DNA from: Streptomyces noursei ATCC 11455
GTDB taxonomy: Bacteria; Actinomycetota; Actinomycetes; Streptomycetales; Streptomycetaceae
DNA length: 64,000 nucleotides
Assembly (NCBI RefSeq): GCF_001704275.1
Contig: NZ_CP011533.1
Location: forward strand, 2,046,001-2,110,000
Direction of reading: 5' to 3'
The notes under the pieces were generated by a model, which saw nothing but the letters and a program-made list of their open reading frames with translations, did no database searches and was not told the DNA's origin. Positions 1 through 64,000 of the stretch are shown piece after piece (position 1 is the first letter of the stretch; each line of letters begins with the position of its first letter). The position numbers were made by a program, and so were the translations under genes.

Positions 1-1134
1 GTGTGCCTGCGGGTTGTAGACCGCGATGTGGTCGGGGTCGGGGCCGGTCGGGCGCGGCGGGGTGATCCGGCCGGTCGGACCGTGCCAGGGGCCCCGGGGC
101 GAGCAGGCCCAATAACCGGTGATCGTCCGCAGTCCGGCGCCGCCCGCGGTGTCCATGGTGAGCAGCACCCAGGTACCCCCGGCGGCGCGGACGACGGTGA
201 AGGCGCTGCCGACGCCGCGCCGGCCGCCGCCGCGCAGGACCGGCGCGGCCCGCCCGGCGTCCGGCCGCCAGTGGGCGCCGTCCCAGAACCGCCAGGCCGC
301 CCGGTCCGCGAGCCGACCGACCGGGACCCGGGCCAGATAGCCGCTGTCGGCCGGGGACGAGGGCGGGTCGTCACCGCCGAAGACGTAGTTCCAGGCGCCG
401 TCGCGGACCAGCGCGGTGCCGTAGAGGACGACTCGGCCCGGATCGGCGACGGCGCCGCGGTCGGCGACCGGGCTGAGGGACTCCAGCCGGAGGTCGGGCA
501 GGGAGAGGGTGGCGACCTCGGTGCCGCGGGGCACGCCGAAGATCCACGCGCCGGTGCCGGGGACGCGGTTCCACAGCAGCACCCGGACGACCCGGTCCGG
601 TGAGCCGGGGGCGCGCGGTTCGACGGTCGCGTGGACCGGCCAGCGCCAGCCGCCGCCGGGCGGGTCGGGGAAGAACGGCCCGGGGGCGGCGGGGGTGCCG
701 CCGGTCAGGGTGCGCTCCGGCGTGCCCGAGGAGTTCATCAGAACGAGGGAATTGTGCCGTAGGAACGGCGTGCCGCCGGCGTCGGTGGTGCGCCAACGGT
801 AGGGCGCTCCTTGGGGGTTGGGCGGCGGGTGGACCCGGTCGAGGAAGGTGTCGGAGAACAGCCAGAGCGTCCGGCCGTCCGGAAGGCGCACCGAGTGGGT
901 GCCGTCGCCGCCGGTCCAGTCGTCGCCGCGGGAGTCGTCGTCACCGTAGCGGGCGAATGCCGTGGTGGTCGCCGGGTCGGTGGTCCAGGAGGCGGGGGTG
1001 CGGCCCGTGCAGGCGGCGTGGTCGTCGGTGCCGTGGGGCGGCGCCGGCGCCAGGAGGGCGGCCACGGCGGTCAGGAGCAGGAGGGCGAGCAGTCCGGCGG
1101 CGAGCGTGGTGCGGGTGATCGGCGGGTGGCGCAT
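1..1134 (-). CDS. secreted DUF5005/DUF4185-like protein, 3' end missing
   Basis: Reading the minus strand from the ATG at 1134 gives 378 codons without a stop before the window edge, so the C-terminus is missing. GAGGAG lies 5 bases upstream of the ATG. Residues 1-30 form a signal peptide (MRHPPITRTTLAAGLLALLL, then small residues). The block after residue 60 (HSVRLPDGRTLWLFSDTFLD) and later NYVFGGDD and AVYNPQ resemble the propeller-like DUF4185/DUF5005 secreted proteins of actinomycetes, whose function is unknown; some are suspected glycan-active enzymes. No catalytic residue can be assigned. It is divergent from mutA. The family name is from memory; that it is a coding, exported protein is much surer. 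Confidence 0.8.
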   Translation of the reverse strand, partial: MRHPPITRTTLAAGLLALLLLTAVAALLAPAPPHGTDDHAACTGRTPASWTTDPATTTAFARYGDDDSRGDDWTGGDGTHSVRLPDGRTLWLFSDTFLDRVHPPPNPQGAPYRWRTTDAGGTPFLRHNSLVLMNSSGTPERTLTGGTPAAPGPFFPDPPGGGWRWPVHATVEPRAPGSPDRVVRVLLWNRVPGTGAWIFGVPRGTEVATLSLPDLRLESLSPVADRGAVADPGRVVLYGTALVRDGAWNYVFGGDDPPSSPADSGYLARVPVGRLADRAAWRFWDGAHWRPDAGRAAPVLRGGGRRGVGSAFTVVRAAGGTWVLLTMDTAGGAGLRTITGYWACSPRGPWHGPTGRITPPRPTGPDPDHIAVYNPQAH

Positions 1135-1327
1135 TCCGCTCCTCGGTGGGGTGCCGGGCCACCGTAGCGCGCCGCACGGCGCCGTTTCGGGAGCGGCAGG
1201 CGGAGCGGCACTCGCCCGTCCGGGACAGGATCGCCCTGTTCATGGCGTTCGGCGGCCGGCTCAACGAGGTCAAGGTCACAGCCTTGCCCCCTGCTCCGGC
1301 CGACGGTCGCTCGCCTAGCCTGCTGCC

Positions 1328-3214
1328 ATGACCGCCGAGTCCCCCGAACTCCCCCTGGCCGCCGCCTTCCCGGCGGCCGAGCGCGAGCAGTGGCAGCGTC
1401 TCGTCGAAGGGGTGCTCCGCAAATCGGGCGCCTCCGAGGCCACCGGTTCCGCCGCCGAGGACGCGCTCTCCACGGATCTCCAGAACGGGATCCGCGTCCG
1501 ACCGCTCTACACCGCACAGGACGCGCCACCGGCCGCGGGCCTGCCCGGCTTTCCCCCGTTCATCAGGGCGGGCCGGCCGGAGGGCACGGCCGGCTCCGGG
1601 TGGGACGTGCGCCAGCGGCACGCGGGCACCGATCCCCGGCGGGTCAACGAGGCGGTGCTCGCCGACCTGGAGAACGGGGTCACCTCCGTATGGCTGACCG
1701 TCGGTGACGGCGGCGTCCCGGTGTCCGGTCTGGCCCAGGCGCTCCAGGGCGTGTATCTGGACCTGGCGCCGGTGGTCCTGGACGCGGGTGCGGAATTCCC
1801 GGCGGCGGCAGCGGAGTTGCAGCGGCTCTACCGGGAGTCCGGGGTGGCGCTGGCCGAGACGGCGGGCGCGCTGGGCGCGGACCCGCTGGGCGTGCTCGCC
1901 CGGACCGGCGACGACCGCGGACTGGCCGACGGGCTGGCGGCCGCCGCCGCGCTGGCCGGCTGGGCCGAGGAGAGCGCACCGCGGATCCGCGCGGTGACCG
2001 TCGACGCCCTGCCGTACCACGAGGCGGGCGGCTCGGCGGCCGAGGAGTTGGGCGCCTCGCTGGCCACCGGAGTGGGCTATCTGCGGGAACTGACCGCGGA
2101 CGGGCGGGGCCTGGGCATCGACGCGGCCTGCCGACAGCTGGAGTTCCGGTACGCCGCCACCGCCGACCAGTTCCTGACCATCGCCAAGCTGCGTGCCGCC
2201 CGGCTGCTGTGGGCCCGGGTCGCCGAGGTCTGCGGGGTGTCGCCGGCCGCCGCCGCGCAGCGCCAACACGCGGTCACCTCGACGGTCATGATGTCCCGTC
2301 GGGACCCGTGGGTGAACATGCTGCGCACCACGGTCGCCGGGCTGTCCGCCGGCCTGGGCGGCGCGGACGCGGTGACGGTGCTGCCGTTCGACGCGGCGCT
2401 GGGCCTGCCGGACGCGTTCGCCCGGCGGATCGCCCGGAACACCCAGTCGGTGCTGCTGGAGGAGTCACACCTGGCGAAGGTGATCGACCCGGCGGGCGGC
2501 TCCTGGTACGTCGAGCAGCTCACCGCCGAACTGGCCCGCGCGGGCTGGGCGTTCTTCCAGGAGATCGAGGGCGCCGGCGGCCAGGTCGCCGCGCTGCGGT
2601 CCGGGATGCTCGGCGACCGGCTGGCACAGACCTGGCGGCGGCGCAGCGCGGACCTGGCGCACCGCCGGGAACCGATCACCGGTGTCAGCGAGTTCCCGCA
2701 GCTGGCCGAGTCGCCGCTGGAGCGCGAGGCGGCCCCGGCACCGGCCGGCGGGGGGCTGCCGCGGGTGCGCCGGGACGACGCGTTCGAGGCGCTGCGGGCC
2801 CGTTCCGACGCGCATCTGGCGGCGCGCGGGGCGCGCCCGACGGCGTTCCTGGCCGCGCTGGGCCCGGTCGCGGCGCACACCGCGCGGGTGGCTTTCACCG
2901 CCAACCTCTTCCAGGCGGGCGGCATCGAGACCACCGCGGAGCAGGTGACGGCGGAGTCGGTGGCCGCGGCGTTCACGGCGAGCGGCGCGCGGATCGCCGC
3001 GGTGTGTTCCAGTGACGCGGTGTACGCCGAGCAGGCGGCGGAGGTGGCCGCGGCGCTGAAGTCGGCGGGCGCGGTGCGGGTGTATCTGGCGGGCAAACCG
3101 CGCGAGCACCGGGAGGATTTCGTGGCGGCCGGAGTGGACACGTTCGTGTTCGCGGGCTGCGACGCGGCCGGGGTGCTGTCCTCGGCCCTGGATGTCACGG
3201 AGGTGGCGGGATGA
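1328..3214 (+). CDS. mutA: methylmalonyl-CoA mutase small subunit
   Basis: 628 aa. Beta-like subunit of the adenosylcobalamin-dependent mutase that interconverts methylmalonyl-CoA and succinyl-CoA in the cytosol. The N-terminal two thirds is a TIM barrel homologous to MutB (compare [17 protein letters not shown] here with the same run in MutB). The C-terminal third is a cobalamin-domain fold that lacks the DxHxxG cobalamin ligand, as expected for the non-catalytic subunit. The stop overlaps the mutB start by 4 bases (ATGA), so the two are translationally coupled. In streptomycetes the enzyme supplies or drains methylmalonyl-CoA for polyketide extension and propionate metabolism. Confidence 0.95.
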
Positions 3215-5442
3215 AGGAGACGGCACGACAGGCGGGCGCCATCCCGGACTTCAGCACGGTGGAGCTGGGCGAGACGTCCGGGGCGGCGGCGTCCGGTGAC
3301 CGGGACCGCTGGACGGAGGCCGTCCAGCAGGCGACCGGCAAGAGCGTCACTGACCTGACCTGGGAGACGCCGGAGGGTATCGACGTCAAACCGCTCTACA
3401 CCGCGGCCGACCTCGACGGCCTGGACTTCCTGGGCACCTACCCGGGCATCGCGCCGTATCTGCGCGGCCCGTACCCGACGATGTACGTCAACCAGCCCTG
3501 GACGATCCGGCAGTACGCGGGCTTCTCCACCGCCGAGGAGTCCAACGCCTTCTACCGGCGCAACCTCGCCGCCGGCCAGAAGGGCCTGTCGGTCGCCTTC
3601 GACCTGCCCACGCACCGCGGCTACGACAGCGACCACCCGCGGGTGACCGGTGACGTCGGCATGGCGGGCGTGGCGATCGACTCGATCTACGACATGCGGC
3701 AGCTCTTCGAGGGCATCCCGCTGGACAAGATGACGGTGTCGATGACGATGAACGGCGCGGTGCTGCCCGTTCTCGCCCTCTACATCGTGGCCGCCGAGGA
3801 GCAGGGCGTACCGCCCGAGAAGCTGGCCGGGACCATCCAGAACGACATCCTCAAGGAGTTCATGGTCCGCAACACCTACATCTATCCGCCGCAGCCCTCG
3901 ATGCGGATCATCTCCGACATCTTCGCGTACACCTCGCAGAAGATGCCGCGCTACAACTCCATCTCGATCTCCGGCTACCACATCCAGGAGGCGGGGGCGA
4001 CGGCCGACCTGGAGTTGGCGTACACCCTCGCCGACGGGGTGGAGTACCTGCGGGCCGGCATGGCGGCCGGCATGGACGTGGACTCCTTCGCGCCGCGGCT
4101 CTCCTTCTTCTGGGCGATCGGCATGAACTTCTTCATGGAGATCGCCAAGCTGCGCGCGGCCCGGCTGCTGTGGGCGCGGCTGGTGAAGCAGTTCGACCCG
4201 AAGAACCCCAAGTCCCTCTCGCTGCGCACCCATTCGCAGACCTCGGGCTGGTCACTGACCGCGCAGGACGTGTTCAACAACGTCACCCGGACGTGTGTGG
4301 AGGCGATGGCCGCGACCCAGGGCCACACCCAGTCGCTGCACACCAACGCGCTCGACGAGGCGCTGGCGCTGCCCACCGACTTCTCGGCGCGGATCGCCCG
4401 GAACACCCAGCTGTTCCTCCAGCAGGAGTCGGGCACCTGCCGGGTGATCGACCCGTGGGGCGGCAGCGCGTACGTCGAGCGGCTCACCCACGATCTGGCG
4501 CGCCGGGCCTGGGCGCACATCGAGGAGGTCGAGGCGGCCGGCGGCATGGCCAAGGCGATCGACGCGGGCATCCCCAAGCTGCGCGTCGAGGAGGCCGCGG
4601 CCCGTACGCAGGCGCGGATCGACTCCGGGCGGCAGGCGCTGATCGGCGTCAACAAGTACCGGGTGGAGACGGACGAGGAGATCGAGGTCCTCAAGGTCGA
4701 CAACTCCGCGGTGCGGGCCCAGCAGATCGACAAGCTCAAGCGGCTGCGGGCGGAGCGCGACGAGGACGCCTGCCGGCGGGCGCTGCGGGCGCTGACCGAG
4801 GCGGCGAAGGCCGCGCCGGGACCGGGACTTGAGGGCAATCTGCTGGCGCTGGCGGTGGACGCGGCCCGCGCGATGGCGACCGTCGGGGAGATCTCGGACG
4901 CCCTGGAGGAGGTCTACGGCCGCCACTCGGGCCAGATCCGTACCATCTCCGGTGTGTACCGAGACGAAGCGGGACCCTCGTCGGGGGTCGAGCGCACCCG
5001 GGAGCTGGTGGCCGCGTTCGAGCGCGCCGAGGGCCGCCGGCCGCGCATCCTGGTGGCCAAGATGGGGCAGGACGGCCACGACCGCGGCCAGAAGGTGATC
5101 GCCACGGCCTTCGCCGACCTGGGCTTCGACGTCGACGTCGGCCCGCTGTTCCAGACCCCGGCCGAGGTGGCCCGGCAGGCGGTGGAGGCCGACGTGCACA
5201 TCGTCGGGGTGTCCTCGCTGGCGGCCGGCCACCTCACGCTGGTGCCGGCGCTGCGGGAGGCGCTGGCGGCGGAGGACCGGGAGGACATCACCATCGTGGT
5301 GGGCGGGGTGATCCCGCCGCAGGACGTCCAGCCGCTGCGGGACATGGGCGCCGCCGCGGTGTTCCTGCCCGGCACGGTCATCCCGGACGCGGCCCACGAC
5401 CTGGTGCGGGACCTGGCGTCGGTCCTCGGCCACGAGCTGTAG
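3211..5442 (+). CDS. mutB: methylmalonyl-CoA mutase large (catalytic) subunit
   Basis: 743 aa, the usual length for the alpha subunit. The TIM barrel carries the conserved active-site region around [13 protein letters not shown] and the [11 protein letters not shown] run. The C-terminal cobalamin-binding domain has the base-off motif D621-G-H623-D-R-G626 within [13 protein letters not shown]; His623 is the cobalt ligand. It starts inside the mutA stop codon and is followed after 11 bases by meaB, giving a three-gene operon. Identification is secure. Confidence 0.97.
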
Positions 5443-5453
5443 GGCGGAGGGGC

Positions 5454-6521
5454 ATGCCTGCGAGGATCGATGTCGACCGGTACGCCGAGGGGGTGCGGGC
5501 CGGCTCCCGGGCCTGGATCGCCCGCGCGGTCACCCTGGTCGAGTCCACCCGCGCCGATCACCGGGCGGCGGCCCAGCAGTTGCTGGTGCGGCTGCTGCCG
5601 TACTCCGGCGCGGCCCGGCGGGTGGGCATCAGCGGCGTGCCGGGCGTCGGCAAGTCGACCTTCATCGACGCGCTCGGCTCGCTGTTGACCGGGATGGGGC
5701 ACCGGGTGGCGGTGCTGGCCGTCGACCCGTCCTCCAGCCGGACCGGCGGCTCCATCCTCGGCGACAAGACCCGGATGGAGCGGCTGGCGACCGACCCGGC
5801 GGCGTTCGTCCGTCCCTCCCCCACGTCCGGCACGCTGGGCGGGGTGGCGCGGGCGACCCGCGAGTCGATCGTGGTGATGGAGGCCGCGGGGTACGACGTG
5901 GTGCTGGTGGAGACGGTCGGTGTCGGCCAGTCGGAGACCACCGTCGCGGGCATGGTCGACACGTTCCTGCTGCTGACGCTGGCCCGCACCGGGGACCAGC
6001 TCCAGGGCATCAAGAAGGGCGTCCTGGAGCTGGCGGACCTGGTGTCGGTCAACAAGGCGGACGGCCCGCACGAGCGGGACGCCCGGTCCGCCGCCCGCGA
6101 ACTGGCGGGCGCGCTACGGCTGTTGCAGCCCTCGAACGCGGCCTGGACCCCGCCGGTACTCACCTGCAGCGCCCGCGAGGGCACCGGGCTCAAGACGGTG
6201 TGGGAGCGGATCGAGCAGCACCGCACCCTGCTGGAGTCCACCGGCGCGCTCGCCGAGCGGCGCCGCGCCCAACAGGTCGAATGGACGTGGTCGATGGTCC
6301 GGGACCGGCTGATCGACCGCCTCCAGGAGCATCCGGAGGTCCGTCGGCTGGGTCCGGAGGTCGAGGGGGCGGTCCGCGCGGGCGAGATCACCGCGACGCT
6401 GGCGGCGGAGCGGCTGCTGTCGGCCTTCGGGCTGGGCGACGGATTGGCCGAGGGCCTGGCCGGCGGGGCGACCGGCGACGTGACGGACGGTGCGTCGGGG
6501 GAGCGCGCGAGCGCGACCTGA
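5454..6521 (+). CDS. meaB: methylmalonyl-CoA mutase-associated GTPase MeaB
   Basis: 355 aa G3E-family P-loop GTPase. The Walker A GVPGVGKST is at residues 61-69, VLAVDPSSSRTGGSILGDKTRM follows, ETVGVGQSE is the switch/G3 region and VNKAD is the guanine-specificity motif. MeaB proteins gate transfer of adenosylcobalamin into the mutase and protect it from inactivation. GGCGGAGG precedes the ATG. It is the last gene of the mutA-mutB-meaB operon and is followed by a strong hairpin. The C-terminal tail is Gly/Ala-rich and probably disordered. Confidence 0.95.
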   Translation: MPARIDVDRYAEGVRAGSRAWIARAVTLVESTRADHRAAAQQLLVRLLPYSGAARRVGISGVPGVGKSTFIDALGSLLTGMGHRVAVLAVDPSSSRTGGSILGDKTRMERLATDPAAFVRPSPTSGTLGGVARATRESIVVMEAAGYDVVLVETVGVGQSETTVAGMVDTFLLLTLARTGDQLQGIKKGVLELADLVSVNKADGPHERDARSAARELAGALRLLQPSNAAWTPPVLTCSAREGTGLKTVWERIEQHRTLLESTGALAERRRAQQVEWTWSMVRDRLIDRLQEHPEVRRLGPEVEGAVRAGEITATLAAERLLSAFGLGDGLAEGLAGGATGDVTDGASGERASAT

Positions 6522-6527
6522 GCGGGT

Positions 6528-6559
6528 GGCGGCCGGGCCGCGACGACTGCCCGGCCGCC
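6528..6559 (+). terminator. hairpin after meaB
   Basis: A perfect 11-bp stem GGCGGCCGGGC/GCCCGGCCGCC with a 10-base loop sits 6 bases after the meaB stop. There is no U-tract, which is usual for this GC range. Confidence 0.65.
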
Positions 6560-6751
6560 CCCTGCGCTCCCCGGGCCAGGGCCCCTTACGGGTTCCCCTA
6601 CACCGTCGGGAGGACACGCGAACCGGTCGCGCTCCGGGTGCGGTGGGGGAAAGTGCCTCCCCCTGTACGACGCCCGGGCACGCCCCGGCGGCGGATGATC
6701 AACTCCGGAGGCGGCCGTTGCCGGGCCGCCGCGCCCGAACTGGAGACCGCC

Positions 6752-7828
6752 GTGCCGAGCCCCTTCCTCCACACCACCCCCGTGGACCCCGTCGCCACGG
6801 CGTCGCCGCACCTCGCGGCCGTGCACGCCCAGTTGGCGGGCCACTTCGGCCCGGCCGGGATACCCGCCGAGTTCCGGCTGCTGTTCGGCGTGCCGGACCT
6901 GCTGTGCGCGACCTGGGTGGCATTCCGCGAGTCGCTGCTGACCGGCAGCGCCGCCCGTACCGACAAGGAGCTGGTGGCGGCCGGCGTGGCGCGGGCCCGG
7001 CGGTGCCCGCCGGTGTCGCGCACCCATGTCCGGGCGCTGCACGCCGCCGGCCACCGCACGCTGGCCCGGACGGTCCGCGACGGCGGCACCCCCAAGGACG
7101 CCGGCCACGCCCGGCTGTTGGCCTGGGGCGCGGCCACCGACACGCCGGACGCCCCACCGGCCGGGCCGCCCGGCCCGCCCGACCACGCCCCCGAGTTCCT
7201 CGGCACCGCCCTGACCGCGCACTTCCTGACCCGGCTGGGCTCCGCGCTGCTGTCCGCGCGGGCGGGCCGCGCCGCCGAGCGGTGGCCGCACCGCCTGCTG
7301 GGCGGCGGGGGTGCCGCGCGTCCGACACCGGCCCGCGCGCCGCGCCCCGGGGAGAGCCTGCCGCTGCTGGCGGGCCCGATCGGCCCCGAGCCGGCCTGGG
7401 CGGGCGGGGCGCCGCCGGGCGCGGGGGTGGCGGCGCTCCGGTCCGCGGCGGTGGCCGACCGGGACCCGTGGCTCTCCGACGCCGTCCGGTCGCGGGTGCG
7501 GACGGTCGTCGCCGCTCATGACCGCCACCCGTCCGACGCCGGCCTGACAGGCCGTCAGCCTGCCGTCCGGGCCTGGCTCTACGCCGCGCTGGAAGGGCTG
7601 CGCGGCGCCGACCGCCCGGCCGCCGCGGTGGCGCTCCTGGTGGCCCTGGAACCGTCCCGACTCACCGCGGCGGACGTGGAGTTCTGGCGCCTCACGGCTC
7701 CCGACGGGGCGGCCGACGACACCGCGCTGCTGCGCCTGGCCGCGTTCGGCGCGTACACCGCCGTGGAGCGCGTCGAGCGGTCCCTCGCCGGGACGGCGCC
7801 GGGTGCGGGTACTCACTCGCGGACCTGA
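6752..7828 (+). CDS. AhpD/carboxymuconolactone decarboxylase-like protein, degenerate active site
   Basis: 358 aa from a GTG at 6752, chosen because GGAGA lies 5-9 bases upstream; the frame stays open further upstream, with an ATG at 6694, but without a good ribosome site. Two AhpD-like helical halves can be seen (residues about 10-110 and 225-340). The first contains RRCPPVSRTHVRALHAAGH, spaced like the AhpD motif C-x2-C-x3-H, but only Cys85 and His92 are kept and the second Cys is Val88. Peroxidase chemistry through a disulfide is therefore unlikely. Some relatives of this fold act in peptide-based oxidative metabolism, but no function is assigned. Confidence 0.75.
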   Translation: MPSPFLHTTPVDPVATASPHLAAVHAQLAGHFGPAGIPAEFRLLFGVPDLLCATWVAFRESLLTGSAARTDKELVAAGVARARRCPPVSRTHVRALHAAGHRTLARTVRDGGTPKDAGHARLLAWGAATDTPDAPPAGPPGPPDHAPEFLGTALTAHFLTRLGSALLSARAGRAAERWPHRLLGGGGAARPTPARAPRPGESLPLLAGPIGPEPAWAGGAPPGAGVAALRSAAVADRDPWLSDAVRSRVRTVVAAHDRHPSDAGLTGRQPAVRAWLYAALEGLRGADRPAAAVALLVALEPSRLTAADVEFWRLTAPDGAADDTALLRLAAFGAYTAVERVERSLAGTAPGAGTHSRT

Positions 7829-7905
7829 GTAGTCCGACTCATGACGCCCGGGTGCCGGGCCCCGAGGATGTCGGTACCACCCACCGACCGGGGCCGGGAG
7901 ACATC

Positions 7906-8271
7906 ATGGGGGCCAACAGCTTTCCGCAGGACGTCGAGCGCGGGCTCTTCGAGGGCAATCCGCTGGCGGACCTGATCGAGGGGTTCTGCCTCACCCTGGC
8001 GGCGGGCGGCGACCTGGAGGCCAGACCGGTGGTGCACGTCCAGCTGCGGCCCGGGGTGGCGCTGTCCGCGGTCGAGGCGGACCAGCTGGCCAAGATCTGT
8101 CAGCGGGGCGTCCAGCGCCGACTGGACTGCCACGCGGGGGACTTCGCGGCCCATCCGGAACAGGGGCCGGCCGCGAACGAACTGGCCATCGCCGTGCATC
8201 CGTACCGCAGCGGCCCGTTCGCCGACCCCGCCGCGATCCGCGACGGCTACCTGCTGCGCGGCGGGTCCTGA
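7906..8271 (+). CDS. conserved hypothetical protein
   Basis: 121 aa from the ATG at 7906, with GGGAG 6 bases upstream. The protein has no signal peptide or membrane segment. It is slightly acidic at the N-terminus (FPQDVERGLFEGNPLADLIEGF) and contains a regular alpha/beta-looking middle. I do not recognise the family. It lies in the same direction as the AhpD-like gene, 77 bases downstream, and converges on the LysR gene. Confidence 0.6.
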   Translation: MGANSFPQDVERGLFEGNPLADLIEGFCLTLAAGGDLEARPVVHVQLRPGVALSAVEADQLAKICQRGVQRRLDCHAGDFAAHPEQGPAANELAIAVHPYRSGPFADPAAIRDGYLLRGGS

Positions 8272-8302
8272 GCGCCGGGTTCGACGCGGCCGGTCCGCAC
8301 GG

Positions 8303-9214
8303 TCAGCCGTGCCGCGCCGGGTCCTCCGCGGTGCCCTTCGACTCCGTGTAGTACGCCACCGCCACGTCCCTGAAGCGGGCCGCGGCCACCGACAGATAGC
8401 TGTCCGCGCGTCGGACGAGGCTGAGCGTGCGGAAGCAGCCGGGGGCGTCGAGGCGCACCCAGGCGATCGGCTCGTGCGCGGTGGCCTCGCGGGCGAGCGC
8501 GGGGCCCAGGCCGATGCCGAGTCCGGCCTGGATCAGGAAGAGGGTGGCGGCGGGCTCCTCGCCCTCGCAGGCGATCACCGGGCGCCGACCGGTCGGCGCG
8601 AACAGCCGGTCCAGCAGGACGCGTTGCCAGTGACCGGGCCCGGTGGTGATGAACGGTTCGCCGAACAGGTCGGCGACCGAGACCCGCTCCCGGTCGGCCA
8701 GCCGGTGCCCGGCCGGCACCACGAGCTGCACCTCCTCGCGCCGCAGCCGCACCGCCTCCAGCCCCGGCCCGTCCAGCGGCTGCGAGGCCACACAGAAGTC
8801 CACCTCGCGGGCCCGGAGCTGATCGAGCATGGTCTCGGGGGTGGACTGCAGGAGCCGTACCGCGACGCCGGGGTAGGCGGCCCGGAAGTCGCCGAGCAGG
8901 TGGGCGAGCGGCATCAGGGTCTCCGCGGCGATCGCCACGCTCCCTTGGTCGATCCCGGCCGCGTCGTGCAACTCCCGCCGCCCGTCGTCGAGTTCGTCCA
9001 GGGCCCGCTCCACCCGGACGAGGAACGCGGCCCCGTAGCGGTTGAGCCGGACGGTGCGGCCCTGCCGGTCGAAGAGCGGCACCCCCAGCTCGGCCTCCAA
9101 CCGGGCGATGGTGCGGCTCACCGAGGGCTGGGCCACCCGCAGTTCCTCGGCGGCCCGGCTGATGTGTTCGCGTCGCGCGACCGCGCGGAAGTAGCGCAGC
9201 GACAGCAGATCCAT
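8303..9214 (-). CDS. LysR-family transcriptional regulator
   Basis: 303 aa. The N-terminal winged HTH (MDLLSLRYFRAVARREHISR then QPSVSRTIARLEAELGVPLF) is typical of LysR regulators, followed by a linker helix and a periplasmic-binding-like effector domain from residue 90. It converges with the hypothetical gene at 7906 and is transcribed in the same direction as the RsbW-like gene at 9251. The effector and targets cannot be read from context, since LysR targets are usually divergent and no divergent enzyme gene sits here. Confidence 0.92.
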   Translation of the reverse strand: MDLLSLRYFRAVARREHISRAAEELRVAQPSVSRTIARLEAELGVPLFDRQGRTVRLNRYGAAFLVRVERALDELDDGRRELHDAAGIDQGSVAIAAETLMPLAHLLGDFRAAYPGVAVRLLQSTPETMLDQLRAREVDFCVASQPLDGPGLEAVRLRREEVQLVVPAGHRLADRERVSVADLFGEPFITTGPGHWQRVLLDRLFAPTGRRPVIACEGEEPAATLFLIQAGLGIGLGPALAREATAHEPIAWVRLDAPGCFRTLSLVRRADSYLSVAAARFRDVAVAYYTESKGTAEDPARHG

Positions 9215-9250
9215 CGGCTCCCGGTCCCCGGCGGTCGGTCCCGCGGCAGC

Positions 9251-9778
9251 TCAGCCGCGCGCCATCACCGTAGCCCACACCGTTTTGCCGGACGCGTCCG
9301 GCGGTGTCCAGCCCCAGGAGTCGCTGAGCCGGTCGACGAGGTGGAGTCCGCGCCCGCACTCGGCCAGCTCGTCCCGCGGTCGGAGCACGGGCGCCGTGGT
9401 CCCGCCGTCGGAGACCGCGCACAGCACGCCGTGCTCCTGTCGGGTCAGCGCCAGCCACGCCCGGCAGAAGCGGTCCTCCATGAGGAAGTCGAGGCCCATG
9501 CCGAGGGGATCGGCGGAGCCGTGTCGGAGGGCGTTGGTGACCAGCTCCGAGACGATCAGGACCGCGTTGTCGGCGAGGTGCGGGCACATCCGCCAGGCTT
9601 CGAGGGTGCTCCGGGTGAACCGTCGGGCCTCCGCCACGGTGCACTCCGCACCGCCGAGCGCACAGGCCGCGAAGCCGTCCGGGCCGGGCAACGACCACGC
9701 TTCACGGCCGGCGGTGGCCGCTGGCTCCCCTCCTTCCCGGAGGCTGTCGCGCTCGGACTGTGCCGGGTGTGTGGTCAT
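9251..9778 (-). CDS. RsbW-like ATP-binding protein (anti-sigma factor type kinase)
   Basis: 175 aa from the ATG at 9778, with GGAGA 5 bases upstream. GHKL ATPase features are present: the N box in VLIVSELVTNALRHGSADP and the G1/G2 region VSDGGTTAPVLRPRDELAECGRGLHLVDRLSDSWGW, which is the usual pattern in the many small Streptomyces HATPase_c proteins related to RsbW/SpoIIAB. It is divergent from a DUF397 gene and an HTH/DUF5753 gene, the three components of WhiJ-type loci. Its sigma-factor or other partner is unknown. Confidence 0.88.
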   Translation of the reverse strand: MTTHPAQSERDSLREGGEPAATAGREAWSLPGPDGFAACALGGAECTVAEARRFTRSTLEAWRMCPHLADNAVLIVSELVTNALRHGSADPLGMGLDFLMEDRFCRAWLALTRQEHGVLCAVSDGGTTAPVLRPRDELAECGRGLHLVDRLSDSWGWTPPDASGKTVWATVMARG

Positions 9779-9874
9779 CACGATCTCCGCGGAGGGGCAT
9801 ACGGGTTGGGCGCGTCCGGGACGGTCTGGGCGGGGCCGCCCCAGAGGGCTAATATCCTCGTCAGCCGTCCATCG

Positions 9875-9897
9875 CTGCAAGTGCATCTGCAATTACA
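9875..9897. promoter_or_regulatory. repeated TGCA element in the divergent WhiJ-type promoter region
   Basis: CTGCAAGTGCATCTGCAATT carries three TGCA cores spaced 7-8 bases apart between the divergent ATPase and DUF397 genes. This could be an operator for the HTH/DUF5753 protein encoded nearby. That is inference; only the repetition is seen. Confidence 0.3.
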
Positions 9898-9993
9898 TCG
9901 ACACGGACGGCAACCCAGGGACAGGATCACGCCAACCGTGATCACGGTCCCGGATCGGTCCCGAGCACACCCCCCACCAAGGGAGCAGCTGTG

Positions 9994-10236
9994 ATGGAGT
10001 CGATGACCAACGGGATGCCGGCCACCGGCATCGAAGGCGCGGTGTGGCGCAAGAGCCGCCGCAGCAACCCCAACGGCAACTGCGTTGAACTGGCGCTTCT
10101 TCCGGACGGCGGAGTCGCGGTGCGCAACTCGCGACACACCGCGGGACCCGCGCTGATCTACACCCGCGCCGAGATGGCCGCCTTCGTACAGGGCGCCAAG
10201 GACGGCGAGTTCGATGATCTGTTCCCCCACGACTGA
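9994..10236 (+). CDS. DUF397 family small protein
   Basis: 80 aa from the ATG at 9994 (a GTG at 9991 is in frame); GGGAG lies 8 bases upstream. It shows the DUF397 signature VWRKSRRSNPNGNCVELALL and VAVRNSR, which defines small acidic proteins encoded beside HTH/DUF5753 regulators in WhiJ/BldB-like loci. In S. coelicolor such proteins modulate development together with the HTH partner. The next gene, 123 bases downstream on the same strand, is that partner. Confidence 0.93.
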   Translation: MESMTNGMPATGIEGAVWRKSRRSNPNGNCVELALLPDGGVAVRNSRHTAGPALIYTRAEMAAFVQGAKDGEFDDLFPHD

Positions 10237-10359
10237 GCAGCGGACCACACCTCGTGCGCCATAACTGAGGCATATGTCGGCCGGATAGTCGGCGTAGGTG
10301 TACGCCCTCACGAGGCAATGGGACACTGGGCGTTCGCCCGACCACTCAGGGGAGTCAGC

Positions 10360-11268
10360 ATGAGCGCCGCGCAGTCGAGCAGTGACCCGTCCCTGCGCCG
10401 CTATCTGGACCATCCGCGCGGTGGCCCGACCGTCCTGCGCATCGTGCTGGGCACCCAACTGCGCCGGTTGCGGGAGGCCGCGGGCATCACCCGCGAGGCC
10501 GCCGGGGACGCCATCCGCGCCTCCCACGCCAAGATCAGCCGCCTGGAACTGGGCCGGGTGAGCTGCAAGGAACGTGATGTAGCCGACCTGTTGACGCTCT
10601 ACGACGTCACCGACAGCACCGCCCGCGCCACCTTCCTCACCCTCGCCCGCCGGACCGGCAAGCCCGGGTGGTGGCACCAGTTCAGCGACGTCCTGCCCAG
10701 CTGGTTCGAGACCCATCTCGGCCTGGAGTCGGCCGCCTCGGTCATCCGCACCTACGAAGTCCAGTTCGTACCGGGCCTGTTGCAGACGCCGGAGTACGCC
10801 CGCGCGGTGGCCCGACTGGGCAACCCGGGATCCACTCCGGAGGAGACCGAACAGCGGGTCGAACTACGGATGGAGAGACAGCGGCTGTTGACGCTCCCCG
10901 ACGCACCCCGGCTGTGGGCCATCATCGACGAGGCGTGCCTGCGCCGCCCGTTGGGCGGACCGGAGGTGATGGTCGGTCAGGTCCGGCACCTCCTGGAGAT
11001 GGCGCGGCTGCCCAACATCACCCTCCAGGTCGCGCCGTTCGCCCTCGGCGGCCTCGCCGCGGCGGGCGGCCCGATCACCATCCTCCGCTTCCTGGAACCC
11101 GACCTCCCCGACATCGTCTATCTGGAGCAGCTGACCAGCGCGCTGTACCTGGACAAGCGCGACGACGTCGACCACTACCTGGCCGTGATGGACCGGCTCA
11201 GCGCCCAGGCCGAGTCGCCGCGGAACTCGCTCGCGATGCTGGAGCGGATGACGGAGCAGGTGGGCTGA
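10360..11268 (+). CDS. HTH (XRE) regulator with DUF5753 domain, WhiJ-type
   Basis: 302 aa from the ATG at 10360, with GGGGAG 6 bases upstream. An XRE-type HTH at residues about 28-85 (LGTQLRRLREAAGITREAAG, then ASHAKISRLELGR) is followed by the DUF5753 domain (VQFVPGLLQTPEYARAV, then RQRLLTLPDAPRLWAIIDEACLRRPLGG, and ITILRFLEPDLPDIVYLE). This is the classic partner of DUF397 proteins. In WhiJ loci the HTH protein represses developmental or antibiotic genes until released by the small partner. Its target here is unknown. Confidence 0.93.
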   Translation: MSAAQSSSDPSLRRYLDHPRGGPTVLRIVLGTQLRRLREAAGITREAAGDAIRASHAKISRLELGRVSCKERDVADLLTLYDVTDSTARATFLTLARRTGKPGWWHQFSDVLPSWFETHLGLESAASVIRTYEVQFVPGLLQTPEYARAVARLGNPGSTPEETEQRVELRMERQRLLTLPDAPRLWAIIDEACLRRPLGGPEVMVGQVRHLLEMARLPNITLQVAPFALGGLAAAGGPITILRFLEPDLPDIVYLEQLTSALYLDKRDDVDHYLAVMDRLSAQAESPRNSLAMLERMTEQVG

Positions 11269-11327
11269 CGGGCGGGCCGGGCCCGGCGACCGCCCGGATC
11301 CCGCCCCGCTCCGGCGCCGTCGCGCCG

Positions 11328-12146
11328 CTACGGCTTGCGCGCCACGCCCCCGTACTCGATCCACTCCTGCGTCAGCTGCTTGGGTCCGGCGTCCGACGGG
11401 TCCGGTCGCCAGGTCGAGACCTCCACCAGCCCCGGCTCCTGGATCTCCAACCCCGTCAGGAACGACCGCAGTTCATGCTGCTGCCGCACCCGCCCCCAGT
11501 TCCCCTGGGTACTGACCCGCATGAACTCGGTGACGAAGTCCCGCGTCGCGACGTCCTCGCTCACGAGCTGACACACCACCAGGAAGCTGCCGGGGACGAG
11601 CCGTTCGGCGACCCGGCGGACCAGGGCGGCCGGGTCGTCGGCGTCCGGGATGCAGTGCAGCACGGAGACGAACAGCGCGGCGACCGGCTCGTCGAGGTCG
11701 ATCAGCCGCCGCACCTCCGGGCTGCCGAAGATCCCGTCGGTGTCCCGCATGTCCGCCTGGATGACGGCGGTGTTCTCGTTCTCCTCCAGCAGCGCCCGGC
11801 CGTGCGCCAGCACGATGGGGTCGTTGTCGACGTAGACCACCCGCGACCCGGGATCGACCTGCTGGGCGACCTGGTGGACGTTGTCCTGGGTCGGCAGCCC
11901 GGAGCCGTGGTCGATGAACTGCCGGATGCCCTGCTCGCGGGCCAGCCAGCGGACCGCCCGGCGCAGGAACCGCCGGTTGTTGATCGCCAGCACCTGGGTG
12001 CTCGGGACGACCTTGCTCAGCTCCTCGCACGCCTCGCGGTCCACCGCGTAGTTGTCCTTGCCACCGAGGTAGTGGTCGTACATCCGCGCGACACTCGGAA
12101 TGCTCACGTCGACGACGCTGGACAGCTGCCGGTTTTCTTGGCTCAT
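11328..12146 (-). CDS. S-adenosyl methyltransferase (Methyltransf_19 / DUF574 family)
   Basis: 272 aa from the ATG at 12146; a longer open frame upstream is ignored because a -35/-10 pair lies inside it. The family hallmark VARMYDHYLGGKDNYAVDRE at the N-terminus, the SAM loop FIDHGSGLPTQDNVHQVAQ and VVYVDNDPIVLAHGRALL are clear. These SAM-binding proteins are numerous in Streptomyces and frequently sit next to WhiJ-type regulators, as here, but their substrates are not known. It converges with the HTH/DUF5753 gene 60 bases away. Confidence 0.9.
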   Translation of the reverse strand: MSQENRQLSSVVDVSIPSVARMYDHYLGGKDNYAVDREACEELSKVVPSTQVLAINNRRFLRRAVRWLAREQGIRQFIDHGSGLPTQDNVHQVAQQVDPGSRVVYVDNDPIVLAHGRALLEENENTAVIQADMRDTDGIFGSPEVRRLIDLDEPVAALFVSVLHCIPDADDPAALVRRVAERLVPGSFLVVCQLVSEDVATRDFVTEFMRVSTQGNWGRVRQQHELRSFLTGLEIQEPGLVEVSTWRPDPSDAGPKQLTQEWIEYGGVARKP

Positions 12147-12514
12147 TCCCCACTCTTCCCGTCGGATTGCGGTGCGGGTAACGGTACGACCACCACGCGT
12201 CAGCTCCAACTGGCAGGCGGGGACGGGCAGTCGGGCGGATGCGCCGATGGGCGCGGGCCGAGCGATTCGCGCCATCCCGCCGACGGACACGGCGGGCGCG
12301 GAGCCGGCCGCGGCGGGTCGGGCGTGCGGCGTCTCCCGCTCGGCCGCCCCCTTCCGGGGCCGGTCCGACCGTGGGCCACCGGACCCGCCCCGGGGAAACG
12401 CCGCGACCGGCCGGCGTTCTCATCGGCCTCTCACGGTCCGCTCATGGCCCGGTCACACGGGGTGTCTACGGTCGGGGCCGGGGCCGCGATCCGTCGGCCG
12501 GAGGAGAGGGCACC
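12147..12514. promoter_or_regulatory. divergent intergenic region with a HrdB-like promoter (minus strand)
   Basis: On the minus strand TTGGAG (12209-12204), 17 bases of spacer and TACCGT (12186-12181) fit a vegetative promoter for the methyltransferase gene. Nothing else is recognisable in this 370-base gap; a promoter for the ABC-like gene must lie in its right half. Confidence 0.45.
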
Positions 12515-13258
12515 GTGTACCACCTGACCGGCGTGACGAAGGACTACCGCCGCGGCGGTGAGCTGGTGCGGGCCCTGGACGGCGTCGCGTTCTCCGTCGC
12601 GGACGGCACCGCGCTCGCCGTCCAGGGGCCGCGCGGCGCGGGCGCCTCGACGCTGCTGCGGATCCTCGGCGGACTGGAGCGGCCGACCCGGGGCAGCGTA
12701 CTGCTCGACGGTACGGATCTGGCCACCGTCACCGCCTCCCGGCTCGGCCGGATCCGCGCCGAGTCGATCGGCCTGATCGGCTCCGGCGACGGCGACGATC
12801 CCGGGCCGCTCGCGGGGCTGACCGTGCGGCAGGGCGTGGCCGCCGCGCTGGCCCCGTTGCGGCTGCGGCCCATCGATCGCTGGGAGTTGGCCGGGGACGC
12901 GCTGGCCGAGGTCGGGCTGTCCGCCCGGGGCGACCTGCTGCCGGGGCAGCTGGACCGGTACGCGCGGCGGCGGGCGGCACTCGCCCGGGCGCTGGTGAAG
13001 CGGCCCACCGTGCTGCTCGCGGACCGGCCGACCGCGGGCCTGCCGCCGTCCGCCCGGGCGGAGTTCACCGAACTGCTGGTGCGGGTGTGGGGCGAGTACC
13101 GGCTCACCTGCGTCGTCGCCACGGACGACGAGGCCCTGGCGGGGCGCGCGGCCCGGCGGCTGGTGCTCGCCGGGGGCCGGGTGGTCGCCGCGGGCCGGGT
13201 GGCCGGTTCTGGTCGGGGCGGGGCGACGTCCTGGTGTCCGCGCGGGGCGGGCCGGTAG
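12515..13258 (+). CDS. degenerate ABC-type ATPase (catalytic residues lost)
   Basis: 247 aa from a GTG at 12515, with GAGGAGAGGG 4 bases upstream. Overall it follows LolD/MacB-type ABC ATPases (VTKDYRRGGELVRALDGVAF, LERPTRGSVLLDGTDLATV, LADRPTAGLPPSARAEFTEL). The catalytic sites are altered: Walker A reads GPRGAGAST (38-46) with Ala44 instead of Lys; Walker B reads LLADRP with Arg171 instead of Glu; the H-loop reads ATDDEA with Asp204 instead of His; the LSGGQ signature is replaced by LPGQLDR. It should not hydrolyse ATP. No permease gene adjoins it. The reading frame is intact, so a structural or regulatory role is possible. Confidence 0.8.
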   Translation: MYHLTGVTKDYRRGGELVRALDGVAFSVADGTALAVQGPRGAGASTLLRILGGLERPTRGSVLLDGTDLATVTASRLGRIRAESIGLIGSGDGDDPGPLAGLTVRQGVAAALAPLRLRPIDRWELAGDALAEVGLSARGDLLPGQLDRYARRRAALARALVKRPTVLLADRPTAGLPPSARAEFTELLVRVWGEYRLTCVVATDDEALAGRAARRLVLAGGRVVAAGRVAGSGRGGATSWCPRGAGR

Positions 13259-13267
13259 AAGAGGGGC

Positions 13268-14179
13268 ATGACCACAGAGCAGAGCGAGTCCACGGGCCGG
13301 GCGCCGCTCGGTCCGCCCGCCGGCGGCCGGTCGGAGCAGCCCGGCACCGAGGAGATGGTGCGCGCCAACGAGGCCAACTGGGACGCCCGCACCCCGGTCC
13401 ATGTGGCCAGCGCGTTCTACGGACTGGACGGGTCGCGGAGCCCCGAGGACTGGTTCGCGCCGTTCGAATGGTCCGACCTCGGGGAGCTGGCAGGGCGCGA
13501 TGTGCTGCATCTGCAGTGCCATCTGGGCACCGAGACGGCCGCGTTCGCGGACCGGGGCGCGCGGGCGGTGGGACTGGACTTCTCCACCGCGGCGGTGGCG
13601 CAGGCCCGGCGGCTGGCCGCGGAGACCGGCCGGGAGATGGAGTTCGTGCGGTCGGACGTGTACCGGGCGGTCGAGGCGCTCGGCGACCGCCGGTTCGACG
13701 TGGTCTACACCGGCAAGGGCGCGGTGTGCTACCTGCCGGACCTCGCCGCGTGGGCGGAGACGGTCGCCGCCCTGCTGCGGCCGGGCGGAACGTTCTACCT
13801 GGTGGAGTTCCACCCGCTGCTGAACGCGCTGGGCCCGACGCCGCCCACCGACCCGGACACCCCGCCGCTGCTGCTCCGCCACGACTACCTGGCCGGCCGG
13901 GGACCGCTGCGCAGCGACACCCCCACCACGTACACCGACGGCCCGCCGCTGCAGGGCGCCAGCACGAGTTACGAGTGGCGGCACGGCCTCGGGGAGGTGC
14001 TCGAAGCGCTGATCGGGGCCGGGCTGACCCTGCGGGGCGTCCGGGAGAGCGAGGTGCTGCCGTGGCCGCGCTTCCCCTCGATGGTGCCGGACACGAACGG
14101 CTGGTGGCGGCTGCCCGACTCCGAGCCGATCGTTCCGCTGCTGTACGCGGTGCGGGCGGTGAAGCCGGAGCGGCCGTAG
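13268..14179 (+). CDS. class I SAM-dependent methyltransferase
   Basis: 303 aa. Motif I is LHLQCHLGTETAAFADRGAR, motif II is AVGLDFSTAAVAQARRLA, and motif IV is VVYTGKGAVCYLPDLAAW. The N-terminus (about 35 residues, Gly/Pro/Ser-rich) is poorly conserved in such proteins. It resembles the methyltransferases that follow MerR or stand-alone genes in Streptomyces; the substrate is unknown. It starts 9 bases after the ABC-like gene, so the two probably share a transcript. Confidence 0.88.
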   Translation: MTTEQSESTGRAPLGPPAGGRSEQPGTEEMVRANEANWDARTPVHVASAFYGLDGSRSPEDWFAPFEWSDLGELAGRDVLHLQCHLGTETAAFADRGARAVGLDFSTAAVAQARRLAAETGREMEFVRSDVYRAVEALGDRRFDVVYTGKGAVCYLPDLAAWAETVAALLRPGGTFYLVEFHPLLNALGPTPPTDPDTPPLLLRHDYLAGRGPLRSDTPTTYTDGPPLQGASTSYEWRHGLGEVLEALIGAGLTLRGVRESEVLPWPRFPSMVPDTNGWWRLPDSEPIVPLLYAVRAVKPERP

Positions 14180-14203
14180 CCGGGTGCGGCTCGCTCCGTC
14201 CGC

Positions 14204-14638
14204 TCAGTCCGCGCGCCGGTAGACCGAGCGCAGCAGTTGGTCCTTGGCCGGGCCGGTGACCCGCCACTCCAGGTGCCAGCGGTCCTCGGCGACGGCGGTG
14301 AAGGTGCCCTCGTAGCGGTCCGCGGCACAGGGGTGGACGGCAGTCCAGCGGCCGGTCCGCAGATCCAGGTCGTGGAACGGGCGGCCGTCGGCGAAGGAGA
14401 CCGCGGCGGTGCCGTCGGACCGGGGCCGCAGCCGCAGTGTGCGGGTCGCCGGGTGCACCACGCCGTCCCAGGTCAGCTCGCCCTCCTCGGCGTGGCGGAG
14501 CACCCCGCCGGGGCCGTCCGGCCGGAAGTCCGCGGTGCCGCGGAAGCTGCCGTCGGTGCCGGCCCGCAGGTCGTGCACGGTGCGCTCGACGAGCCAACGG
14601 CCGGTGAGATAGGCGGCGGCGTCGGTGACCAGGTACAT
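14204..14638 (-). CDS. DUF6314 family protein
   Basis: 144 aa from the ATG at 14638; the upstream extension is out of character. The pattern YLTGRWLVERTVHDLRAGTD, then FRGTADFRP, GVLRHAEEGELTW, FHDLDLRTGRW and HPCAADRYEGTF, matches small lipocalin-like beta-barrel proteins annotated DUF6314. Function is unknown. It is divergent from the betaine operon and converges with the methyltransferase gene. Confidence 0.8.
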   Translation of the reverse strand: MYLVTDAAAYLTGRWLVERTVHDLRAGTDGSFRGTADFRPDGPGGVLRHAEEGELTWDGVVHPATRTLRLRPRSDGTAAVSFADGRPFHDLDLRTGRWTAVHPCAADRYEGTFTAVAEDRWHLEWRVTGPAKDQLLRSVYRRAD

Positions 14639-14852
14639 GCCCCCATTGTCGGGCAGCGCCGGGCGGTCACCCGATCGGCCCCACCGCGCGCCCCGCCGGC
14701 CCGGCCCGGCGCCCCGCACCGTGCGGTCCCCCGACAGCGGAATTACGCTCAGTGCGGAGATCACCACCGAAAGAGAACATCGCGGCCGGGTGCCCGTCCC
14801 GTGTGTGCCCGCCGCCGGCACCCACCCGGAGACGAGACCGAAAGGCCCACCC

Positions 14853-16322
14853 ATGCCGGAGCTGTTCATCGGCGGTCAGTGGACCGCAGCGGCCGACGGG
14901 CAGGTGCGGGAGATCCGCTGCCCGGCGGACGGCACACTCGTCGCGACGGTCGACGAGGGCGGACCGAAGGACGTGGCGGCGGCGATCACCGCGGCCCGGC
15001 AGGCGTTCGACGACGGGCCGTGGCCGCGCACCCCGGCCGCCGAGCGCGGCCGGGTGGTGCTGCGGGTCGCCGAGCTGTTGGAGCGGGACCGGGAGGCGCT
15101 GGCCCGGGCCGAGTCGCTGGACACCGGCAAGCGGCTGGTGGAGAGCGGCTACGACATGGACGACATCGCCGGCTGCTTCCGCTACTTCGGCAATCTGGGG
15201 GCGGCCGGCGGCACCGACCGGGTGGTGGCCACCGGGATCGCCGAGGCCGACAGCACGGTGCGGCACGAGCCGGTCGGGGTCTGCGCGCTGATCACGCCGT
15301 GGAACTACCCGCTGCTGCAGACCGCCTGGAAGGTCGCGCCGGCCCTGGCCACCGGGAACACCTTCGTGCTGAAGCCGAGCGAGCTGACCCCGCACACCGC
15401 GATCCACCTGATGCGGCTGCTGGCGGAGGCCGGGGTGCCGGACGGGGCGGCCAACATGGTGCTGGGCACCGGTCCCCTCGTCGGAGCGCCGCTGACCGAG
15501 GATCCGCGGGTGGACATGGTGTCGTTCACCGGCGGCCTGGTCACCGGGCGCCGCATCATGGCGGCGGCGGCGCCCACGGTGAAGAAGATCGCCCTCGAAC
15601 TGGGCGGCAAGAACCCCAACATCGTCTTCGCCGACGCCGACTTCGACACCGCCGTCGACTACGCCATGACGGCGGTCTTCCTGCACTCCGGGCAGGTCTG
15701 CTCGGCGGGCGCCCGGTTGCTGGTCCAGGAGGACCTGCACGACCGGTTCGTGGACGAACTGGTGACCCGCGCCCGGCGGATCCCGCTCGGCGGCCCGTTC
15801 GACGAGCGGGCCCGCACCGGTCCGCTGATCTCCGCGGCGCACCGGGCGAAGGTCGCGGCGTATGTGGCGGCCGGGCTGGACGAGGGCGCGGTGCTGCGCT
15901 GCGGCGGCGCGCCACCGGACGACCCGGAGCTGGCGGACGGCTTCTACTACCTGCCGACGGTGCTGGACGAGTGCACCCCGGACATGTCGGTGGTGCGCGA
16001 CGAGTCGTTCGGGCCGGTGCTGACCGTGGAGCGGTTCCGCGACGAGGAGGAGGCGGTGTCGCTGGCCAACGACACGGTGTACGGGCTGGCCGGGGCGGTG
16101 TGGACGCAGGACAGCGAGCGCGCGCACCGGGTGGCGTCCCGGCTGCGGGCCGGCACCGTGTGGATCAACGACTTCCATCCGTATGTGCCGCAGGCCGAGT
16201 GGGGCGGGATGAAACAGTCCGGGATCGGCCGGGAGCTGGGGCCGGCCGGGCTGGCGGAGTACCAGGAGGCCAAGCACATCTGGCGGAACACCGCACCGCG
16301 CCCGCAGAGGTGGTTCGAGTGA
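14853..16322 (+). CDS. betB: betaine-aldehyde dehydrogenase (aldehyde dehydrogenase family)
   Basis: 489 aa from the ATG at 14853. Catalytic features of NAD(P)-dependent aldehyde dehydrogenases are present: ITPWNYPLLQ, KPSELTP, FTGG, ELGGKNPNIVFADAD (general-base Glu), HSGQVCSAGARL (catalytic Cys) and ESFGPVLTVERF. It oxidises betaine aldehyde to glycine betaine if paired with a choline dehydrogenase, and one is encoded two genes downstream. The stop overlaps the permease start by 4 bases (GTGA). The substrate assignment rests on this operon. Confidence 0.88.
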   Translation: MPELFIGGQWTAAADGQVREIRCPADGTLVATVDEGGPKDVAAAITAARQAFDDGPWPRTPAAERGRVVLRVAELLERDREALARAESLDTGKRLVESGYDMDDIAGCFRYFGNLGAAGGTDRVVATGIAEADSTVRHEPVGVCALITPWNYPLLQTAWKVAPALATGNTFVLKPSELTPHTAIHLMRLLAEAGVPDGAANMVLGTGPLVGAPLTEDPRVDMVSFTGGLVTGRRIMAAAAPTVKKIALELGGKNPNIVFADADFDTAVDYAMTAVFLHSGQVCSAGARLLVQEDLHDRFVDELVTRARRIPLGGPFDERARTGPLISAAHRAKVAAYVAAGLDEGAVLRCGGAPPDDPELADGFYYLPTVLDECTPDMSVVRDESFGPVLTVERFRDEEEAVSLANDTVYGLAGAVWTQDSERAHRVASRLRAGTVWINDFHPYVPQAEWGGMKQSGIGRELGPAGLAEYQEAKHIWRNTAPRPQRWFE

Positions 16323-17902
16323 CCGGTTCCGGTTCCATTCCCCCCGGCTCCGCCGCCGAGGGGTCCGCCGACGACGGCGGGCACGAGGACGGGGCGCTGG
16401 CCGAGCTCGGCTACAAGCCCGAACTCAAGCGCACCCTCGGCAACTTCCACACCTTCGCCGCCGGCATCAGCTACATCTCCATCCTCACCGGCACCTTCCA
16501 GCTGTTCTACTTCGGCGTGAGCCACGGCGGCCCGGCGTACTGGTGGTCCTGGCCGATGGTCTTCGTCGGCCAGCTGATGGTGGCGCTGTGCTTCTGCGAG
16601 CTGGCCTGCCGCTATCCGGTGGCCGGGTCGATCTACAACTGGGCGAAGCAGCTGGGCGGTCCGCACGCGGGGTGGCTCGGCGGCTGGATGATGCTCACCG
16701 CGTCGATGGTCTCGCTGGCCGCGGTGGCGCTGGCCTACCAGGTGACGCTGCCGCAGATCTCGTCGTGGTTCCAGTTCGTCGGCGACGGCACCGGAAAGAC
16801 CGACGCGGCGGCCAACGCGGTCCTCCTGGGCACCGTCCTGATCGCCTTCACCACCCTGGTCAACGCCTTCGGTGTGAAGCTGATGGCGCGGATCAACTCG
16901 GCCGGCGTGGCCATCGAGCTGATCGCCGCGGTCGTGCTGATCCTGCTGTTGGCCGCGCACCTCACCCGCGGCCCGGCGACCGCGCTCACCGACACCTTCG
17001 GCAAGGGCCACGGCGAGACCCTGGGGTACTTCGGCGCGTTCCTGACCGCCTCGCTCGCCTCCGCGTACGTCATGTACGGCTTCGACACCGCCTCCTCGCT
17101 GGGTGAGGAGTCCAAGGACCCGACCCGCAACGCCCCCCGGGCGATCCTGCGCGCGCTGATCGCCTCGTTCGTCATCGGGGGTCTGATCCTGCTGTTCGCG
17201 CTGCTGGCCGTCCCCGACCTGCACGACGAGCGGCTGTCGGTGGACGGCCTCCAGTACGTCGTGCTGGCCACCCTCGGATCGACGGTCGGGCAGATCGTCC
17301 TGTGGTGCGTGGTCGTCGCGATCACCGTCTGCGAACTGGCGGTGCACACCGCGGCCATCCGGCTGGCGTACGCGATGGCCCGCGACAACAACCTCCCGGC
17401 GTCGGCGCGGCTGGCCCGGGTCAGCCCGCGGTTCCAGACGCCGGTGGTGCCCGCGGTGGTGATCGGGGTGATCGGCGTCGCGATCCTGTTGATCAACGTC
17501 AATCAGCCGCAGATCTTCTCGGTGATCACCAGCATCGCGATCATCATGATCTATCTGGCGTATCTGATGGTGACGCTGCCGATGCTGGTGCAGCGGCTGC
17601 GCGGCAGGTGGACCACGCGCGAGGGCTCCTTCTCACTGGGCCGGTTCGGTCTGCCGGTGAACGTCCTGGCGGTGCTCTGGGGCCTGGCGATGTCCGTCAA
17701 CCTCGCCTGGCCGCGCGCCGCGGTCTACAACGCCACCGGCCCGCAGCACTGGTATCTGCGCTGGGGCGCCTTCCTGTTCATCGGCGTCGTGGCGCTCGGC
17801 GGCTTCGCCTACTACTGGTTCGTCCAACGGCACCGCACCGGCGTGCTGGCCTCGCACGCCGCGGAGGGCGCGGACTGCGGCGACACCACGCCCGCACCCT
17901 GA
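16319..17902 (+). CDS. APC-family permease in the betaine operon
   Basis: 527 aa from a GTG at 16319 overlapping the betB stop. About 12 hydrophobic segments follow a hydrophilic N-tail of about 45 residues (ELGYKPELKRTLGNFHTFAAGISYISI is the usual opening of the amino-acid/choline subgroup). ASSLGEESKDPTRNAPRAI is the conserved cytoplasmic loop of the amino acid-polyamine-organocation family. Its place between betB and betA suggests uptake of choline or a related quaternary amine; that substrate is inferred from context only. Confidence 0.85.
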   Translation: MTGSGSIPPGSAAEGSADDGGHEDGALAELGYKPELKRTLGNFHTFAAGISYISILTGTFQLFYFGVSHGGPAYWWSWPMVFVGQLMVALCFCELACRYPVAGSIYNWAKQLGGPHAGWLGGWMMLTASMVSLAAVALAYQVTLPQISSWFQFVGDGTGKTDAAANAVLLGTVLIAFTTLVNAFGVKLMARINSAGVAIELIAAVVLILLLAAHLTRGPATALTDTFGKGHGETLGYFGAFLTASLASAYVMYGFDTASSLGEESKDPTRNAPRAILRALIASFVIGGLILLFALLAVPDLHDERLSVDGLQYVVLATLGSTVGQIVLWCVVVAITVCELAVHTAAIRLAYAMARDNNLPASARLARVSPRFQTPVVPAVVIGVIGVAILLINVNQPQIFSVITSIAIIMIYLAYLMVTLPMLVQRLRGRWTTREGSFSLGRFGLPVNVLAVLWGLAMSVNLAWPRAAVYNATGPQHWYLRWGAFLFIGVVALGGFAYYWFVQRHRTGVLASHAAEGADCGDTTPAP

Positions 17903-17932
17903 TCCCGCCCCTCCCGACCTGGAGACAGCGCC

Positions 17933-19504
17933 ATGTCCGACGCACCGCACGTGGAGCAGACCGACTCGTTCGACTACGTCGTGGTCGGCGGCGGCACGGC
18001 CGGCGCGGTGGTGGCCGCCCGGCTCAGCGAGGACCCGTCCGTCACCGTCTGCGTGCTGGAGGCCGGCCCCTCCGACGTCGACGACGAGAACATCCTGCGG
18101 CTGGACCGCTGGATGGGCCTGCTGCAGTCCGGCTACGACTGGGACTATCCGGTCGAGCCGCAGGAGAACGGCAACAGCTTCATGCGGCACGCCCGCGCCA
18201 AGGTGCTCGGCGGCTGCTCCTCGCACAACTCCTGCATCGCCTTCTGGGCGCCGGCCGAGGACCTCGACGAGTGGGCCGCGCTGGGCTGTACGGGCTGGGC
18301 CGCGGCCGACTGCTTCCCGCTCTTCCAGCGCCTGGAGACCAATGACGCGCCCGGCGAGCACCACGGCCGGTCCGGGCCGGTGGTGCTGCGCACCGTCCCG
18401 CCCGAGGACCCGTGCGGGACCGCGGTGCTCCAGGCGTGCGCCGCGACGGGCATCCCGACCACCCCGTTCAACACCGGCACGACCGTGGTCCGCGGGGCGA
18501 ACTGGTTCCAGATCAACTGCCGCCCGGACGGCACCCGTTCCTCCGCCTCGGTCTCCTATCTGCACCCCGTCATGGGCCGCCGCCGGAACCTCGACGTGCG
18601 CACCGGGGTGCAGGCCAAGCGGCTGCGCTTCGACGACGACCGGCGGTGCACCGGCGTGGACTACCTCTCCCCCGACCTGATCCACACCCGCACGGTCGCC
18701 GCCCGCCGCGAGGTGATCGTCTCGTGCGGTGCCATCGACTCCCCCAAGCTGCTGATGCTCTCCGGCATCGGCCCGGCCGACCACCTGCGCGCCACCGGCA
18801 TCACGCCGCTGGTGGACGCGCCGGGCGTCGGCGCCAACCTCCAGGACCACCCGGAGGGCGTCATCATGTGGGACGCCCGGCAGCCGATGGTGGACACCTC
18901 GACGCAGTGGTGGGAGATCGGCATCTTCTACGACACCGAGCCGGGCCTGGACCGGCCGGACCTGATGTTCCACTACGGCCAGGTGCCGTTCGACATGAAC
19001 ACCTACCGCCGCGGCTATCCGACGTCCGAGAACGCCTTCTGCCTCACCCCGAACGTCACCCGTGCCCGCTCGCAGGGCACGGTCCGGCTGCGCACCCGCG
19101 ACTTCCGCGACAAGCCCCGGGTGGACCCGCGCTACTTCACCCACGAGCACGACGTCCGGGTGATGACCTACGGGCTCCGGCTCGCCCGCGACATCGTCGC
19201 CCAGGCCCCGATGGCCCAGTGGGCCGGTGCGGAGCTCGCCCCCGGCCCGGACGTCACCACCGACGACGAACTGCTGGACTACATCCGCGCCACCCACAAC
19301 ACCGTCTACCACCCGGCGTGCACGGTCGCGATGGGCGCCGCCGACGACCTGGCCGCGCCGCTCGACCCGCGGCTGCGGGTGAAGGGCACGACCGGTCTGC
19401 GGGTGGCGGACGGCTCGGCGATGCCGTTCCTCACCGCGGTCAACCCGTGCATCACCACGATGATGATCGGCGAGAAGTGCGCGGATCTGATCCGGGGCGA
19501 GTGA
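17933..19504 (+). CDS. betA: choline dehydrogenase (GMC oxidoreductase)
   Basis: 523 aa. The FAD Rossmann motif FDYVVVGGGTAGAVVAARLSE is at residues 10-31, the GMC signature 1 is in GGCSSHNSCIAFWAP, and signature 2 is SCGAIDSPKLLMLSGIGP. The C-terminal active-site region reads YHPACTVAMG and then ADGSAMPFLTAVNPCITTMM. It oxidises choline to betaine aldehyde, the substrate of the upstream BetB. ATG follows GGAGACAGCGCC. Other alcohols cannot be excluded, but the operon fits choline well. Confidence 0.88.
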   Translation: MSDAPHVEQTDSFDYVVVGGGTAGAVVAARLSEDPSVTVCVLEAGPSDVDDENILRLDRWMGLLQSGYDWDYPVEPQENGNSFMRHARAKVLGGCSSHNSCIAFWAPAEDLDEWAALGCTGWAAADCFPLFQRLETNDAPGEHHGRSGPVVLRTVPPEDPCGTAVLQACAATGIPTTPFNTGTTVVRGANWFQINCRPDGTRSSASVSYLHPVMGRRRNLDVRTGVQAKRLRFDDDRRCTGVDYLSPDLIHTRTVAARREVIVSCGAIDSPKLLMLSGIGPADHLRATGITPLVDAPGVGANLQDHPEGVIMWDARQPMVDTSTQWWEIGIFYDTEPGLDRPDLMFHYGQVPFDMNTYRRGYPTSENAFCLTPNVTRARSQGTVRLRTRDFRDKPRVDPRYFTHEHDVRVMTYGLRLARDIVAQAPMAQWAGAELAPGPDVTTDDELLDYIRATHNTVYHPACTVAMGAADDLAAPLDPRLRVKGTTGLRVADGSAMPFLTAVNPCITTMMIGEKCADLIRGE

Positions 19505-19556
19505 CCCTCGAGGCCGTCGGGGCTCGGCGCCCCTCACCCCGGTGGGCGCGACGCGC

Positions 19557-20705
19557 TCAGTCGGCGACCCGTTCCCCCGCCGGGCGCACGTGGGCCGTCC
19601 ACTTCTCCTCGATGCGGCCGAACTTCCAGATGGCGAGGGCCACGATCCAGGTGAGGAAGAACAGCCCGACGATGGCGAAGCCGAGGACGTTGAGGTCCAG
19701 TCCGCCGATCCAGTCCCAGAACCCGCCGTGCAGGCCGAGCTTGTCGGCGAGCAGGCCGAGCAGCTCCACGGTCCCGATGATCAGGGCGACGGCGACCGAC
19801 AGACCGGTGATGGTGAGGTTGTAGTAGACCTTGCGGACCGGCTTGGAGAACGCCCAGCCGTACGCGAAGTTCATGAACGAGCCGTCGATGGTGTCCAACA
19901 GGCTCATGCCGGCCGCGAACAGCACCGGCAGGCAGAGGATGGCGTACCACGGCAGCCCGGAGGCGGCGCCGGAGCCGGCCAGCACCAGCAGCGCGATCTC
20001 GGTGGCGGTGTCGAAGCCGAGGCCGAAGAGCAGGCCGAGCGGGTACATCTGCCACGGCTTGGTGATCGACTTCATGACGCGGCCGAGCAGCCGGTTCATC
20101 AGGCCGCGGTTGTTCAGCTGCTCCTCCAGCGCGGCCTCGTCGAAGTCGCCGGCCCGCATCCGCCGGAAGACGCCCCAGATCCCGACCAGGATCACGATGT
20201 TGATCGCGGCGATGACGTAGAGGAAGACGCCGGAGACGGTGGTGCCGATCAGCCCGGTCACCGCGTGCAGTTGGGAGTTGTCGTCCTTGACCGGTCCGGC
20301 GAGCGCCTTGACGCCGAGGGACAGCAGGAACGCCAGCCCGAAGACGATGCTGGAGTGCCCCAGCGAGAACCAGAAGCCGACCGAGAGCGGTCGCTGCCCC
20401 TCGTGCATCAGCTTGCGGGTGGTGTTGTCGATGGCGGCGATGTGGTCGGCGTCGAAGGCGTGCCGCATGCCGAGGGTGTAGGCGGTGACCCCGATGCCGA
20501 TGCCGAAGCTCTTGGTGCCGAGGCTGTAGTGCTCCGGGGCCACGATCGCCACCAGGGTGAACCAGCCGATCACGTGCAGCGCGAGAATGAACCCGGCCAT
20601 ACCGGCCATCCGCCCCCACTCGGCGCGGGTCATCGACCGCGCGATCCGCTGCCGGCGCGACGGCGGGGCCTGACCGACCAGGGTCGGGGAGGGGGGCGTA
20701 GGCAT
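19557..20705 (-). CDS. NiCoT nickel/cobalt permease (HoxN/NixA family)
   Basis: 382 aa from the ATG at 20705; a GTG at 20714 with GGAAG 6 bases upstream is an equally good start. The family signature H-x4-DH appears as RHAFDADHIAAIDNTTR, followed by FWFSLGHSSIV and LLFGLGFDTATEIALL. About eight membrane helices are present, with the acidic/basic cytoplasmic loop (FDEAALEEQLNNRGLMNRLL) between helices 4 and 5. It imports Ni2+ or Co2+; cobalt use would suit the cobalamin-dependent mutase at the left of the window. A Nur-like operator lies upstream. Confidence 0.93.
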   Translation of the reverse strand: MPTPPSPTLVGQAPPSRRQRIARSMTRAEWGRMAGMAGFILALHVIGWFTLVAIVAPEHYSLGTKSFGIGIGVTAYTLGMRHAFDADHIAAIDNTTRKLMHEGQRPLSVGFWFSLGHSSIVFGLAFLLSLGVKALAGPVKDDNSQLHAVTGLIGTTVSGVFLYVIAAINIVILVGIWGVFRRMRAGDFDEAALEEQLNNRGLMNRLLGRVMKSITKPWQMYPLGLLFGLGFDTATEIALLVLAGSGAASGLPWYAILCLPVLFAAGMSLLDTIDGSFMNFAYGWAFSKPVRKVYYNLTITGLSVAVALIIGTVELLGLLADKLGLHGGFWDWIGGLDLNVLGFAIVGLFFLTWIVALAIWKFGRIEEKWTAHVRPAGERVAD

Positions 20706-20776
20706 GGGTGACACTGCTTTCTTCCGTTCCACCCCGGCCTCTACCGGGGTGCCCTCCTACATTCCTGCCAGCCGGT

Positions 20777-20802
20777 TTTACTTGCAACCAATGTGCAGTA
20801 AA
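20777..20802. promoter_or_regulatory. Nur-like operator upstream of the nickel/cobalt permease gene
   Basis: TTGCAA (20782-20787), CCAAT, GTGCAG (20793-20798) resembles the streptomycete Nur box TTGCAA-N5-TTGCAA, with 10 of 12 positions. It is nested in a wider palindrome with TTTAC (20777) and GTAAA (20798). Position 70-100 bases upstream of the permease start suits repression by nickel. Confidence 0.55.
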
Positions 20803-20829
20803 GCTCGCGACTGATCTCGTGCGCACGGG

Positions 20830-21174
20830 TCAGGACGGGGTGTCGTCCGGAACGTCATCCGGGGCGCCTCCTTCGGCATCGGGCCGGAGCGCGGCCGACC
20901 GACGGGCGGGGACCGTCAGCGCCGGTGGCCACCCTCCGCCCCTGGTACTGGCCGCCCGCGCTGCCGGCGTCCGCGACCCCGGGTTCGGCGCCGGTGACGC
21001 GGACGCTGAAGGCGCCACGGCGGGCGCACGGCCGCCGTGCGCGGCGTGGTCGGCATGCCGGGCGGCGGGGGCGTCCGGCACCACGGGGCCCACCGCCTTC
21101 CCCACGCCGTAGGCGGAGCCGAATGTCGCGGCGAGCGCGGTGGCGAAGATCCCGACCTTCAGTCCGGTGTGCAT
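20830..21174 (-). CDS. short secreted/membrane protein of the copper locus, probably a truncated homologue
   Basis: 114 aa from the ATG at 21174. One hydrophobic segment (LKVGIFATALAATFGSAYGVG) is followed by a His-rich stretch (RHADHAAHGG). Many Streptomyces copper loci encode a longer exported protein that begins in just this way and continues with a metal-related beta-domain. Here only the first 50 or so residues match that memory; the rest is low-complexity and Pro/Ala/Arg-rich, suggesting truncation or decay. It is divergent from copA across two CsoR-type operators. Confidence 0.6.
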   Translation of the reverse strand: MHTGLKVGIFATALAATFGSAYGVGKAVGPVVPDAPAARHADHAAHGGRAPAVAPSASASPAPNPGSRTPAARAASTRGGGWPPALTVPARRSAALRPDAEGGAPDDVPDDTPS

Positions 21175-21246
21175 GACGCGATCCCTCCTCACGGGCCGCC
21201 GGTGGCGAGTACCGCCGGTGGCGCGGCCGATCAACTCGCCCACACC

Positions 21247-21263
21247 ATACCCCCTGGGGGTAT
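21247..21263. promoter_or_regulatory. CsoR-type copper operator 1
   Basis: The 17-base perfect palindrome ATACCCCCTGGGGGTAT matches the TACCC...GGGTA operator bound by actinobacterial CsoR copper repressors. It lies 73 bases upstream of the gene ending at 20830, facing that gene. Confidence 0.8.
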
Positions 21264-21330
21264 TCGGTCAAGCCGCCGGAAAGGCTTGCGAGAGATACGG
21301 GTGGGGGGTATACGTGGAGCCATGCCATCG

Positions 21331-21347
21331 ATACCCCCCTAGGGTAT
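21331..21347. promoter_or_regulatory. CsoR-type copper operator 2
   Basis: ATACCCCCCTAGGGTAT is a second CsoR-like palindrome, 84 bases from the first (start to start, about eight helical turns) and 131 bases upstream of copA. The rest of 21175-21478 holds only the copA ribosome site GAGGAG (21464-21469). Confidence 0.8.
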
Positions 21348-21478
21348 GAAGGGGGAGCAGGGGCCACAGCCGTCGGCCCCCGCACCGACACGGCGGACGC
21401 CCCTCCCCGACCGCCCGCCCGCCCGCCCGCCGGCGCCCCGTACACCCCCGTTCCGTGAGCTGCGAGGAGCAGACCGAC

Positions 21479-23758
21479 ATGACCACCACCAGCCCCGGCG
21501 CCACCGAGGTCGAGCTCGCCATCGGCGGCATGACCTGCGCTTCCTGTGCCGCCCGGATCGAGAAGAAGCTCAACCGCATGGACGGCGTCGAGGCCACCGT
21601 CAACTACGCCACCGAGAAGGCCAAGGTCGCCTTCCAGGACGACGTCTCGGTCCACGACCTGATCGCCACGGTGGAGGCCACCGGCTACACCGCGCAGGAG
21701 CCGGCGCCGGCCGCGACCGCCGGGGAGACCGCCGCCGCGGACGGCACGGGCGACGGCGGCGGCGCGGCACAGGACACGCTCCGCCCGCTGCGGCAGCGGC
21801 TGATCACCGCGGTGGCGCTGGCCGTTCCGGTGATCGCCCTGGCCATGGTGCCGGCGCTGCAGTTCGAGTACTGGCAGTGGCTGTCGCTGACCCTGACCGC
21901 GCCGGTCGTCACCTACGCCGCCTGGCCGTTCCACCGCGCCGCGTGGACCAACGCCCGGCACGGCGCGGCCACCATGGACACCCTGATCTCGGCCGGCACC
22001 CTGGCCGCGTTCCTCTGGTCGCTGTGGGCGCTGTTCTTCGGCACCGCCGGTACGCCCGGCATGACCCATCCGTTCGAGCTGACCGTCGCCCGCTCCGACG
22101 GCGCGGGCAACATCTATCTGGAGACGGCCGCCGCCGTGACCGCCTTCATCCTCGCCGGACGGTACTTCGAGGCGCGCGCCAAGCGGAAGGCCGGTGCGGC
22201 CCTCAAGGCACTGATGGAGCTGGGTGCGAAGGACGTCACGGTGCTGCGCGACGGGCACGAACAGACCATCCCCATCGGGCAGTTGCACGTCGGCGACCGC
22301 TTCCTGGTCCGGCCGGGCGAGAAGATCGCGGCGGACGGCACCGTGGTGGACGGCGCGTCCGCCGTGGACGCCTCCATGCTCACCGGGGAATCGGTGCCGG
22401 TGGAGGTCTCGGCCGGGGACACCGTCACCGGCGCCACCCTCAACGTCGGCGGCCGGCTGGTCGTCGAGGCCACCCGGATCGGCGCGGACACCCAACTGGC
22501 GCGGATGGCCAGGCTGGTGGAGGACGCCCAGAACGGCAAGGCGGCGGCCCAGCGGCTCGCCGACAGGATCTCCGCCGTCTTCGTCCCGATCGTCATCGCA
22601 CTCGCCCTGGCCACCCTGGGCTTCTGGCTCGGCAGCGGCGCCGGGCTCACCGCCGCCTTCACCGCCGCGGTCGCGGTACTGATCATCGCCTGCCCGTGCG
22701 CCCTGGGGCTCGCCACGCCGACCGCGCTGATGGTCGGCACCGGCCGCGGCGCCCAGCTCGGCATCCTCATCAAGGGGCCGGAGGTCCTGGAGACCACCCG
22801 CAAGGTCGACACCGTCGTCCTGGACAAGACCGGCACCGTCACCACCGGCCGGATGACCCTGCTGGCCACCCACACCGCGCCGGGCACCGACAAGGCCGAA
22901 GCGCTGCGGCTGGCGGGCGCGTTGGAGCACGCCTCGGAGCACCCGATCGCGCAGGCCGTCGCGGCCGGCGCCGGCGCCGAGGTGGGCGCCCTGCCGACAC
23001 CGGAGGACTTCGCCAACATCGCGGGACTGGGCGTCCAGGGCGTCGTCGAGGGACACGCCGTGCTGGTCGGCCGGGAGCAGCTGCTCGCCGAGTGGGCGAT
23101 CACCCTCCCCGACGAGCTGGCGCGGGCCAAGGCGGCGGCCGAGGCGGCCGGGCGGACCGCGATCGCGGTGGCCTGGGACGGCGCGGCGCGCGCGGTCCTG
23201 GAGGTGGCCGACGCCGTCAAGGAGACCAGCCCGGAGGCGATCCGCCGGCTGCGCGCCCTCGGGCTGACGCCGGTGCTGCTGACCGGTGACAACGCGGCGG
23301 TGGCCCGCACGGTGGCGGCCGAGGTCGGCATCGACCCCGACCAGGTGATCGCCGAGGTGCTGCCGCAGGACAAGGTCGCGGTGGTCCAGCGCCTCCAGAA
23401 GGAGGGCAGGTCGGTGGCGATGGTCGGCGACGGCGTCAACGACGCGGCGGCACTGGCCCAGGCGGATCTCGGGCTGGCGATGGGCACCGGCACCGACGCC
23501 GCCATCGAGGCCGGCGACCTCACCCTGGTCCGCGGCGACCTCCGCGCCGCGGCGGACGCCATCCGGCTCTCCCGACGCACCCTGGGCACCATCAAGTCCA
23601 ATCTCTTCTGGGCCTTCGCCTACAACGTCGCGGCCCTGCCGCTGGCCGCCGGCGGACTGCTCAACCCGATGATCGCGGGTGCGGCGATGGCCTTCTCCTC
23701 GGTCTTCGTCGTCGGCAACAGCCTGCGGCTGCGCGGATTCCAGGCAGCGGACAAGTGA
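21479..23758 (+). CDS. copA: copper-exporting P1B-type ATPase
   Basis: 759 aa from the ATG at 21479 with GAGGAG 9 bases upstream. One N-terminal HMA domain has GMTCASC (Cys20, Cys23). The ion-path CPC is at 405-407, the actuator TGES at 302-305, the phosphorylation motif DKTGT starts at Asp449, the nucleotide-binding SEHPIA follows, and the hinge GDGVND starts at 650. Eight membrane helices are expected. It exports Cu(I). Tandem CsoR operators upstream and copper-linked DUF6153 and DUF305 genes downstream agree. Confidence 0.96.
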
Positions 23759-23836
23759 GGCCCGGACGATCCCCGCGGCACCTCGTACGGGCCTGAGGAC
23801 CCCCGCCCGGCCGGGCCGCCGACACACCGCCCGCAC

Positions 23837-23879
23837 CGCCGACACCCCCGTACCGTCGGGCGGTACGGGGGTGTCGGCG
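23837..23879 (+). terminator. strong hairpin after copA
   Basis: A perfect 19-bp stem (left arm 23837-23855, right arm 23861-23879) with loop TCGGG, 78 bases after the copA stop. It should separate copA from the DUF6153 gene or attenuate read-through. Confidence 0.8.
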
Positions 23880-23964
23880 CGCGGTGGCCCGCGAGGAGCC
23901 GGCCGGGGGTGCGCGGCGCGCCGGCCGCTCCCTGCCCTACCCTCGGGTGCGGGAGGTCGAGCGG

Positions 23965-24432
23965 ATGCGAACGAGCCGGCGGATGCGGGCGGCCGGTGCC
24001 TGGGGGCACCTGCTGCTGGTCGCCGTGCTCGCGCTGGGCGTCTTCGCGATGCACACGCTGGGCCATCCCACCGGCCATGCCGACGCCTCCCGGGCACCCA
24101 TGGGGACCGCCGCGCACGCGGCCGCCACCCGCGCCCACCCGGCCCCGGACCACGGCATGGCCACGATGGCCGGGCCGGCCGCGTCCCCCGAGCACCCCAC
24201 CGCGCACCACGGCGACACCTCGCGCTCCCACCCGCCCGGCAAGGGAATGGACATGACGTCCCTGTGCCTGGCCGTCCTCGGGAGCTGGGCACTGGCCGGC
24301 CTGTTGTGCCTGGCGCTGCGCCGTCGGGCCGACCGGCCGGTCCCGCTGCGCGCCCGCACCCTGGCCGCGCTGCGCCCCAACCCCCCACCGCGCCCTCCGG
24401 ACCTCGCCCACCTGTCGGTACTGCGGATCTAG
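23965..24432 (+). CDS. DUF6153 family membrane protein
   Basis: 155 aa from the ATG at 23965 (GGGAGG 8 bases upstream). A hydrophobic helix LLLVAVLALGVFAMHTLGHP is followed by a His/Met-rich exported segment (HGMATM, HHGD, GMDMTS) and a second helix LCLAVLGSWALAGLLCLAL. This arrangement defines DUF6153, commonly found near copper genes in actinomycetes. The His and Met residues could bind copper outside the membrane; this is inference. Confidence 0.8.
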   Translation: MRTSRRMRAAGAWGHLLLVAVLALGVFAMHTLGHPTGHADASRAPMGTAAHAAATRAHPAPDHGMATMAGPAASPEHPTAHHGDTSRSHPPGKGMDMTSLCLAVLGSWALAGLLCLALRRRADRPVPLRARTLAALRPNPPPRPPDLAHLSVLRI

Positions 24433-24520
24433 GCCGAACGCCACCGCGGGCGCTGCACGCCGCCCGCACACCCCGCGTTCGCCCGAGACATCCACCGAAC
24501 AGACAGCACGAGGTACCGAC

Positions 24521-25240
24521 ATGACCGCGCAGCAGCGCAACACCCCGCTTCCGACCGCCCGCCGGACCGCCCGCCCGGGGGCCCGCCGCCTCGCCCTCAC
24601 CGGCCTCGCCGCCGCGGCGGCCCTGCTCCTCGCCGCCTGCGGCGGCACCACCGAGGGGAATCCCGAGAACGCGGCGAAGCACGGCGGCACGCCGTCGGCC
24701 ACGGCCGGCACCACCGGCGCGAACCCGGCACCGGGCCCGGTCGGCGACACGGACGTGATGTTCGCGCAGATGATGATCCCGCACCACCAGCAGGCCCTGG
24801 AGATGGCCCGGCTCGCCGACGGCCGCGCCGCCGACCCGGAGATCAAGAAGCTGGTGGCGGCGATCGAGCAGGCCCAGGACCCCGAGATCCAGCGGATGCG
24901 GTCCTGGCTCAAGGCGTGGGGCAAGCCCGAGTCCGCCGGCAGCATGCCGGGCATGGACCACGGCTCGGGCTCGATGGACCACGGCTCCGTGGGGCACGGC
25001 TCCGGCATGTCCGGAATGATGTCCGAGAAGGACATGAAGGAGCTCAAGGCCGCCAAGGGCCGGGACTTCGACCGGAAGTTCGCGTCGATGATGATCGAGC
25101 ACCACAAGGGCGCGATCGACATGGCCGAGGACGAGCAGAAGAACGGGCGCAACGCCACGGCCAAGAAGCTCGCCGATGACGTCGTCCGCGGCCAGTCCAC
25201 CGAGGTCGCCCAGATGAAGAAGCTCCTCGACCGGCTCTGA
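24521..25240 (+). CDS. DUF305 lipoprotein
   Basis: 239 aa. The signal peptide has an LLAAC lipobox, so it is a lipoprotein. Two DUF305 repeats carry the hallmark HH motifs, MMIPHHQQALEMARLA and MMIEHHKGAIDMAEDE. A Met/His/Gly/Ser-rich linker (SMPGMDHGSGSMDHGS) separates them and looks suited to metal binding. DUF305 proteins are ferritin-like four-helix bundles often encoded with copper resistance genes; here the gene follows copA and DUF6153. The exact role is unknown. Confidence 0.9.
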   Translation: MTAQQRNTPLPTARRTARPGARRLALTGLAAAAALLLAACGGTTEGNPENAAKHGGTPSATAGTTGANPAPGPVGDTDVMFAQMMIPHHQQALEMARLADGRAADPEIKKLVAAIEQAQDPEIQRMRSWLKAWGKPESAGSMPGMDHGSGSMDHGSVGHGSGMSGMMSEKDMKELKAAKGRDFDRKFASMMIEHHKGAIDMAEDEQKNGRNATAKKLADDVVRGQSTEVAQMKKLLDRL

Positions 25241-25251
25241 TCCCCGCCGTC

Positions 25252-25294
25252 GCGGTCGCCGCGGCCCGTCCCCCGTACGGGCCGCGGCGACCGC
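25252..25294. terminator. bidirectional hairpin between convergent genes
   Basis: A perfect 18-bp stem (25252-25269 with 25277-25294) and 7-base loop between the convergent DUF305 and SDR genes. Confidence 0.8.
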
Positions 25295-25311
25295 CGCGCA
25301 CCGCCCGCCGC

Positions 25312-26106
25312 TCAGGCCAGATATCCGCCGTCGATGTCCAGGACGGCGCCGGTGACGAACGACGCCCCCGGGCTCGCGAGGAAGACCACGCCCGCCGCGA
25401 TCTCCTCCGGCCGCCCGAACCGGCCCATGGGATTGGCCGCGCGCTGGGCGTCCGCGAAGTCCCCCTCCGGCGGGTTCATGTCGGTGGCCACACTGCCGGG
25501 CTGGACGACGTTGACCGTGATGCCGCGCGGCGCCAGGTCCCGGGCCGCGCCCTTGCTGTAGCCGACGATCGCGGCCTTGGTCGCCGCGTAGTCAGCCACG
25601 CCCGGGAACCCAGCACGGCTCGCCAGGCTCGAGCCGACGGTGATGATCCGTCCGCCCTCCCCCAGGACGCCGGCGGCGGCGCGGACGGCCGAGGCGACGC
25701 CCCCGACGTTGACCGCCAACTGCCGGTCGAACGCCGCGGGATCGCCCTCGGCGTCGTCCACCGCGCCGTTGACCGACACCGCCGCGTTGTTCACCAGGAT
25801 GTCCAGCCGCCCGAAGTCGGCCACCACGGCGGCCACCAGGTCGGTGACCTGCTGCCGGTCCCCCTGGTCGGCGCGGTAGGCCGCCGCCCGGACACCGGTC
25901 CTCGCCAGCTCCGCCACCACCGCGTCGGCCCGTTCCCCGGACGCCGTGCAACTGATCGCCACCGCGGCCCCCTCGGCGGCCAGCGCCCGGGCGATCGCCG
26001 CCCCGATCCCCCGCGAACCACCGGTCACCAGGGCGACCTTGCCCGCCAGCACCCCGTCCGCCGTCCCGTCCATGGCCATGCCGACGCCCCGCTCCCTGCT
26101 GCTCAT
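25312..26106 (-). CDS. short-chain dehydrogenase/reductase
   Basis: 264 aa from the ATG at 26106 (an in-frame ATG at 26079 with GGGAG upstream is possible). The classical SDR features are TGGSRGIG, NNA (ILVNNAAV), the catalytic Ser in VGSSLASRAG, YAATK (Tyr and Lys) and the C-terminal FVTGAVLDIDGGYLA. It is an NAD(P)-dependent oxidoreductase related to 3-oxoacyl-ACP reductases; the substrate is unknown. Two near-identical direct repeats upstream suggest control by a TetR-like repressor. Confidence 0.9.
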   Translation of the reverse strand: MSSRERGVGMAMDGTADGVLAGKVALVTGGSRGIGAAIARALAAEGAAVAISCTASGERADAVVAELARTGVRAAAYRADQGDRQQVTDLVAAVVADFGRLDILVNNAAVSVNGAVDDAEGDPAAFDRQLAVNVGGVASAVRAAAGVLGEGGRIITVGSSLASRAGFPGVADYAATKAAIVGYSKGAARDLAPRGITVNVVQPGSVATDMNPPEGDFADAQRAANPMGRFGRPEEIAAGVVFLASPGASFVTGAVLDIDGGYLA

Positions 26107-26122
26107 CACGCACCATCCGCGT

Positions 26123-26183
26123 TTTGGACTGATCAATACGAAATATGGACCGCACGCTACCACGACTTTGGACCGATCAGTAC
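26123..26183. promoter_or_regulatory. direct-repeat operator upstream of the SDR gene
   Basis: TTTGGACTGATCAATAC (26123-26139) and TTTGGACCGATCAGTAC (26167-26183) differ at 2 of 17 positions and are 44 bases apart, about four helical turns. They flank a likely promoter of the SDR gene. TetR-like repressor sites often look like this, but no intact regulator gene adjoins. Confidence 0.55.
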
Positions 26184-26199
26184 ATAACCATGGTGTCAC

Positions 26200-26606
26200 T
26201 CTCCGCCCCGGCGGGAGAGATCAAGAGGAGGGGAAGGGAAGGCCCGACGGCGCACCCACGCCCCTCGGTCACCCTGCACCGAGGGCCCCGCATCCGAGGG
26301 GCGCACCAACGCCCGCCCCAACAGGCGTTGCAGCGCACCCTGTTCGTCCCGGGTCAATCCGGCGAGCGGAGAGTCGGCACCGAGGAGCGCGAGCAGGCGC
26401 TCACGCATGTCGGCGCCCGTGACGTTCGGCGAGGTCCGGCCGGGCGGGGACGACCCCGTCCGGCACCCGCTCGACGCCTGAGCCCCCCGCCGCCGGAATC
26501 CACAGTCACCCAGGGCCTCCCCGACGCCCCCAACTCGGCGGTCAGGACGCCGAGTCGACGCACCTCGCCCTCGGTACGGGCCGATGGCGACGGCGGTGCA
26601 ACCGGA
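26200..26606. other. 400-base region without an intact gene
   Basis: Only a 70-residue minus-strand frame (26196-26408) stands out; it begins MRERLLALLGADSPLAGLTR and looks like the C-terminal helix of a MarR-like regulator, with no N-terminal DNA-binding part in frame. It may be the remnant of a regulator of the SDR gene. Confidence in that is low. Confidence 0.3.
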
Positions 26607-27761
26607 TCATGTCGTGTAGTCCGCGTTGATCCGGACGTATCCGGCGGACAGGTCGCAGCCGAACACGGTGGCCTCGCCGTCCCCGATGCCGAGGGTGACG
26701 GCGATGCCCACCTCGCTGCGCCGCATGGTGTCGGTGAGCTTCCCGAGCACGTCCGGGGTCGGCTCGGCCGGGTAGACCTCGGTGTCGCCGAACGCGACCG
26801 TGACATGGCCCGGCACGATGTCGCGGTCCTCGGTGTTCTTGCCGATGGCCATCAGGACCCGCCCCCAGTTGGGATCCGCGCCGTGCACGGCCGATTTGAC
26901 CAGGGGGGAGTTGACGATGCTCTTGGCGACGCGCCTGGCCTGCGCGGCGTCGCGCGCCCCGGCGACGGTGACCCGGAGGAGCTTGGTGGCCCCCTCCCCG
27001 TCACTCGCGAGCTGTCGGGTGAGGTCCAGGCACAGGTCGGCGAGGGCCGCGGCGAACTCCGTCGGGTCGACCGGGCCGGCCGCGCCGTTGGCGAGCACCG
27101 CCACGGTGTCGGAGGTGGAGGTGTCGGTGTCCACGCTCAGGCAGTTGAACGTCCGGTCCACGGCCGTCCGCAGCGCGCGGTCCAGGTCCGCCGCCGCGAT
27201 CGCGGCATCGGTGACGACGTAGGCCAGCATCGTGGCCATGTCCGGCTCCAGCATGCCAACGCCCTTGGCGATGCCGACGATCCGGGCGTCACCGACCGTG
27301 CGGACCGCGGTCTTGGGGCGGGTGTCGGTGGTCATCATGGCCCGCGCCACGTCCAGCGGCGCCGCGGTGAACGCGTCGGTGCCGTGCGGTGCGGCGTGGT
27401 CGAAGTGCCCCCGGATGGCATCCATCGGCAGCGGGCGCCCGATGACGCCGGTGGACCCGATGAGCACCTCGTCCGCCGGGATCCCGACGAGCCCGGCGAC
27501 CCGGCCGACCACCTCGGCGGCGTTCTCCGCGCCCTGTCGGCCGGTGGCCACATTGGCGTTCTGGGCCAGGGTGACCACGGCGCGCAGCCGCCGCTCGGCG
27601 GCGTGGGCGCGGCTGAGGACCACCGCGGGCCCGGCGAAGAGGCTCTTGGTGAACATCGCGGCGCTCACCGCCGGCCGGTCCGACACCACGATCGATATGT
27701 CGTCACCCTGCTCGCGCAGCCCGCCGTGCCCGGTATAGCCGCGGAACCCCGTCGGCCACAC
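26607..27761 (-). CDS. argJ: glutamate N-acetyltransferase / ornithine acetyltransferase
   Basis: 384 aa from a GTG at 27761, chosen because GAAGG lies 9 bases upstream, the -10 box lies only 25 bases upstream, and the length then equals typical ArgJ; in-frame GTG 27797 lies upstream of the -10 box. Self-processing and active-site features include IGSTGVIGRPLPM and KGVGMLEPDMATMLAYV (cleavage before Thr in ATML), then GDGEATVFGCDLSAGYVRINADYTT. It recycles acetyl groups in arginine synthesis. It stands alone rather than in an argCJBD cluster, so it may be a second copy or serve a secondary pathway. Confidence 0.88.
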   Translation of the reverse strand: MWPTGFRGYTGHGGLREQGDDISIVVSDRPAVSAAMFTKSLFAGPAVVLSRAHAAERRLRAVVTLAQNANVATGRQGAENAAEVVGRVAGLVGIPADEVLIGSTGVIGRPLPMDAIRGHFDHAAPHGTDAFTAAPLDVARAMMTTDTRPKTAVRTVGDARIVGIAKGVGMLEPDMATMLAYVVTDAAIAAADLDRALRTAVDRTFNCLSVDTDTSTSDTVAVLANGAAGPVDPTEFAAALADLCLDLTRQLASDGEGATKLLRVTVAGARDAAQARRVAKSIVNSPLVKSAVHGADPNWGRVLMAIGKNTEDRDIVPGHVTVAFGDTEVYPAEPTPDVLGKLTDTMRRSEVGIAVTLGIGDGEATVFGCDLSAGYVRINADYTT

Positions 27762-27785
27762 GGGGCCGCCACCTTCAGAAGAATG

Positions 27786-27814
27786 ATTATGCGTCACACA
27801 GCATACTTTTGCAG
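27786..27814 (-). promoter_or_regulatory. argJ promoter resembling the argG promoter
   Basis: On the minus strand CTGCAA (27814-27809), 17-base spacer, CATAAT (27791-27786). The argG promoter has TTGCAT, 17 bases, CATAAT, and both continue with TC and a pyrimidine-rich start region. A shared arginine-responsive control is inferred. Confidence 0.5.
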
Positions 27815-27972
27815 TCGACTCCCCGGTCTGTCCAGAGCCTGTCCGACGGCGGATCAGGGTCGGACAGGCCCTGGCACCCGGGCGGCGTTCTCCCGGTGCC
27901 GCCGGGCGCGCAGGGCCGACCCGCGGTGCGTAGCGTGGACGCTGTGGGGACTCCCCGCCGAGGAGCAGCGAC

Positions 27973-29223
27973 ATGAGGCCGGAACTCGACTACCGGGCGC
28001 TGTTCGCCGCGACGCCGAGCCCGTACCTGGTGCTGGGCACGGACCTGGTGGTCGTCGACGTCAACGACGCGTACTGCCGGGCCACCGGCCGGTGCCGCGA
28101 GGAGTTGGTGGGGCAGCACCTGTTCGTCTCCTTCCCGGACAACCCGATGGACCGGATGGCCGACGGCGTGCGCAATCTGCGCGCCTCCCTGGAGCGGGTC
28201 CTGGAGACCGGCAAACCGGACACCATGGGGGTGCAGCGCTACGACATCCCGGTCACCGCGCGGCCCGGAACGTTCGAGGAACGCTGGTGGTCCCCGGTCA
28301 ACGCGCCGGTCCACGGGCCGGACGGGCAGGTGGCCTACCTCATCCACCGGGTCGAGGACGTCACCGAATTCCTCCGCACACGCGGCATCCCCAGCAGCGG
28401 CCGATGGGCCGAGCGCTCGCACACCGAGCGGGCTCAGAGCATGGAGGCCGAACTGTATGTACGGGCCCGTGAACTCCAGCGCCTGAACGACGAACTGCGG
28501 GCCGCGCACGCCCGGGAGCGAAAGGTCGCCGTCACACTGCAGGAGGCGATGCTGCACTCTCCCGACCTGGCCCGGCACGAGGACGTCGCGGTGCGCTATC
28601 TGCCGGCGGTCGGCTCGCTGAACGTGTGCGGCGACTGGTACGACGCCGTCGACCTGGCCGACGACCGCTTCTCGGTCGCGGTCGGCGACGTGGTCGGCCA
28701 CGGCCTGGAGGCCGCCACCGTCATGGGCATGCTGCGCAGCGCGCTGTCCGCGGCGAGCCGGGCGGTCTCCGGGCCCGCGCAGGCGCTGGAGGTGCTCGGG
28801 CTGTACGCCCGTTCCGTGGAGGGGGCCCTGGCGACCACCGCGGTGACCGCCTTGATCGACACCCGCGCGAAGCTGATCGTCTACTCCAGCGCAGGCCACC
28901 CGCCGCCCGTACTGCTCAGCGCCCAGGGGAGCTGCCGCCTGCTGGACCAGGCCACCGACCCGCCGCTCGGCGCGCGCCCCGAGCACGTGCCCCGCCCGCA
29001 GGCCGGCATCGCCTACGGCACCGGCGACACCCTCGTGCTGTACACCGACGGCCTCGTCGAACGCCGGGACGAGGACATCGACTCCGGCCTCGACCGGCTC
29101 ACCGAGGCGCTGACCACCATGTGCCACCTCAGCCCCCAGCGCCTGGCCGACGCCCTGCTCGCCCGGCTCGGCGTGGCCGGCGGCGCCCGCGACGACGTCG
29201 CACTCGTCGTCGTCCGCCTGTGA
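27973..29223 (+). CDS. PAS-domain PP2C (SpoIIE-type) phosphatase
   Basis: 416 aa. The N-terminal PAS domain (residues about 1-125: YRALFAATPSPYLVLGTDLV, NDAYCRATGR) is followed by a helical linker (MEAELYVRARELQRLNDELR) and a SpoIIE-like PP2C domain with metal-binding Asp in VCGDWYDAVDL and VGDVVGHGLEAA, VYSSAGHPPPVL and LVLYTDGLVERR. Such proteins dephosphorylate anti-anti-sigma factors in sigma-B-type partner switching, here in response to an unknown PAS signal. The RsbW-like protein at 9251 is a conceivable but unproven partner. Confidence 0.92.
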   Translation: MRPELDYRALFAATPSPYLVLGTDLVVVDVNDAYCRATGRCREELVGQHLFVSFPDNPMDRMADGVRNLRASLERVLETGKPDTMGVQRYDIPVTARPGTFEERWWSPVNAPVHGPDGQVAYLIHRVEDVTEFLRTRGIPSSGRWAERSHTERAQSMEAELYVRARELQRLNDELRAAHARERKVAVTLQEAMLHSPDLARHEDVAVRYLPAVGSLNVCGDWYDAVDLADDRFSVAVGDVVGHGLEAATVMGMLRSALSAASRAVSGPAQALEVLGLYARSVEGALATTAVTALIDTRAKLIVYSSAGHPPPVLLSAQGSCRLLDQATDPPLGARPEHVPRPQAGIAYGTGDTLVLYTDGLVERRDEDIDSGLDRLTEALTTMCHLSPQRLADALLARLGVAGGARDDVALVVVRL

Positions 29224-29279
29224 CCGGGCCCCGTCCGGCGCCGCACCCGCCACCCGGCGCGCACGACACCGCCGCGGAC

Positions 29280-29328
29280 AGCGTCCCGCGCCCGCCGTCC
29301 GCTCACACGCGGACGGCTGCGGGACGCT
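29280..29328. terminator. bidirectional hairpin
   Basis: AGCGTCCCGC/GCGGGACGCT (10 bp) extended inward by CCGTCCGC/GCGGACGG between the convergent phosphatase and hydrolase genes. Confidence 0.75.
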
Positions 29329-29361
29329 CCCCGCGGTGCGGGCCTACGCCCCGGCCCGCGC

Positions 29362-29952
29362 TCAGCCCAGCGACGAACCGGACGGGACCACGACGCCGTA
29401 GAGGTCACCGATCGTCGCGAGCGCGCTGTGCTGGAGCTGTTCGGCGGAGACCTCGGCGACCGCCGTCGCCAGCGGCCGGGTCGCGCAGGCGTCGGCGACG
29501 ACGGTGGGCCGGTTGCCGCGCAGGAACGCGCCCTCCGCCGTGAAGGTCACGCACATGTGGGTCATGAACCCGATGACGATGACGTCCTCGTTCCCGGCGG
29601 CATCGACGCGGTCGCCCAGGTCGGTGTCGACGAACGCGTTGGGTGCGGTCTTCACCACGACCGGCTCGCCCTCGACGGGCGCCACCAGGGGGTGGATCCG
29701 GCCGATGTCGTCCCGGATGTCGTACGGGCTGCCCGCGCCGCCGTCGTGCATGACGTGGACGACCTCGGCGCCCGCCGCCCTGGCGCGGGCCAGCAGCGCG
29801 GCGGCGTTGTCGAGGGCGGCCTGCCATCCCGACAGCTCCATCACGCCGCGGGTGTAGGTGTTCTGGTAGTCGACCAGGATCAGCGTCGCATCGGCCAGCG
29901 ACGCCGGCTTCTGGTCCAGGCCGTTGACGTCCCGCAGGGTCTTCGTCGGCAT
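29362..29952 (-). CDS. isochorismatase-like cysteine hydrolase
   Basis: 196 aa from the ATG at 29952. The catalytic triad of the isochorismatase-like fold is visible: Asp in TLILVDYQNTY, Lys in VVVKTAPNAF, Cys in GFMTHMCVTFTAEGA. Members include nicotinamidases and various amidases; this branch (short, next to an AraC/GlxA regulator) is usually only called cysteine hydrolase. It is divergent from the GlxA-type regulator, which probably controls it. Confidence 0.9.
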   Translation of the reverse strand: MPTKTLRDVNGLDQKPASLADATLILVDYQNTYTRGVMELSGWQAALDNAAALLARARAAGAEVVHVMHDGGAGSPYDIRDDIGRIHPLVAPVEGEPVVVKTAPNAFVDTDLGDRVDAAGNEDVIVIGFMTHMCVTFTAEGAFLRGNRPTVVADACATRPLATAVAEVSAEQLQHSALATIGDLYGVVVPSGSSLG

Positions 29953-30143
29953 CGTCGTGCACACCTTCTTGGGCTGGGAATCGGAAAGTTGGGGCCACCG
30001 CGCGCTGGCACAGCCCACGCTACGATCCGGCCTACATGGCGGCAATGTCATGTAACTTGCAGATACAGACACGCCCGGCGCCGGCCCCACCGGTCCCGCC
30101 CGCGGCCTCGCCACGCCACCACGGCCGACCGGACGGAGCCCCC

Positions 30144-31145
30144 TTGAGCAGCGCCTTGAGCAGCGTCGAGCGGTTCATCGTCGTCCTCCTCTTCGACGGC
30201 GTCGACCTGCTGGACGTCACCGGCCCCCCGGAGGTCTTCGCCCTGCTGCGGCGGGAGACGGACGACGCGACGGGCTACCACGTCGTACTGGCCGCCGAGA
30301 CCATGGACCCGGTCACCACCTCCGCCGGGGTGCGCGTCCTCCCCGACCTCACCTTCCGGGAAGCCGCCACGAGGGCCATCGACACCCTGATGGTCCCCGG
30401 CTCGGTCGAAGTCGACGACCAGCGGCGGGTGCGCGCCCTCACCGACCCCACGGTGGTCCGGTGGGTGCAGACCCTCGCCGGCCGGGCCCGGCGCATCGCC
30501 TCCGTCTGCGTGGGAGCGCATCTGCTCGCCGCCGCCGGCCTGCTGGACGGCAAGCGCGCCACCACCCACTGGTCGACCGCACGGCAACTCGCCGCCGAAC
30601 ACCCCTCGATCGAGGTCGACGCCGACCCGATCTTCATCCGCGACCAGGACGTGTGGACCGGCGCGGGCATCACCGCCTGCCTGGACATCTCGCTCGCCCT
30701 CGTCGCCGAGGACTTCGGCGAGGCCGTCGCGCTGCGCATCGCCAGGCAGTTGGTGATGTACCTGAAACGACCGAGCGGACAGAGCCAGTTCAGCGTCCCG
30801 ATCGAGCCCCTCTCGACCACCCGGCGGATGGACGAGCTGCGCCACCACATCACCCGCCACCTCGCCGACCGGCTCACCGTCGCCGACCTCGCCGAGCACG
30901 CCCACGTCAGCGAACGGCAACTCACCCGCATCTTCAAGACCGAACTCGGCACGACCCCGGCGGCCTACCTCGAATCGGCCCGCGTCGAAGCCGCACGGAA
31001 CCGACTCGAATCCACCGACGACACCCTCGAACGCGTCGCGACCGCCTGCGGCTTCCACACGACGGACACCCTCATCCGGGCATTCCGCCGCAAGCTCGAC
31101 ACGACACCGACGGAATACCGCAATCGCTTCCGGCACTCGGCCTAG
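30144..31145 (+). CDS. GlxA-type transcriptional regulator (DJ-1/PfpI domain plus AraC HTH)
   Basis: 333 aa from a TTG at 30144, preferred because GGACGGAG lies 5 bases upstream; a second TTG at 30156 and upstream ATGs at 30036 and 30045 are alternatives. Residues about 10-175 form the DJ-1/PfpI-like domain (VVLLFDGVDLLDVTGPPEVF, ASVCVGAHLLAAAGLLDGK with the elbow Cys). The C-terminal AraC HTH follows (LTVADLAEHAHVSERQLTRI, PAAYLESARVEAARNRLEST, ACGFHTTDTLIRAFRR). It is divergent from the cysteine hydrolase gene, the expected target. Confidence 0.92.
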   Translation: MSSALSSVERFIVVLLFDGVDLLDVTGPPEVFALLRRETDDATGYHVVLAAETMDPVTTSAGVRVLPDLTFREAATRAIDTLMVPGSVEVDDQRRVRALTDPTVVRWVQTLAGRARRIASVCVGAHLLAAAGLLDGKRATTHWSTARQLAAEHPSIEVDADPIFIRDQDVWTGAGITACLDISLALVAEDFGEAVALRIARQLVMYLKRPSGQSQFSVPIEPLSTTRRMDELRHHITRHLADRLTVADLAEHAHVSERQLTRIFKTELGTTPAAYLESARVEAARNRLESTDDTLERVATACGFHTTDTLIRAFRRKLDTTPTEYRNRFRHSA

Positions 31146-31193
31146 GACCACGACCCCGGCCGCCCGACGGCCGGTCTGTGGCAGGCTCACGCC

Positions 31194-31823
31194 ATGCCCT
31201 TCGACCACAACGACCACTACCACCGCTTACTGCTGCGCCAGGTGCCGCGGAGCTGCACCGCGGCCCTGGACGTCGGCTGCGGCACCGGCCGGTTCGCGCA
31301 GCGCCTGACCGCCCTGGGCATCGAGGTCGACGCGATCGACCCCGCCCCGGAGGTCATCGCACAGGCCCGCGCCCACGCGGAGCGGTCGGGCGGCGCCCAT
31401 GCCCCCCGCTTCCGCCGGGCATCCGCCACCGACATCGAACTCCCCCAGGGGCACTACGACTTCGTCTCGTGCCTGGCGAGCCTCCACCACATGCCCTTCG
31501 ACACGGTGGCCGCGCTACGCGACGCCCTCGCCCCGGGCGGGGTGTTGGCGGTCCTGGGGTGCTACGCGGAGCGGGGCTGGCGCGACTGGACGTGGGGCCT
31601 GGCGGCGGCCCCCACCAACGCCGTCGCCCGACTCGCCGTCGCCACCGGGGACCGGCTCCGCCCTGCCGCGGCGGCGCGCCGGGCCCGGCCCGCACCCCCG
31701 GTGAAGCAGCCGACGATGCTCCTGCCCGAGATCCGCCAGCAGGCCGCCGCGCTGCTGCCCGGATGTCACATCCGCAGACTGCTGTTCTGGCGCTACCTGC
31801 TCGTCTTCCGCAAGGACTCCTGA
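31194..31823 (+). CDS. class I SAM-dependent methyltransferase with a TTA codon
   Basis: 209 aa. Motif I is ALDVGCGTGRFAQRLTALGI, followed by VDAIDPAPEVIAQARAHA and FVSCLASLHHMPFD, so it belongs to the UbiE/COQ5-like group; the substrate is unknown. Codon 12 (31227-31229) is TTA, rare in Streptomyces, so translation depends on the bldA tRNA. It lies 48 bases after the GlxA-type gene and converges with the aldo/keto reductase. Confidence 0.88.
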   Translation: MPFDHNDHYHRLLLRQVPRSCTAALDVGCGTGRFAQRLTALGIEVDAIDPAPEVIAQARAHAERSGGAHAPRFRRASATDIELPQGHYDFVSCLASLHHMPFDTVAALRDALAPGGVLAVLGCYAERGWRDWTWGLAAAPTNAVARLAVATGDRLRPAAAARRARPAPPVKQPTMLLPEIRQQAAALLPGCHIRRLLFWRYLLVFRKDS

Positions 31824-31844
31824 CGAGCAGGCCGCGCCCCGGGC

Positions 31845-32888
31845 TCACTCGGACGCCGGACCCTTGGCCTCCCGGGCCGCGGAGGTGAGCGACATGTCGG
31901 CGTAGCGTTCGCCGGCGACCCGGCCGGCGAGCGGCTCCAGCAGGGCCAGTTCGTCGGCGGACAGGACGATGCGGGTGGCCCCGGCGTTCTCCAGGAGGCG
32001 GCCGCGCTTGCGGGTCCCGGGGATCGGGACGACGGTCAGGCCGTGCACCCGGGCCCGCTGCTGCACCCAGGCCAGCGCGATCTGCGCCGTGGTGGCGCCA
32101 CGCTCGGCCGCGATCTTGTGCAGGGGCTCCAGGAGGGCGACGTTCGCCTTGGCGTTGTCGCCGGAGTAGCGCGGCAGCAACTGCCGGAAGTCGCCGCCGG
32201 AGAGTTCCTTGCCCGCATCGGCGAACGAGCCGGTCAGAAAGCCCCGGCCGAGCGGCGAGTACGGCACGAACGCGACACCGAGCTCGGCGGCGGCGCCCAC
32301 CACGCTGTGCTCGACGTCCCGGCTGAAGACCGACCACTCCGTCTGCACGGCGGTGATCGGATGCACGCCGTGCGCCTCGCGCAGCTCGGCCCCGGTGACC
32401 TCGCTCAGGCCCAGGTGCTTGACCTTGCCCTCCCGCACCAGTTCGGCCATCGCGCCGACGGAATCCGCGAGCGGGACGCCGGGGTCACGGCGGTGCATGT
32501 AGTACAGGTCGATGACATCGACGTCGAGGCGACGCAGGCTCGCCTCGACGGCCTGCTTGATGTACGCCGGGTCGTTGCGGATCGCCCGGTAGCTCGGGTC
32601 GTCGGCGCGGTATTCGATGCCGAACTTGGTGGCCAGTGTGATCTCGTCGCGGTGCGCGGCGACGAACGGCGCGAGGAACTCCTCGTTGGCACCGACCCCG
32701 TACATGTCGGCGGTGTCGATGAGGGTGACGCCCGCCTCGACGGTGGCCTCCAGGGTCTCGCGGGCCGCCGCGTCGTCCGTCTCGCCGTAGGCGGCACTGA
32801 TGCCCATCGCACCGAAGCCCTGGACACCCACGAGCGGGCCACCGGCGCCCAACTCGACCTTGCTGATCTGCTCCATGGCGTTGCTCAT
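31845..32888 (-). CDS. aldo/keto reductase
   Basis: 347 aa from the ATG at 32888. The AKR tetrad is present: Asp and Tyr in LIDTADMYGVGANEEFL, Lys in ITLATKFGIEY, His in YYMHRRDPGVPL. The C-terminal NADPH-binding part is IPGTRKRGRLLENAGA. It belongs to the group of AKR genes commonly controlled by MerR-type regulators in actinomycetes. The upstream 63-codon gene, ending 8 bases before, looks like the tail of such a regulator, and the pair shares one MerR-style promoter. Confidence 0.93.
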   Translation of the reverse strand: MSNAMEQISKVELGAGGPLVGVQGFGAMGISAAYGETDDAAARETLEATVEAGVTLIDTADMYGVGANEEFLAPFVAAHRDEITLATKFGIEYRADDPSYRAIRNDPAYIKQAVEASLRRLDVDVIDLYYMHRRDPGVPLADSVGAMAELVREGKVKHLGLSEVTGAELREAHGVHPITAVQTEWSVFSRDVEHSVVGAAAELGVAFVPYSPLGRGFLTGSFADAGKELSGGDFRQLLPRYSGDNAKANVALLEPLHKIAAERGATTAQIALAWVQQRARVHGLTVVPIPGTRKRGRLLENAGATRIVLSADELALLEPLAGRVAGERYADMSLTSAAREAKGPASE

Positions 32889-32896
32889 GATGGCGC

Positions 32897-33088
32897 TCAG
32901 GCCCCTTCCGACGCCCGCCGGGCGCCCGCATAGAAGTCGTTCTTTGTTTCGAGCACATCGCGGGCGCCCCGCAACCCCGCGATGCGCGCGAGGACCTCGT
33001 GCCGGGTCCGCTCCAGAATCTCCCGGCGTTCGCACGCACTGCGGTCCACGTCCGGGGACTGCACGGGAGTGGTGTCGATCGCCGTCAT
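32897..33088 (-). CDS. short MerR-like protein without DNA-binding domain
   Basis: 63 aa from the ATG at 33088. The helical region REILERTRHEVLARIAGLRG and then ARDVLETKNDFYAGARRA resembles the C-terminal dimerisation helix of MerR regulators, which usually ends with a K-I-x-x-Y element. The winged HTH that should precede it is absent. The ATG sits just at the start point predicted by the promoter at 33096-33126, so a leaderless mRNA is likely. It may be a deletion remnant or a genuine small dominant partner. Confidence 0.55.
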   Translation of the reverse strand: MTAIDTTPVQSPDVDRSACERREILERTRHEVLARIAGLRGARDVLETKNDFYAGARRASEGA

Positions 33089-33095
33089 GCCCGTG

Positions 33096-33126
33096 ACGCT
33101 AGAACGCTCGAGTGCACTCGAAGCAA
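33096..33126 (-). promoter_or_regulatory. MerR-type promoter with 19-base spacer
   Basis: On the minus strand TTGCTT (33126-33121) and TAGCGT (33101-33096) are separated by 19 bases that contain the palindrome CGAGTGCACTCG (33109-33120). A 19-base spacer around a dyad is the hallmark of MerR-activated promoters. Start point is predicted at the ATG at 33088. Confidence 0.7.
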
Positions 33127-33129
33127 GCG

Positions 33130-33640
33130 CCCGCCGCGCGGCCGTCCGCCCCACCATGTGTGTCGCTGGCCTACCGTCCATGGCCGCGCGTATAGCGTCG
33201 GCGCCGGACCCCGGCTCGTGTGTGGCCGTTCCTGGCCTGTCGAGGGTCACGAGCCGGGGCTGTACACCGGCCGGGCACCCGAATTCCCCGCCCGCAGCCC
33301 CCTCTCCCCGCCGCGGCGCGCGGCGCCACCGCACCCTCCACGCGACGGAGCCGGCACCCGTCGACCGACGTGTACCGGCTGGCTCCCCGCGGCACCCGCC
33401 CCGTGCCCGCGGGCAGGAAACCCCTCTCGCGGGACGGCACGAGCCGAGCGCCCACAAGTCGGCAGTTCACCGTCGCCGACGGCGAACTGCCGCGTCAGAC
33501 CAACTGCGACCCACGCCGCGACGATGTCCACATCCGCGCCGAACGCATCCCGGCGATCCAGGTGACCGAAGAACTCGACGTCACCTCACCGAACACTGCG
33601 CTCCGCACCGATCCTCCACCGCCGCGGCTTGAGAAATAAC
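33130..33640. other. 500-base region without a recognised gene
   Basis: No frame looks convincingly coded. The plus-strand end (33470-33639: FTVADGELPRQTNCDPRRDD and on) has plausible composition but no recognisable family and no start. A near-perfect palindrome lies at 33460-33492 (CGGCAGTTC...GAACTGCCG). A hairpin at 33636-33667 with a following T-rich run may terminate the chaplin gene. Confidence 0.4.
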
Positions 33641-33652
33641 CGCTGCTCTCGT

Positions 33653-34171
33653 TCAGATACGAGCGGCGCGGCGGCCCCGGCGGTAGAGCAGGGTGCCACC
33701 CATCAGCAGCACGGCGCTGGTCGCGATCGCCATGCCGGTCTCCGCCTCACCGGTCTTCGCCAGCTGGGGGCGAACGGGAATGTGGCGGTGGACCCGGTGC
33801 TCGGGAGCGGGAGCCGGAGCCGGAGCGGCCGGCACATGCACGTGCGGTGCCGCCGGGCGTTCGTGACGCATCTGCGGCTTGTGGTGCTCCTTCTCCTTCT
33901 TCTTCATTCTGCGGTGGTGCGGCCGCGCATGGCCCTTCTCAGCGTTGACGCAGTCGTTGCCGAAGGCGGGGTTGAGCGCCCCGACCACGTCCACGGTGTT
34001 GCCGCATGCGTTGACCGGGATGTGAACGGGCACCTGGACCTGGTTGCCGGACAGGACACCGGGTGAACCGGTGGCGGATCCCCCGGCTCCGGCGTCGGCG
34101 ACCGACGCGCCGGCCCCTGCGAGCAGCAGGCCGCCAGTGGCAACCGACGCGGCAATGACCTTTTTGATCAC
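33653..34171 (-). CDS. chaplin with one chaplin domain and a LAXTG sortase signal
   Basis: 172 aa from a GTG at 34171 with AAGGAGGAG 5 bases upstream. Signal peptide residues 1-27, one chaplin domain (SPGVLSGNQVQVPVHIPVNA, CGNTVDVVGALNPAFGNDCV, with both Cys), a long basic/His-rich then Pro/Ala-rich spacer, the sorting signal LAKTGE, a membrane helix and an RRGRRAAR tail. Long chaplins (ChpA-C) usually have two chaplin domains before LAXTG; this has one. Sortase E would anchor it in the wall, where chaplins form the hydrophobic amyloid coat of aerial hyphae. Confidence 0.93.
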   Translation of the reverse strand: MIKKVIAASVATGGLLLAGAGASVADAGAGGSATGSPGVLSGNQVQVPVHIPVNACGNTVDVVGALNPAFGNDCVNAEKGHARPHHRRMKKKEKEHHKPQMRHERPAAPHVHVPAAPAPAPAPEHRVHRHIPVRPQLAKTGEAETGMAIATSAVLLMGGTLLYRRGRRAARI

Positions 34172-34507
34172 GTGACTCCTCCTTGACAGCGCGGCCACAT
34201 CCGCGGACCGCACAACACACAACGACGCCGGACGCAGAAAGCTCCGAATGCGCCATTTCGATCACTCTTTCAGCTTGATGTGCATACTCACTCCGGGAGA
34301 GAGGTGCTAATTATGTTTGTATGCCGATGCTTTTCTCATGACGCCGAGTCGCGGCAAATTCCAGGAAAATAGCACCCGGCAACACCTTCATATTCGTATT
34401 TCTAATCTGTAAAAAGGCATACGGAAGGGCGCCCCGAGTGCGGCATGCCACCCGTTCGTACGGAACTCGCAGGTGGCCTCGGAGCGCCCTGATCGGTAAG
34501 GGGTTGC
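34172..34507. terminator. AT-richer gap holding a hairpin for the next gene (34426-34490)
   Basis: AGGGCGC/GCGCCCT plus CCGAG/CTCGG form an imperfect 12-bp stem enclosing an inner GCCACC/GGTGGC stem, downstream of the minus-strand gene at 34508. The remainder (34200-34420) is AT-rich for this genome and is the chaplin promoter region; no specific boxes are certain. Confidence 0.5.
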
Positions 34508-34684
34508 TCAGTGACCGAGCAAAGGCAACCGGCCGAGGTGCAGAGGCCCGATATCGCTGGCGACCTTCAGCGGGTCACCGATGATCCCGCGGCCGCCCGC
34601 ACCGAGGCCGCCGGCGTGGGCGGGTACCGAGAGGACCCCGGTGAGAGCCACGGCTCCCAGAAGGGTGACAAGGGCACGGCGCAT
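34508..34684 (-). CDS. small secreted peptide
   Basis: 58 aa from the ATG at 34684 with AGGAG 7 bases upstream. Residues 1-24 are a clear signal peptide (MRRALVTLLGAVALTGVLSV, then PAHA). The mature part is only 34 residues, Gly/Leu-rich, without Cys (GGLGAGGRGIIGDPLKVASD then IGPLHLGRLPLLGH). I do not recognise it. It lies between the chaplin and the paralogous secreted proteins and has its own hairpin, so a cell-surface role is reasonable but unproven. Confidence 0.75.
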   Translation of the reverse strand: MRRALVTLLGAVALTGVLSVPAHAGGLGAGGRGIIGDPLKVASDIGPLHLGRLPLLGH

Positions 34685-34984
34685 GACTGCTCCTACTTCG
34701 TTCCGTACTGCTGACGTGCAGTTGGCACAGGCCACCCTGGCACTCGCCCGCCGCCGACTCCCTCGCCCACGCCAAGCGGTCACCTGATCGCGCGACACCG
34801 AAAAGCCCGAACAAGTCGCACCCCGATAACAACGCCCCACCCACACGACACAAGCCCCGCATTCCACCCCCTCGAATACCTTCGACCAAACAGGGGAATT
34901 CGACCTGACGCCGACTCCCACCCCGGGCTGCCGACGCCCGAAAACCTCCTCCCACCCGCCAAGTCGCAAATTCGACATCATACA

Positions 34985-35049
34985 ATCCGGCGCGTCGTTG
35001 AACGACTTCAGAGGCATTTCGTATTAGCCTCCCTGGCAGTACGAAGTCG
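34985..35049 (+). promoter_or_regulatory. conserved promoter block of secreted-protein family 1 (copy a)
   Basis: ATCCGGCGCGTCG (34985-34997), ATTTCGTATTAGCCTCCC (35016-35033) and GTACGAAGTCG (35039-35049) recur upstream of the gene at 41285 and partly at 38049 and 43866. TATTAG lies 64 bases before the start codon in this copy and the 41563 copy. The rest of 34685-35090 shows nothing recognisable. Confidence 0.6.
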
Positions 35050-35090
35050 TTGCATAAACGACCTCACCCGCTCAATTCACCGGAGAAGAA

Positions 35091-35381
35091 ATGCGCAAGC
35101 TTCACAAGGCTGCTCTCGTGGCTGCTGTCCTCAGTAGCGTCACCATCCTCGGTGCCGGTACCGCCAACGCCGATGGCGAGAGGGGCGGCGGCAGCGCCCG
35201 CTTCGACATCAAGCAGAGCGCCGAGTGCAGATCACACGACACCAACGTCGACATCCTCGGTGAGGTCGGGATCGCGAACGGTCTGGGCGGCAACCTCCTC
35301 AACGGCGAAGGCTCGCCGGGTGCGCAGAACACCCACATGGGCTCGACCATGGGCTGCAACAACGGGGCATTCAGCAAGTAA
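35091..35381 (+). CDS. small secreted protein, family 1
   Basis: 96 aa with GGAGAAGAA before the ATG. Signal peptide MRKLHKAALVAAVLSSVTIL then GAGTANA; mature protein of about 68 residues with the family 1 module CRSHDTNVDILGEVGIANGL, GNLLNGEGSPGAQ and GSTMGCNNGAF. Two Cys, 40 or so residues apart, could form a disulfide; the Asn/Gly/Leu-rich middle is reminiscent of, but not homologous by eye to, chaplins. Five paralogues lie within 9 kb. Exported, probably to the cell surface; function unknown. Confidence 0.85.
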   Translation: MRKLHKAALVAAVLSSVTILGAGTANADGERGGGSARFDIKQSAECRSHDTNVDILGEVGIANGLGGNLLNGEGSPGAQNTHMGSTMGCNNGAFSK

Positions 35382-35392
35382 CCGAAAACAGC

Positions 35393-35438
35393 CAGGGGTT
35401 CCGGCATCCAGGTCGCAGACCGGGCGCCGGAACCCCTG
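35393..35438 (+). terminator. hairpin after the family 1 gene
   Basis: A perfect 13-bp stem CAGGGGTTCCGGC/GCCGGAACCCCTG with an inner GGTC/GACC stem, 12 bases after the stop. Confidence 0.8.
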
Positions 35439-35594
35439 CATGTCGGGGGTCGAATCCCCTCCCACCGCGGCACGTTGAACCCCGACGCCGTCCACCCCGG
35501 CGGCACGCCGCGACCCGCGACTCCGGGCGACACCACACAGCAGAAGAGCCCCGCGCCCGGCCGAGTTCGTGGCGCCGACCACCTCCGCACACGA

Positions 35595-35632
35595 CCAAGG
35601 GACCGGTCGCCGACGCGCGACCGGTCCCTTGG
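35595..35632. terminator. bidirectional hairpin between convergent secreted-protein genes
   Basis: A perfect 16-bp stem (35595-35610 with 35617-35632) and 6-base loop, between the plus gene ending at 35381 and the minus gene ending at 35683. Confidence 0.8.
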
Positions 35633-35682
35633 CATGGCAGCCGACGCGGGATCACCCGCCCCGACCGTCCGTCACATCAGAC

Positions 35683-36030
35683 TCAGAGGCGGACGTGCGG
35701 ACCTTTGAAGCCCTTGGGGGCCGAGAAGTGGTTGGAGCAGTTCATCTGCGGGCCGACATTCGTCTGCTGGTCGCCCAGCAGACCGCTCTCGGGCCACACC
35801 ACACGGTCCCTGGCGGTCGACGCGCACCGCTGCTCCTGGTCGATGACGATGTGCTTGCCGTCCTTCGTCCGGTAGGCGGCCTCGTACTTGTGAACGCAGA
35901 CCTTGTTACCCGTCTCGCCGCGGCTGCACTGATCCCCGCCCTCTGCATGCGCTTGGGAAGCGATGGCGGAGGCCGCGGTGAGGCCGCCCATCAGTGCCAC
36001 GATTGCTGCGATCTTCTTGCGACTGAACAT
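35683..36030 (-). CDS. small secreted protein, family 3
   Basis: 115 aa from the ATG at 36030. Signal peptide MFSRKKIAAIVALMGGLTAA then SAIASQAHA, nearly identical to the protein at 38453. Mature part of about 87 residues with four Cys (GGDQCSRGETGNKVCVHKYE, QRCAS, NVGPQMNCSNHF), probably two disulfides, and a basic C-terminus. The family is recalled only as conserved secreted proteins of streptomycetes; function unknown. Confidence 0.85.
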   Translation of the reverse strand: MFSRKKIAAIVALMGGLTAASAIASQAHAEGGDQCSRGETGNKVCVHKYEAAYRTKDGKHIVIDQEQRCASTARDRVVWPESGLLGDQQTNVGPQMNCSNHFSAPKGFKGPHVRL

Positions 36031-36109
36031 GTACTGCGTTCCTTTGTGGTTGACGCCGGGCGCGATGCACCGAACGAGCCCGCGCCCGAGCCCTGAGAAT
36101 GCCGAAAAA

Positions 36110-36150
36110 GGGTTCTGGTGCCCGGACCCGAAGGCCGGACACCAGAACCC
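36110..36150 (-). terminator. hairpin after the family 1 linker protein gene
   Basis: GGGTTCTGGTG (36110-36120) pairs with CACCAGAACCC (36140-36150), followed on the minus strand by a run of T. It terminates the gene at 36159-36764. Confidence 0.8.
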
Positions 36151-36158
36151 CGTCTTAC

Positions 36159-36764
36159 TTACTTGCGGAGGGCAGCGCCGTTGTCGCAACCCATGTTCGA
36201 ACCCTGGCGGGTCCCTTGCTTACCGGCCTCGCCCTCACCGTTGAGCGCGTTGCCCAACACACCGTTCAGCAGGCCGACCTGGCCGAGAACGTTGACGTTC
36301 AGGTCGTGCGACCGGCACTGGGTGTTCTGCTTGATCGACACCTCCTGACGGCGGTCGGAGCCGGACTGCTGGGCCGGACCCTGCTGCACCGGAGCCTGAG
36401 GAGCGGCCTGCGGAGCAGGAGCCTGCTGGACGGGGGCCGGCGGGGCGGCCTGGGGGGCGGGGGCCTGAGGTGCAGGAGCCGGCTGGACCGGAGCCGGCGG
36501 GGCGGCCTGCGGGGCCGGAGCCTGCTGGACCGGAGCCGGCTGAGCGGCCTGCGGCGCAGGGGCCTGAGGAGCGGCCTGCGGAGCCGCCTGCTCGCCGTGC
36601 GGGGAACCGCCGGTGGCGACGGCGCCTGCCGCGGACTGGGACACGGCCCAGGCCGCGACCTGCGGCCCGCCGCCGTACCCGTCAGCCAGGCTGACTCCGG
36701 CGCTGACGGTGGAGAAGCAGCCGACGGCTGCGACGACGATGGCAACTCTCTGAAGTTTGCGCAT
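36159..36764 (-). CDS. secreted protein: Pro/Ala/Gln linker plus family 1 module
   Basis: 201 aa. Signal peptide MRKLQRVAIVVAAVGCFSTV then SAGVSLA; residues about 50-135 are a low-complexity repeat of APQAA, PAPVQQ and similar units; residues 140-201 are a family 1 module (QCRSHDLNVNVLGQVGLLNG, GNALNGEGEAG, GSNMGCDNGAAL). Long Pro/Ala/Gln-rich linkers suit spanning the cell wall. The same signal and linker type occurs with a different C-terminal module at 41853, so modules have been exchanged. Confidence 0.85.
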   Translation of the reverse strand: MRKLQRVAIVVAAVGCFSTVSAGVSLADGYGGGPQVAAWAVSQSAAGAVATGGSPHGEQAAPQAAPQAPAPQAAQPAPVQQAPAPQAAPPAPVQPAPAPQAPAPQAAPPAPVQQAPAPQAAPQAPVQQGPAQQSGSDRRQEVSIKQNTQCRSHDLNVNVLGQVGLLNGVLGNALNGEGEAGKQGTRQGSNMGCDNGAALRK

Positions 36765-37481
36765 GGAACCTTTGATCCTTGATTGCGTTGGATGGAGATG
36801 ACATGCCGCGATTACCTAGTGTGAGGATATGCAGACCCAGAGTGGCCAATCACGGATTTCGCCCCTCTACACACTTCGTGTCGGACCCGCAACAGGAGGC
36901 CCCACCACTTACGCCCGCGACGAGCCGACCACGGCGCCCCGTACCGCGAACGAAGTACGCACATTGATCACCGCCGACCCACACCGAGGAATCGCCAACC
37001 AGCGGACGAACAAGGCCAGTTGACGCCGACACGAGCAGCAGAAAAAGCGCGCGACGGGATCCAGGGCACACCACATGGCGCCTACCGAACTCTTCCCCTG
37101 CGCCCTCCGACAGGGAAACGAGACGGGCCCCCAACAGGGGCACGGGAGCCGCCCAACTGTCACCCGTTTGCCATCGGCGCCGCGTCCGCGATTCTTCGGA
37201 ATCGACGAAAGCGCCGGCACCACAAGCCCGACGACAGACGCCCACAAGCCGACATGACGGCACGTCAGATAGCCCCATGGACAGCGCTTTGGCGCGGGTC
37301 GGGCCCCAACTCCCCCAGCGCCACGACACGGAGCACCCCGCCATGGGCCGGCGAGGCGCCCGTCACCCAACCGACACAAGGTGCACAACGGACTGGAACG
37401 CCCAGATTGGCTACTGCTAGTGTGCGCGCAGTCACAGCCAGCAAGCAGGGCTTAAGTACAGGTACGAAGGTCGAGGGTTCC
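36765..37481. other. 700-base gap without a recognised gene
   Basis: No frame looks coded. GTCACCCGTTTGCC near 37159 recurs in the upstream regions at about 40898 and 42717, hinting that this gap is a more diverged relative of those duplicated segments. The promoter of the 37482 gene should lie near 37390-37430. Confidence 0.4.
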
Positions 37482-37724
37482 ATGCGCAAGCTTCAGCAGG
37501 TCATGATCGTGGCCGCAGCGGCCGGCGGTCTAACCGCCGTCGGTGCCGGGGTCGGCACTGCCTACGCCCACGAGGGCGGGAGGTCGCACAACGAGCTCTT
37601 CCGTCCGTACCAGGAGTGCAGCCCGCAGACCGTGGCCGATGCCAACCTCCCGCTCGGCGTGCTCGCCGTTCCCGAGACCTGGGGCACCACCTGCGGCCAG
37701 TTCAACCACTCCTTCACCAAGTAG
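37482..37724 (+). CDS. small secreted protein, family 2
   Basis: 80 aa. Signal peptide MRKLQQVMIVAAAAGGLTAV then GAGVGTAYA; mature part of about 50 residues with the family 2 module FRPYQECSPQ, DANLPLGVLAVPET and a second Cys in TTCGQFNHSF. The same module forms the C-terminus of the protein at 41853. Two Cys suggest one disulfide. Exported; function unknown. Confidence 0.85.
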   Translation: MRKLQQVMIVAAAAGGLTAVGAGVGTAYAHEGGRSHNELFRPYQECSPQTVADANLPLGVLAVPETWGTTCGQFNHSFTK

Positions 37725-37758
37725 GACCACCGGGATCGTCGCACCCGACACCGGACGC

Positions 37759-37790
37759 GGGCCCTTCGGGAATGTTCCCCCGAAGGGCCC
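37759..37790 (+). terminator. hairpin after the family 2 gene
   Basis: A perfect 12-bp stem GGGCCCTTCGGG/CCCGAAGGGCCC with 8-base loop, followed by a T-rich run. Confidence 0.85.
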
Positions 37791-37943
37791 GTTCTCTTGT
37801 TGCCGGCCGGCGCCGCCGCGCCGATGCGGCCGAACGAGTGGTTCACCAAGGACCTTTCGAGCCCCCCTCGGCCCGTTGAATCCCCAACCCACCAGGAACT
37901 TGGGATCGTTGCAGGCGTTCAACCCACCCAGGAAGCTCCTAGC

Positions 37944-37985
37944 ATCCGGCGCGTCTCCCAGCAACCGAGAATCTTTCGTATTAAC
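37944..37985 (+). promoter_or_regulatory. conserved promoter block of secreted-protein family 1 (copy b)
   Basis: ATCCGGCGCGTC (37944-37955) and CTTTCGTATTAAC (37973-37985) match the blocks upstream of 35091 and 41563; TATTAA ends 65 bases before the start codon. Confidence 0.55.
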
Positions 37986-38048
37986 TATCCGCAATCGCAC
38001 GAACTCGATCGGTGACCGATCGATTCCGCACCAATCCACGGAGAAGAA

Positions 38049-38324
38049 ATGCGCAAGCTTCAGAAGGTTGCTGTCGTAACCGTCGCCCTGGGCAGCATCG
38101 GATTCCTCGGCGCCGGCACCTCGTATGCCAGCGGGGGCGGCGGCGTCGGCGTCCGCCAGGGTTCCCAGTGCCGGACGCACGACCTGAACGTCGACGTCCT
38201 CGGTGAGGTCGGCATTCTCAACGGCGTGTTGGCCAACGCCCTCAACGGTGAGGGTTCCGCGGGCGCGCAGGCCACCCCGATCGGCTCGAGCATCGGCTGC
38301 AACAACAGCGCCCTCGGCAAGTAA
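38049..38324 (+). CDS. small secreted protein, family 1
   Basis: 91 aa with GGAGAAGAA before the ATG. Signal peptide MRKLQKVAVVTVALGSIGFL then GAGTSYA; module QCRTHDLNVDVLGEVGILNG, ANALNGEGSAGAQ, GSSIGCNNSALGK. Closely related to the products at 35091 and 41285. Its own terminator follows after 6 bases. Confidence 0.87.
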   Translation: MRKLQKVAVVTVALGSIGFLGAGTSYASGGGGVGVRQGSQCRTHDLNVDVLGEVGILNGVLANALNGEGSAGAQATPIGSSIGCNNSALGK

Positions 38325-38330
38325 CCGGGC

Positions 38331-38373
38331 GGGGTTCCGGTGTCCGACCTGCGGGTCCGGGCACCGGAACCCC
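38331..38373 (+). terminator. hairpin after the family 1 gene
   Basis: A perfect 12-bp stem GGGGTTCCGGTG/CACCGGAACCCC, followed by TTTC; similar in sequence to the terminator at 35393. Confidence 0.8.
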
Positions 38374-38452
38374 TTTCGGCATTCTCAGAGCTCGGGCGCA
38401 GGTCCGTTCGCGGAACCCTCGCCCGAGCATCGACCACAAAGGAATGCAGTAC

Positions 38453-38791
38453 ATGTTCAGTCGGAAGAAGATCGCAGCCGTCGCGGCACTGATGGGCGGC
38501 CTCACCGTCGCCTGTGTCATCGCCCCTCAGGCGCAGGCAGCGGACACCAGAGGATTCTGCACCCGGGACGTCCAAGGGAACGTCAGCTGCCTTCAGAAAA
38601 CGACCAGTGACGACGGCAAGTACAGCCTCACCCAGCAGCAGAACTGCCAGCCTTCGTCGCCCCTCTCGCTCCCCACACACGGAGTGCTCAATCCGGGGAC
38701 CATGCTGGTCGGGCCCGCCGTCACCTGCAGCAACTCGGCTCCGGTGCCCGGCGACTCGCTGCCCGCGATGGATGGAGAAAACCGCGGGTGA
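38453..38791 (+). CDS. small secreted protein, family 3
   Basis: 112 aa from the ATG at 38453 (an ATG 9 bases earlier is less likely). Signal peptide MFSRKKIAAVAALMGGLTVA then CVIAPQAQA. Mature part with four Cys (RGFCTRDVQGNVSCLQKTTS, QQNCQPS, VGPAVTCSNSAPVP), the same layout as the protein at 35683, so two disulfides are likely. Function unknown. It follows a family 1 gene and its terminator by 80 bases. Confidence 0.83.
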   Translation: MFSRKKIAAVAALMGGLTVACVIAPQAQAADTRGFCTRDVQGNVSCLQKTTSDDGKYSLTQQQNCQPSSPLSLPTHGVLNPGTMLVGPAVTCSNSAPVPGDSLPAMDGENRG

Positions 38792-38996
38792 GCTGTTGTG
38801 CGCATCGTCGACGAGCATGGCGAAGCCGGGTCTCCTGCAAGCCACGCAGGCGACCCACGGGCATCCCGTCGACCGGAGCCGGCCGACGCGCCGCCGGGCA
38901 ACGTGACGGCACGCGCGCCGAACCGGCAGCACCACAGGCTGCTTCCCCCTTCCGCCTGATCACGGGGTGACGACCCAACGCACCCCGTCACACGGT

Positions 38997-39033
38997 GAAT
39001 GGCCGGGCCGAGTTGATGTCGGTCCGGCCATTC
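38997..39033 (+). terminator. hairpin in the gap after the family 3 gene
   Basis: A 15-bp stem with one G-U pair (38997-39011 with 39019-39033). It lies between convergent genes. The remainder of 38792-39145 shows a weaker stem at 38972-38998 and nothing else. Confidence 0.65.
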
Positions 39034-39080
39034 GCCGTTGGCGTGCCCGGCGAGCGTACGCGCCGCCCGGCAACGAGAGC

Positions 39081-39115
39081 GTCCCGGCGCCGAGTTCGTG
39101 GCTCGGCACCGGGAC
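39081..39115 (-). terminator. hairpin for the minus-strand family 1 gene
   Basis: GTCCCGG/CCGGGAC and GCCGAG/CTCGGC stems with one mismatch between and a 7-base loop, 31 bases after the stop of the gene at 39146. Confidence 0.75.
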
Positions 39116-39145
39116 GGTGAAAGCTCCTGCGTTATGGGCAGTCGC

Positions 39146-39421
39146 TCAGAAGGCGCTGTTGTCGCAGCGGAAGTCCGAGCCCAGGTGAGAGGGCTGCGAA
39201 CCGGGCGCGCCCTCGCCGTTGAGGGCGTTGCCCAGCGGGCCGTTGAGAAGTCCCACTGCCCCGAGGACGTCGATGTTCATGTCGTGCGACCGGCACTCGG
39301 TGCCCTGACTGACGTCGAGGTCGTGCCCCGGCTCGCCGTGGGCGTATGCGGTGCCTGCGCCGAAGGCTCCGACGCTGCCGAGTGCGGCAGCCACGACGGC
39401 AACCTTGTGGAACGTGCGCAT
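39146..39421 (-). CDS. small secreted protein, family 1
   Basis: 91 aa from the ATG at 39421 with GGAGAAGAC upstream. Signal peptide MRTFHKVAVVAAALGSVGAF then GAGTAYA; module ECRSHDMNIDVLGAVGLLNG, GNALNGEGAPG, GSDFRCDNSAF. It is more acidic at the mature N-terminus (HGEPGHDLDVS) than its relatives. Exported, function unknown. Confidence 0.85.
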   Translation of the reverse strand: MRTFHKVAVVAAALGSVGAFGAGTAYAHGEPGHDLDVSQGTECRSHDMNIDVLGAVGLLNGPLGNALNGEGAPGSQPSHLGSDFRCDNSAF

Positions 39422-39750
39422 GTCTTCTCCGGTGATTGAGCGGTTGTGACGGGTGGTTGGACTGCTTCTTGCTGCCACGGAGGCCGGTGTGGTGTCCCGT
39501 GGCGCGGCATCGGCAGGCCGGAACGGGCAGACCCCTGCACAGCGAGCGCAGAGGAACCCTTGGAGTTCGGGTGCACGAGGGCTGATCGGGAAGGGGAACG
39601 GCGCGCCGGACGGCGTCCATGAGCCGCGACTCCGGAATCAACAGACCTGCTCTGCACGGGTGTTGTGACCGGAGTGCGCTCGGCGGCGACAGTCGGTGGC
39701 TCGGCCCCGCTGTCGCCGCGGTTCGGCGCCGGTACTCCGGAGCGTCCCGG
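39422..39750. other. 330-base gap between secreted-protein genes
   Basis: No coding frame, repeat or hairpin of note was recognised. It must hold the promoter of the gene at 39146-39421 and the end of the transcript from 39751-40533, for which no clear terminator was found. Confidence 0.4.
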
Positions 39751-40533
39751 TCAGGCCATGCGGGGCAGGTCGAGCTGACCCAGCGGAGGCGCCGCCAGCC
39801 GCCCCATCCCGAGCGGGGACACCTGCGGAACGTCCGGGGAGATCAAGGGATTGACCAGCGGGTTGACCTGCGGGTTCACCTGAGGCGACACCCGGGGAGC
39901 GGGCTGCGGCGAGAAGACCTGCGGGACGGAGACCTGCGGCGCCACCTGGGGCGTGACCTGCGGGGCCGCCTGGGGGGCGACCTGCGGGGCCTGGGCCGGA
40001 GCCGACGCCTGCGGGGCGGACTGGGGGCCGCCGCCGGGAGACGTGGAGGCCAGTGCGGCACCGCCCGAGGTGGCCGCGGCAGTGGCGTGCGGCGCCTCGT
40101 ACTGCGGAGATGCCTGGGGGGCCGCCTGCGGCTGCGTGTACTGCGGCGGAGCCGCCTGCGGCTGCGGAGCGGGGGCCGGGACGTACTGCTGCGGAGCAGG
40201 GGCCGGGGCCGGAGCCGGCTGCTGCACGTACTGCGGAGCCGGAGCCTGGGGTGCCGGCTGCTGCACGTACTGCGGAACCGGCTGCTGCGGAGCCGGCTGT
40301 TGGACGTACTGCGGAGCGGGGGCCGGCGCGGGAGCCGGCTGCTGCGCGTACTGCGGGACCGGCTGCGGAGCGGGGGCCGGCGCGTACTGCTGCGGAGCCG
40401 GGGCCTGAGGAGCAATGGGCGGGGCGGCACCGTTGTACCCGGCAGGAGCATCGGCATGACTCACGCCGGCGCCGATGGTGGACAGACCGCCAGCCGCTGC
40501 GACGACGAGCGCGATCTGATGAAGCTTGCGCAT
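39751..40533 (-). CDS. secreted Pro/Gln/Ala/Tyr-rich repeat protein
   Basis: 260 aa. Signal peptide MRKLHQIALVVAAAGGLSTI then GAGVSHA, almost identical to that of the gene at 41853. Residues about 35-145 repeat units such as PQYVQQPAPA and PAPAPQ; residues 165-235 are rich in PQVAPQ, PQVNP and LVNPL units. It contains no Cys and lacks the family 2 module seen in its closest relative. A wall-spanning or matrix protein is plausible. The coding frame is supported by the clean repeat reading and the conserved start region. Confidence 0.82.
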   Translation of the reverse strand: MRKLHQIALVVAAAGGLSTIGAGVSHADAPAGYNGAAPPIAPQAPAPQQYAPAPAPQPVPQYAQQPAPAPAPAPQYVQQPAPQQPVPQYVQQPAPQAPAPQYVQQPAPAPAPAPQQYVPAPAPQPQAAPPQYTQPQAAPQASPQYEAPHATAAATSGGAALASTSPGGGPQSAPQASAPAQAPQVAPQAAPQVTPQVAPQVSVPQVFSPQPAPRVSPQVNPQVNPLVNPLISPDVPQVSPLGMGRLAAPPLGQLDLPRMA

Positions 40534-40940
40534 AAAACCCTCGGCCCTTCATTACCTGTATGGAAATCTGATTACTTATCGCTGTCTTGAGTGCGCAAAC
40601 AGAGGTAATCGCGGGCTTCGCGCCCTGCGCACCCCGTGCAAAGCCACGGCGGGAGCCACCCGAAGGACCGCGGCAACACCAGCCGTAGGGCTCTCCGACG
40701 GACCTCGGATTCGGCGGTGCAGGGCATCGCTTCGCCTCCGATTCACGTCGGGCACCGTGTCGACATCGTCGCCGCCGACCGCCCAAGTGCCGGGAATCAG
40801 AAGCCATCCCGGCCGACGGCCCATTGACCCATTCGCTGTTCTCTCCCACCGAGGAACGGCGCATCCCCGGGCCTGGTCACGGGAATCGGTGCACGGTCAC
40901 CCGTTTGCCCAGCGGCATGAATCATTTGGAGTGTCACCGG
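40534..40940. repeat. upstream segment duplicated at 42351-42762 (copy 1)
   Basis: The first 75 bases upstream of the start codon are nearly identical to those upstream of 42350, including TTGCGC, 16 bases and AGTAAT as a likely promoter (minus strand). Homology continues, with gaps, for about 400 bases to AATCATTTGGAGTG. No gene is seen in 40941-41210. Confidence 0.8.
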
Positions 40941-41210
40941 CGTGGACGCGGGTCCGCGGCGCCCGAACTCCTGTATCGACATCGCCAACTTCGTTCCTGA
41001 GAAGGGGCATTGCCGACGATCGCGCGCAGCACCGAGGATACGTGGGTGCGGGCAAGTGGAAGCCACGGCACAAAGATTACTTCGCGATAATGCGACCGGC
41101 GTTCAGGATAAGGATTGGGCCGGGGCGGTGACTTCGCACTCGCCCCGGCCGCAGCAAGAGGATGCAATGGCGAACCGATGCGCGCGGAGACGGCCTCGAG
41201 GATCGCAAAA

Positions 41211-41253
41211 AGGGTTCTCGACGCCGGCCTTACGGCTCGGCGTCGAGAACCCT
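41211..41253 (-). terminator. hairpin after the family 1 gene
   Basis: A perfect 15-bp stem AGGGTTCTCGACGCC/GGCGTCGAGAACCCT with 13-base loop and a T-run on the minus strand. Confidence 0.85.
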
Positions 41254-41284
41254 ATGGGTGACCTGCTCGACTGCTACTAGCGGG

Positions 41285-41563
41285 TCAGAACGCGCTGTTG
41301 TTGCAGCCCATGCTCGAGCCCATGTGAGTGGACTGCGCACCCGGCGAGCCCTCGCCGTTGAGCGCGTTGCCCAGCAGGCCGTTGAGGATACCGACCTCGC
41401 CGAGGACATCCACATTCAGGTCATGAGAACGGCACTGGCTGCCCTGCTTGATGTCGAACTTGCCGCCGCCCATGCCGCCGTCGGCGTTGGCGGTGCCGGC
41501 GCCGAGGAAGCCAACGCTACCGATGGCAGCAGCCAACACGGCCGCCTTGTAAAGCTTGCGCAT
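41285..41563 (-). CDS. small secreted protein, family 1
   Basis: 92 aa from the ATG at 41563 with GGAGAAGAA upstream. Signal peptide MRKLYKAAVLAAAIGSVGFL then GAGTANA; mature part GGMGGGKFDIKQGSQCRSHD, LNVDVLGEVGILNGLLGNAL, NGEGSPGAQSTHMGSSMGCN, ending SAF. It is the closest relative of the product at 35091, with which it shares the whole promoter block. Function unknown. Confidence 0.87.
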   Translation of the reverse strand: MRKLYKAAVLAAAIGSVGFLGAGTANADGGMGGGKFDIKQGSQCRSHDLNVDVLGEVGILNGLLGNALNGEGSPGAQSTHMGSSMGCNNSAF

Positions 41564-41620
41564 TTCTTCTCCGGAAGTTTGAGCCGATGTGATCTGCGGT
41601 GTACCGACTTCGTACACCTG

Positions 41621-41667
41621 GGGAGGCTAATACGAAATATCCATCATCTTTGAGCGACGCGCCGGAT
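41621..41667 (-). promoter_or_regulatory. conserved promoter block of secreted-protein family 1 (copy c)
   Basis: On the minus strand ATCCGGCGCGTCG (41667-41655) and ATTTCGTATTAGCCTCCC (41638-41621) are identical to those upstream of 35091; TATTAG again lies 64 bases before the start. Confidence 0.65.
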
Positions 41668-41802
41668 TATGGGATCGAAGTTTTTGGAAGTTGCCCCGGA
41701 ACCTGAGCAGTTCAGGCGCACATGAGTCCGAATGGCCGGAGACACCGCAATGGACCGGATTCGGGCCGCGCCCCAAGGTCCCTTTGCCCAGGTCGCGCAA
41801 GA

Positions 41803-41834
41803 AGGCCCTCCGAGGGAATCCCCTCGAAGGGCCT
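41803..41834 (-). terminator. hairpin after the family 2 linker protein gene
   Basis: A 14-bp stem with one mismatch (41803-41816 with 41821-41834) and a 4-base loop, 19 bases past the stop. Confidence 0.75.
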
Positions 41835-41852
41835 GCGGCGGTCGTCGCCTTG

Positions 41853-42350
41853 CTACCTGGCCGTTGCGTGGGCGTTGGCCTGGGCATTGTTCTGGGTGCA
41901 GTTGAAGCCCCTCGTCTCCGGAGTGGCCAGCAGGCCGATCGGGACGTTGGCGTCGAGCAGCGACTGCGGGCTGCACTCCTGGTACGGGCGGAAGGCGTTG
42001 TTCTGGTCGTGCGGACCGGACTGCGGCAGGAGCTGCGCCACCTGAGGCGAGAGTTGCGGGTTGAGCTGCGGGTTGAGCTGCGGGGACACGTCCGGGCCGC
42101 CCTGCGGAACGAGGGGTTGCGGGGCAGCGGCCTGCTGCGGCGCGGCCTGCTGCGGGCCTCCGTGCGATCCGTAGGTGTGCGACGTGGCGCCCGAGGCCGT
42201 CCAGGCGTCTGCCTGAGGGGCGTCCGGTTGAGTGGCGGTGGGCGGGCCGCTGTACCCGACAGGAGCGTCGGCGTGGCTAGCGCTGGCGCCGATGGTGGAC
42301 AGACCGCCAGCCGCGGCGGCGACGAGCGCGATCTGGTGAAGCTTGCGCAT
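41853..42350 (-). CDS. secreted protein: Pro/Gln linker plus family 2 module
   Basis: 165 aa. Signal peptide MRKLHQIALVAAAAGGLSTI then GASASHA; residues about 60-115 are Pro/Gln/Ala-rich with tandem QLNP/QLSP units; residues 120-165 hold the family 2 module FRPYQECSPQ, LLDANVPIGLLATPET and Cys in GFNCTQNNAQ. Same signal and upstream region as the 39751 gene, but a different C-terminus, and the same module as the stand-alone protein at 37482. Confidence 0.85.
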   Translation of the reverse strand: MRKLHQIALVAAAAGGLSTIGASASHADAPVGYSGPPTATQPDAPQADAWTASGATSHTYGSHGGPQQAAPQQAAAPQPLVPQGGPDVSPQLNPQLNPQLSPQVAQLLPQSGPHDQNNAFRPYQECSPQSLLDANVPIGLLATPETRGFNCTQNNAQANAHATAR

Positions 42351-42762
42351 GGAACCCTCGGCCCTTCATGACCTGTATGGAAATCTGATTACTTATCGCT
42401 GTCTTGAGTGCGCAAACAGAGATGACCCCGGGCTTCACATCTTGCGCACCCCGTGCAGAACCACGGTGGAAGCCTTCCGCGGGACCGCGGCAACACCCGT
42501 CGTAAAGGCATCCGGCGCGGCCGGGATTCGATGGCGCGGTCCATCGTCTCTCCTCCGATTCGCTTCGGACGTCGCATCGACGTGGTGGCCGCGGGCCGCC
42601 CCAATTGCCAGGGACGAGAGGCGATCCCGGCCAGCGGCCCCATAGGCCCAACAGCTGCTCTCTCCCAGCGGGGAACGGCACTTGCCCGACCCTGGTCACG
42701 GGAATCAACGCACGGTCACCCATTTGCCCACCGGTGTGAATCATTTGGAGTGCCGGTGCCCT
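42351..42762. repeat. upstream segment duplicated at 40534-40940 (copy 2)
   Basis: Second copy of the 400-base upstream segment, near identical over the first 75 bases and recognisable to AATCATTTGGAGTG at 42741-42754. Beyond it, 42763-43077 contains no recognised feature. Confidence 0.8.
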
Positions 42763-43077
42763 TTCCTTCGTGGAAGGGGTGTGCACGAAGCCCTCCGGTG
42801 GTCGCTGGTGCGCGATGCCCGGTGGAGGGGCGGACGTTCGGAAGCGGTGGGCTTCGGTCCTGTCGTTGACCGCAGTTGACCGTCCCGTCGGCGGTCGCGG
42901 GTCGGTGGCGCGGGCGTCCGGGGAGGTCGACGCCGTCCGATGGGTCCGTCGAACTGGATTTTGTGGGGCGGAAGTTGTGGTGGGGCGGGGCGGTGGGTGG
43001 TGAGCGTGCGTGGGGGCGGCGGTCATGGCGTGGGGCGAGGTGCTTCGTGCACTCTTGTCCGAATGCGACCATGACGC

Positions 43078-43667
43078 ATGGTTTTTCGACGGCTGGCGCA
43101 TCTGCGCCGACGACCGGATCCGAGCCACGCCCTGCTGCTGATTCCGATCGGGTTGATCGTCGCGGTGTACTCCGCGGATGCCCTCTCACCGCCGGACGTT
43201 CATCTGCGGACGCTCCTGGTCGCCGCCCCGGCCCTCGGTGCGGCCGTCGCCGGCCCGGTACCGCCCCCCTGATCGGTGGGCTGACACTGGCCGCCGACCT
43301 CATCGTCGCCGCCCTGCAGGGCGTGTTCACCCACCCCCTCGCCCCCCACCACACCGCCCTCCCCATCGGTCTCGGCGCCCTCACCGGACCCCCCAACTAC
43401 CCCACCGACACCTTCCCCTTCCACCCCGGCGACCTCCTCCTGCTCTACACCGACGGCGTCACCGAAGCCCGCAACACCCACGGCACCTTCTACCCCCTCA
43501 CCGAACGCGCCCCCGCCTGGACCCACCACACCCCCCACCACCTCCTCCAACAACTACGCCAAGACCTCCTCACCCACACCAACGGCCGCCTCACCGACGA
43601 CGCCGCAGCCGTCGCCATCCGCCGCCTCCCACCCCACCCCCACACCCCCGACCCGAACGGCATGTGA
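43078..43667 (+). pseudogene. broken membrane-linked PP2C (SpoIIE-type) phosphatase
   Basis: An N-terminal part (43078-43259) encodes HALLLIPIGLIVAVYSADAL and LLVAAPALGAAVAGP, the membrane region that opens many Streptomyces PP2C phosphatases. The frame is lost at a C-run near 43261-43270 and resumes as LIGGLTLAADLIVAALQGVF. It then jumps straight to the extreme C-terminus of a PP2C domain (ALPIGLGALTGPPNYPTDTF, GDLLLLYTDGVTEARN, DDAAAVAIRR). The sensor and most of the catalytic domain, including the metal-binding Asp motifs, are missing, so a large internal deletion plus a frameshift is inferred. Confidence 0.75.
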
Positions 43668-43865
43668 GGGGCCGTCGGGGGCGCGCCCGAAAGTTGATCG
43701 CTATACCTCACAGCTGGGCCGTTCGTGCTGCTGTTCACGGCGTGTCGGAACCCCCAACCCCCGGATGGCTGCGCCGGGGTGAGCAATAGTATGTATATCG
43801 GATTAGCCTCCGAATCAGCGCAAGATGGATCTTCGATGCCCATTCCGCTCGATTCAGGAGGAAAA

Positions 43866-44102
43866 ATGCACAAGCTTCGCAAGGCTGCCGCAGTGGCTGC
43901 CGTGATCGGCAGCGTCGGGTTCCTCGGTGCCGGTACCGCTCACGCCCAGAGCAGCGGAGAGCACGGCGGCGGCTGCAAGAACCACGAACTGAACCTCGAC
44001 ATCCTCGGCGAGGTCGGGATCGCCAACGGCCTGCTGGCCAACCTGCTCGGCGGCGAGGGCAGCCCTGGCGCCCAGGTCACCAGCGCGGGCAACTGCCGCT
44101 AA
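43866..44102 (+). CDS. small secreted protein, family 1 (divergent)
   Basis: 78 aa with AGGAGG 6 bases before the ATG. Signal peptide MHKLRKAAAVAAVIGSVGFL then GAGTAHA; module GCKNHELNLDILGEVGIANG, ANLLGGEGSPGAQ, ending GNCR. The C-terminal GSxxGCNN of other members is shortened to GNC, so both Cys remain. GGATTAGCCTCC (43800-43811), 60 bases upstream, is a partial copy of the family 1 promoter block. Confidence 0.83.
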   Translation: MHKLRKAAAVAAVIGSVGFLGAGTAHAQSSGEHGGGCKNHELNLDILGEVGIANGLLANLLGGEGSPGAQVTSAGNCR

Positions 44103-44137
44103 GGAACCCCCTGCCACAAGCCGCGCAAATCACCCGC

Positions 44138-44182
44138 AACGGCCTCGGCGCCAGGGCAACAAGCCCCGGCGCCGGGGCCGTT
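44138..44182 (+). terminator. hairpin after the last island gene
   Basis: A 20-bp stem with two mismatches (44138-44157 with 44163-44182) around AACGGCC and GGCGCC cores; it marks the right end of the secreted-protein island. Confidence 0.75.
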
Positions 44183-44315
44183 CACCCTTCTTCGCGAGCC
44201 ATACGGGCCCCGTGACGGGCCGGCGCGCCCGCAATGACGGCCCGGAGAATGCCTGACACGCCGACCGTCGACGCCCCCTTGGTGGGCCGCCGGGCGGAGG
44301 TGGCCGCACCCCGGG

Positions 44316-45805
<1,490 letters not shown>

Positions 45806-45840
45806 CGCCGCCGGGCGGGCCGCCGCGGGGGCTGTGCGGA

Positions 45841-45887
45841 CGGAGAAGGCCGGCTCGGCGCGGTGTGCGTCGAGCCGGCCTTCTCCG
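45841..45887. terminator. bidirectional hairpin between argG and the permease gene
   Basis: A perfect 17-bp stem (45841-45857 with 45871-45887), 13-base loop. Confidence 0.85.
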
Positions 45888-45917
45888 TCGGCCGGGGCCG
45901 GTGGGCGGCGCCCCCGG

Positions 45918-47336
45918 CTACTGCTGGACGGCGTCGGCGGTCCGGCGGGCGCGACGCCGCCTGACGCGGTCCGCGCCGATCAGCGCCGCCACCACGACGG
46001 CCGTGCCGGCGAGCTGGTGCCGGCCGTCCCCGCTGGTGGCCATGACGGCGAAGACGCCGAGGATGGCGGCGAACGCCAGCCAGGTGAGGTAGGGGAAGCC
46101 CCACATCCGCACCAGGAGCTGATCGGGCGCCTCGCGTTCCAGGCGGCGGCGCATCCTCAGCTGGGTCAGGCAGACGATCGACCAGACGACCAGCACCGAG
46201 CAGCCGGCGATGTTGAGCAGCCAGGCGAACACGGTGGTCGGCCAGATGACCCCGGCGATCACCGCCGCGAAGCCTAACACGCAGGACGCCAGCACGGCGG
46301 CGGCCGGGACGCCCCGGGTGACCTTGCCCAGGAAGCGCGGGCCCTGGCCCCGGCTGACCAGCGAGTACGCCATCCGCGAGGAGCCGTAGATGTTGGCGTT
46401 CATCGCGGAGAGCAGGGCCACCAGCACCACGATCTGCATGATCGTGCCGGCGGCCGGGATGCCGAGCCGGTCGAGCACGGTGACGTACGGGCCGTCCGTG
46501 GCGACCTTCGGGTCGTTCCACGGCACCAGGGTGACGACCACGGCCATGGAGCCGATGTAGAACACCGCGATGCGCCAGACGGCGGTGCGGACGGCGCGGG
46601 CGACGTTGTGGCTCGGCCGGTCGGACTCGGCCGCCGCGATGGTGACGGTCTCCAGGCCGGCGAAGCCGGAAATGGTGGTCAGCAGCCCCGCGGCGAGGCC
46701 GGCGGCGCCGGTCGGGAAGAAGCCGCCGTGGCCGGTGAGGTGGTGCGTGCCCGGGGCGTCGCCGAACACTCCGAGGATGCCGAGCACGCCCAGCACCAGG
46801 AACGCGACGATCACGGTGACCTTGATGGCGGCGAACCAGAACTCGAACTCGCCGAAGTTCTTGACCGCGGTCAGATTGCTGGCGCAGAAGAACGCCATGA
46901 AGATCGCCACCCAGCCGTAGGCGGGGATGAACGACACCCAGGTGTGCATGATGGCGCCCGCCGCGGTGGCCTCGGCGGCCACGCCCGCGCAGAGCATCAG
47001 CCAGTACATCCAGCCCGAGGTGGTCCCCGCCCAGGAGCCGAGTTCCTCCTCGGCGTGTACGGAGAACGAGCCGGTGGAGGGCCGGGCCGCGGACATCTCG
47101 CCGAGCATCCGCATGATCAACATGACCAGGGCGCCGGTGCCCACGAAGAGGAGCACGATGGCCGGGCCCGCCGCGGCGATGCCGACGCCGGAGCCCACGA
47201 AGAGCCCCGCGCCGATCACCCCGCCGAGCGCGATCATCGACAGATGACGCTGCTTGAGTCCGTGCGACAGCGCGGGCGCGGCATCCTGCACGGCCTGCGG
47301 GGAACCCTGGGTTGACCGGGTGAGATTCCGAGTCAT
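45918..47336 (-). CDS. amino-acid permease (APC superfamily)
   Basis: 472 aa. LKQRHLSMIALGGVIGAGLF at residues 27-46 and VIGAGLFVGSG are the consensus opening of the AAT family (GABA, Pro, aromatic or Asn permeases). TM2 and its flank read EMSAARPSTGSFSVHAEEEL; about 12 membrane helices follow; FAGLETVTIAAAESDRPSHN matches the conserved loop containing Glu. Proton-driven import of an amino acid is expected; specificity cannot be read. It converges on argG. Confidence 0.93.
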   Translation of the reverse strand: MTRNLTRSTQGSPQAVQDAAPALSHGLKQRHLSMIALGGVIGAGLFVGSGVGIAAAGPAIVLLFVGTGALVMLIMRMLGEMSAARPSTGSFSVHAEEELGSWAGTTSGWMYWLMLCAGVAAEATAAGAIMHTWVSFIPAYGWVAIFMAFFCASNLTAVKNFGEFEFWFAAIKVTVIVAFLVLGVLGILGVFGDAPGTHHLTGHGGFFPTGAAGLAAGLLTTISGFAGLETVTIAAAESDRPSHNVARAVRTAVWRIAVFYIGSMAVVVTLVPWNDPKVATDGPYVTVLDRLGIPAAGTIMQIVVLVALLSAMNANIYGSSRMAYSLVSRGQGPRFLGKVTRGVPAAAVLASCVLGFAAVIAGVIWPTTVFAWLLNIAGCSVLVVWSIVCLTQLRMRRRLEREAPDQLLVRMWGFPYLTWLAFAAILGVFAVMATSGDGRHQLAGTAVVVAALIGADRVRRRRARRTADAVQQ

Positions 47337-47584
47337 GGTCGTGCCTGTTCATTGCTTGAGACGTTCGATGAGCCTGACGAGTCTGCGGGGCGGGTGGCGC
47401 GCGGGGCGTGAACGCCCGCCATTCGGACGCCGCGCTCACGCGGAGTGAGGGGGTGGATACGCCCGGAGGGTCCGATACGCCTGGAACGTTCCGGCCCGGC
47501 GCGACGAACTCCGAGCGGTGGGGCGGAAGTTCGCGCTACCGGGCGCGGTCGGGACGGGCCCGGTGGGCGGGGAAGGCTTCCGTC

Positions 47585-48967
47585 ATGACGATTTCCACTG
47601 ACGGGCCGTCCAGCGGGACGTCCGGGGCGGTGCTCGCGCGCCGGAGCGTGGTCGCGGGTGCGGTCGGCAACTTCATCGAGTGGTACGAGTTCGGTGTCTA
47701 CGCGTACTTCGCCACCACCATCGCGGCCGACTTCTTCACCCCGCAGGGCGGCGGGGCCGCGGAGGCGCTGGTCAGGACGTATGCGTCGTTCGCGCTGGCG
47801 TTCTTCTTCCGGCCGGTGGGCGCGCTCCTCCTCGGCCGGGTCGGGGACCGCTACGGGCGTCGGCCGGCGCTGGTCGCCGCGGTACTGACGATGACGGCCG
47901 CGACGACGGCGATCGGCCTGCTGCCCACGTACGCCACGGTCGGTGCCGTCGCGCCCTGGCTGCTGACGGCGTTGCGGATCGTGCAGGGCCTGTCGGCCGG
48001 TGGGGAGTTCGGCGGCGCGGTCGCCCTGATGACGGAGAGCGCGCCACCCGGGAAACGGGGGGTGTACGGGGCGTGGCAGTCGCTCACCGTCGCGTTCGGG
48101 CTGCTCGGGGGTGCCGGCGCCGCGACGCTGGTGACGTCCGCCCTGACGGAGGGCCAGGTCGCGGCGTGGGGGTGGCGGCTGCCGTTCCTGGCGGCACTGC
48201 CGATGGGGTTGGGCGCGCTGTGGCTGCGGCTGCGGCTGGCGGAATCGCCCGCGTTCGTGCGAGCGGCGCGGGCGGATCGGCTACGGGTGCGGGTGGCTCC
48301 GGGGGCGTCCGCGAAGTCGACGGCGGGGCAGGCGGTGTCCGGGCCGGCGGCGGCCGGGGAGTCGGTGTCGGCGCGGACCGTGTTCGCGGTGGTGGTGGGG
48401 TGCGGGCGGCTCATGGCGTGGTCGGCGGCCGGGTACACCTTCCTCGTGGTGCTGCCGACCTACCTCCAGCAGACGGTGGGCAGGAGCGCGCAGCAGGCCC
48501 TGCTGGCCACGGTCGTCGCCAACCTCGGCTTCGCCGCCGCGATCATCCCGGCGGGCGCGTTGAGCGACCGGCTGGGCCGGCGGCCCGTGATGGCCACCGG
48601 GGCGGTCCTCGCGGCGCTGTCGGCGCTGCCCCTGCTCCACGTCGTGCGGGACCCCGGTTCCCCGGTGTGGCTGACGTGCGGCGCGGTGGCACTCGCCGGT
48701 GCCCTGGTGGGCCTGTTGGCCGGTCCGGGGCCGGCGATGCTGGCCGAGATGTTCCCCACGCAGGCCCGCCACACCGGCCTCGGCGTGGCCTATGCGCTGG
48801 CGAACGCGGTCTTCTCCGGCTGTGCGGGCCTGCTCATCACCGAACTCGTCCGCCGCACGGGCAACCCCGACGTCCCGGCGTTCTACGTCGTCGTCACCTG
48901 CGCCGTGGGGGCACTCGCCCTCGCCACCTCGCGGGACGACGGTCACCGCCGGGCGCTCCGGGACTGA
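47585..48967 (+). CDS. MFS transporter (metabolite:H+ symporter group)
   Basis: 460 aa from the ATG at 47585. The opening VVAGAVGNFIEWYEFGVYAY and the loop RPVGALLLGRVGDRYGRRPA are diagnostic of the metabolite:H+ symporter family (ProP, ShiA, KgtP relatives). Twelve helices with a central loop of about 60 residues containing low-complexity Ala/Gly/Ser are seen; a second family loop is GALSDRLGRRPVM. Likely substrates are organic acids or osmolytes; none is shown by context. Confidence 0.93.
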   Translation: MTISTDGPSSGTSGAVLARRSVVAGAVGNFIEWYEFGVYAYFATTIAADFFTPQGGGAAEALVRTYASFALAFFFRPVGALLLGRVGDRYGRRPALVAAVLTMTAATTAIGLLPTYATVGAVAPWLLTALRIVQGLSAGGEFGGAVALMTESAPPGKRGVYGAWQSLTVAFGLLGGAGAATLVTSALTEGQVAAWGWRLPFLAALPMGLGALWLRLRLAESPAFVRAARADRLRVRVAPGASAKSTAGQAVSGPAAAGESVSARTVFAVVVGCGRLMAWSAAGYTFLVVLPTYLQQTVGRSAQQALLATVVANLGFAAAIIPAGALSDRLGRRPVMATGAVLAALSALPLLHVVRDPGSPVWLTCGAVALAGALVGLLAGPGPAMLAEMFPTQARHTGLGVAYALANAVFSGCAGLLITELVRRTGNPDVPAFYVVVTCAVGALALATSRDDGHRRALRD

Positions 48968-49147
48968 GGGCCGCCGGCCGGCGGCGGACCTCCCCGGGCA
49001 TCGGTCGGGACGCCGGCCGGACCACCGGCCAGGAGGCACGGCCTCCGGGCGCGTCCGAGCTTTCGCACACCCGTACTAGTGTGGAAGGTGCACTACGCAC
49101 GAGGCGAGGGCGCGCACCGGGCGAGGGCGCGCATGGGACGAGGAACG

Positions 49148-49813
49148 ATGGCGCACGGCGAGCGGGGGCTGGCGGCCGACCAGTGGCGTCACTGGCAGGA
49201 GACCTACTCCGCGCACCCCGGCATGTACGGGAGCCGGCCTTCCGCGCCGGCCCGGTATGCCGCCGAGGCGTTCCGTGCCGCCGGAGCCGCGAAGGTGCTG
49301 GAACTGGGCGCCGGCCACGGCCGCGACGCCCTGCACTTCGCCCGCGAGGGCTTCACCGTGCACGCGACCGACTTCAGCGCCACCGCCCTCGACCAGTTGC
49401 GCCACGCCGCCCGGGTCGAGGGCCTCGGCGACCGGATCACCACCTCCGTGCACGACGTCCGTGAGCCGCTGCCACTGGCGGACGACTCCACGGAGGCGGT
49501 CTTCGCACACATGCTGCTGTGCATGGCGCTGTCCACACCCGACATCCGGGCCCTGGTCGACGAGGTCCGGCGCGTCCTGCGCCCGGGGGGCGTGTTCGTC
49601 TACACGGTCCGGCACACCGGCGACGCCCACTACGAGGCCGGTACCGGACACGGCGACGACATCTACGAACACGGCGGCTTCGCCGTCCACTTCTTCTCCC
49701 GGCGCCTGGTCGACGACCTCGCCGAGGGCTGGTGCCCGGCCGAGGTCCACGCCTTCGAGGAAGGCGAACTCCCGCGCCGTCTGTGGCGCGTCACCCAGAC
49801 CCTGCCCCGCTGA
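49148..49813 (+). CDS. class I SAM-dependent methyltransferase
   Basis: 221 aa from the ATG at 49148 (GAGGA 5 bases upstream). WQETYSAHPGMYGSRPSAPA, motif I AKVLELGAGHGRDALHFARE, then VHATDFSATALDQLRHAA and LVDEVRRVLRPGGVFVYTVR. It resembles thiopurine/tellurite-type or small-molecule methyltransferases. The substrate is unknown. It lies between an MFS transporter and an SDR, all on the plus strand. Confidence 0.9.
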   Translation: MAHGERGLAADQWRHWQETYSAHPGMYGSRPSAPARYAAEAFRAAGAAKVLELGAGHGRDALHFAREGFTVHATDFSATALDQLRHAARVEGLGDRITTSVHDVREPLPLADDSTEAVFAHMLLCMALSTPDIRALVDEVRRVLRPGGVFVYTVRHTGDAHYEAGTGHGDDIYEHGGFAVHFFSRRLVDDLAEGWCPAEVHAFEEGELPRRLWRVTQTLPR

Positions 49814-49937
49814 GCGGACCGGGCCCGGCCGCGGCGCGGAATACCCGGCGGGCGCCTCGGAGTTCCCCCTGCGACGGACTTGGGCGGCGCCAGTCGATTG
49901 CCCCGGCGCCGGTGAAGTGAAGGGAAGTTGACGCACC

Positions 49938-50603
49938 ATGACGGGAACGACGTTCGTGATCGGGGCGGGGCCCGGCATCGGCCGGGCCGTGGCCCGGCGG
50001 TTCGCCGAGGACGGCGCGTCGGTGGCGGTGCTGGCCCGCTCCCGGTCCACCGTCGACGGCGCCGTCGCGGCGGTCGAGCAGGCCGGCGGCACGGCTCTCG
50101 GCCTGCTCGCCGACGCGGCCGACGAGGCATCGCTGCGCTCCGGCCTGGACGCCGCCGTCGAACGGCTCGGCATCCCGGACGTACTGGTCTACAACGCCGC
50201 CTGGGTCCGCTACGACCGCCCCGGCGAACTGTCCGCTGCGGAGCTGACGGCGACGCTGCGGGTCAACGTGGTCGGCGCGGTGAGCGCGGTGACGCACCTG
50301 GCTCCGCGCATGGCGGCGGCCGGTGGCGGCACCGTGCTGCTCACGTCCGGTATGCCGACCCCGCGCGCCGGGGCGACGAGCCTGTCCCTCGGCAAGGCCG
50401 CGCTGCGTGCGGCCCGTTCGGTGCTCGCCGACGAGTTCGGGCCGCGCGGGGTGCACCTCGCCACCGTCACCGTCGGCGGACCGGTCTCCCCGGGATCCGC
50501 CCTCGACCCGGACCGGATCGCCGAGCACTACCTGCGGCTCGCCCGGCAGTCGACCGGGGCGTGGGAGCACGACGTCCTGATCGAGGGCGGAGCGGTCGAG
50601 TAG
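49938..50603 (+). CDS. SDR-fold protein lacking the catalytic tyrosine
   Basis: 221 aa. The cofactor motif is FVIGAGPGIGRAVARRFAED (divergent-type GxGxGIG) and VYNAA replaces NNAG. At the active site the usual Y-x3-K is L149-S-L-G-K153 (GATSLSLGKAALRA), so Tyr is Leu while Lys is kept. Ser in LLTSGM is present. It may bind NAD(P) without classical oxidoreductase chemistry, or use another residue. It belongs to a recognised branch of such SDR-like proteins in actinomycetes, but without a known reaction. Confidence 0.85.
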   Translation: MTGTTFVIGAGPGIGRAVARRFAEDGASVAVLARSRSTVDGAVAAVEQAGGTALGLLADAADEASLRSGLDAAVERLGIPDVLVYNAAWVRYDRPGELSAAELTATLRVNVVGAVSAVTHLAPRMAAAGGGTVLLTSGMPTPRAGATSLSLGKAALRAARSVLADEFGPRGVHLATVTVGGPVSPGSALDPDRIAEHYLRLARQSTGAWEHDVLIEGGAVE

Positions 50604-50702
50604 CGACAGGCCCGGTGCGGCCGGCCGGCGCGATCGGTACGGCCGGCCAGTCCACGACGGGCGCCCTCCCCGTCGGGGGGCCGGTCGCCTACCGTGGCAT
50701 CC

Positions 50703-51527
50703 ATGCCGCACGGGACTCCCGGCCATGACCCGGCCTCGGCGCGGTCGCGCCGGCACATCTTCGGCGACGACGCCGAGCAGTACGACACGGCCAGACCCGG
50801 CTATCCCCCGCAACTCGTCCAGGACGTCCTGGACTTCTCCGCGCCGGCCGCGCGCGGGCCGGCGCTGGAGGTCGGTGCCGGAACGGGCAAGGCGACGCTG
50901 GCCTTCGCGCGGGCCGGCGTACCGGTGACCTGCGTCGAGCCGGACGTCCGCATGGCCCGGGTGCTGCGCCGCCGTTGCGCGGAACTGCCCGAGGTCACCG
51001 TCGAGGTCGCCGACTTCGAGAGCTGGCGCCCCCGGCGGCGCTACGGGTTGCTGTACTGCGCACAGGCATGGCACTGGGTCGATCCCGTCGCACGCTGGGA
51101 CAGGGCGCGGGCCGCGCTCTCGCCCGGCGGAGCGATCGGGCTCTTCTGGAACCACTGGTTTCTCTCGTGCGGTGAGCTGACGGACCGTCTGACCGCCGCC
51201 CATGCCCGGCACGGCATCGAGATACCTGCGGACACCCTCCTCGATCCCCGCCCCCGCCCCGCGCGCCGCGGCCCCGAGTCCCGGCAGTGGCGCGAGATGA
51301 CGGCGGCCGGCTTCGTCGCCCCGGAGCACCGCCTCTACACCTCCGTCCACGAACGGTCCACGTCCGCCCTGCTCGGCCTGCTCGCCTCCTACGGCGGCTA
51401 CCGGGCCCTCCCCGCCCGACCCCGCGAGCGGGTCCTCGACGAGGTGGCCCGCATCGTGGACGCCCACGGCGGACACGCGCAGGTGAGGGTGACCACGAGC
51501 CTCTTCCTGGGGCGGACGGCGCGCTAG
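50703..51527 (+). CDS. class I SAM-dependent methyltransferase
   Basis: 274 aa from the ATG at 50703 (a GTG 9 bases earlier is possible). IFGDDAEQYDTARPGYPPQL, motif I GPALEVGAGTGKATLAFARA, VTCVEPDVRMARVLRRRC, CAQAWHWVDPVARWDRAR and ALSPGGAIGLFWN are the standard blocks of the UbiE/trans-aconitate-like group. The substrate is unknown. The left MITE lies 27 bases past its stop. Confidence 0.9.
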   Translation: MPHGTPGHDPASARSRRHIFGDDAEQYDTARPGYPPQLVQDVLDFSAPAARGPALEVGAGTGKATLAFARAGVPVTCVEPDVRMARVLRRRCAELPEVTVEVADFESWRPRRRYGLLYCAQAWHWVDPVARWDRARAALSPGGAIGLFWNHWFLSCGELTDRLTAAHARHGIEIPADTLLDPRPRPARRGPESRQWREMTAAGFVAPEHRLYTSVHERSTSALLGLLASYGGYRALPARPRERVLDEVARIVDAHGGHAQVRVTTSLFLGRTAR

Positions 51528-51554
51528 CCGTGCGTGCCGTGCCGTGACGCACAC

Positions 51555-51722
51555 CTAGGGCGCTTCTGATGGATCTCCGTGGAAGAAGGAGCGGCGCCTG
51601 GTGCGTGCGATCGCAAGGCGCCGGGATGTCTTCATAGCGGAGCTATGGGGGCATTTCGGCAACGCCGCGAGCGTGCGTGGCAGGCGCCGCGACGCCGCGG
51701 AGATCCATCAGAAGCGCCCTAG
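51555..51722 (+). mobile_element. MITE copy 1 (160 bp plus CTAG duplication)
   Basis: A 160-base element with terminal inverted repeats GGCGCTTCTGATGGATCTCC (51559 on) and its complement ending at 51718, flanked by CTAG on both sides (51555-51558, 51719-51722). Its interior is identical to the copy at 53452-53619, with the same orientation. It encodes no transposase, so it must be moved by an IS elsewhere in the genome. The right CTAG supplies the TAG stop of the Mrr-like gene. Confidence 0.88.
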
Positions 51723-52426
51723 GCCCAGGGCGGGCGGCCACCGCCGGCCCAACGGGCCAGGCCGCGGCCGTCGATCAGCCGGAGCGGTGCGGCGAGCGAG
51801 GCGTTGGCGACCTCGGCGTCGCGGGTGAAGCGGGAGGTGGTGACGATGACGGCGTGGTCGCAGCGGTGGTAGTCGCGGTACGTACCGTTCGCGGTGTAGA
51901 TCGCGGGGGCGCCGACCCGGTTGCCTTCGGCGTACCGCTTGCACTGCACGGCGACCCGTCGGCCGTCGTGCAGGACGACGAGGACGTCCAGCCCCCGGTC
52001 GTTGGCGCCGCCGGAAACGGTCGCGGAGCGCACGGCGGGGTCGCGGCGGGCGAGGTCGGCGACGGCGTGCTCGAACTGGGTGCCGGTCATGTGGTGGTAC
52101 GCGGCGAGGGTGTGGGTGGCGTCCTGGCGGGGCCCGATCGGACCGGGGAGGTGCAGGCGGCCGGTGCGGGCGAGGAAGACCGACGTTGCGCAGGCGACGG
52201 CGAGAACGCCGAGGACGAGGGTGGTGACGGGGTACTCGCGCGCGACCGCGGCGAGGGCGACGAGCAGCAGGCCGGCGACGACGAGTCGGGTGGCGGCTCG
52301 CTCGCGGGCGCGGCGTCGGGCGGCTCGGCCGCGGGGGCGGCGGCCGGGGCGCCGGGTCGGGCGGCGGGTGGGACGTCGGCCGGGGCGCCCTGTGGTGGCG
52401 CGTGGTCGTCGGGCTCGCGTGGTCAT
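51719..52426 (-). CDS. Mrr-like restriction endonuclease with membrane helices
   Basis: 235 aa from the ATG at 52426 with GGAGG 7 bases upstream. A very basic N-tail (Arg/Pro/Gly, 45 residues), two membrane helices (LVVAGLLLVALAAVA and VTTLVLGVLAVACATSVFLA), then an Mrr-type PD-(D/E)xK domain: MTGTQFEHAVADLARR, GGANDRGLDVLVVLHDGRRV and AVQCKRYA (QxK). Such membrane-tethered Mrr domains are widespread in streptomycetes; type IV restriction of modified DNA is known for Mrr but unproven here. The stop codon lies in the MITE target duplication. Confidence 0.85.
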   Translation of the reverse strand: MTTRARRPRATTGRPGRRPTRRPTRRPGRRPRGRAARRRARERAATRLVVAGLLLVALAAVAREYPVTTLVLGVLAVACATSVFLARTGRLHLPGPIGPRQDATHTLAAYHHMTGTQFEHAVADLARRDPAVRSATVSGGANDRGLDVLVVLHDGRRVAVQCKRYAEGNRVGAPAIYTANGTYRDYHRCDHAVIVTTSRFTRDAEVANASLAAPLRLIDGRGLARWAGGGRPPWA

Positions 52427-52612
52427 GCGGGTTCCTCCCCCTGTCGGTTGCCGTCGGCAGCCGTCCCGACCTCCGGGTCGACCGCCGTCGGCCCGCTCAC
52501 CGGCAGGACCCCTCCCGGCCCTCCTGTGTAGCCCGAACCCGATTGCGCTGCACCGCAGTTGCAAAGGGTTGGCGCGAACGTGCCGGTGGCCGGCGGCCGG
52601 GCCCGGTGGCCG

Positions 52613-53440
52613 TCAGCGTTCGCGGCGGAGGAAGGTGCGGGCGCCGCGCAGGGTGGTGCGCAGGGTGCGTTGGGTGCGGGTGCTGTCCAGGCGGACGTCC
52701 AGGGCGCCCGGGGTGCCGGTGTCGGCGCGGCGGCCGGTGGGCAGTCGGGAGGCGTCCAGGGCGTCGCGCTCGGCGATCAGCACACCGAGTTCATGGCGGC
52801 TGACCGCGTCCGCCCCGGCGAGGTGGCACACCCCGGTGTGGGCGGAGGCGGTCAGTTCCAGGAGGGCCCCGGCGAGGTCGGCGACGTGCACGGGGCACCG
52901 GAACTCGTCGGTGAACAGCGCGCCCTCGCGTCGCCCGGCGGCCAGGTCGTGGACCAGTGCCTCGTGCGCGGAACCGCCGTCGCCGATGATCAGCGAGGTG
53001 CGGGCGACGACGGCCGCGGGGGCGAGCAGCCGGATCGCCGTTTCGGCGGCGGCCTTCGCGGCACCGTACGGCGTGAGCGGGTCCGGCACGGCGGATTCGT
53101 CGTAGTGGACGTCGGCACCGGAGAACACGGCGTCGCTCGACACCTGCACCAGCCGGGCCCCGTGCCGCGTGGCGGCCATGGCCAGTTGGATCGCGCCGTC
53201 GGCCGTGGTGGCCCAGTCGGTCCTGCGATACGCCGCGTTGACGACGACGTCCGGTCGGGCCGCGCCGAGCACCCGGGGGATCTGCTCGCCGCGGCGGAGG
53301 TCCAGAGGCAGCCAGCGGGCCCCGGGGACGTCGGCGGCGCGGGTCGCGAAGGTCGCCGTCACGGTGTGGCCGGCCGCCGCCGCCCGCTGGATCAGCTCGC
53401 GGCCCAGGAAGCCACTGCCGCCTACGATCAGGAGGTTCAT
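52613..53440 (-). CDS. RmlD-like NAD(P)-dependent sugar-nucleotide reductase
   Basis: 275 aa. MNLLIVGGSGFLGRELIQRA, the middle PDVVVNAAYRRTDWATTADG, VSSDAVFSGADVHYDESAVP, then PYGAAKAAAE (Tyr-x3-Lys) match dTDP-4-dehydrorhamnose reductase-like extended SDRs. The usual partner genes for rhamnose synthesis are absent, so it may act on another substrate. MITE copy 2 sits 11 bases upstream of the ATG; there is no ribosome site, and TAGCCT 8 bases upstream could be a -10 box of a leaderless mRNA. Confidence 0.85.
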   Translation of the reverse strand: MNLLIVGGSGFLGRELIQRAAAAGHTVTATFATRAADVPGARWLPLDLRRGEQIPRVLGAARPDVVVNAAYRRTDWATTADGAIQLAMAATRHGARLVQVSSDAVFSGADVHYDESAVPDPLTPYGAAKAAAETAIRLLAPAAVVARTSLIIGDGGSAHEALVHDLAAGRREGALFTDEFRCPVHVADLAGALLELTASAHTGVCHLAGADAVSRHELGVLIAERDALDASRLPTGRRADTGTPGALDVRLDSTRTQRTLRTTLRGARTFLRRER

Positions 53441-53451
53441 GAAGCGTCAGG

Positions 53452-53619
53452 CTAGGGCGCTTCTGATGGATCTCCGTGGAAGAAGGAGCGGCGCCTGGTG
53501 CGTGCGATCGCAAGGCGCCGGGATGTCTTCATAGCGGAGCTATGGGGGCATTTCGGCAACGCCGCGAGCGTGCGTGGCAGGCGCCGCGACGCCGCGGAGA
53601 TCCATCAGAAGCGCCCTAG
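53452..53619 (+). mobile_element. MITE copy 2 (160 bp plus CTAG duplication)
   Basis: Identical over all 160 bases to copy 1 and in the same orientation, with CTAG at 53452-53455 and 53616-53619. Inside, GGCGCC...GGCGCC around TGCGATCGCA forms a secondary hairpin. Together the copies bracket the Mrr-like and RmlD-like genes (51723-53451). Confidence 0.88.
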
Positions 53620-53665
53620 GGCCTGGTGGTGTCCCGTGGCAGTCCGTCGCAGTCCGCGGCAGCTT

Positions 53666-54325
53666 CTAGCCGCTCACGCCCAGGAAGCGCAGCACCGCCA
53701 GTACGCGGCGGTGGTCGCCCTCCGCCCTGGGCAGGTCCAGCTTCGCCAGGATGTTGTTGATGTGTTTGGCCACCGCGCTTTCACTGACGACCAGTTGGAC
53801 GGCGATGCCCGCGTTGGAGCGGCCCTCGGCCATCAGCGCCAGCACCTCGCGCTCGCGCTCGGTCAGGCGCCCCACCGGGTCGCTGGGGCGCCGCACCAGC
53901 AGCTGCGCCACCACCTGCGGGTCCAGGGCCGTGCCGCCGGCCGCGACCCGGCGCAGCGCCTCGATGAACTCCTCGACGTCGGCCACCCGTTGCTTGAGGA
54001 GGTAGCCGACGCCGCTGGTGTTCGTCGCGAGCAGTTCGGCGGCGTAGCGCTCCTCGACGTACTGGGACAGCATCAGGACGGCGGTGTCCGGCCACTGCTT
54101 CCGGATGACCAGCGCGGCCCGCACCCCCTCGTCGGTGAAGCCGGGCGGCATCCGGACGTCGACGACGGCGATGTCCGGGCGGTGCTCCTCCACTGCCCGC
54201 AACAGCCCTTCCGCGTCATCGGCCTCGGCCACCACCTCGAACCCGGCGGTCTCCAGGACTTTGACCACGCCGATCCTGAGCAGGACGGAGTCCTCGGCGA
54301 TCACAGCGCGCTTGGCAGCGTGCAC
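53666..54325 (-). CDS. NarL/LuxR-family response regulator
   Basis: 219 aa. The receiver domain has the acidic pair in AVIAEDSVLLRIGV, phosphoacceptor Asp in PDIAVVDVRMPPGFTDEG, and Lys in GVGYLLKQRV. The C-terminal LuxR HTH is LTEREREVLALMAEGRSNAG, SESAVAKHINNILAKL. It is coupled to the sensor kinase gene upstream by a 25-base overlap. Targets are unknown. Confidence 0.95.
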   Translation of the reverse strand: MHAAKRAVIAEDSVLLRIGVVKVLETAGFEVVAEADDAEGLLRAVEEHRPDIAVVDVRMPPGFTDEGVRAALVIRKQWPDTAVLMLSQYVEERYAAELLATNTSGVGYLLKQRVADVEEFIEALRRVAAGGTALDPQVVAQLLVRRPSDPVGRLTEREREVLALMAEGRSNAGIAVQLVVSESAVAKHINNILAKLDLPRAEGDHRRVLAVLRFLGVSG

Positions 54326-55545
54326 GGCAGCTCCACGGTGATGGTGGTCGGGCCCCCGCGGGGGCTGTCGATGGCGAGGGTGCCGTCCACCGAGGCCACG
54401 CGGTGCGTGAGCCCGGTCAGGCCGGTTCCCCCGGAGGGGTCCGCCCCTCCCCTGCCATCATCGACGACCCGGACCCGCAGCGTGTCACCGGCCCGTGCGA
54501 CCGTCACCTCGGCGCGACTCGCCCGTGCGTGCTTGGTGACGTTCGCCAGCGCCTCGGAGACGACGAAGTAGGCCACCGCCTCCACGGCGGGCGCGGCCCG
54601 CTCGGGCACGTCGACGGCGAGTTGGACGGGCAGCGGTGCCCGGGCGGCGATGCCGGAGAGCGCCGCGTCCAGCCCGCGGTCGTCCAGGACGTGCGGGTGC
54701 AGGCCGCGTACCAGGTGGTTGAGCTCCTCCAGGGCCTCCTTCGCCTCGCGGTGCGCCTCGTCGATGACCGCTCGGGCCTCGGGCGGCAGATCGGTGAGGG
54801 TGGCCCGGGCCAGGCCCAGGTTGACCGCCAGGGACACCAGGCGCTGCTGCGCGCCGTCGTGCAGATCGCGTTCGATGCGGCGGCGCTCGGCGTCCGCGGC
54901 GGCCAGCGTCTCGGCCCGGCGTTCGGCCAGGTCCTCGACGCGCCGCGCCAACTCCTCGGCCCGGCTGGGTCCGAGCAGCCGCCGGGCGATCACCGACTCC
55001 AGGTGCAGCAGGGCACCGGTCAGGCGCGGCAGGAACGGCAGGACGACCAGCCCGACCACGCCCATCTTCCAGCCGGAGCCGTCGGACCACTGGACGAAGG
55101 CCCAGCGCCGCGGCAGCATCCAGTACCAGGCGTAGTAGGTGATGCCGCCGATGCTGCCCACCCACAGGACGAGTGCCACGGCCTCCACGGCGCCCAGCAC
55201 CGGACCGGCCAGCTGGTGGTAGCCGAGATGGCGCCAGTACGCGGCGGTGCGCAGCCGGCCCCGGGCACGTCGGAAGGCGTCGGGTGCCTTCACGGGTGGG
55301 GTGTGGGGGATGTCGGTGTCCGCGTACGTCGCGAAGCGGCGGCGCTGGAGCCAGGTCACCGATGTCGCGCCGGCGGTGGCGAACAGCAACGGAGCCACCG
55401 CCACACCGGGTGCGTAGACGACGGTGAGGCTGAACCACACCCACAGCAGGAAGGCGGCACCGTGCAGCAGGACGCCGGTGGACAGGAAGGCGGCCTGTGC
55501 TGTGAGACGGGCCCGGCGGCCTGGCCGCCCCTCGGATCGGGTCAT
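54301..55545 (-). CDS. sensor histidine kinase (HisKA_3 type)
   Basis: 414 aa. Four or so membrane segments in residues 1-180 surround a short extracellular region; the dimerisation/phosphoacceptor helix is ERRRIERDLHDGAQQRLVSL with His in DLHDGAQ, and the ATPase domain has NVTKHARAS and RVVDDGRGGADPSGGTGLTG. It phosphorylates the response regulator whose start lies within its 3' end. The signal is unknown. Confidence 0.95.
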   Translation of the reverse strand: MTRSEGRPGRRARLTAQAAFLSTGVLLHGAAFLLWVWFSLTVVYAPGVAVAPLLFATAGATSVTWLQRRRFATYADTDIPHTPPVKAPDAFRRARGRLRTAAYWRHLGYHQLAGPVLGAVEAVALVLWVGSIGGITYYAWYWMLPRRWAFVQWSDGSGWKMGVVGLVVLPFLPRLTGALLHLESVIARRLLGPSRAEELARRVEDLAERRAETLAAADAERRRIERDLHDGAQQRLVSLAVNLGLARATLTDLPPEARAVIDEAHREAKEALEELNHLVRGLHPHVLDDRGLDAALSGIAARAPLPVQLAVDVPERAAPAVEAVAYFVVSEALANVTKHARASRAEVTVARAGDTLRVRVVDDGRGGADPSGGTGLTGLTHRVASVDGTLAIDSPRGGPTTITVELPCTLPSAL

Positions 55546-55667
55546 GGGTACGACGGTAAACGCCCAGGTCAGCGGGGGCTATCACGCCTGCATCCGGAAC
55601 CGGGGTGAAGCTGGTGCCACCCCAAGTCGGACAGCGGTGCTACTGACTGCGGGCGGCGGGGAGCGGA

Positions 55668-56165
55668 GTGTTGATCGTGAGCCCGACGGACGGGTTCGCG
55701 ACACCGGAAGGATCCTCCGCCGCCATGGCCCTGACCACCCCCACCCCCCTTGCGTACACGGGCCGTTGCTGCACGGGGACCCGCGTCGGCCGCGGTGGGC
55801 CCGCGCGCCCCGGCCGGGCGCGCCGCTGGCAGGGCCGCATACTCGTGGGCTCCGGGCTCGCCCTCCTGCCCTGGCTCGGCTACCTCGCGGGCACCCTGCC
55901 GCCGGTCGAGGCGACCGCCTGGGTCACCCTCGACGTGTTGGAGGCCGTCGCCCTGCTCTCGGCCGGTACCCGCCTGTGGCGCGCCGACCTCCGTCACCGC
56001 GCCCCCGCGGCCGCCGCGGCCGTCCTCCTCCTCGCCGACGTCTGCGTCGACGTCGCCACCGCCGCCCCCGGCCCGGAACTGGCCGTCGCGGCCGCGATGG
56101 CCGTCGCGGCCGAACTGCCGTTGGCCGCCCTGTGCGGGTGGCTGGCGCGACGTCGGTCCGCCTGA
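55668..56165 (+). CDS. small membrane protein
   Basis: 165 aa from a GTG at 55668 (GGGGAGCG upstream); an ATG at 55725 is the alternative. Three to four hydrophobic segments: ILVGSGLALLPWLGYLAGTL, VTLDVLEAVALLSAGTRLW, AAAAAVLLLADVCVDVATAA and LAVAAAMAVAAELPLAALCG. It resembles the small four-helix integral membrane proteins common in Streptomyces, of unknown function. It is divergent from the two-component operon, so it might be a target. Confidence 0.72.
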   Translation: MLIVSPTDGFATPEGSSAAMALTTPTPLAYTGRCCTGTRVGRGGPARPGRARRWQGRILVGSGLALLPWLGYLAGTLPPVEATAWVTLDVLEAVALLSAGTRLWRADLRHRAPAAAAAVLLLADVCVDVATAAPGPELAVAAAMAVAAELPLAALCGWLARRRSA

Positions 56166-56280
56166 CCCGGTGGCCGGGTGGGTGCGCGGCACGTCGCGCG
56201 AGGGCGTGGAGGTCGGGACGACGAGGTGGAGGCGCGGGGGGATGGGACACGGCGCTCGGCCGCGTCCGCCGGCGGTCAGC

Positions 56281-57270
56281 TCAGGGGCGTTCGGCCAGGC
56301 TGGGGACGGACGCGTCGGGGTCCGTCCGGGGGCCGGGGGCCGGCGGGTCGGTGGGAAGGCCCTCGTCGCGCAGAGTGCGGCAGACGTCCGCCAGGAGGGC
56401 GAGGTGCGGGGCGTCGCGGTCGGCCTCGGGCCAGGCGATCGCGAACGTACACGGCGGCAGGTCCGTCACGGGGAGGTAGCGGACGTCGGGCCGCGGATAG
56501 AGTTCGGCCGCGACGGCCGGCAGGAAGGCCCGGGCGCCGTCGAACGACACCGCGGACAGCAGGGATTCGACGCGGGAGACCTCGTGTGCGGTGTAGCGCA
56601 CCGGGACGCCGTCCGGTCGCGGGTCGACGGACCAGAAGTCGCGTACGGCCCGGGGCACCTGCGGCGTCAGGCTCACCATGGGGCGGTCGGCGAGGTCCGC
56701 CAGGCAGACCGAGGAGCGCTGGGACAGCGGGTCGGTGCTCGATAAGCACGCCACCCGCGCCTCCGTCGTGAGCGGCTGGATGTGGAAGTCCTCGGCCACC
56801 GGCAGATAGACGAAGGCCGCGTCGATCCGGCCGGTCGCCAGGCCCGTCACCTGCTCGACCAGGTCCACCACTCGGAAGTCGATCTCCAGGGCGGGGTGTC
56901 GGGTGGTGAGGCCGGCGATGACGCGGCGGGTGGCACCGAGCGCGGTCGCGCAGTCGGTGAGTCCCACCCGGAGCCGGAGGCCGCCGCCCTCGGCCAGTGA
57001 GGACAGGGCCGCGTCGCGCAGTTCGTCCGTCGCGCCGACGATGTTCCGCACCAGCGGCAGCAGCGCGCGGCCCACCGGGGTCACCTCCACCCGCCGGCTG
57101 GTACGGGTGAACAGTCGGACGCCCAACCGGCGTTCCAGGGTGCGGATCTGGAGGCTGAGGGCGGGCTGGGTGAGGTAGAGCCGCGCCGCGGCCCGGCCGA
57201 AGTGCAGTTCCTCGGCCAGCGTCAGCAGCGACCGCAGTTGCTGAACCGACGGATCGTAGACACCGGCCAT
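56281..57270 (-). CDS. LysR-family regulator, likely regulator of the isonitrile cluster
   Basis: 329 aa with GGAGGAAG before the ATG. Winged HTH QQLRSLLTLAEELHFGRAAA, LTQPALSLQIRTLERRLGV; effector-binding domain from residue 95 (RLRVGLTDCATALGATRRVI). It is divergent from the isonitrile synthase gene across a 534-base region with LysR-like repeats, the standard position of a pathway regulator. The inducer is unknown. Confidence 0.92.
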   Translation of the reverse strand: MAGVYDPSVQQLRSLLTLAEELHFGRAAARLYLTQPALSLQIRTLERRLGVRLFTRTSRRVEVTPVGRALLPLVRNIVGATDELRDAALSSLAEGGGLRLRVGLTDCATALGATRRVIAGLTTRHPALEIDFRVVDLVEQVTGLATGRIDAAFVYLPVAEDFHIQPLTTEARVACLSSTDPLSQRSSVCLADLADRPMVSLTPQVPRAVRDFWSVDPRPDGVPVRYTAHEVSRVESLLSAVSFDGARAFLPAVAAELYPRPDVRYLPVTDLPPCTFAIAWPEADRDAPHLALLADVCRTLRDEGLPTDPPAPGPRTDPDASVPSLAERP

Positions 57271-57293
57271 GGACGCCTTCCTCCCATTTGATC

Positions 57294-57338
57294 AATGGAT
57301 GGCACCCCGTCATCCATCAGGCATGTTAATCGATGGAT
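57294..57338. promoter_or_regulatory. LysR-type operator, three half-sites
   Basis: AATGGAT (57294-57300), ATCCATC (57312-57318) and GATGGAT (57332-57338) form overlapping inverted repeats with 9-13 base spacers, immediately upstream of the LysR gene. They fit autoregulation plus activation of the divergent cluster. Confidence 0.55.
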
Positions 57339-57804
57339 CCTTGCGTAGGGCCTTGATCCGGGGGGAAGCTGGCGTTACTTCAGCGTGCTGCGGGGGGAAA
57401 TGACGCCGCTGGGGAAAAGGTGCCGATAAGTGACCACGGTTTCCTTACTCCTGCCCAAATCCACCCGCAGGCATGCGGAAGTGCTCCCGGTCGTGTTCAT
57501 CCGGGAGCGACCGTCGAGCTGAATGCGGGAGATTCCGTTGCGGGAGAACGCACTTGCCGGTGTGACGGAATCACCGCGTCCAGCGCGCCGGCCTCGGTCG
57601 CGGATTACGCATCACGGGGGAAGCGGCGGCAGTTTCCAGCCCCATTCCTTTTTGTTGCGCGTACCGCTCCGCGCCGGTCGGCGGTGACGGTCACGGGGGA
57701 TGCTGGCATACAGCCCTCCAGAGAGTGTCGGACGAATTGATTGAGCCCGGAACCCGGCCTGCGGTCGGGCCCGGAACGAGCAATTCATTCATCTCGGAGG
57801 AACG
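57339..57804. other. long leader region of the isonitrile cluster
   Basis: No convincing gene is seen; a 106-codon plus-strand frame at 57420-57740 has no ribosome site and poor codon bias. The isonitrile synthase ribosome site GGAGG is at 57796-57800. A long untranslated leader or a distant promoter is implied. Confidence 0.45.
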
Positions 57805-58809
57805 TTGAACGGAAAAATGATGGAGGCGTCGACCGCGACGCAGGTGTCCCAGCGTGTCCTGGAACTCCTGTATCGATATCGGCGCGTCGACGAGTCACTG
57901 GTCGAGCAGGACGGCGACACCGCGGGCGACGATCCGTGTCCGGCGTGTTTCGAGGCACACCGGGAGCGGATGGAGCACTTCATCGAGCGCGATGAGCCCA
58001 TCCACTTCGTCGTGCCGGCCTTTCCGGCGAAATCGCCGAACCAGAGCAAGGTGCTCGGCGTGCTTCCGGACCTCGGCGAGCGTCTGGCGCTGGGATTCCT
58101 GCAGTCGCTGTGTGACTACGTGGGCCACTTCTACCGTCCGGGCGCCCGGGTCACGATCTGCTCGGACGGCCATGTCTTCGGCGACGTGGTCGGGGTCGCC
58201 GACACCACGGTGACCGAATACCGGGATTCGCTCACGGAAATGATCAGCACCGCGCGGTGGTCCGCCATCGACCTGTTCGGCCTCAATGACGCATTCGGCG
58301 GCATGCACTATCCGGTGATGCGGAAGGTGCTGGAGGAGAACTACTCCGCCACCCTTGCGGAGCTGAAGGAGAAGGTCCGCAGCGACCGCAGCACGCGGTC
58401 GCTGTTCAACGGGATACACCGCTTCATGTTCGAGGACGCGGTGGCCCGCCGGGGCGCCGGCGCCTCCCGGACGAAACTGCGCAACGACTCGAAGGACACG
58501 GCGTACCAGACCATCCTGCGCAGCAACGCGTGGAGCCGGCTGGTCGCCGCGACATTCCCCCGGGCGATACGACTGTCCATACACCCGCAGCCCCCGCACT
58601 CGGAGAAGTTCGGTCTGCAGCTCATGCCGACCAGGGACGGCTGGCTGACGCCGTGGCACGGCGTGGTGCTGGACGACGGGGTGAGCTGTTCCCTCGTCAA
58701 GCGCTGGGACGCCGAGCGGCTGCACGCCACGGTCGTGTGGCGGGACGGCCGCCCGAGCCATTTCATCGCGCCCCATCTCTCCACGGCCGCACTGGAAAGG
58801 GTTTCCTGA
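57805..58809 (+). CDS. isonitrile (isocyanide) synthase, PvcA/IsnA/DIT1 family
   Basis: 334 aa from a TTG at 57805, chosen because GGAGG ends 4 bases before it; the next ATG (57817) is too far from it. The family core is DPCPACFEAHRERMEHFIER, IHFVVPAFPAKSPNQSKVLG, LPDLGERLALGFLQSLCDYV, VTICSDGHVFGDVVGV, and later RNDSKDTAYQTILRSNAWSR and HPQPPHSEKFG. These enzymes convert the amino group of Tyr or Trp into an isonitrile using ribulose-5-phosphate as carbon donor. The amino acid used here cannot be read by eye. First gene of the cluster. Confidence 0.94.
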   Translation: MNGKMMEASTATQVSQRVLELLYRYRRVDESLVEQDGDTAGDDPCPACFEAHRERMEHFIERDEPIHFVVPAFPAKSPNQSKVLGVLPDLGERLALGFLQSLCDYVGHFYRPGARVTICSDGHVFGDVVGVADTTVTEYRDSLTEMISTARWSAIDLFGLNDAFGGMHYPVMRKVLEENYSATLAELKEKVRSDRSTRSLFNGIHRFMFEDAVARRGAGASRTKLRNDSKDTAYQTILRSNAWSRLVAATFPRAIRLSIHPQPPHSEKFGLQLMPTRDGWLTPWHGVVLDDGVSCSLVKRWDAERLHATVVWRDGRPSHFIAPHLSTAALERVS

Positions 58810-58810
58810 C

Positions 58811-59617
58811 ATGGCGACTTCGACGACACCGCACGGCGCGCTCACGCATACGCCGCTGCGGCCCTTCGGCCGCATTGTGGAGTCCGCCGGCGGGGCGCGG
58901 ATCACGGATGTCCCGGCCGAGGTGCTCGCCAGGTGGACCGAGGAATCGCGGGTGCTGGTGCTGCGCGGGTTCGCTCTCATGGCGAAGGAGGAATTCGCCA
59001 CGTACTGTCGCCGCTGGGGTGAGGTGCTGAAGTGGGAGCCCGGCGAGGTCATCGACCTGGTGGTCGAGGACAACCCGAGGAACTACCTGTTCGCCAGCGG
59101 CGATGTGCCTTTCCACTGGGACGGCGCGTTCGTGGAGGCAAATCCGCGGTACTTCTTCTTCCAGTGCCTGAACTCCACTCCGGGCGCCGGCGGTGAGACC
59201 GTCTTCTCCGACACCACCGCGGTCTATCGGGACGCGGACGCCGAGCTCCGCGAGCAGTGGGCGGGCATCAGCCTGACCTATTCCACCGAGAAGCTGGCGC
59301 ATTACGGCGGACTGGTCACCGAGCGACTCGTCGCCCAGCATCCCGCGACCGGTGTACCGGTGCTGCGCTTCGCCGAGCCCCTGGACCCCGCGATCTACAA
59401 GAACCCGGTGCACGTCCGGGTCGACGGATTCGGTGCGGCGGCGGCCGAGGAGTTCCTCGCCGCCATGGCGGAGCGGCTGCATCGGCCCGAGTACTGCTAC
59501 GCCCACGACTGGCGGACGGGAGACATCGTGATCGCGGACAACTACGCGCTCGTGCACGGCCGCAACGCGTTCTCCGGCCCGACGAACCGGCATCTCCAGA
59601 GGGTCGAGGTCATCTGA
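58811..59617 (+). CDS. Fe(II)/2-oxoglutarate oxygenase, PvcB/IsnB-like (TauD family)
   Basis: 268 aa, one base after the synthase stop. The iron triad is His102-x-Asp104 (PFHWDGAF) and His249 (ALVHGRNAF), and the 2-oxoglutarate Arg lies in the following TNRHLQRV. PvcB/IsnB enzymes desaturate the amino-acid isonitrile, often with decarboxylation to an aryl-vinyl isonitrile. The tight coupling to the synthase makes that role likely. Reaction outcome (vinyl isonitrile or dehydro-amino acid) is not decided by sequence reading. Confidence 0.93.
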   Translation: MATSTTPHGALTHTPLRPFGRIVESAGGARITDVPAEVLARWTEESRVLVLRGFALMAKEEFATYCRRWGEVLKWEPGEVIDLVVEDNPRNYLFASGDVPFHWDGAFVEANPRYFFFQCLNSTPGAGGETVFSDTTAVYRDADAELREQWAGISLTYSTEKLAHYGGLVTERLVAQHPATGVPVLRFAEPLDPAIYKNPVHVRVDGFGAAAAEEFLAAMAERLHRPEYCYAHDWRTGDIVIADNYALVHGRNAFSGPTNRHLQRVEVI

Positions 59618-59665
59618 GGCCCTCCGCAGGACTTTTTCCCGTCCCCGCACAGGTGGAGCGAAAGA

Positions 59666-60904
59666 ATGAGCATTGGCATTGTGGGTGCCGGAATCTCCGG
59701 TCTGCACCTGGCACTTCGGCTGCAGCAGTTCGGTCTCGACACCACGCTGTACACGGCCAAGGAGCCGGACGGCCTGCGCAGCGGGCCTCCGCTGAACTTC
59801 GTCACCCGTTTCGATTCCACCAGGAGGCGGGAACAGGCCCTCGGTATCACCCGATGGTCGTCCAGCGCCTACGACAACGCGTGGATGCACATGAGCGTCG
59901 AAGGCCCCGGCGGATTCGGATTCCGGGGCCGGCTTCCGCAGCCGGCGAGTTCCGTCGATTTCCGGATGTACCTCGCCGCACTGTTGGAGGCATATGCCAA
60001 GCGGGGCGGTGACGTGACGGTCCGCTCCGTCGCGGACGGGCCGGAGCTGGCCGGGCTGGCCGGGCGGCACGACCTCCTGGTCGTCGCCGCCGGCCGGGGG
60101 GCGCTCACCGACACCTTCGGGCGCGACCCGGCCCGCTCGCCGTACCGCACCGCACCGCGTCACCTGGCGGGCGGGCTCTTCCACGGAGTCCTGCCCGCCG
60201 ACCCGCCGGGGATGACCATGCACATGGTCCCGGGTGCCGGCGAGATCCATGCCCCGGCCTACCACTCGTTCGCGGGGCAGGTGACCGTCGTCCTGGTCGA
60301 GGCGGTGCCGGGCGGCCCGCTCGGCCCGGTCACCGAGACCGGCTACCGAGAAGATCCTGGCCGGTTCGGCCGGGACGTGCTGGAACTGATCACCCGTCAT
60401 GCGCCGCTGCTCCGAGAGCGGATCGACGCGCGGGAGTTCGCCCTCACCCGCCCCGTCGACATGCTGCACGGCGCCGTGGTGCCGGTCGTCCGGCACGGCT
60501 GGTCCGACGTGGGCGGGGGCACCTTCGCGCTGGCGGTCGGCGACGCCTGGATCGCCAACGACCCGTTGACGGCGCAGGGCGCCAACCTGGGCTCCGCGCT
60601 GGCCTTCCAGCTCGCGGACGAGCTCGCGGCCCACCAGGGCCCGTTCGACGAGGAGTTCTGCCGCGCGGTCTCGGAACGGATGTGGGTCACCGCCCGGCCC
60701 GTCGTGGAGTGGACCAACCTCTTCATCGGCGAGCCACCGCCACAGGTGGCGAGGCTGCTGGCCGCGGCGGCGGGGGACCAGCGGGTGGCGGACGCCTTCG
60801 TGGCCAATCTCGACCGGCCGGAAGAGATGTGGCGGACCGTCAACTCCCCTGGCCAGACTGAGGAGTTCATTGCGCAGGCACAGGCAGTGAGGAGCGGGGT
60901 ATGA
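59666..60904 (+). CDS. styrene/indole monooxygenase-like flavoprotein 1 (StyA family)
   Basis: 412 aa, the length of StyA. FAD motif MSIGIVGAGISGLHLALRLQ, DGLRSG, DLLVVAAGRGAL, and the C-terminal FAD loop LAVGDAWIANDPLTAQGANL match styrene monooxygenase oxygenases, including the conserved end region RPEEMWRTVNSPGQ. StyA takes FADH2 from a separate reductase and epoxidises aryl-vinyl groups. In this cluster the expected vinyl isonitrile is a styrene-like substrate. The stop overlaps the next start (ATGA). Confidence 0.9.
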   Translation: MSIGIVGAGISGLHLALRLQQFGLDTTLYTAKEPDGLRSGPPLNFVTRFDSTRRREQALGITRWSSSAYDNAWMHMSVEGPGGFGFRGRLPQPASSVDFRMYLAALLEAYAKRGGDVTVRSVADGPELAGLAGRHDLLVVAAGRGALTDTFGRDPARSPYRTAPRHLAGGLFHGVLPADPPGMTMHMVPGAGEIHAPAYHSFAGQVTVVLVEAVPGGPLGPVTETGYREDPGRFGRDVLELITRHAPLLRERIDAREFALTRPVDMLHGAVVPVVRHGWSDVGGGTFALAVGDAWIANDPLTAQGANLGSALAFQLADELAAHQGPFDEEFCRAVSERMWVTARPVVEWTNLFIGEPPPQVARLLAAAAGDQRVADAFVANLDRPEEMWRTVNSPGQTEEFIAQAQAVRSGV

Positions 60905-62046
60905 GCGTCGACGTCGGCCTGGTCTGGGATGCCGTGGGGGACATCGCCGGCGGTCGCGGCCTCCTGGAGACCGCGCGCACCGCCGGGTTGGACACCTTCC
61001 TGGTGTTCGACCACCTGATCAACGTCTTTCCCCGGCAGGCGTGGGACACCGATTTCAGCTACCTGGCGGCGGCGATGCCGACCCCCGACCGGTGTCTGGA
61101 CTTCGCCACCGTGCTGGGCAACTTCGCGCCGCAGGCAGGGCCCGTCCGGCTCGCGATCGGGGTCACCGACCCCAACCGCCGGCACCCCGCCGTGCTGGCC
61201 CAGACCGCCCTCACCCTCGCCCAGCTCACCGAGCGGGCACCGGTCCTCGGCATCGGCGCGGGCGCCGAGGAGAACCTCCGGCCCTACGGCGTACCGCACG
61301 ACCGCAAGGTCAGCCGGGTCGAGGAGGCGCTGCGGATCCTCCGGATGTTCTTCGACGGCGAGGGGCCGCACGACTTCCGGGGGGAGTTCTTCACCCTGGA
61401 CCAGGCGCTCATGGGCCTGCCCGCGCCCGAGGGCCGCACCCCGCGCATCTGGCTGGGCGGCAACCGCGACCGGATGCTGCGCCTGGCCGGCCGCTACGCC
61501 GACGGGTGGCTCCCGTCGGAGCTGATGACGCCCGAGGAGTACGCCCGGCGGCTGCGCGTGGTGCGCGTGGCGGCCGTGGCGGCCGGCCGCGACCCCGACG
61601 GCATCGTCGCCGCCGGCGGGGTGCCCATCGTGGTGGCCGAGACCGATGCGGCGGCCCACGCCCTGTTGCGCGCCAAGCCGCTCCGCTTCCTCGCCCTGCA
61701 CGCGGGCGCGGAGTCCTGGCGGGCGCACGGGTTCGCGCACCCCTTCGGGGAGGACTACCGGGGGCTGGTGGAGCTCCTGCCGCATCGGCTGACCCGTGCC
61801 GAGGTGGACCGCGCGATGGCGGCGGTCCCCGACGAGCTGGTGGCCGAACAGGTCGTCGTGGGGAGCCGGGAGACCGTGCTGAAGCGGATCGGGGAACTGC
61901 TCGACGCCGGCATGCGGCACCCCATGCTCATTCCGGCCTCGGCGATGGCCTCCCCCGAGGCCGCGGGGTTCACCATCGAGTCCGTCGGTTGGCTCGCCGA
62001 GCGGCTGCGGTCGGCGTCCATCCCCGAGGAGGGAGGGGTCGCATGA
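60901..62046 (+). CDS. LLM-class flavin-dependent oxidoreductase
   Basis: 381 aa. The luciferase-like barrel shows FLVFDHLINVFPRQAWDTDF, LAIGVTDPNRRHPAVLAQTA, LGIGAGAEENLRPYGVPHDR, RILRMFFDGEGP and RIWLGGNRDRMLRLAGRYAD, typical of F420- or FMN-dependent members. It is sandwiched between two StyA-like genes with 4-base overlaps at both ends, so it acts in the same pathway. It may reduce or oxidise the isonitrile product, or use F420; not decided. Confidence 0.9.
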   Translation: MSVDVGLVWDAVGDIAGGRGLLETARTAGLDTFLVFDHLINVFPRQAWDTDFSYLAAAMPTPDRCLDFATVLGNFAPQAGPVRLAIGVTDPNRRHPAVLAQTALTLAQLTERAPVLGIGAGAEENLRPYGVPHDRKVSRVEEALRILRMFFDGEGPHDFRGEFFTLDQALMGLPAPEGRTPRIWLGGNRDRMLRLAGRYADGWLPSELMTPEEYARRLRVVRVAAVAAGRDPDGIVAAGGVPIVVAETDAAAHALLRAKPLRFLALHAGAESWRAHGFAHPFGEDYRGLVELLPHRLTRAEVDRAMAAVPDELVAEQVVVGSRETVLKRIGELLDAGMRHPMLIPASAMASPEAAGFTIESVGWLAERLRSASIPEEGGVA

Positions 62047-63317
62047 CGAGCGTCGGCATCATCGGGTCCGGCATCTCCGGCGTACAACTCGCCTTGCGGT
62101 TACAACAGTTGGGCATTGCGGCGACGGTCTACTCGACGCAGGACATCGACCAGCTCAAGTCCGGCCGACCGCGCAACTTCCCGGCGCGGTTCGCCCCCAC
62201 CCAGGAGCGCGAGCGCCGGCTGGGGGTGTCCGCCTGGGACTTCCCGGACGCGCAGGTGCATCACTGGTCGATCAGCGTGCACATCGACGGGCCCGCGCTC
62301 GCGTTCCCGGCCCGGCTCGCTCCGCCGTCCAGTGTGGTGGACTTCCGACTGTATCTGCCGCACCTGCTGGGCGAGTTCGTCGAGCGCGGCGGCACGCTCG
62401 ACGTGGGCGAGCCCGCCGTCGAGGACGTCGCCCGGCGGCACGATCTGACGGTGGTGGCGAACGGCAGCCGCTCGTTGCGGGAGCTGTTCCCGCCGGTGCC
62501 GGAGCGCTCACCGCACACCACCCCGCAGCGCATCCTGTGCAGCGGGCTGTACTTCGGCATCGACGAGGCGGTGCCGCACTCGCTCGACATCCACTTCCTG
62601 CCGGGGATCGGGGAGATCCTGCGGCTGCCCTTCTTCTCCCCGGCCGGGCGGGTGGACGTGCTCGCCTTCGAAGCGGTGCCCGGCGGTCCGCTGGAGACGG
62701 TCAGCCATCTGGACGCCGACGCCGACCCGGGGGCCTTCCACCGCGCCGTGCTGGACCTCGTCGCGACGTACGCCCCCTCGCTCCGCGAGCGCATCGACAC
62801 CGGGGACTTCGCGCTCATCTCGCCGGGGGAGGTCGCCCAGGGCGGGATCACGCCGGTGGTCCGCCGCGGCTGGGCACGACTGGCCGACGGGCGCTGCGCG
62901 CTGGCGATCGGCGACGCCTGGATCACCAACGACCCGCTCACCGCGCAGGGCGCCAACCTCGGCTCGCACTCCGCCTTCGCGCTGGCGGAGCTCGTCTCGA
63001 CGGCCCGGGGGCCCTACGACGAGGAGTTCTGCCGGTCCGCCTCCGCCGCGCTCTGGGAACACGCGCGGCACGTCGTGGAATGGAGCAACGCCTTCCTCGA
63101 CGCGCCCGCGCCGCACGTGTCGGCGTTGTTCGCGCAGGCCGCGGCGGACCGGCGGGTGGCCGACGCGTTCGTCAGCGGGTTCCACGACCCGGTCGCCATG
63201 TGGCGCACGCTCTCCAGCGAGGAGGGCGTGGCGTCCTTCGTGGCCGCCTGCCGGAGCGGGACGCCGGCGGAGCCGAGCCCCGTCGGACCGCACCCCACCG
63301 GTCCACGGCAGCGCTGA
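62043..63317 (+). CDS. styrene/indole monooxygenase-like flavoprotein 2 with a TTA codon
   Basis: 424 aa from the ATG at 62043 inside the LLM stop. MTSVGIIGSGISGVQLALRL, LKSGRPRNFPARFA, DLTVVANGSRSL, and LAIGDAWITNDPLTAQGANL mirror the first StyA-like protein. FHDPVAMWRTLSSEEG is the conserved end. It is a paralogue, so the two may act on different double bonds or as a heteromer. Codon 20 (62100-62102) is TTA, so translation needs the developmentally regulated bldA tRNA. The Pro-rich tail is extra. Confidence 0.9.
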   Translation: MTSVGIIGSGISGVQLALRLQQLGIAATVYSTQDIDQLKSGRPRNFPARFAPTQERERRLGVSAWDFPDAQVHHWSISVHIDGPALAFPARLAPPSSVVDFRLYLPHLLGEFVERGGTLDVGEPAVEDVARRHDLTVVANGSRSLRELFPPVPERSPHTTPQRILCSGLYFGIDEAVPHSLDIHFLPGIGEILRLPFFSPAGRVDVLAFEAVPGGPLETVSHLDADADPGAFHRAVLDLVATYAPSLRERIDTGDFALISPGEVAQGGITPVVRRGWARLADGRCALAIGDAWITNDPLTAQGANLGSHSAFALAELVSTARGPYDEEFCRSASAALWEHARHVVEWSNAFLDAPAPHVSALFAQAAADRRVADAFVSGFHDPVAMWRTLSSEEGVASFVAACRSGTPAEPSPVGPHPTGPRQR

Positions 63318-63330
63318 CCCCGCCCCGGCC

Positions 63331-63395
63331 TCGATCCCGGTACCGATCCCGATTCCGATTCCGATCCAGATCCCCGATTCCGATCCAGATCGCGA
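63331..63395. repeat. hexamer-like tandem repeat before the cupin gene
   Basis: Variants of GATTCC/GATCCA/GATCCC recur with a period of 6 (with 2-base slips) across about 60 bases between the second StyA-like gene and the cupin gene. It looks like slippage; no function is evident. Confidence 0.6.
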
Positions 63396-63406
63396 CAAGG
63401 AGAGCG

Positions 63407-63928
63407 ATGTCACTCCCGGACATGACGTACGACGAGAAGGGGCGGCTCATCCCGGAGTCCGAGCAGACCGCGGTCTGGCTGCTCGGCGGGCTGGCGCAGA
63501 TCCGGGTTCCCGGCGCGGCGACCCGGAACTCCTTCACCGTCGTCCAGCACACGGGCAACCGCGGCTACACCACGCCGGTGCACGTCCACGACTTCGAGGA
63601 CGAGATCTTCGTCGTCCTGGACGGCACCCTGCGCATGGTCTGCGACGGCGAGGAGCAGATCGCCGAGGCGGGCTCGACGATGATCGTCCCGCGGACGATT
63701 CCGCACGGCTTCGTGACGACGTCGCCGCACGCCCGCTTCCTGACCATCCACTCGACGCCGCAGCCGGACCGCAGGCCGCAGTTCGACCTGTTCCTGGACG
63801 CCGAGATTCCGCACGCGAAGGCGCTCACGCTGCCCACGGAGGACGTGGGCGGCCCCGACCTCGACCACATCATCGCCCTCGGCTCGCAGTACGGGTACGG
63901 CTACGCGGGCCCGCCGCTGACCCCCTAG
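63407..63928 (+). CDS. cupin-domain protein of the isonitrile cluster
   Basis: 173 aa from the ATG at 63407 with AAGGAG 5 bases upstream. Cupin motif 1 is TPVHVHDFEDEIFVVLDGTL (His, His, Glu), motif 2 is GSTMIVPRTIPHGF with the last His. It resembles quercetinase-like or metal-binding cupins. The acidic ends (DVGGPDLDHI) are typical. It may act as an oxygenase or isomerase on the pathway product. No partner residue can be assigned. Confidence 0.88.
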   Translation: MSLPDMTYDEKGRLIPESEQTAVWLLGGLAQIRVPGAATRNSFTVVQHTGNRGYTTPVHVHDFEDEIFVVLDGTLRMVCDGEEQIAEAGSTMIVPRTIPHGFVTTSPHARFLTIHSTPQPDRRPQFDLFLDAEIPHAKALTLPTEDVGGPDLDHIIALGSQYGYGYAGPPLTP

Positions 63929-63945
63929 GGCGGCACCATCCCTCC

Positions 63946-63979
63946 GACAGACCCGACAGACCCGTCAGACCCGACAGAA
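63946..63979. repeat. 9-base tandem repeat
   Basis: GACAGACCC is repeated about 3.8 times (one copy GTCAGACCC) just before the last start codon, overlapping the likely ribosome site region. Confidence 0.7.
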
Positions 63980-63987
63980 GAGACGCC

Positions 63988-64000
63988 ATGTCGTTGAAGC
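63988..64000 (+). CDS. start of a further cluster gene (partial)
   Basis: ATG at 63988 reads M-S-L-K before the window ends. AGAAGAGA lies a few bases upstream as a weak ribosome site. The coordinate and direction suggest the cluster continues, but nothing can be said about the product. Confidence 0.4.

What the first reader, a model, noticed from the sequence alone, without database searches (positions are those of the whole stretch)
57805..63928. Isonitrile cluster with two styrene-monooxygenase-like enzymes
An isonitrile synthase and a PvcB/IsnB-like oxygenase (which make aryl-vinyl isonitriles in known pathways) are followed in one operon by two StyA-like flavoproteins, an LLM flavin enzyme and a cupin. 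StyA epoxidises styrene-like double bonds, and an aryl-vinyl isonitrile is such a substrate, so an epoxy-isonitrile or a product derived from it is predicted. I do not know of a described cluster with this set; no StyB-like reductase is seen in the window.
Basis: partly seen in the sequence, partly recalled or inferred. Interest (0 to 1): 0.85.

Follow-up and report, generated by a model that had tools for sequence, protein, structure and literature searches.

The report
Isonitrile cluster with sulfur-transfer enzymes
Streptomyces and related soil bacteria carry a gene cluster that probably makes a reactive isonitrile, oxidises it with styrene-monooxygenase-like enzymes and, from genes just past the window, adds sulfur with a specialised rhodanese, so the likely product is a mustard-oil-like or sulfur-ring compound and not a plain epoxy-isonitrile.

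Summary
The hidden half holds a transporter, a two-domain rhodanese, an SDR, a SufS-like cysteine desulfurase, a second LLM enzyme, a berberine-bridge-type oxidase and an SsuE flavin reductase.

The set from LysR to the oxidase recurs at 62-86% identity in three named Streptomyces and one genome of another genus, and at 96-100% in S. noursei A-2-1. Two more genomes have a short form: LysR, IsnA, IsnB, LLM1, StyA2, transporter, rhodanese, desulfurase, and a Flavin_Reduct reductase.

The rhodanese is a dedicated second copy. Its active-site loop is CWVGAR in 8 of 8 clusters read, against CRIGER in 7 of 7 other copies; in the capped protein listing 51 of 52 top-ranked against 0 of 68 next. A rhodanese turning an isonitrile into an isothiocyanate is reported for sinapigladioside (passages, PMC12112954). 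I therefore predict an isothiocyanate, or a thione ring formed from it. No reaction or product was tested. An epoxy-isonitrile remains possible as an intermediate. New variant of a known kind.

The parts
56281..57270 (-). LysR-family regulator, divergent from the operon; present in all 8 clusters read and in G301
   Evidence: Pfam HTH_1 and LysR_substrate; orthologues at 55-99% identity in the clusters; in the short form it lies beside the desulfurase gene
57313..57337 (.). Candidate LysR site TCCATC-N13-GATGGA in the LysR-IsnA gap
   Evidence: Conserved in the alignment of six clusters, one base of one arm differing in L039; read by eye, binding not tested
57805..58809 (+). IsnA: isonitrile synthase (PvcA/Dit1 family), TTG start
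   Evidence: PF05141 262 bits; PvcA 3e59 244 bits; conserved GAGGA..TTGAAC start in six clusters
58811..59617 (+). IsnB: Fe/2OG oxygenase, metal ligands HWD...H kept, reaction-selectivity positions V and A (neither PIsnB nor PvcB type)
   Evidence: rule from PMC9467999 section 12
59666..60904 (+). StyA1: FAD-dependent styrene/indole monooxygenase family, long form of the cluster only
   Evidence: Smoa_sbd; StyA model 317 bits, under its cut-off of 550; absent from short form
60901..62046 (+). LLM1: luciferase-like flavin or F420 enzyme, in both forms
   Evidence: PF00296; F420 subfamily models under cut-off
62043..63317 (+). StyA2: styrene/indole monooxygenase family, core of both forms; an orthologue has a solved structure (9j0h)
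   Evidence: Smoa_sbd; 9j0h 654 bits; 9j0h 98.5% to S. vilmorinianum P0019; start codon
63401..63928 (+). Small cupin with metal-type motif (HxH, E, H), long form only
   Evidence: PF07883; motif found in this protein (meaning recalled); quercetinase-like relatives
63988..64000 (+). First 13 bases of the MFS transporter gene. The operon goes on beyond the window; continued coordinates (L004 position + 56999): MFS 63988-65187, rhodanese 65242-66132, SDR 66286-67092, cysteine desulfurase 67131-68567, LLM2 68564-69451, BBE oxidase 69453-71126, SsuE flavin reductase 71185-71745, all +

Best explanation
An actinobacterial biosynthetic cluster that makes an aromatic isonitrile and then sulfurates it. 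IsnA makes the isonitrile of an aromatic amino acid and IsnB desaturates it (inferred from family). StyA2, fed by a flavin reductase (SsuE here, a Flavin_Reduct protein in the short form), oxygenates the side-chain double bond or an indole ring (inferred). A cysteine desulfurase loads sulfur from cysteine and a remodelled rhodanese passes it to the isonitrile carbon, giving an isothiocyanate (R-NC to R-NCS), which could close to an oxazolidine-2-thione or oxazole-2-thione if a beta-oxygen is present (inferred). StyA1, cupin, SDR, LLM2 and the BBE oxidase form a later tailoring module found only in the long form (inferred order). MFS exports the product and LysR controls the operon (inferred). 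Shown here: gene set, conservation, two forms, dedicated rhodanese and desulfurase copies, altered rhodanese loop, reductase neighbours. Not shown: any reaction or product.
For: IsnA, IsnB, rhodanese, desulfurase and StyA2 occur together in 8 of the 9 loci read with close StyA2 orthologues (67% or more); the ninth (G301) lacks the first four of this type. Two of the 8, the window genome and S. noursei A-2-1, are near-identical and hardly independent. The rhodanese is a second copy in 5 of 6 genomes while the ordinary copy is in 6 of 6; the sixth is G301. Same pattern for the desulfurase. Loop CWVGAR 8 of 8 against CRIGER 7 of 7; 51 of 52 against 0 of 68 among the 120 listed of 2377 database matches; one clade with support 1.0 after leaving out P0151. 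Of 18 positions conserved at 90% or more but different in the two groups, several lose charge in the cluster type: R to W, E to A, R to L, D to G, H to F. The loop Cys of rhodanese and the Lys and Cys of six of six desulfurases checked are kept. Precedent: B. gladioli rhodanese converts R-NC to R-NCS with thiosulfate (passages of PMC12112954). Flavin reductase in 4 of 5 clusters with both flanks read.
Against: No product or activity is known to me. No sequence of the B. gladioli rhodanese was available to compare. A rhodanese and a desulfurase could serve detoxification or another sulfur step. IsnB selectivity positions match neither tested class, so the alkene is not assured. The desulfurase family shows no sharp identity gap from its core relatives. 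S. eurythermus gave no match to three reductase queries in the stretches read. G301 keeps StyA1, LLM1, StyA2, cupin, MFS and SDR without the sulfur genes, so the StyA enzymes may also work on a sulfur-free substrate.
Confidence: 0.6

Rival explanations
1. One reading: StyA enzymes epoxidise an aryl-vinyl isonitrile and the end product is an epoxy-isonitrile; the sulfur genes are accessory.
For: StyA family membership; linked reductases; G301 keeps StyA1 and StyA2 without sulfur genes.
Against: Rhodanese and desulfurase are in 8 of 8 loci with the cluster's own IsnA/IsnB and StyA2; the rhodanese loop changed in a uniform way, which an accessory role does not call for.
Confidence: 0.15
2. Self-protection: rhodanese and desulfurase detoxify cyanide or stray isonitrile released by the pathway, and the exported product keeps its isonitrile.
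For: Rhodanese classically turns cyanide into thiocyanate (PMC12112954 passages); in the window genome the gene sits next to the exporter.
Against: The loop lost charged residues, which I take to suit a neutral organic acceptor better than cyanide or thiosulfate (inference); all six genomes searched already have an ordinary copy.
Confidence: 0.15
3. The sulfur goes elsewhere, for example into a thiazole, thioamide or thiol made from the oxidised side chain, with the isonitrile carbon as ring carbon or lost.
For: The long form has many oxidising enzymes: BBE, SDR, LLM2, cupin.
Against: The two short-form loci have the sulfur genes, and tblastn found none of these enzymes in the 20 kb (G519) or 40 kb (G074) read; the precedent I saw is for sulfur on the isonitrile.
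Confidence: 0.1

Closest known systems
Sinapigladioside pathway of Burkholderia gladioli (Dose 2021, Mlotek 2024; originals not held, seen only through PMC12112954 passages; compound described in PMC5414355 passages)
   Same: Isonitrile turned into an isothiocyanate by a rhodanese thought to be recruited from detoxification
   Different: Here a linked cysteine desulfurase, StyA-type monooxygenases, LLM enzymes, flavin reductase and LysR; no glycosyltransferase among the conserved genes although sinapigladioside is a glycoside; actinobacteria. The gene content of the Burkholderia cluster was not seen, so a desulfurase or regulator there is not excluded
PvcA/PvcB (paerucumarin) and the isonitrile synthase/PIsnB pair of rhabduscin
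   Same: IsnA and IsnB families side by side (pairing in the known systems partly recalled)
   Different: IsnB selectivity residues V and A instead of K/R with N/H or L with C; further tailoring differs
Styrene monooxygenase StyA/StyB
   Same: StyA domain family; a reductase nearby
   Different: 317 and 303 bits against the StyA cut-off of 550; the short-form reductase is of the Flavin_Reduct family (that of StyB, recalled), the long-form one is SsuE type
Aerocyanidin and amycomicin (epoxy-isonitriles; Zheng 2024, seen as a reference and one passage in PMC13273461)
   Same: Isonitrile together with an epoxide
   Different: That passage names AmcQ, AmcB and P450s; no PvcA or StyA is mentioned in it

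Membership tests
PvcA/IsnA isonitrile synthase | DIT1_PvcA domain over full length | tested here: met
   262 bits, residues 57-306; PvcA 3e59 over residues 15-324. Below the L-tyrosine equivalog cut-off, 255 against 600, so the substrate is open
PIsnB-type vinyl-isonitrile oxygenase | K or R at 107 and N or H at 188 (PIsnB numbering) | tested here: not met
   V and A in 8 of 8 clusters
PvcB-type isocyanoacrylate oxygenase | L and C at the same positions | tested here: not met
   V and A in 8 of 8 clusters
Styrene monooxygenase StyA | NCBIfam StyA equivalog cut-off of 550 bits | tested here: not met
   317 and 303 bits; the family domain Smoa_sbd is met
Two-component monooxygenase system | Linked flavin reductase | tested here: met
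   SsuE in the window genome and G495; Flavin_Reduct in G519 (2.2 kb from the rhodanese gene) and a 77% relative in G074; no match to three reductase queries in S. eurythermus; S. noursei, NRRL S-31 and S. achromogenes not judged, loci end too early
Isothiocyanate-forming rhodanese pathway | Rhodanese converts R-NC to R-NCS | not testable with these tools
   Needs an assay
Isothiocyanate-forming rhodanese pathway | Dedicated rhodanese linked to isonitrile synthase | tested here: met

The most novel reading that the evidence does not exclude
Actinobacteria evolved their own isothiocyanate branch: a cysteine desulfurase to rhodanese relay delivers sulfur to a side chain that StyA2 has oxygenated, giving goitrin-like aryl-oxazolidine-2-thiones or oxazole-2-thiones, made by a family of specialised rhodaneses (51 listed) with a CWVGAR loop that can be used to mine genomes for isothiocyanates.
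Probability: 0.22. Interest if true: 0.82.

Novelty: new variant of a known kind. Interest (0 to 1): 0.62.

Why it matters
If true, bacterial isothiocyanate formation is not confined to the Burkholderia case but is a recurrent actinobacterial pathway with a sequence signature that predicts it. Named hosts of the CWVGAR rhodanese are Streptomyces, Kitasatospora, Streptosporangium, Amycolatopsis, Actinosynnema, Nocardia and a Jatrophihabitans assembly; close StyA2 proteins are also named from Saccharothrix, Kutzneria and Allokutzneria. Isonitriles and isothiocyanates are reactive, often antimicrobial groups, and the two forms suggest an order of pathway steps. Only 3 of 394 family genomes carry a StyA2 of 72% or more (own genome included), so it is rare but traceable.

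Tried and rejected
Rejected: the cluster as a six-gene unit ending in the window. Rejected: upstream genes (HK, RR and others, 49938-56165) as part of it; they were found beside the cluster only in S. noursei A-2-1, as far as the flanks reach. Rejected: StyA1 and StyA2 as a fresh tandem duplication; their common ancestor on the tree also holds StyA-like proteins from other loci; the StyA1 group itself has poor support, 0.07. Rejected: IsnA loci in general as carriers of this set: 2 of the 10 best non-own loci and 0 of 20 further loci, taken one per genome from its next rows (two of these cut short by contig ends). StyA-like relatives at 40-53% identity: 0 of 11 loci have IsnA, rhodanese or desulfurase. 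Tyr against Trp as substrate could not be settled. A plasmid search gave four StyA-like records, all under 60%. The publication behind structure 9j0h was not found (and the structure route below failed). In one search the entry P0151 (48% identity, 428 aa, CRIGER) sits by rank among the 52 top rhodaneses and is counted there as the one exception; it was left out. Capped listings: searches show 120 of 337, 2377 and 6918 matches, and searches scored only the 8000 candidates sharing most words.

Contig co-occurrence uses equality of the longest-contig length printed by the protein searches, a proxy: StyA2-like 19 of 60; control 0 of 40 (40 of the 60 lower-ranked StyA proteins listed were used) and no match of the 60 with 32 of the 68 lower-ranked rhodaneses; desulfurase 16 of 34 top-ranked against 0 of 84 next (two of 86 entries had no contig length).
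Full report
Observation. The window is G000:C1:2046001-2110000 of a 9.8 Mb single-contig genome. Two starts were looked at: StyA2 begins at ATG 62043, not 62046, and IsnA at a TTG behind a ribosome site conserved in six clusters. Genes overlap or nearly touch (IsnA/IsnB, StyA1/LLM1, LLM1/StyA2), as in an operon.

The hidden half. Fetching the DNA past the window showed seven more genes in the same direction: MFS, a protein with two rhodanese domains, SDR, class V PLP enzyme with SufS as best model (215 bits, under its cut-off of 475), LLM2, BBE oxidase and an FMN reductase above the SsuE cut-off, 202 against 164 bits. The BBE protein has the His and Cys motifs of doubly attached flavin and the cupin its metal motif (this genome only; motif meaning recalled).

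Conservation. With 22 reference proteins, tblastn found the set from LysR to BBE in order in Streptomyces sp. NRRL S-31, S. achromogenes NRRL B-2120 and S. eurythermus JCM 4206 at 62-86%, and in S. noursei A-2-1 at 96-100% (S. eurythermus was read as G181, whose contig has the same length as the named record). L038, L039 and L040 end inside the BBE gene, so SsuE could not be judged there. G495, from another genus, has the whole set plus SsuE. The flanking genes used as queries were found only in S. noursei, which sets the borders as far as flanks were read. Two genomes, G519 and G074, have a short form: LysR, desulfurase, IsnA, IsnB, LLM1, StyA2, MFS, rhodanese, and a Flavin_Reduct protein 77% alike between the two. 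G074 also holds an F420_oxidored and an acyl-CoA-dehydrogenase-like gene there. G301 has LysR, StyA1, LLM1, StyA2, cupin, MFS and SDR, but no cluster-type IsnA, IsnB, rhodanese, desulfurase, LLM2 or BBE in the 32 kb read; an IsnA/IsnB pair of 52% and 46% identity lies about 5 kb from its LysR gene, followed by a halogenase-like gene.

Specificity of the association. Among the 10 best non-own IsnA loci, 2 have StyA2, rhodanese and desulfurase and the other 8 have none of them. Of 20 further IsnA loci none has them. Of 11 loci with StyA-like proteins at 40-53% none has IsnA, rhodanese or desulfurase. Close copies are rare: StyA1 of 70% or more in 3 of 392 genus genomes, StyA2 of 72% or more in 3 of 394 family genomes and 2 of 394 class genomes, the own genome counted each time.

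The rhodanese. In six genomes searched the five with the cluster have a cluster copy (68-100%) and an ordinary copy (50-53%); G495 has one more at 48%; G301 has only the ordinary copy (49%). Around the loop Cys 8 of 8 cluster copies read CWVGARS and 7 of 7 others CRIGERS. In the protein database the 120 listed of 2377 matches show 62-100% identity down to rank 52, except P0151 at 48%, then 56% or less; loops are CWVGAR in 51 of 52 and CRIGER in 68 of 68. Without P0151 the 51 form one clade with support 1.0. Eighteen positions are conserved at 90% or more in both groups but differ between them, with charge lost at several, among them R to W and E to A in the loop. I infer an acceptor that is neutral and organic.

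The desulfurase. The cluster copy is in 5 of 6 genomes (not G301), while a 55-57% relative is in 6 of 6, beside a glycosyl-transferase-family-3 gene (trpD-like) in L160 and a look-alike in L161, and a more distant relative (32-41%) is also in all six. Active-site Lys and Cys are kept in the six of eight cluster copies checked. The 34 top-ranked database proteins (67-99%) share contig length with StyA2-type or rhodanese-type proteins in 16 cases, the next 84 in none. Unlike the rhodanese, there is no sharp identity gap.

IsnB. PMC9467999 (abstract and sections 4, 7 and 12 read) gives positions 107 and 188 as predictors: K/R with N/H for vinyl isonitrile, L with C for isocyanoacrylate. In 8 of 8 clusters IsnB has V and A; the same in L084 and L086, and A with A in L045, L087, L088, L089 and L090; L092, L104 and L115 have the PIsnB-like residues, L091 V with N and L105 V with Q. 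The paper also reports that single changes at these positions did not switch the product, so the rule is only a guide.

StyA. Both proteins carry the StyA substrate domain and score 317 and 303 bits on the StyA model, under its cut-off. StyA2 is orthologue-like to the solved chain 9j0h (654 bits), which is 98.5% identical to a protein named from S. vilmorinianum whose contig has the length of G519, the short form. So somebody has studied this enzyme structurally; I could not find the paper. The six StyA2 read here fall in a clade of 44 with support 0.91; StyA1 is a separate group with weak support.

Mechanism. Amino acid to isonitrile (IsnA), desaturation (IsnB), oxygenation (StyA2 with reductase), sulfur transfer (desulfurase, rhodanese), export (MFS). 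All steps are inferred, and the order of oxygenation and sulfur transfer is unknown. If oxygen sits beta to an isothiocyanate, ring closure to an oxazolidine-2-thione is expected from goitrin chemistry (recalled). In the long form SDR, BBE, LLM2, cupin and StyA1 may tailor further. PMC12112954 (passages) reports that the B. gladioli rhodanese makes an isothiocyanate from an isonitrile using thiosulfate; the primary papers are not held. SsuE was used with FAD in WelH assays in PMC4236562 (passages; WelH as a halogenase is recalled, and the outcome was not read), so an SsuE partner for an FAD enzyme is reasonable. PMC13067344 was seen in passages and adds only that the sinapigladioside cluster is under LysR-type control in one strain.

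Novelty. Searches of open papers for isonitrile synthase with styrene monooxygenase (0 papers), isonitrile or isocyanide synthase with PvcA, epoxide and Streptomyces (3 papers), isonitrile with isothiocyanate and rhodanese (2 papers; 15 listed of 99), isonitrile synthase terms (40 listed of 88), and Streptomyces gene clusters (10 papers, none with styrene monooxygenase; 3 papers) gave no description of this cluster in the listings seen; most subscription papers are outside that library. The kind of chemistry is known; the gene set, the linked desulfurase and the loop signature are what I did not find described.

Noticed in passing
G000:C1:8699377-8700120 and 7965360-7966112 (L006, L007): The genome has two further isonitrile synthases, 40-42% identical to the cluster's by tblastn; none of the cluster's other genes was found in the 20 kb stretches read.
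   Followed up: partly
L046 7185-12025 and L051 8520-10540: A different StyA-like group (about 49% to StyA2) with a weak SDR match beside it; in L046 the neighbours are an HpaB-type hydroxylase and a weak AMP-binding match. Probably a separate cluster type.
   Followed up: no
L047 8393-11312: StyA-like protein (47%) with its own flavin reductase and LLM monooxygenase beside it; StyA-like proteins of 46-47% also in L048 and L049, whose neighbours were not annotated.
   Followed up: no
L044 10050-18028 and L045 3017-6656 (G301): StyA1-LLM1-StyA2-cupin-MFS-SDR cluster without sulfur genes, near a more distant IsnA/IsnB pair followed by a halogenase-like flavoprotein; may make a sulfur-free, possibly halogenated relative.
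   Followed up: partly
L084 13227-15036 and L086 4034-5829: IsnA/IsnB pairs of 57-71% identity to the cluster's but without StyA, rhodanese or desulfurase in the 20 kb read; possible simple relatives.
   Followed up: no
P0151: 428-aa metagenomic rhodanese of 48% identity that ranks high yet has the ordinary CRIGER loop.
   Followed up: no
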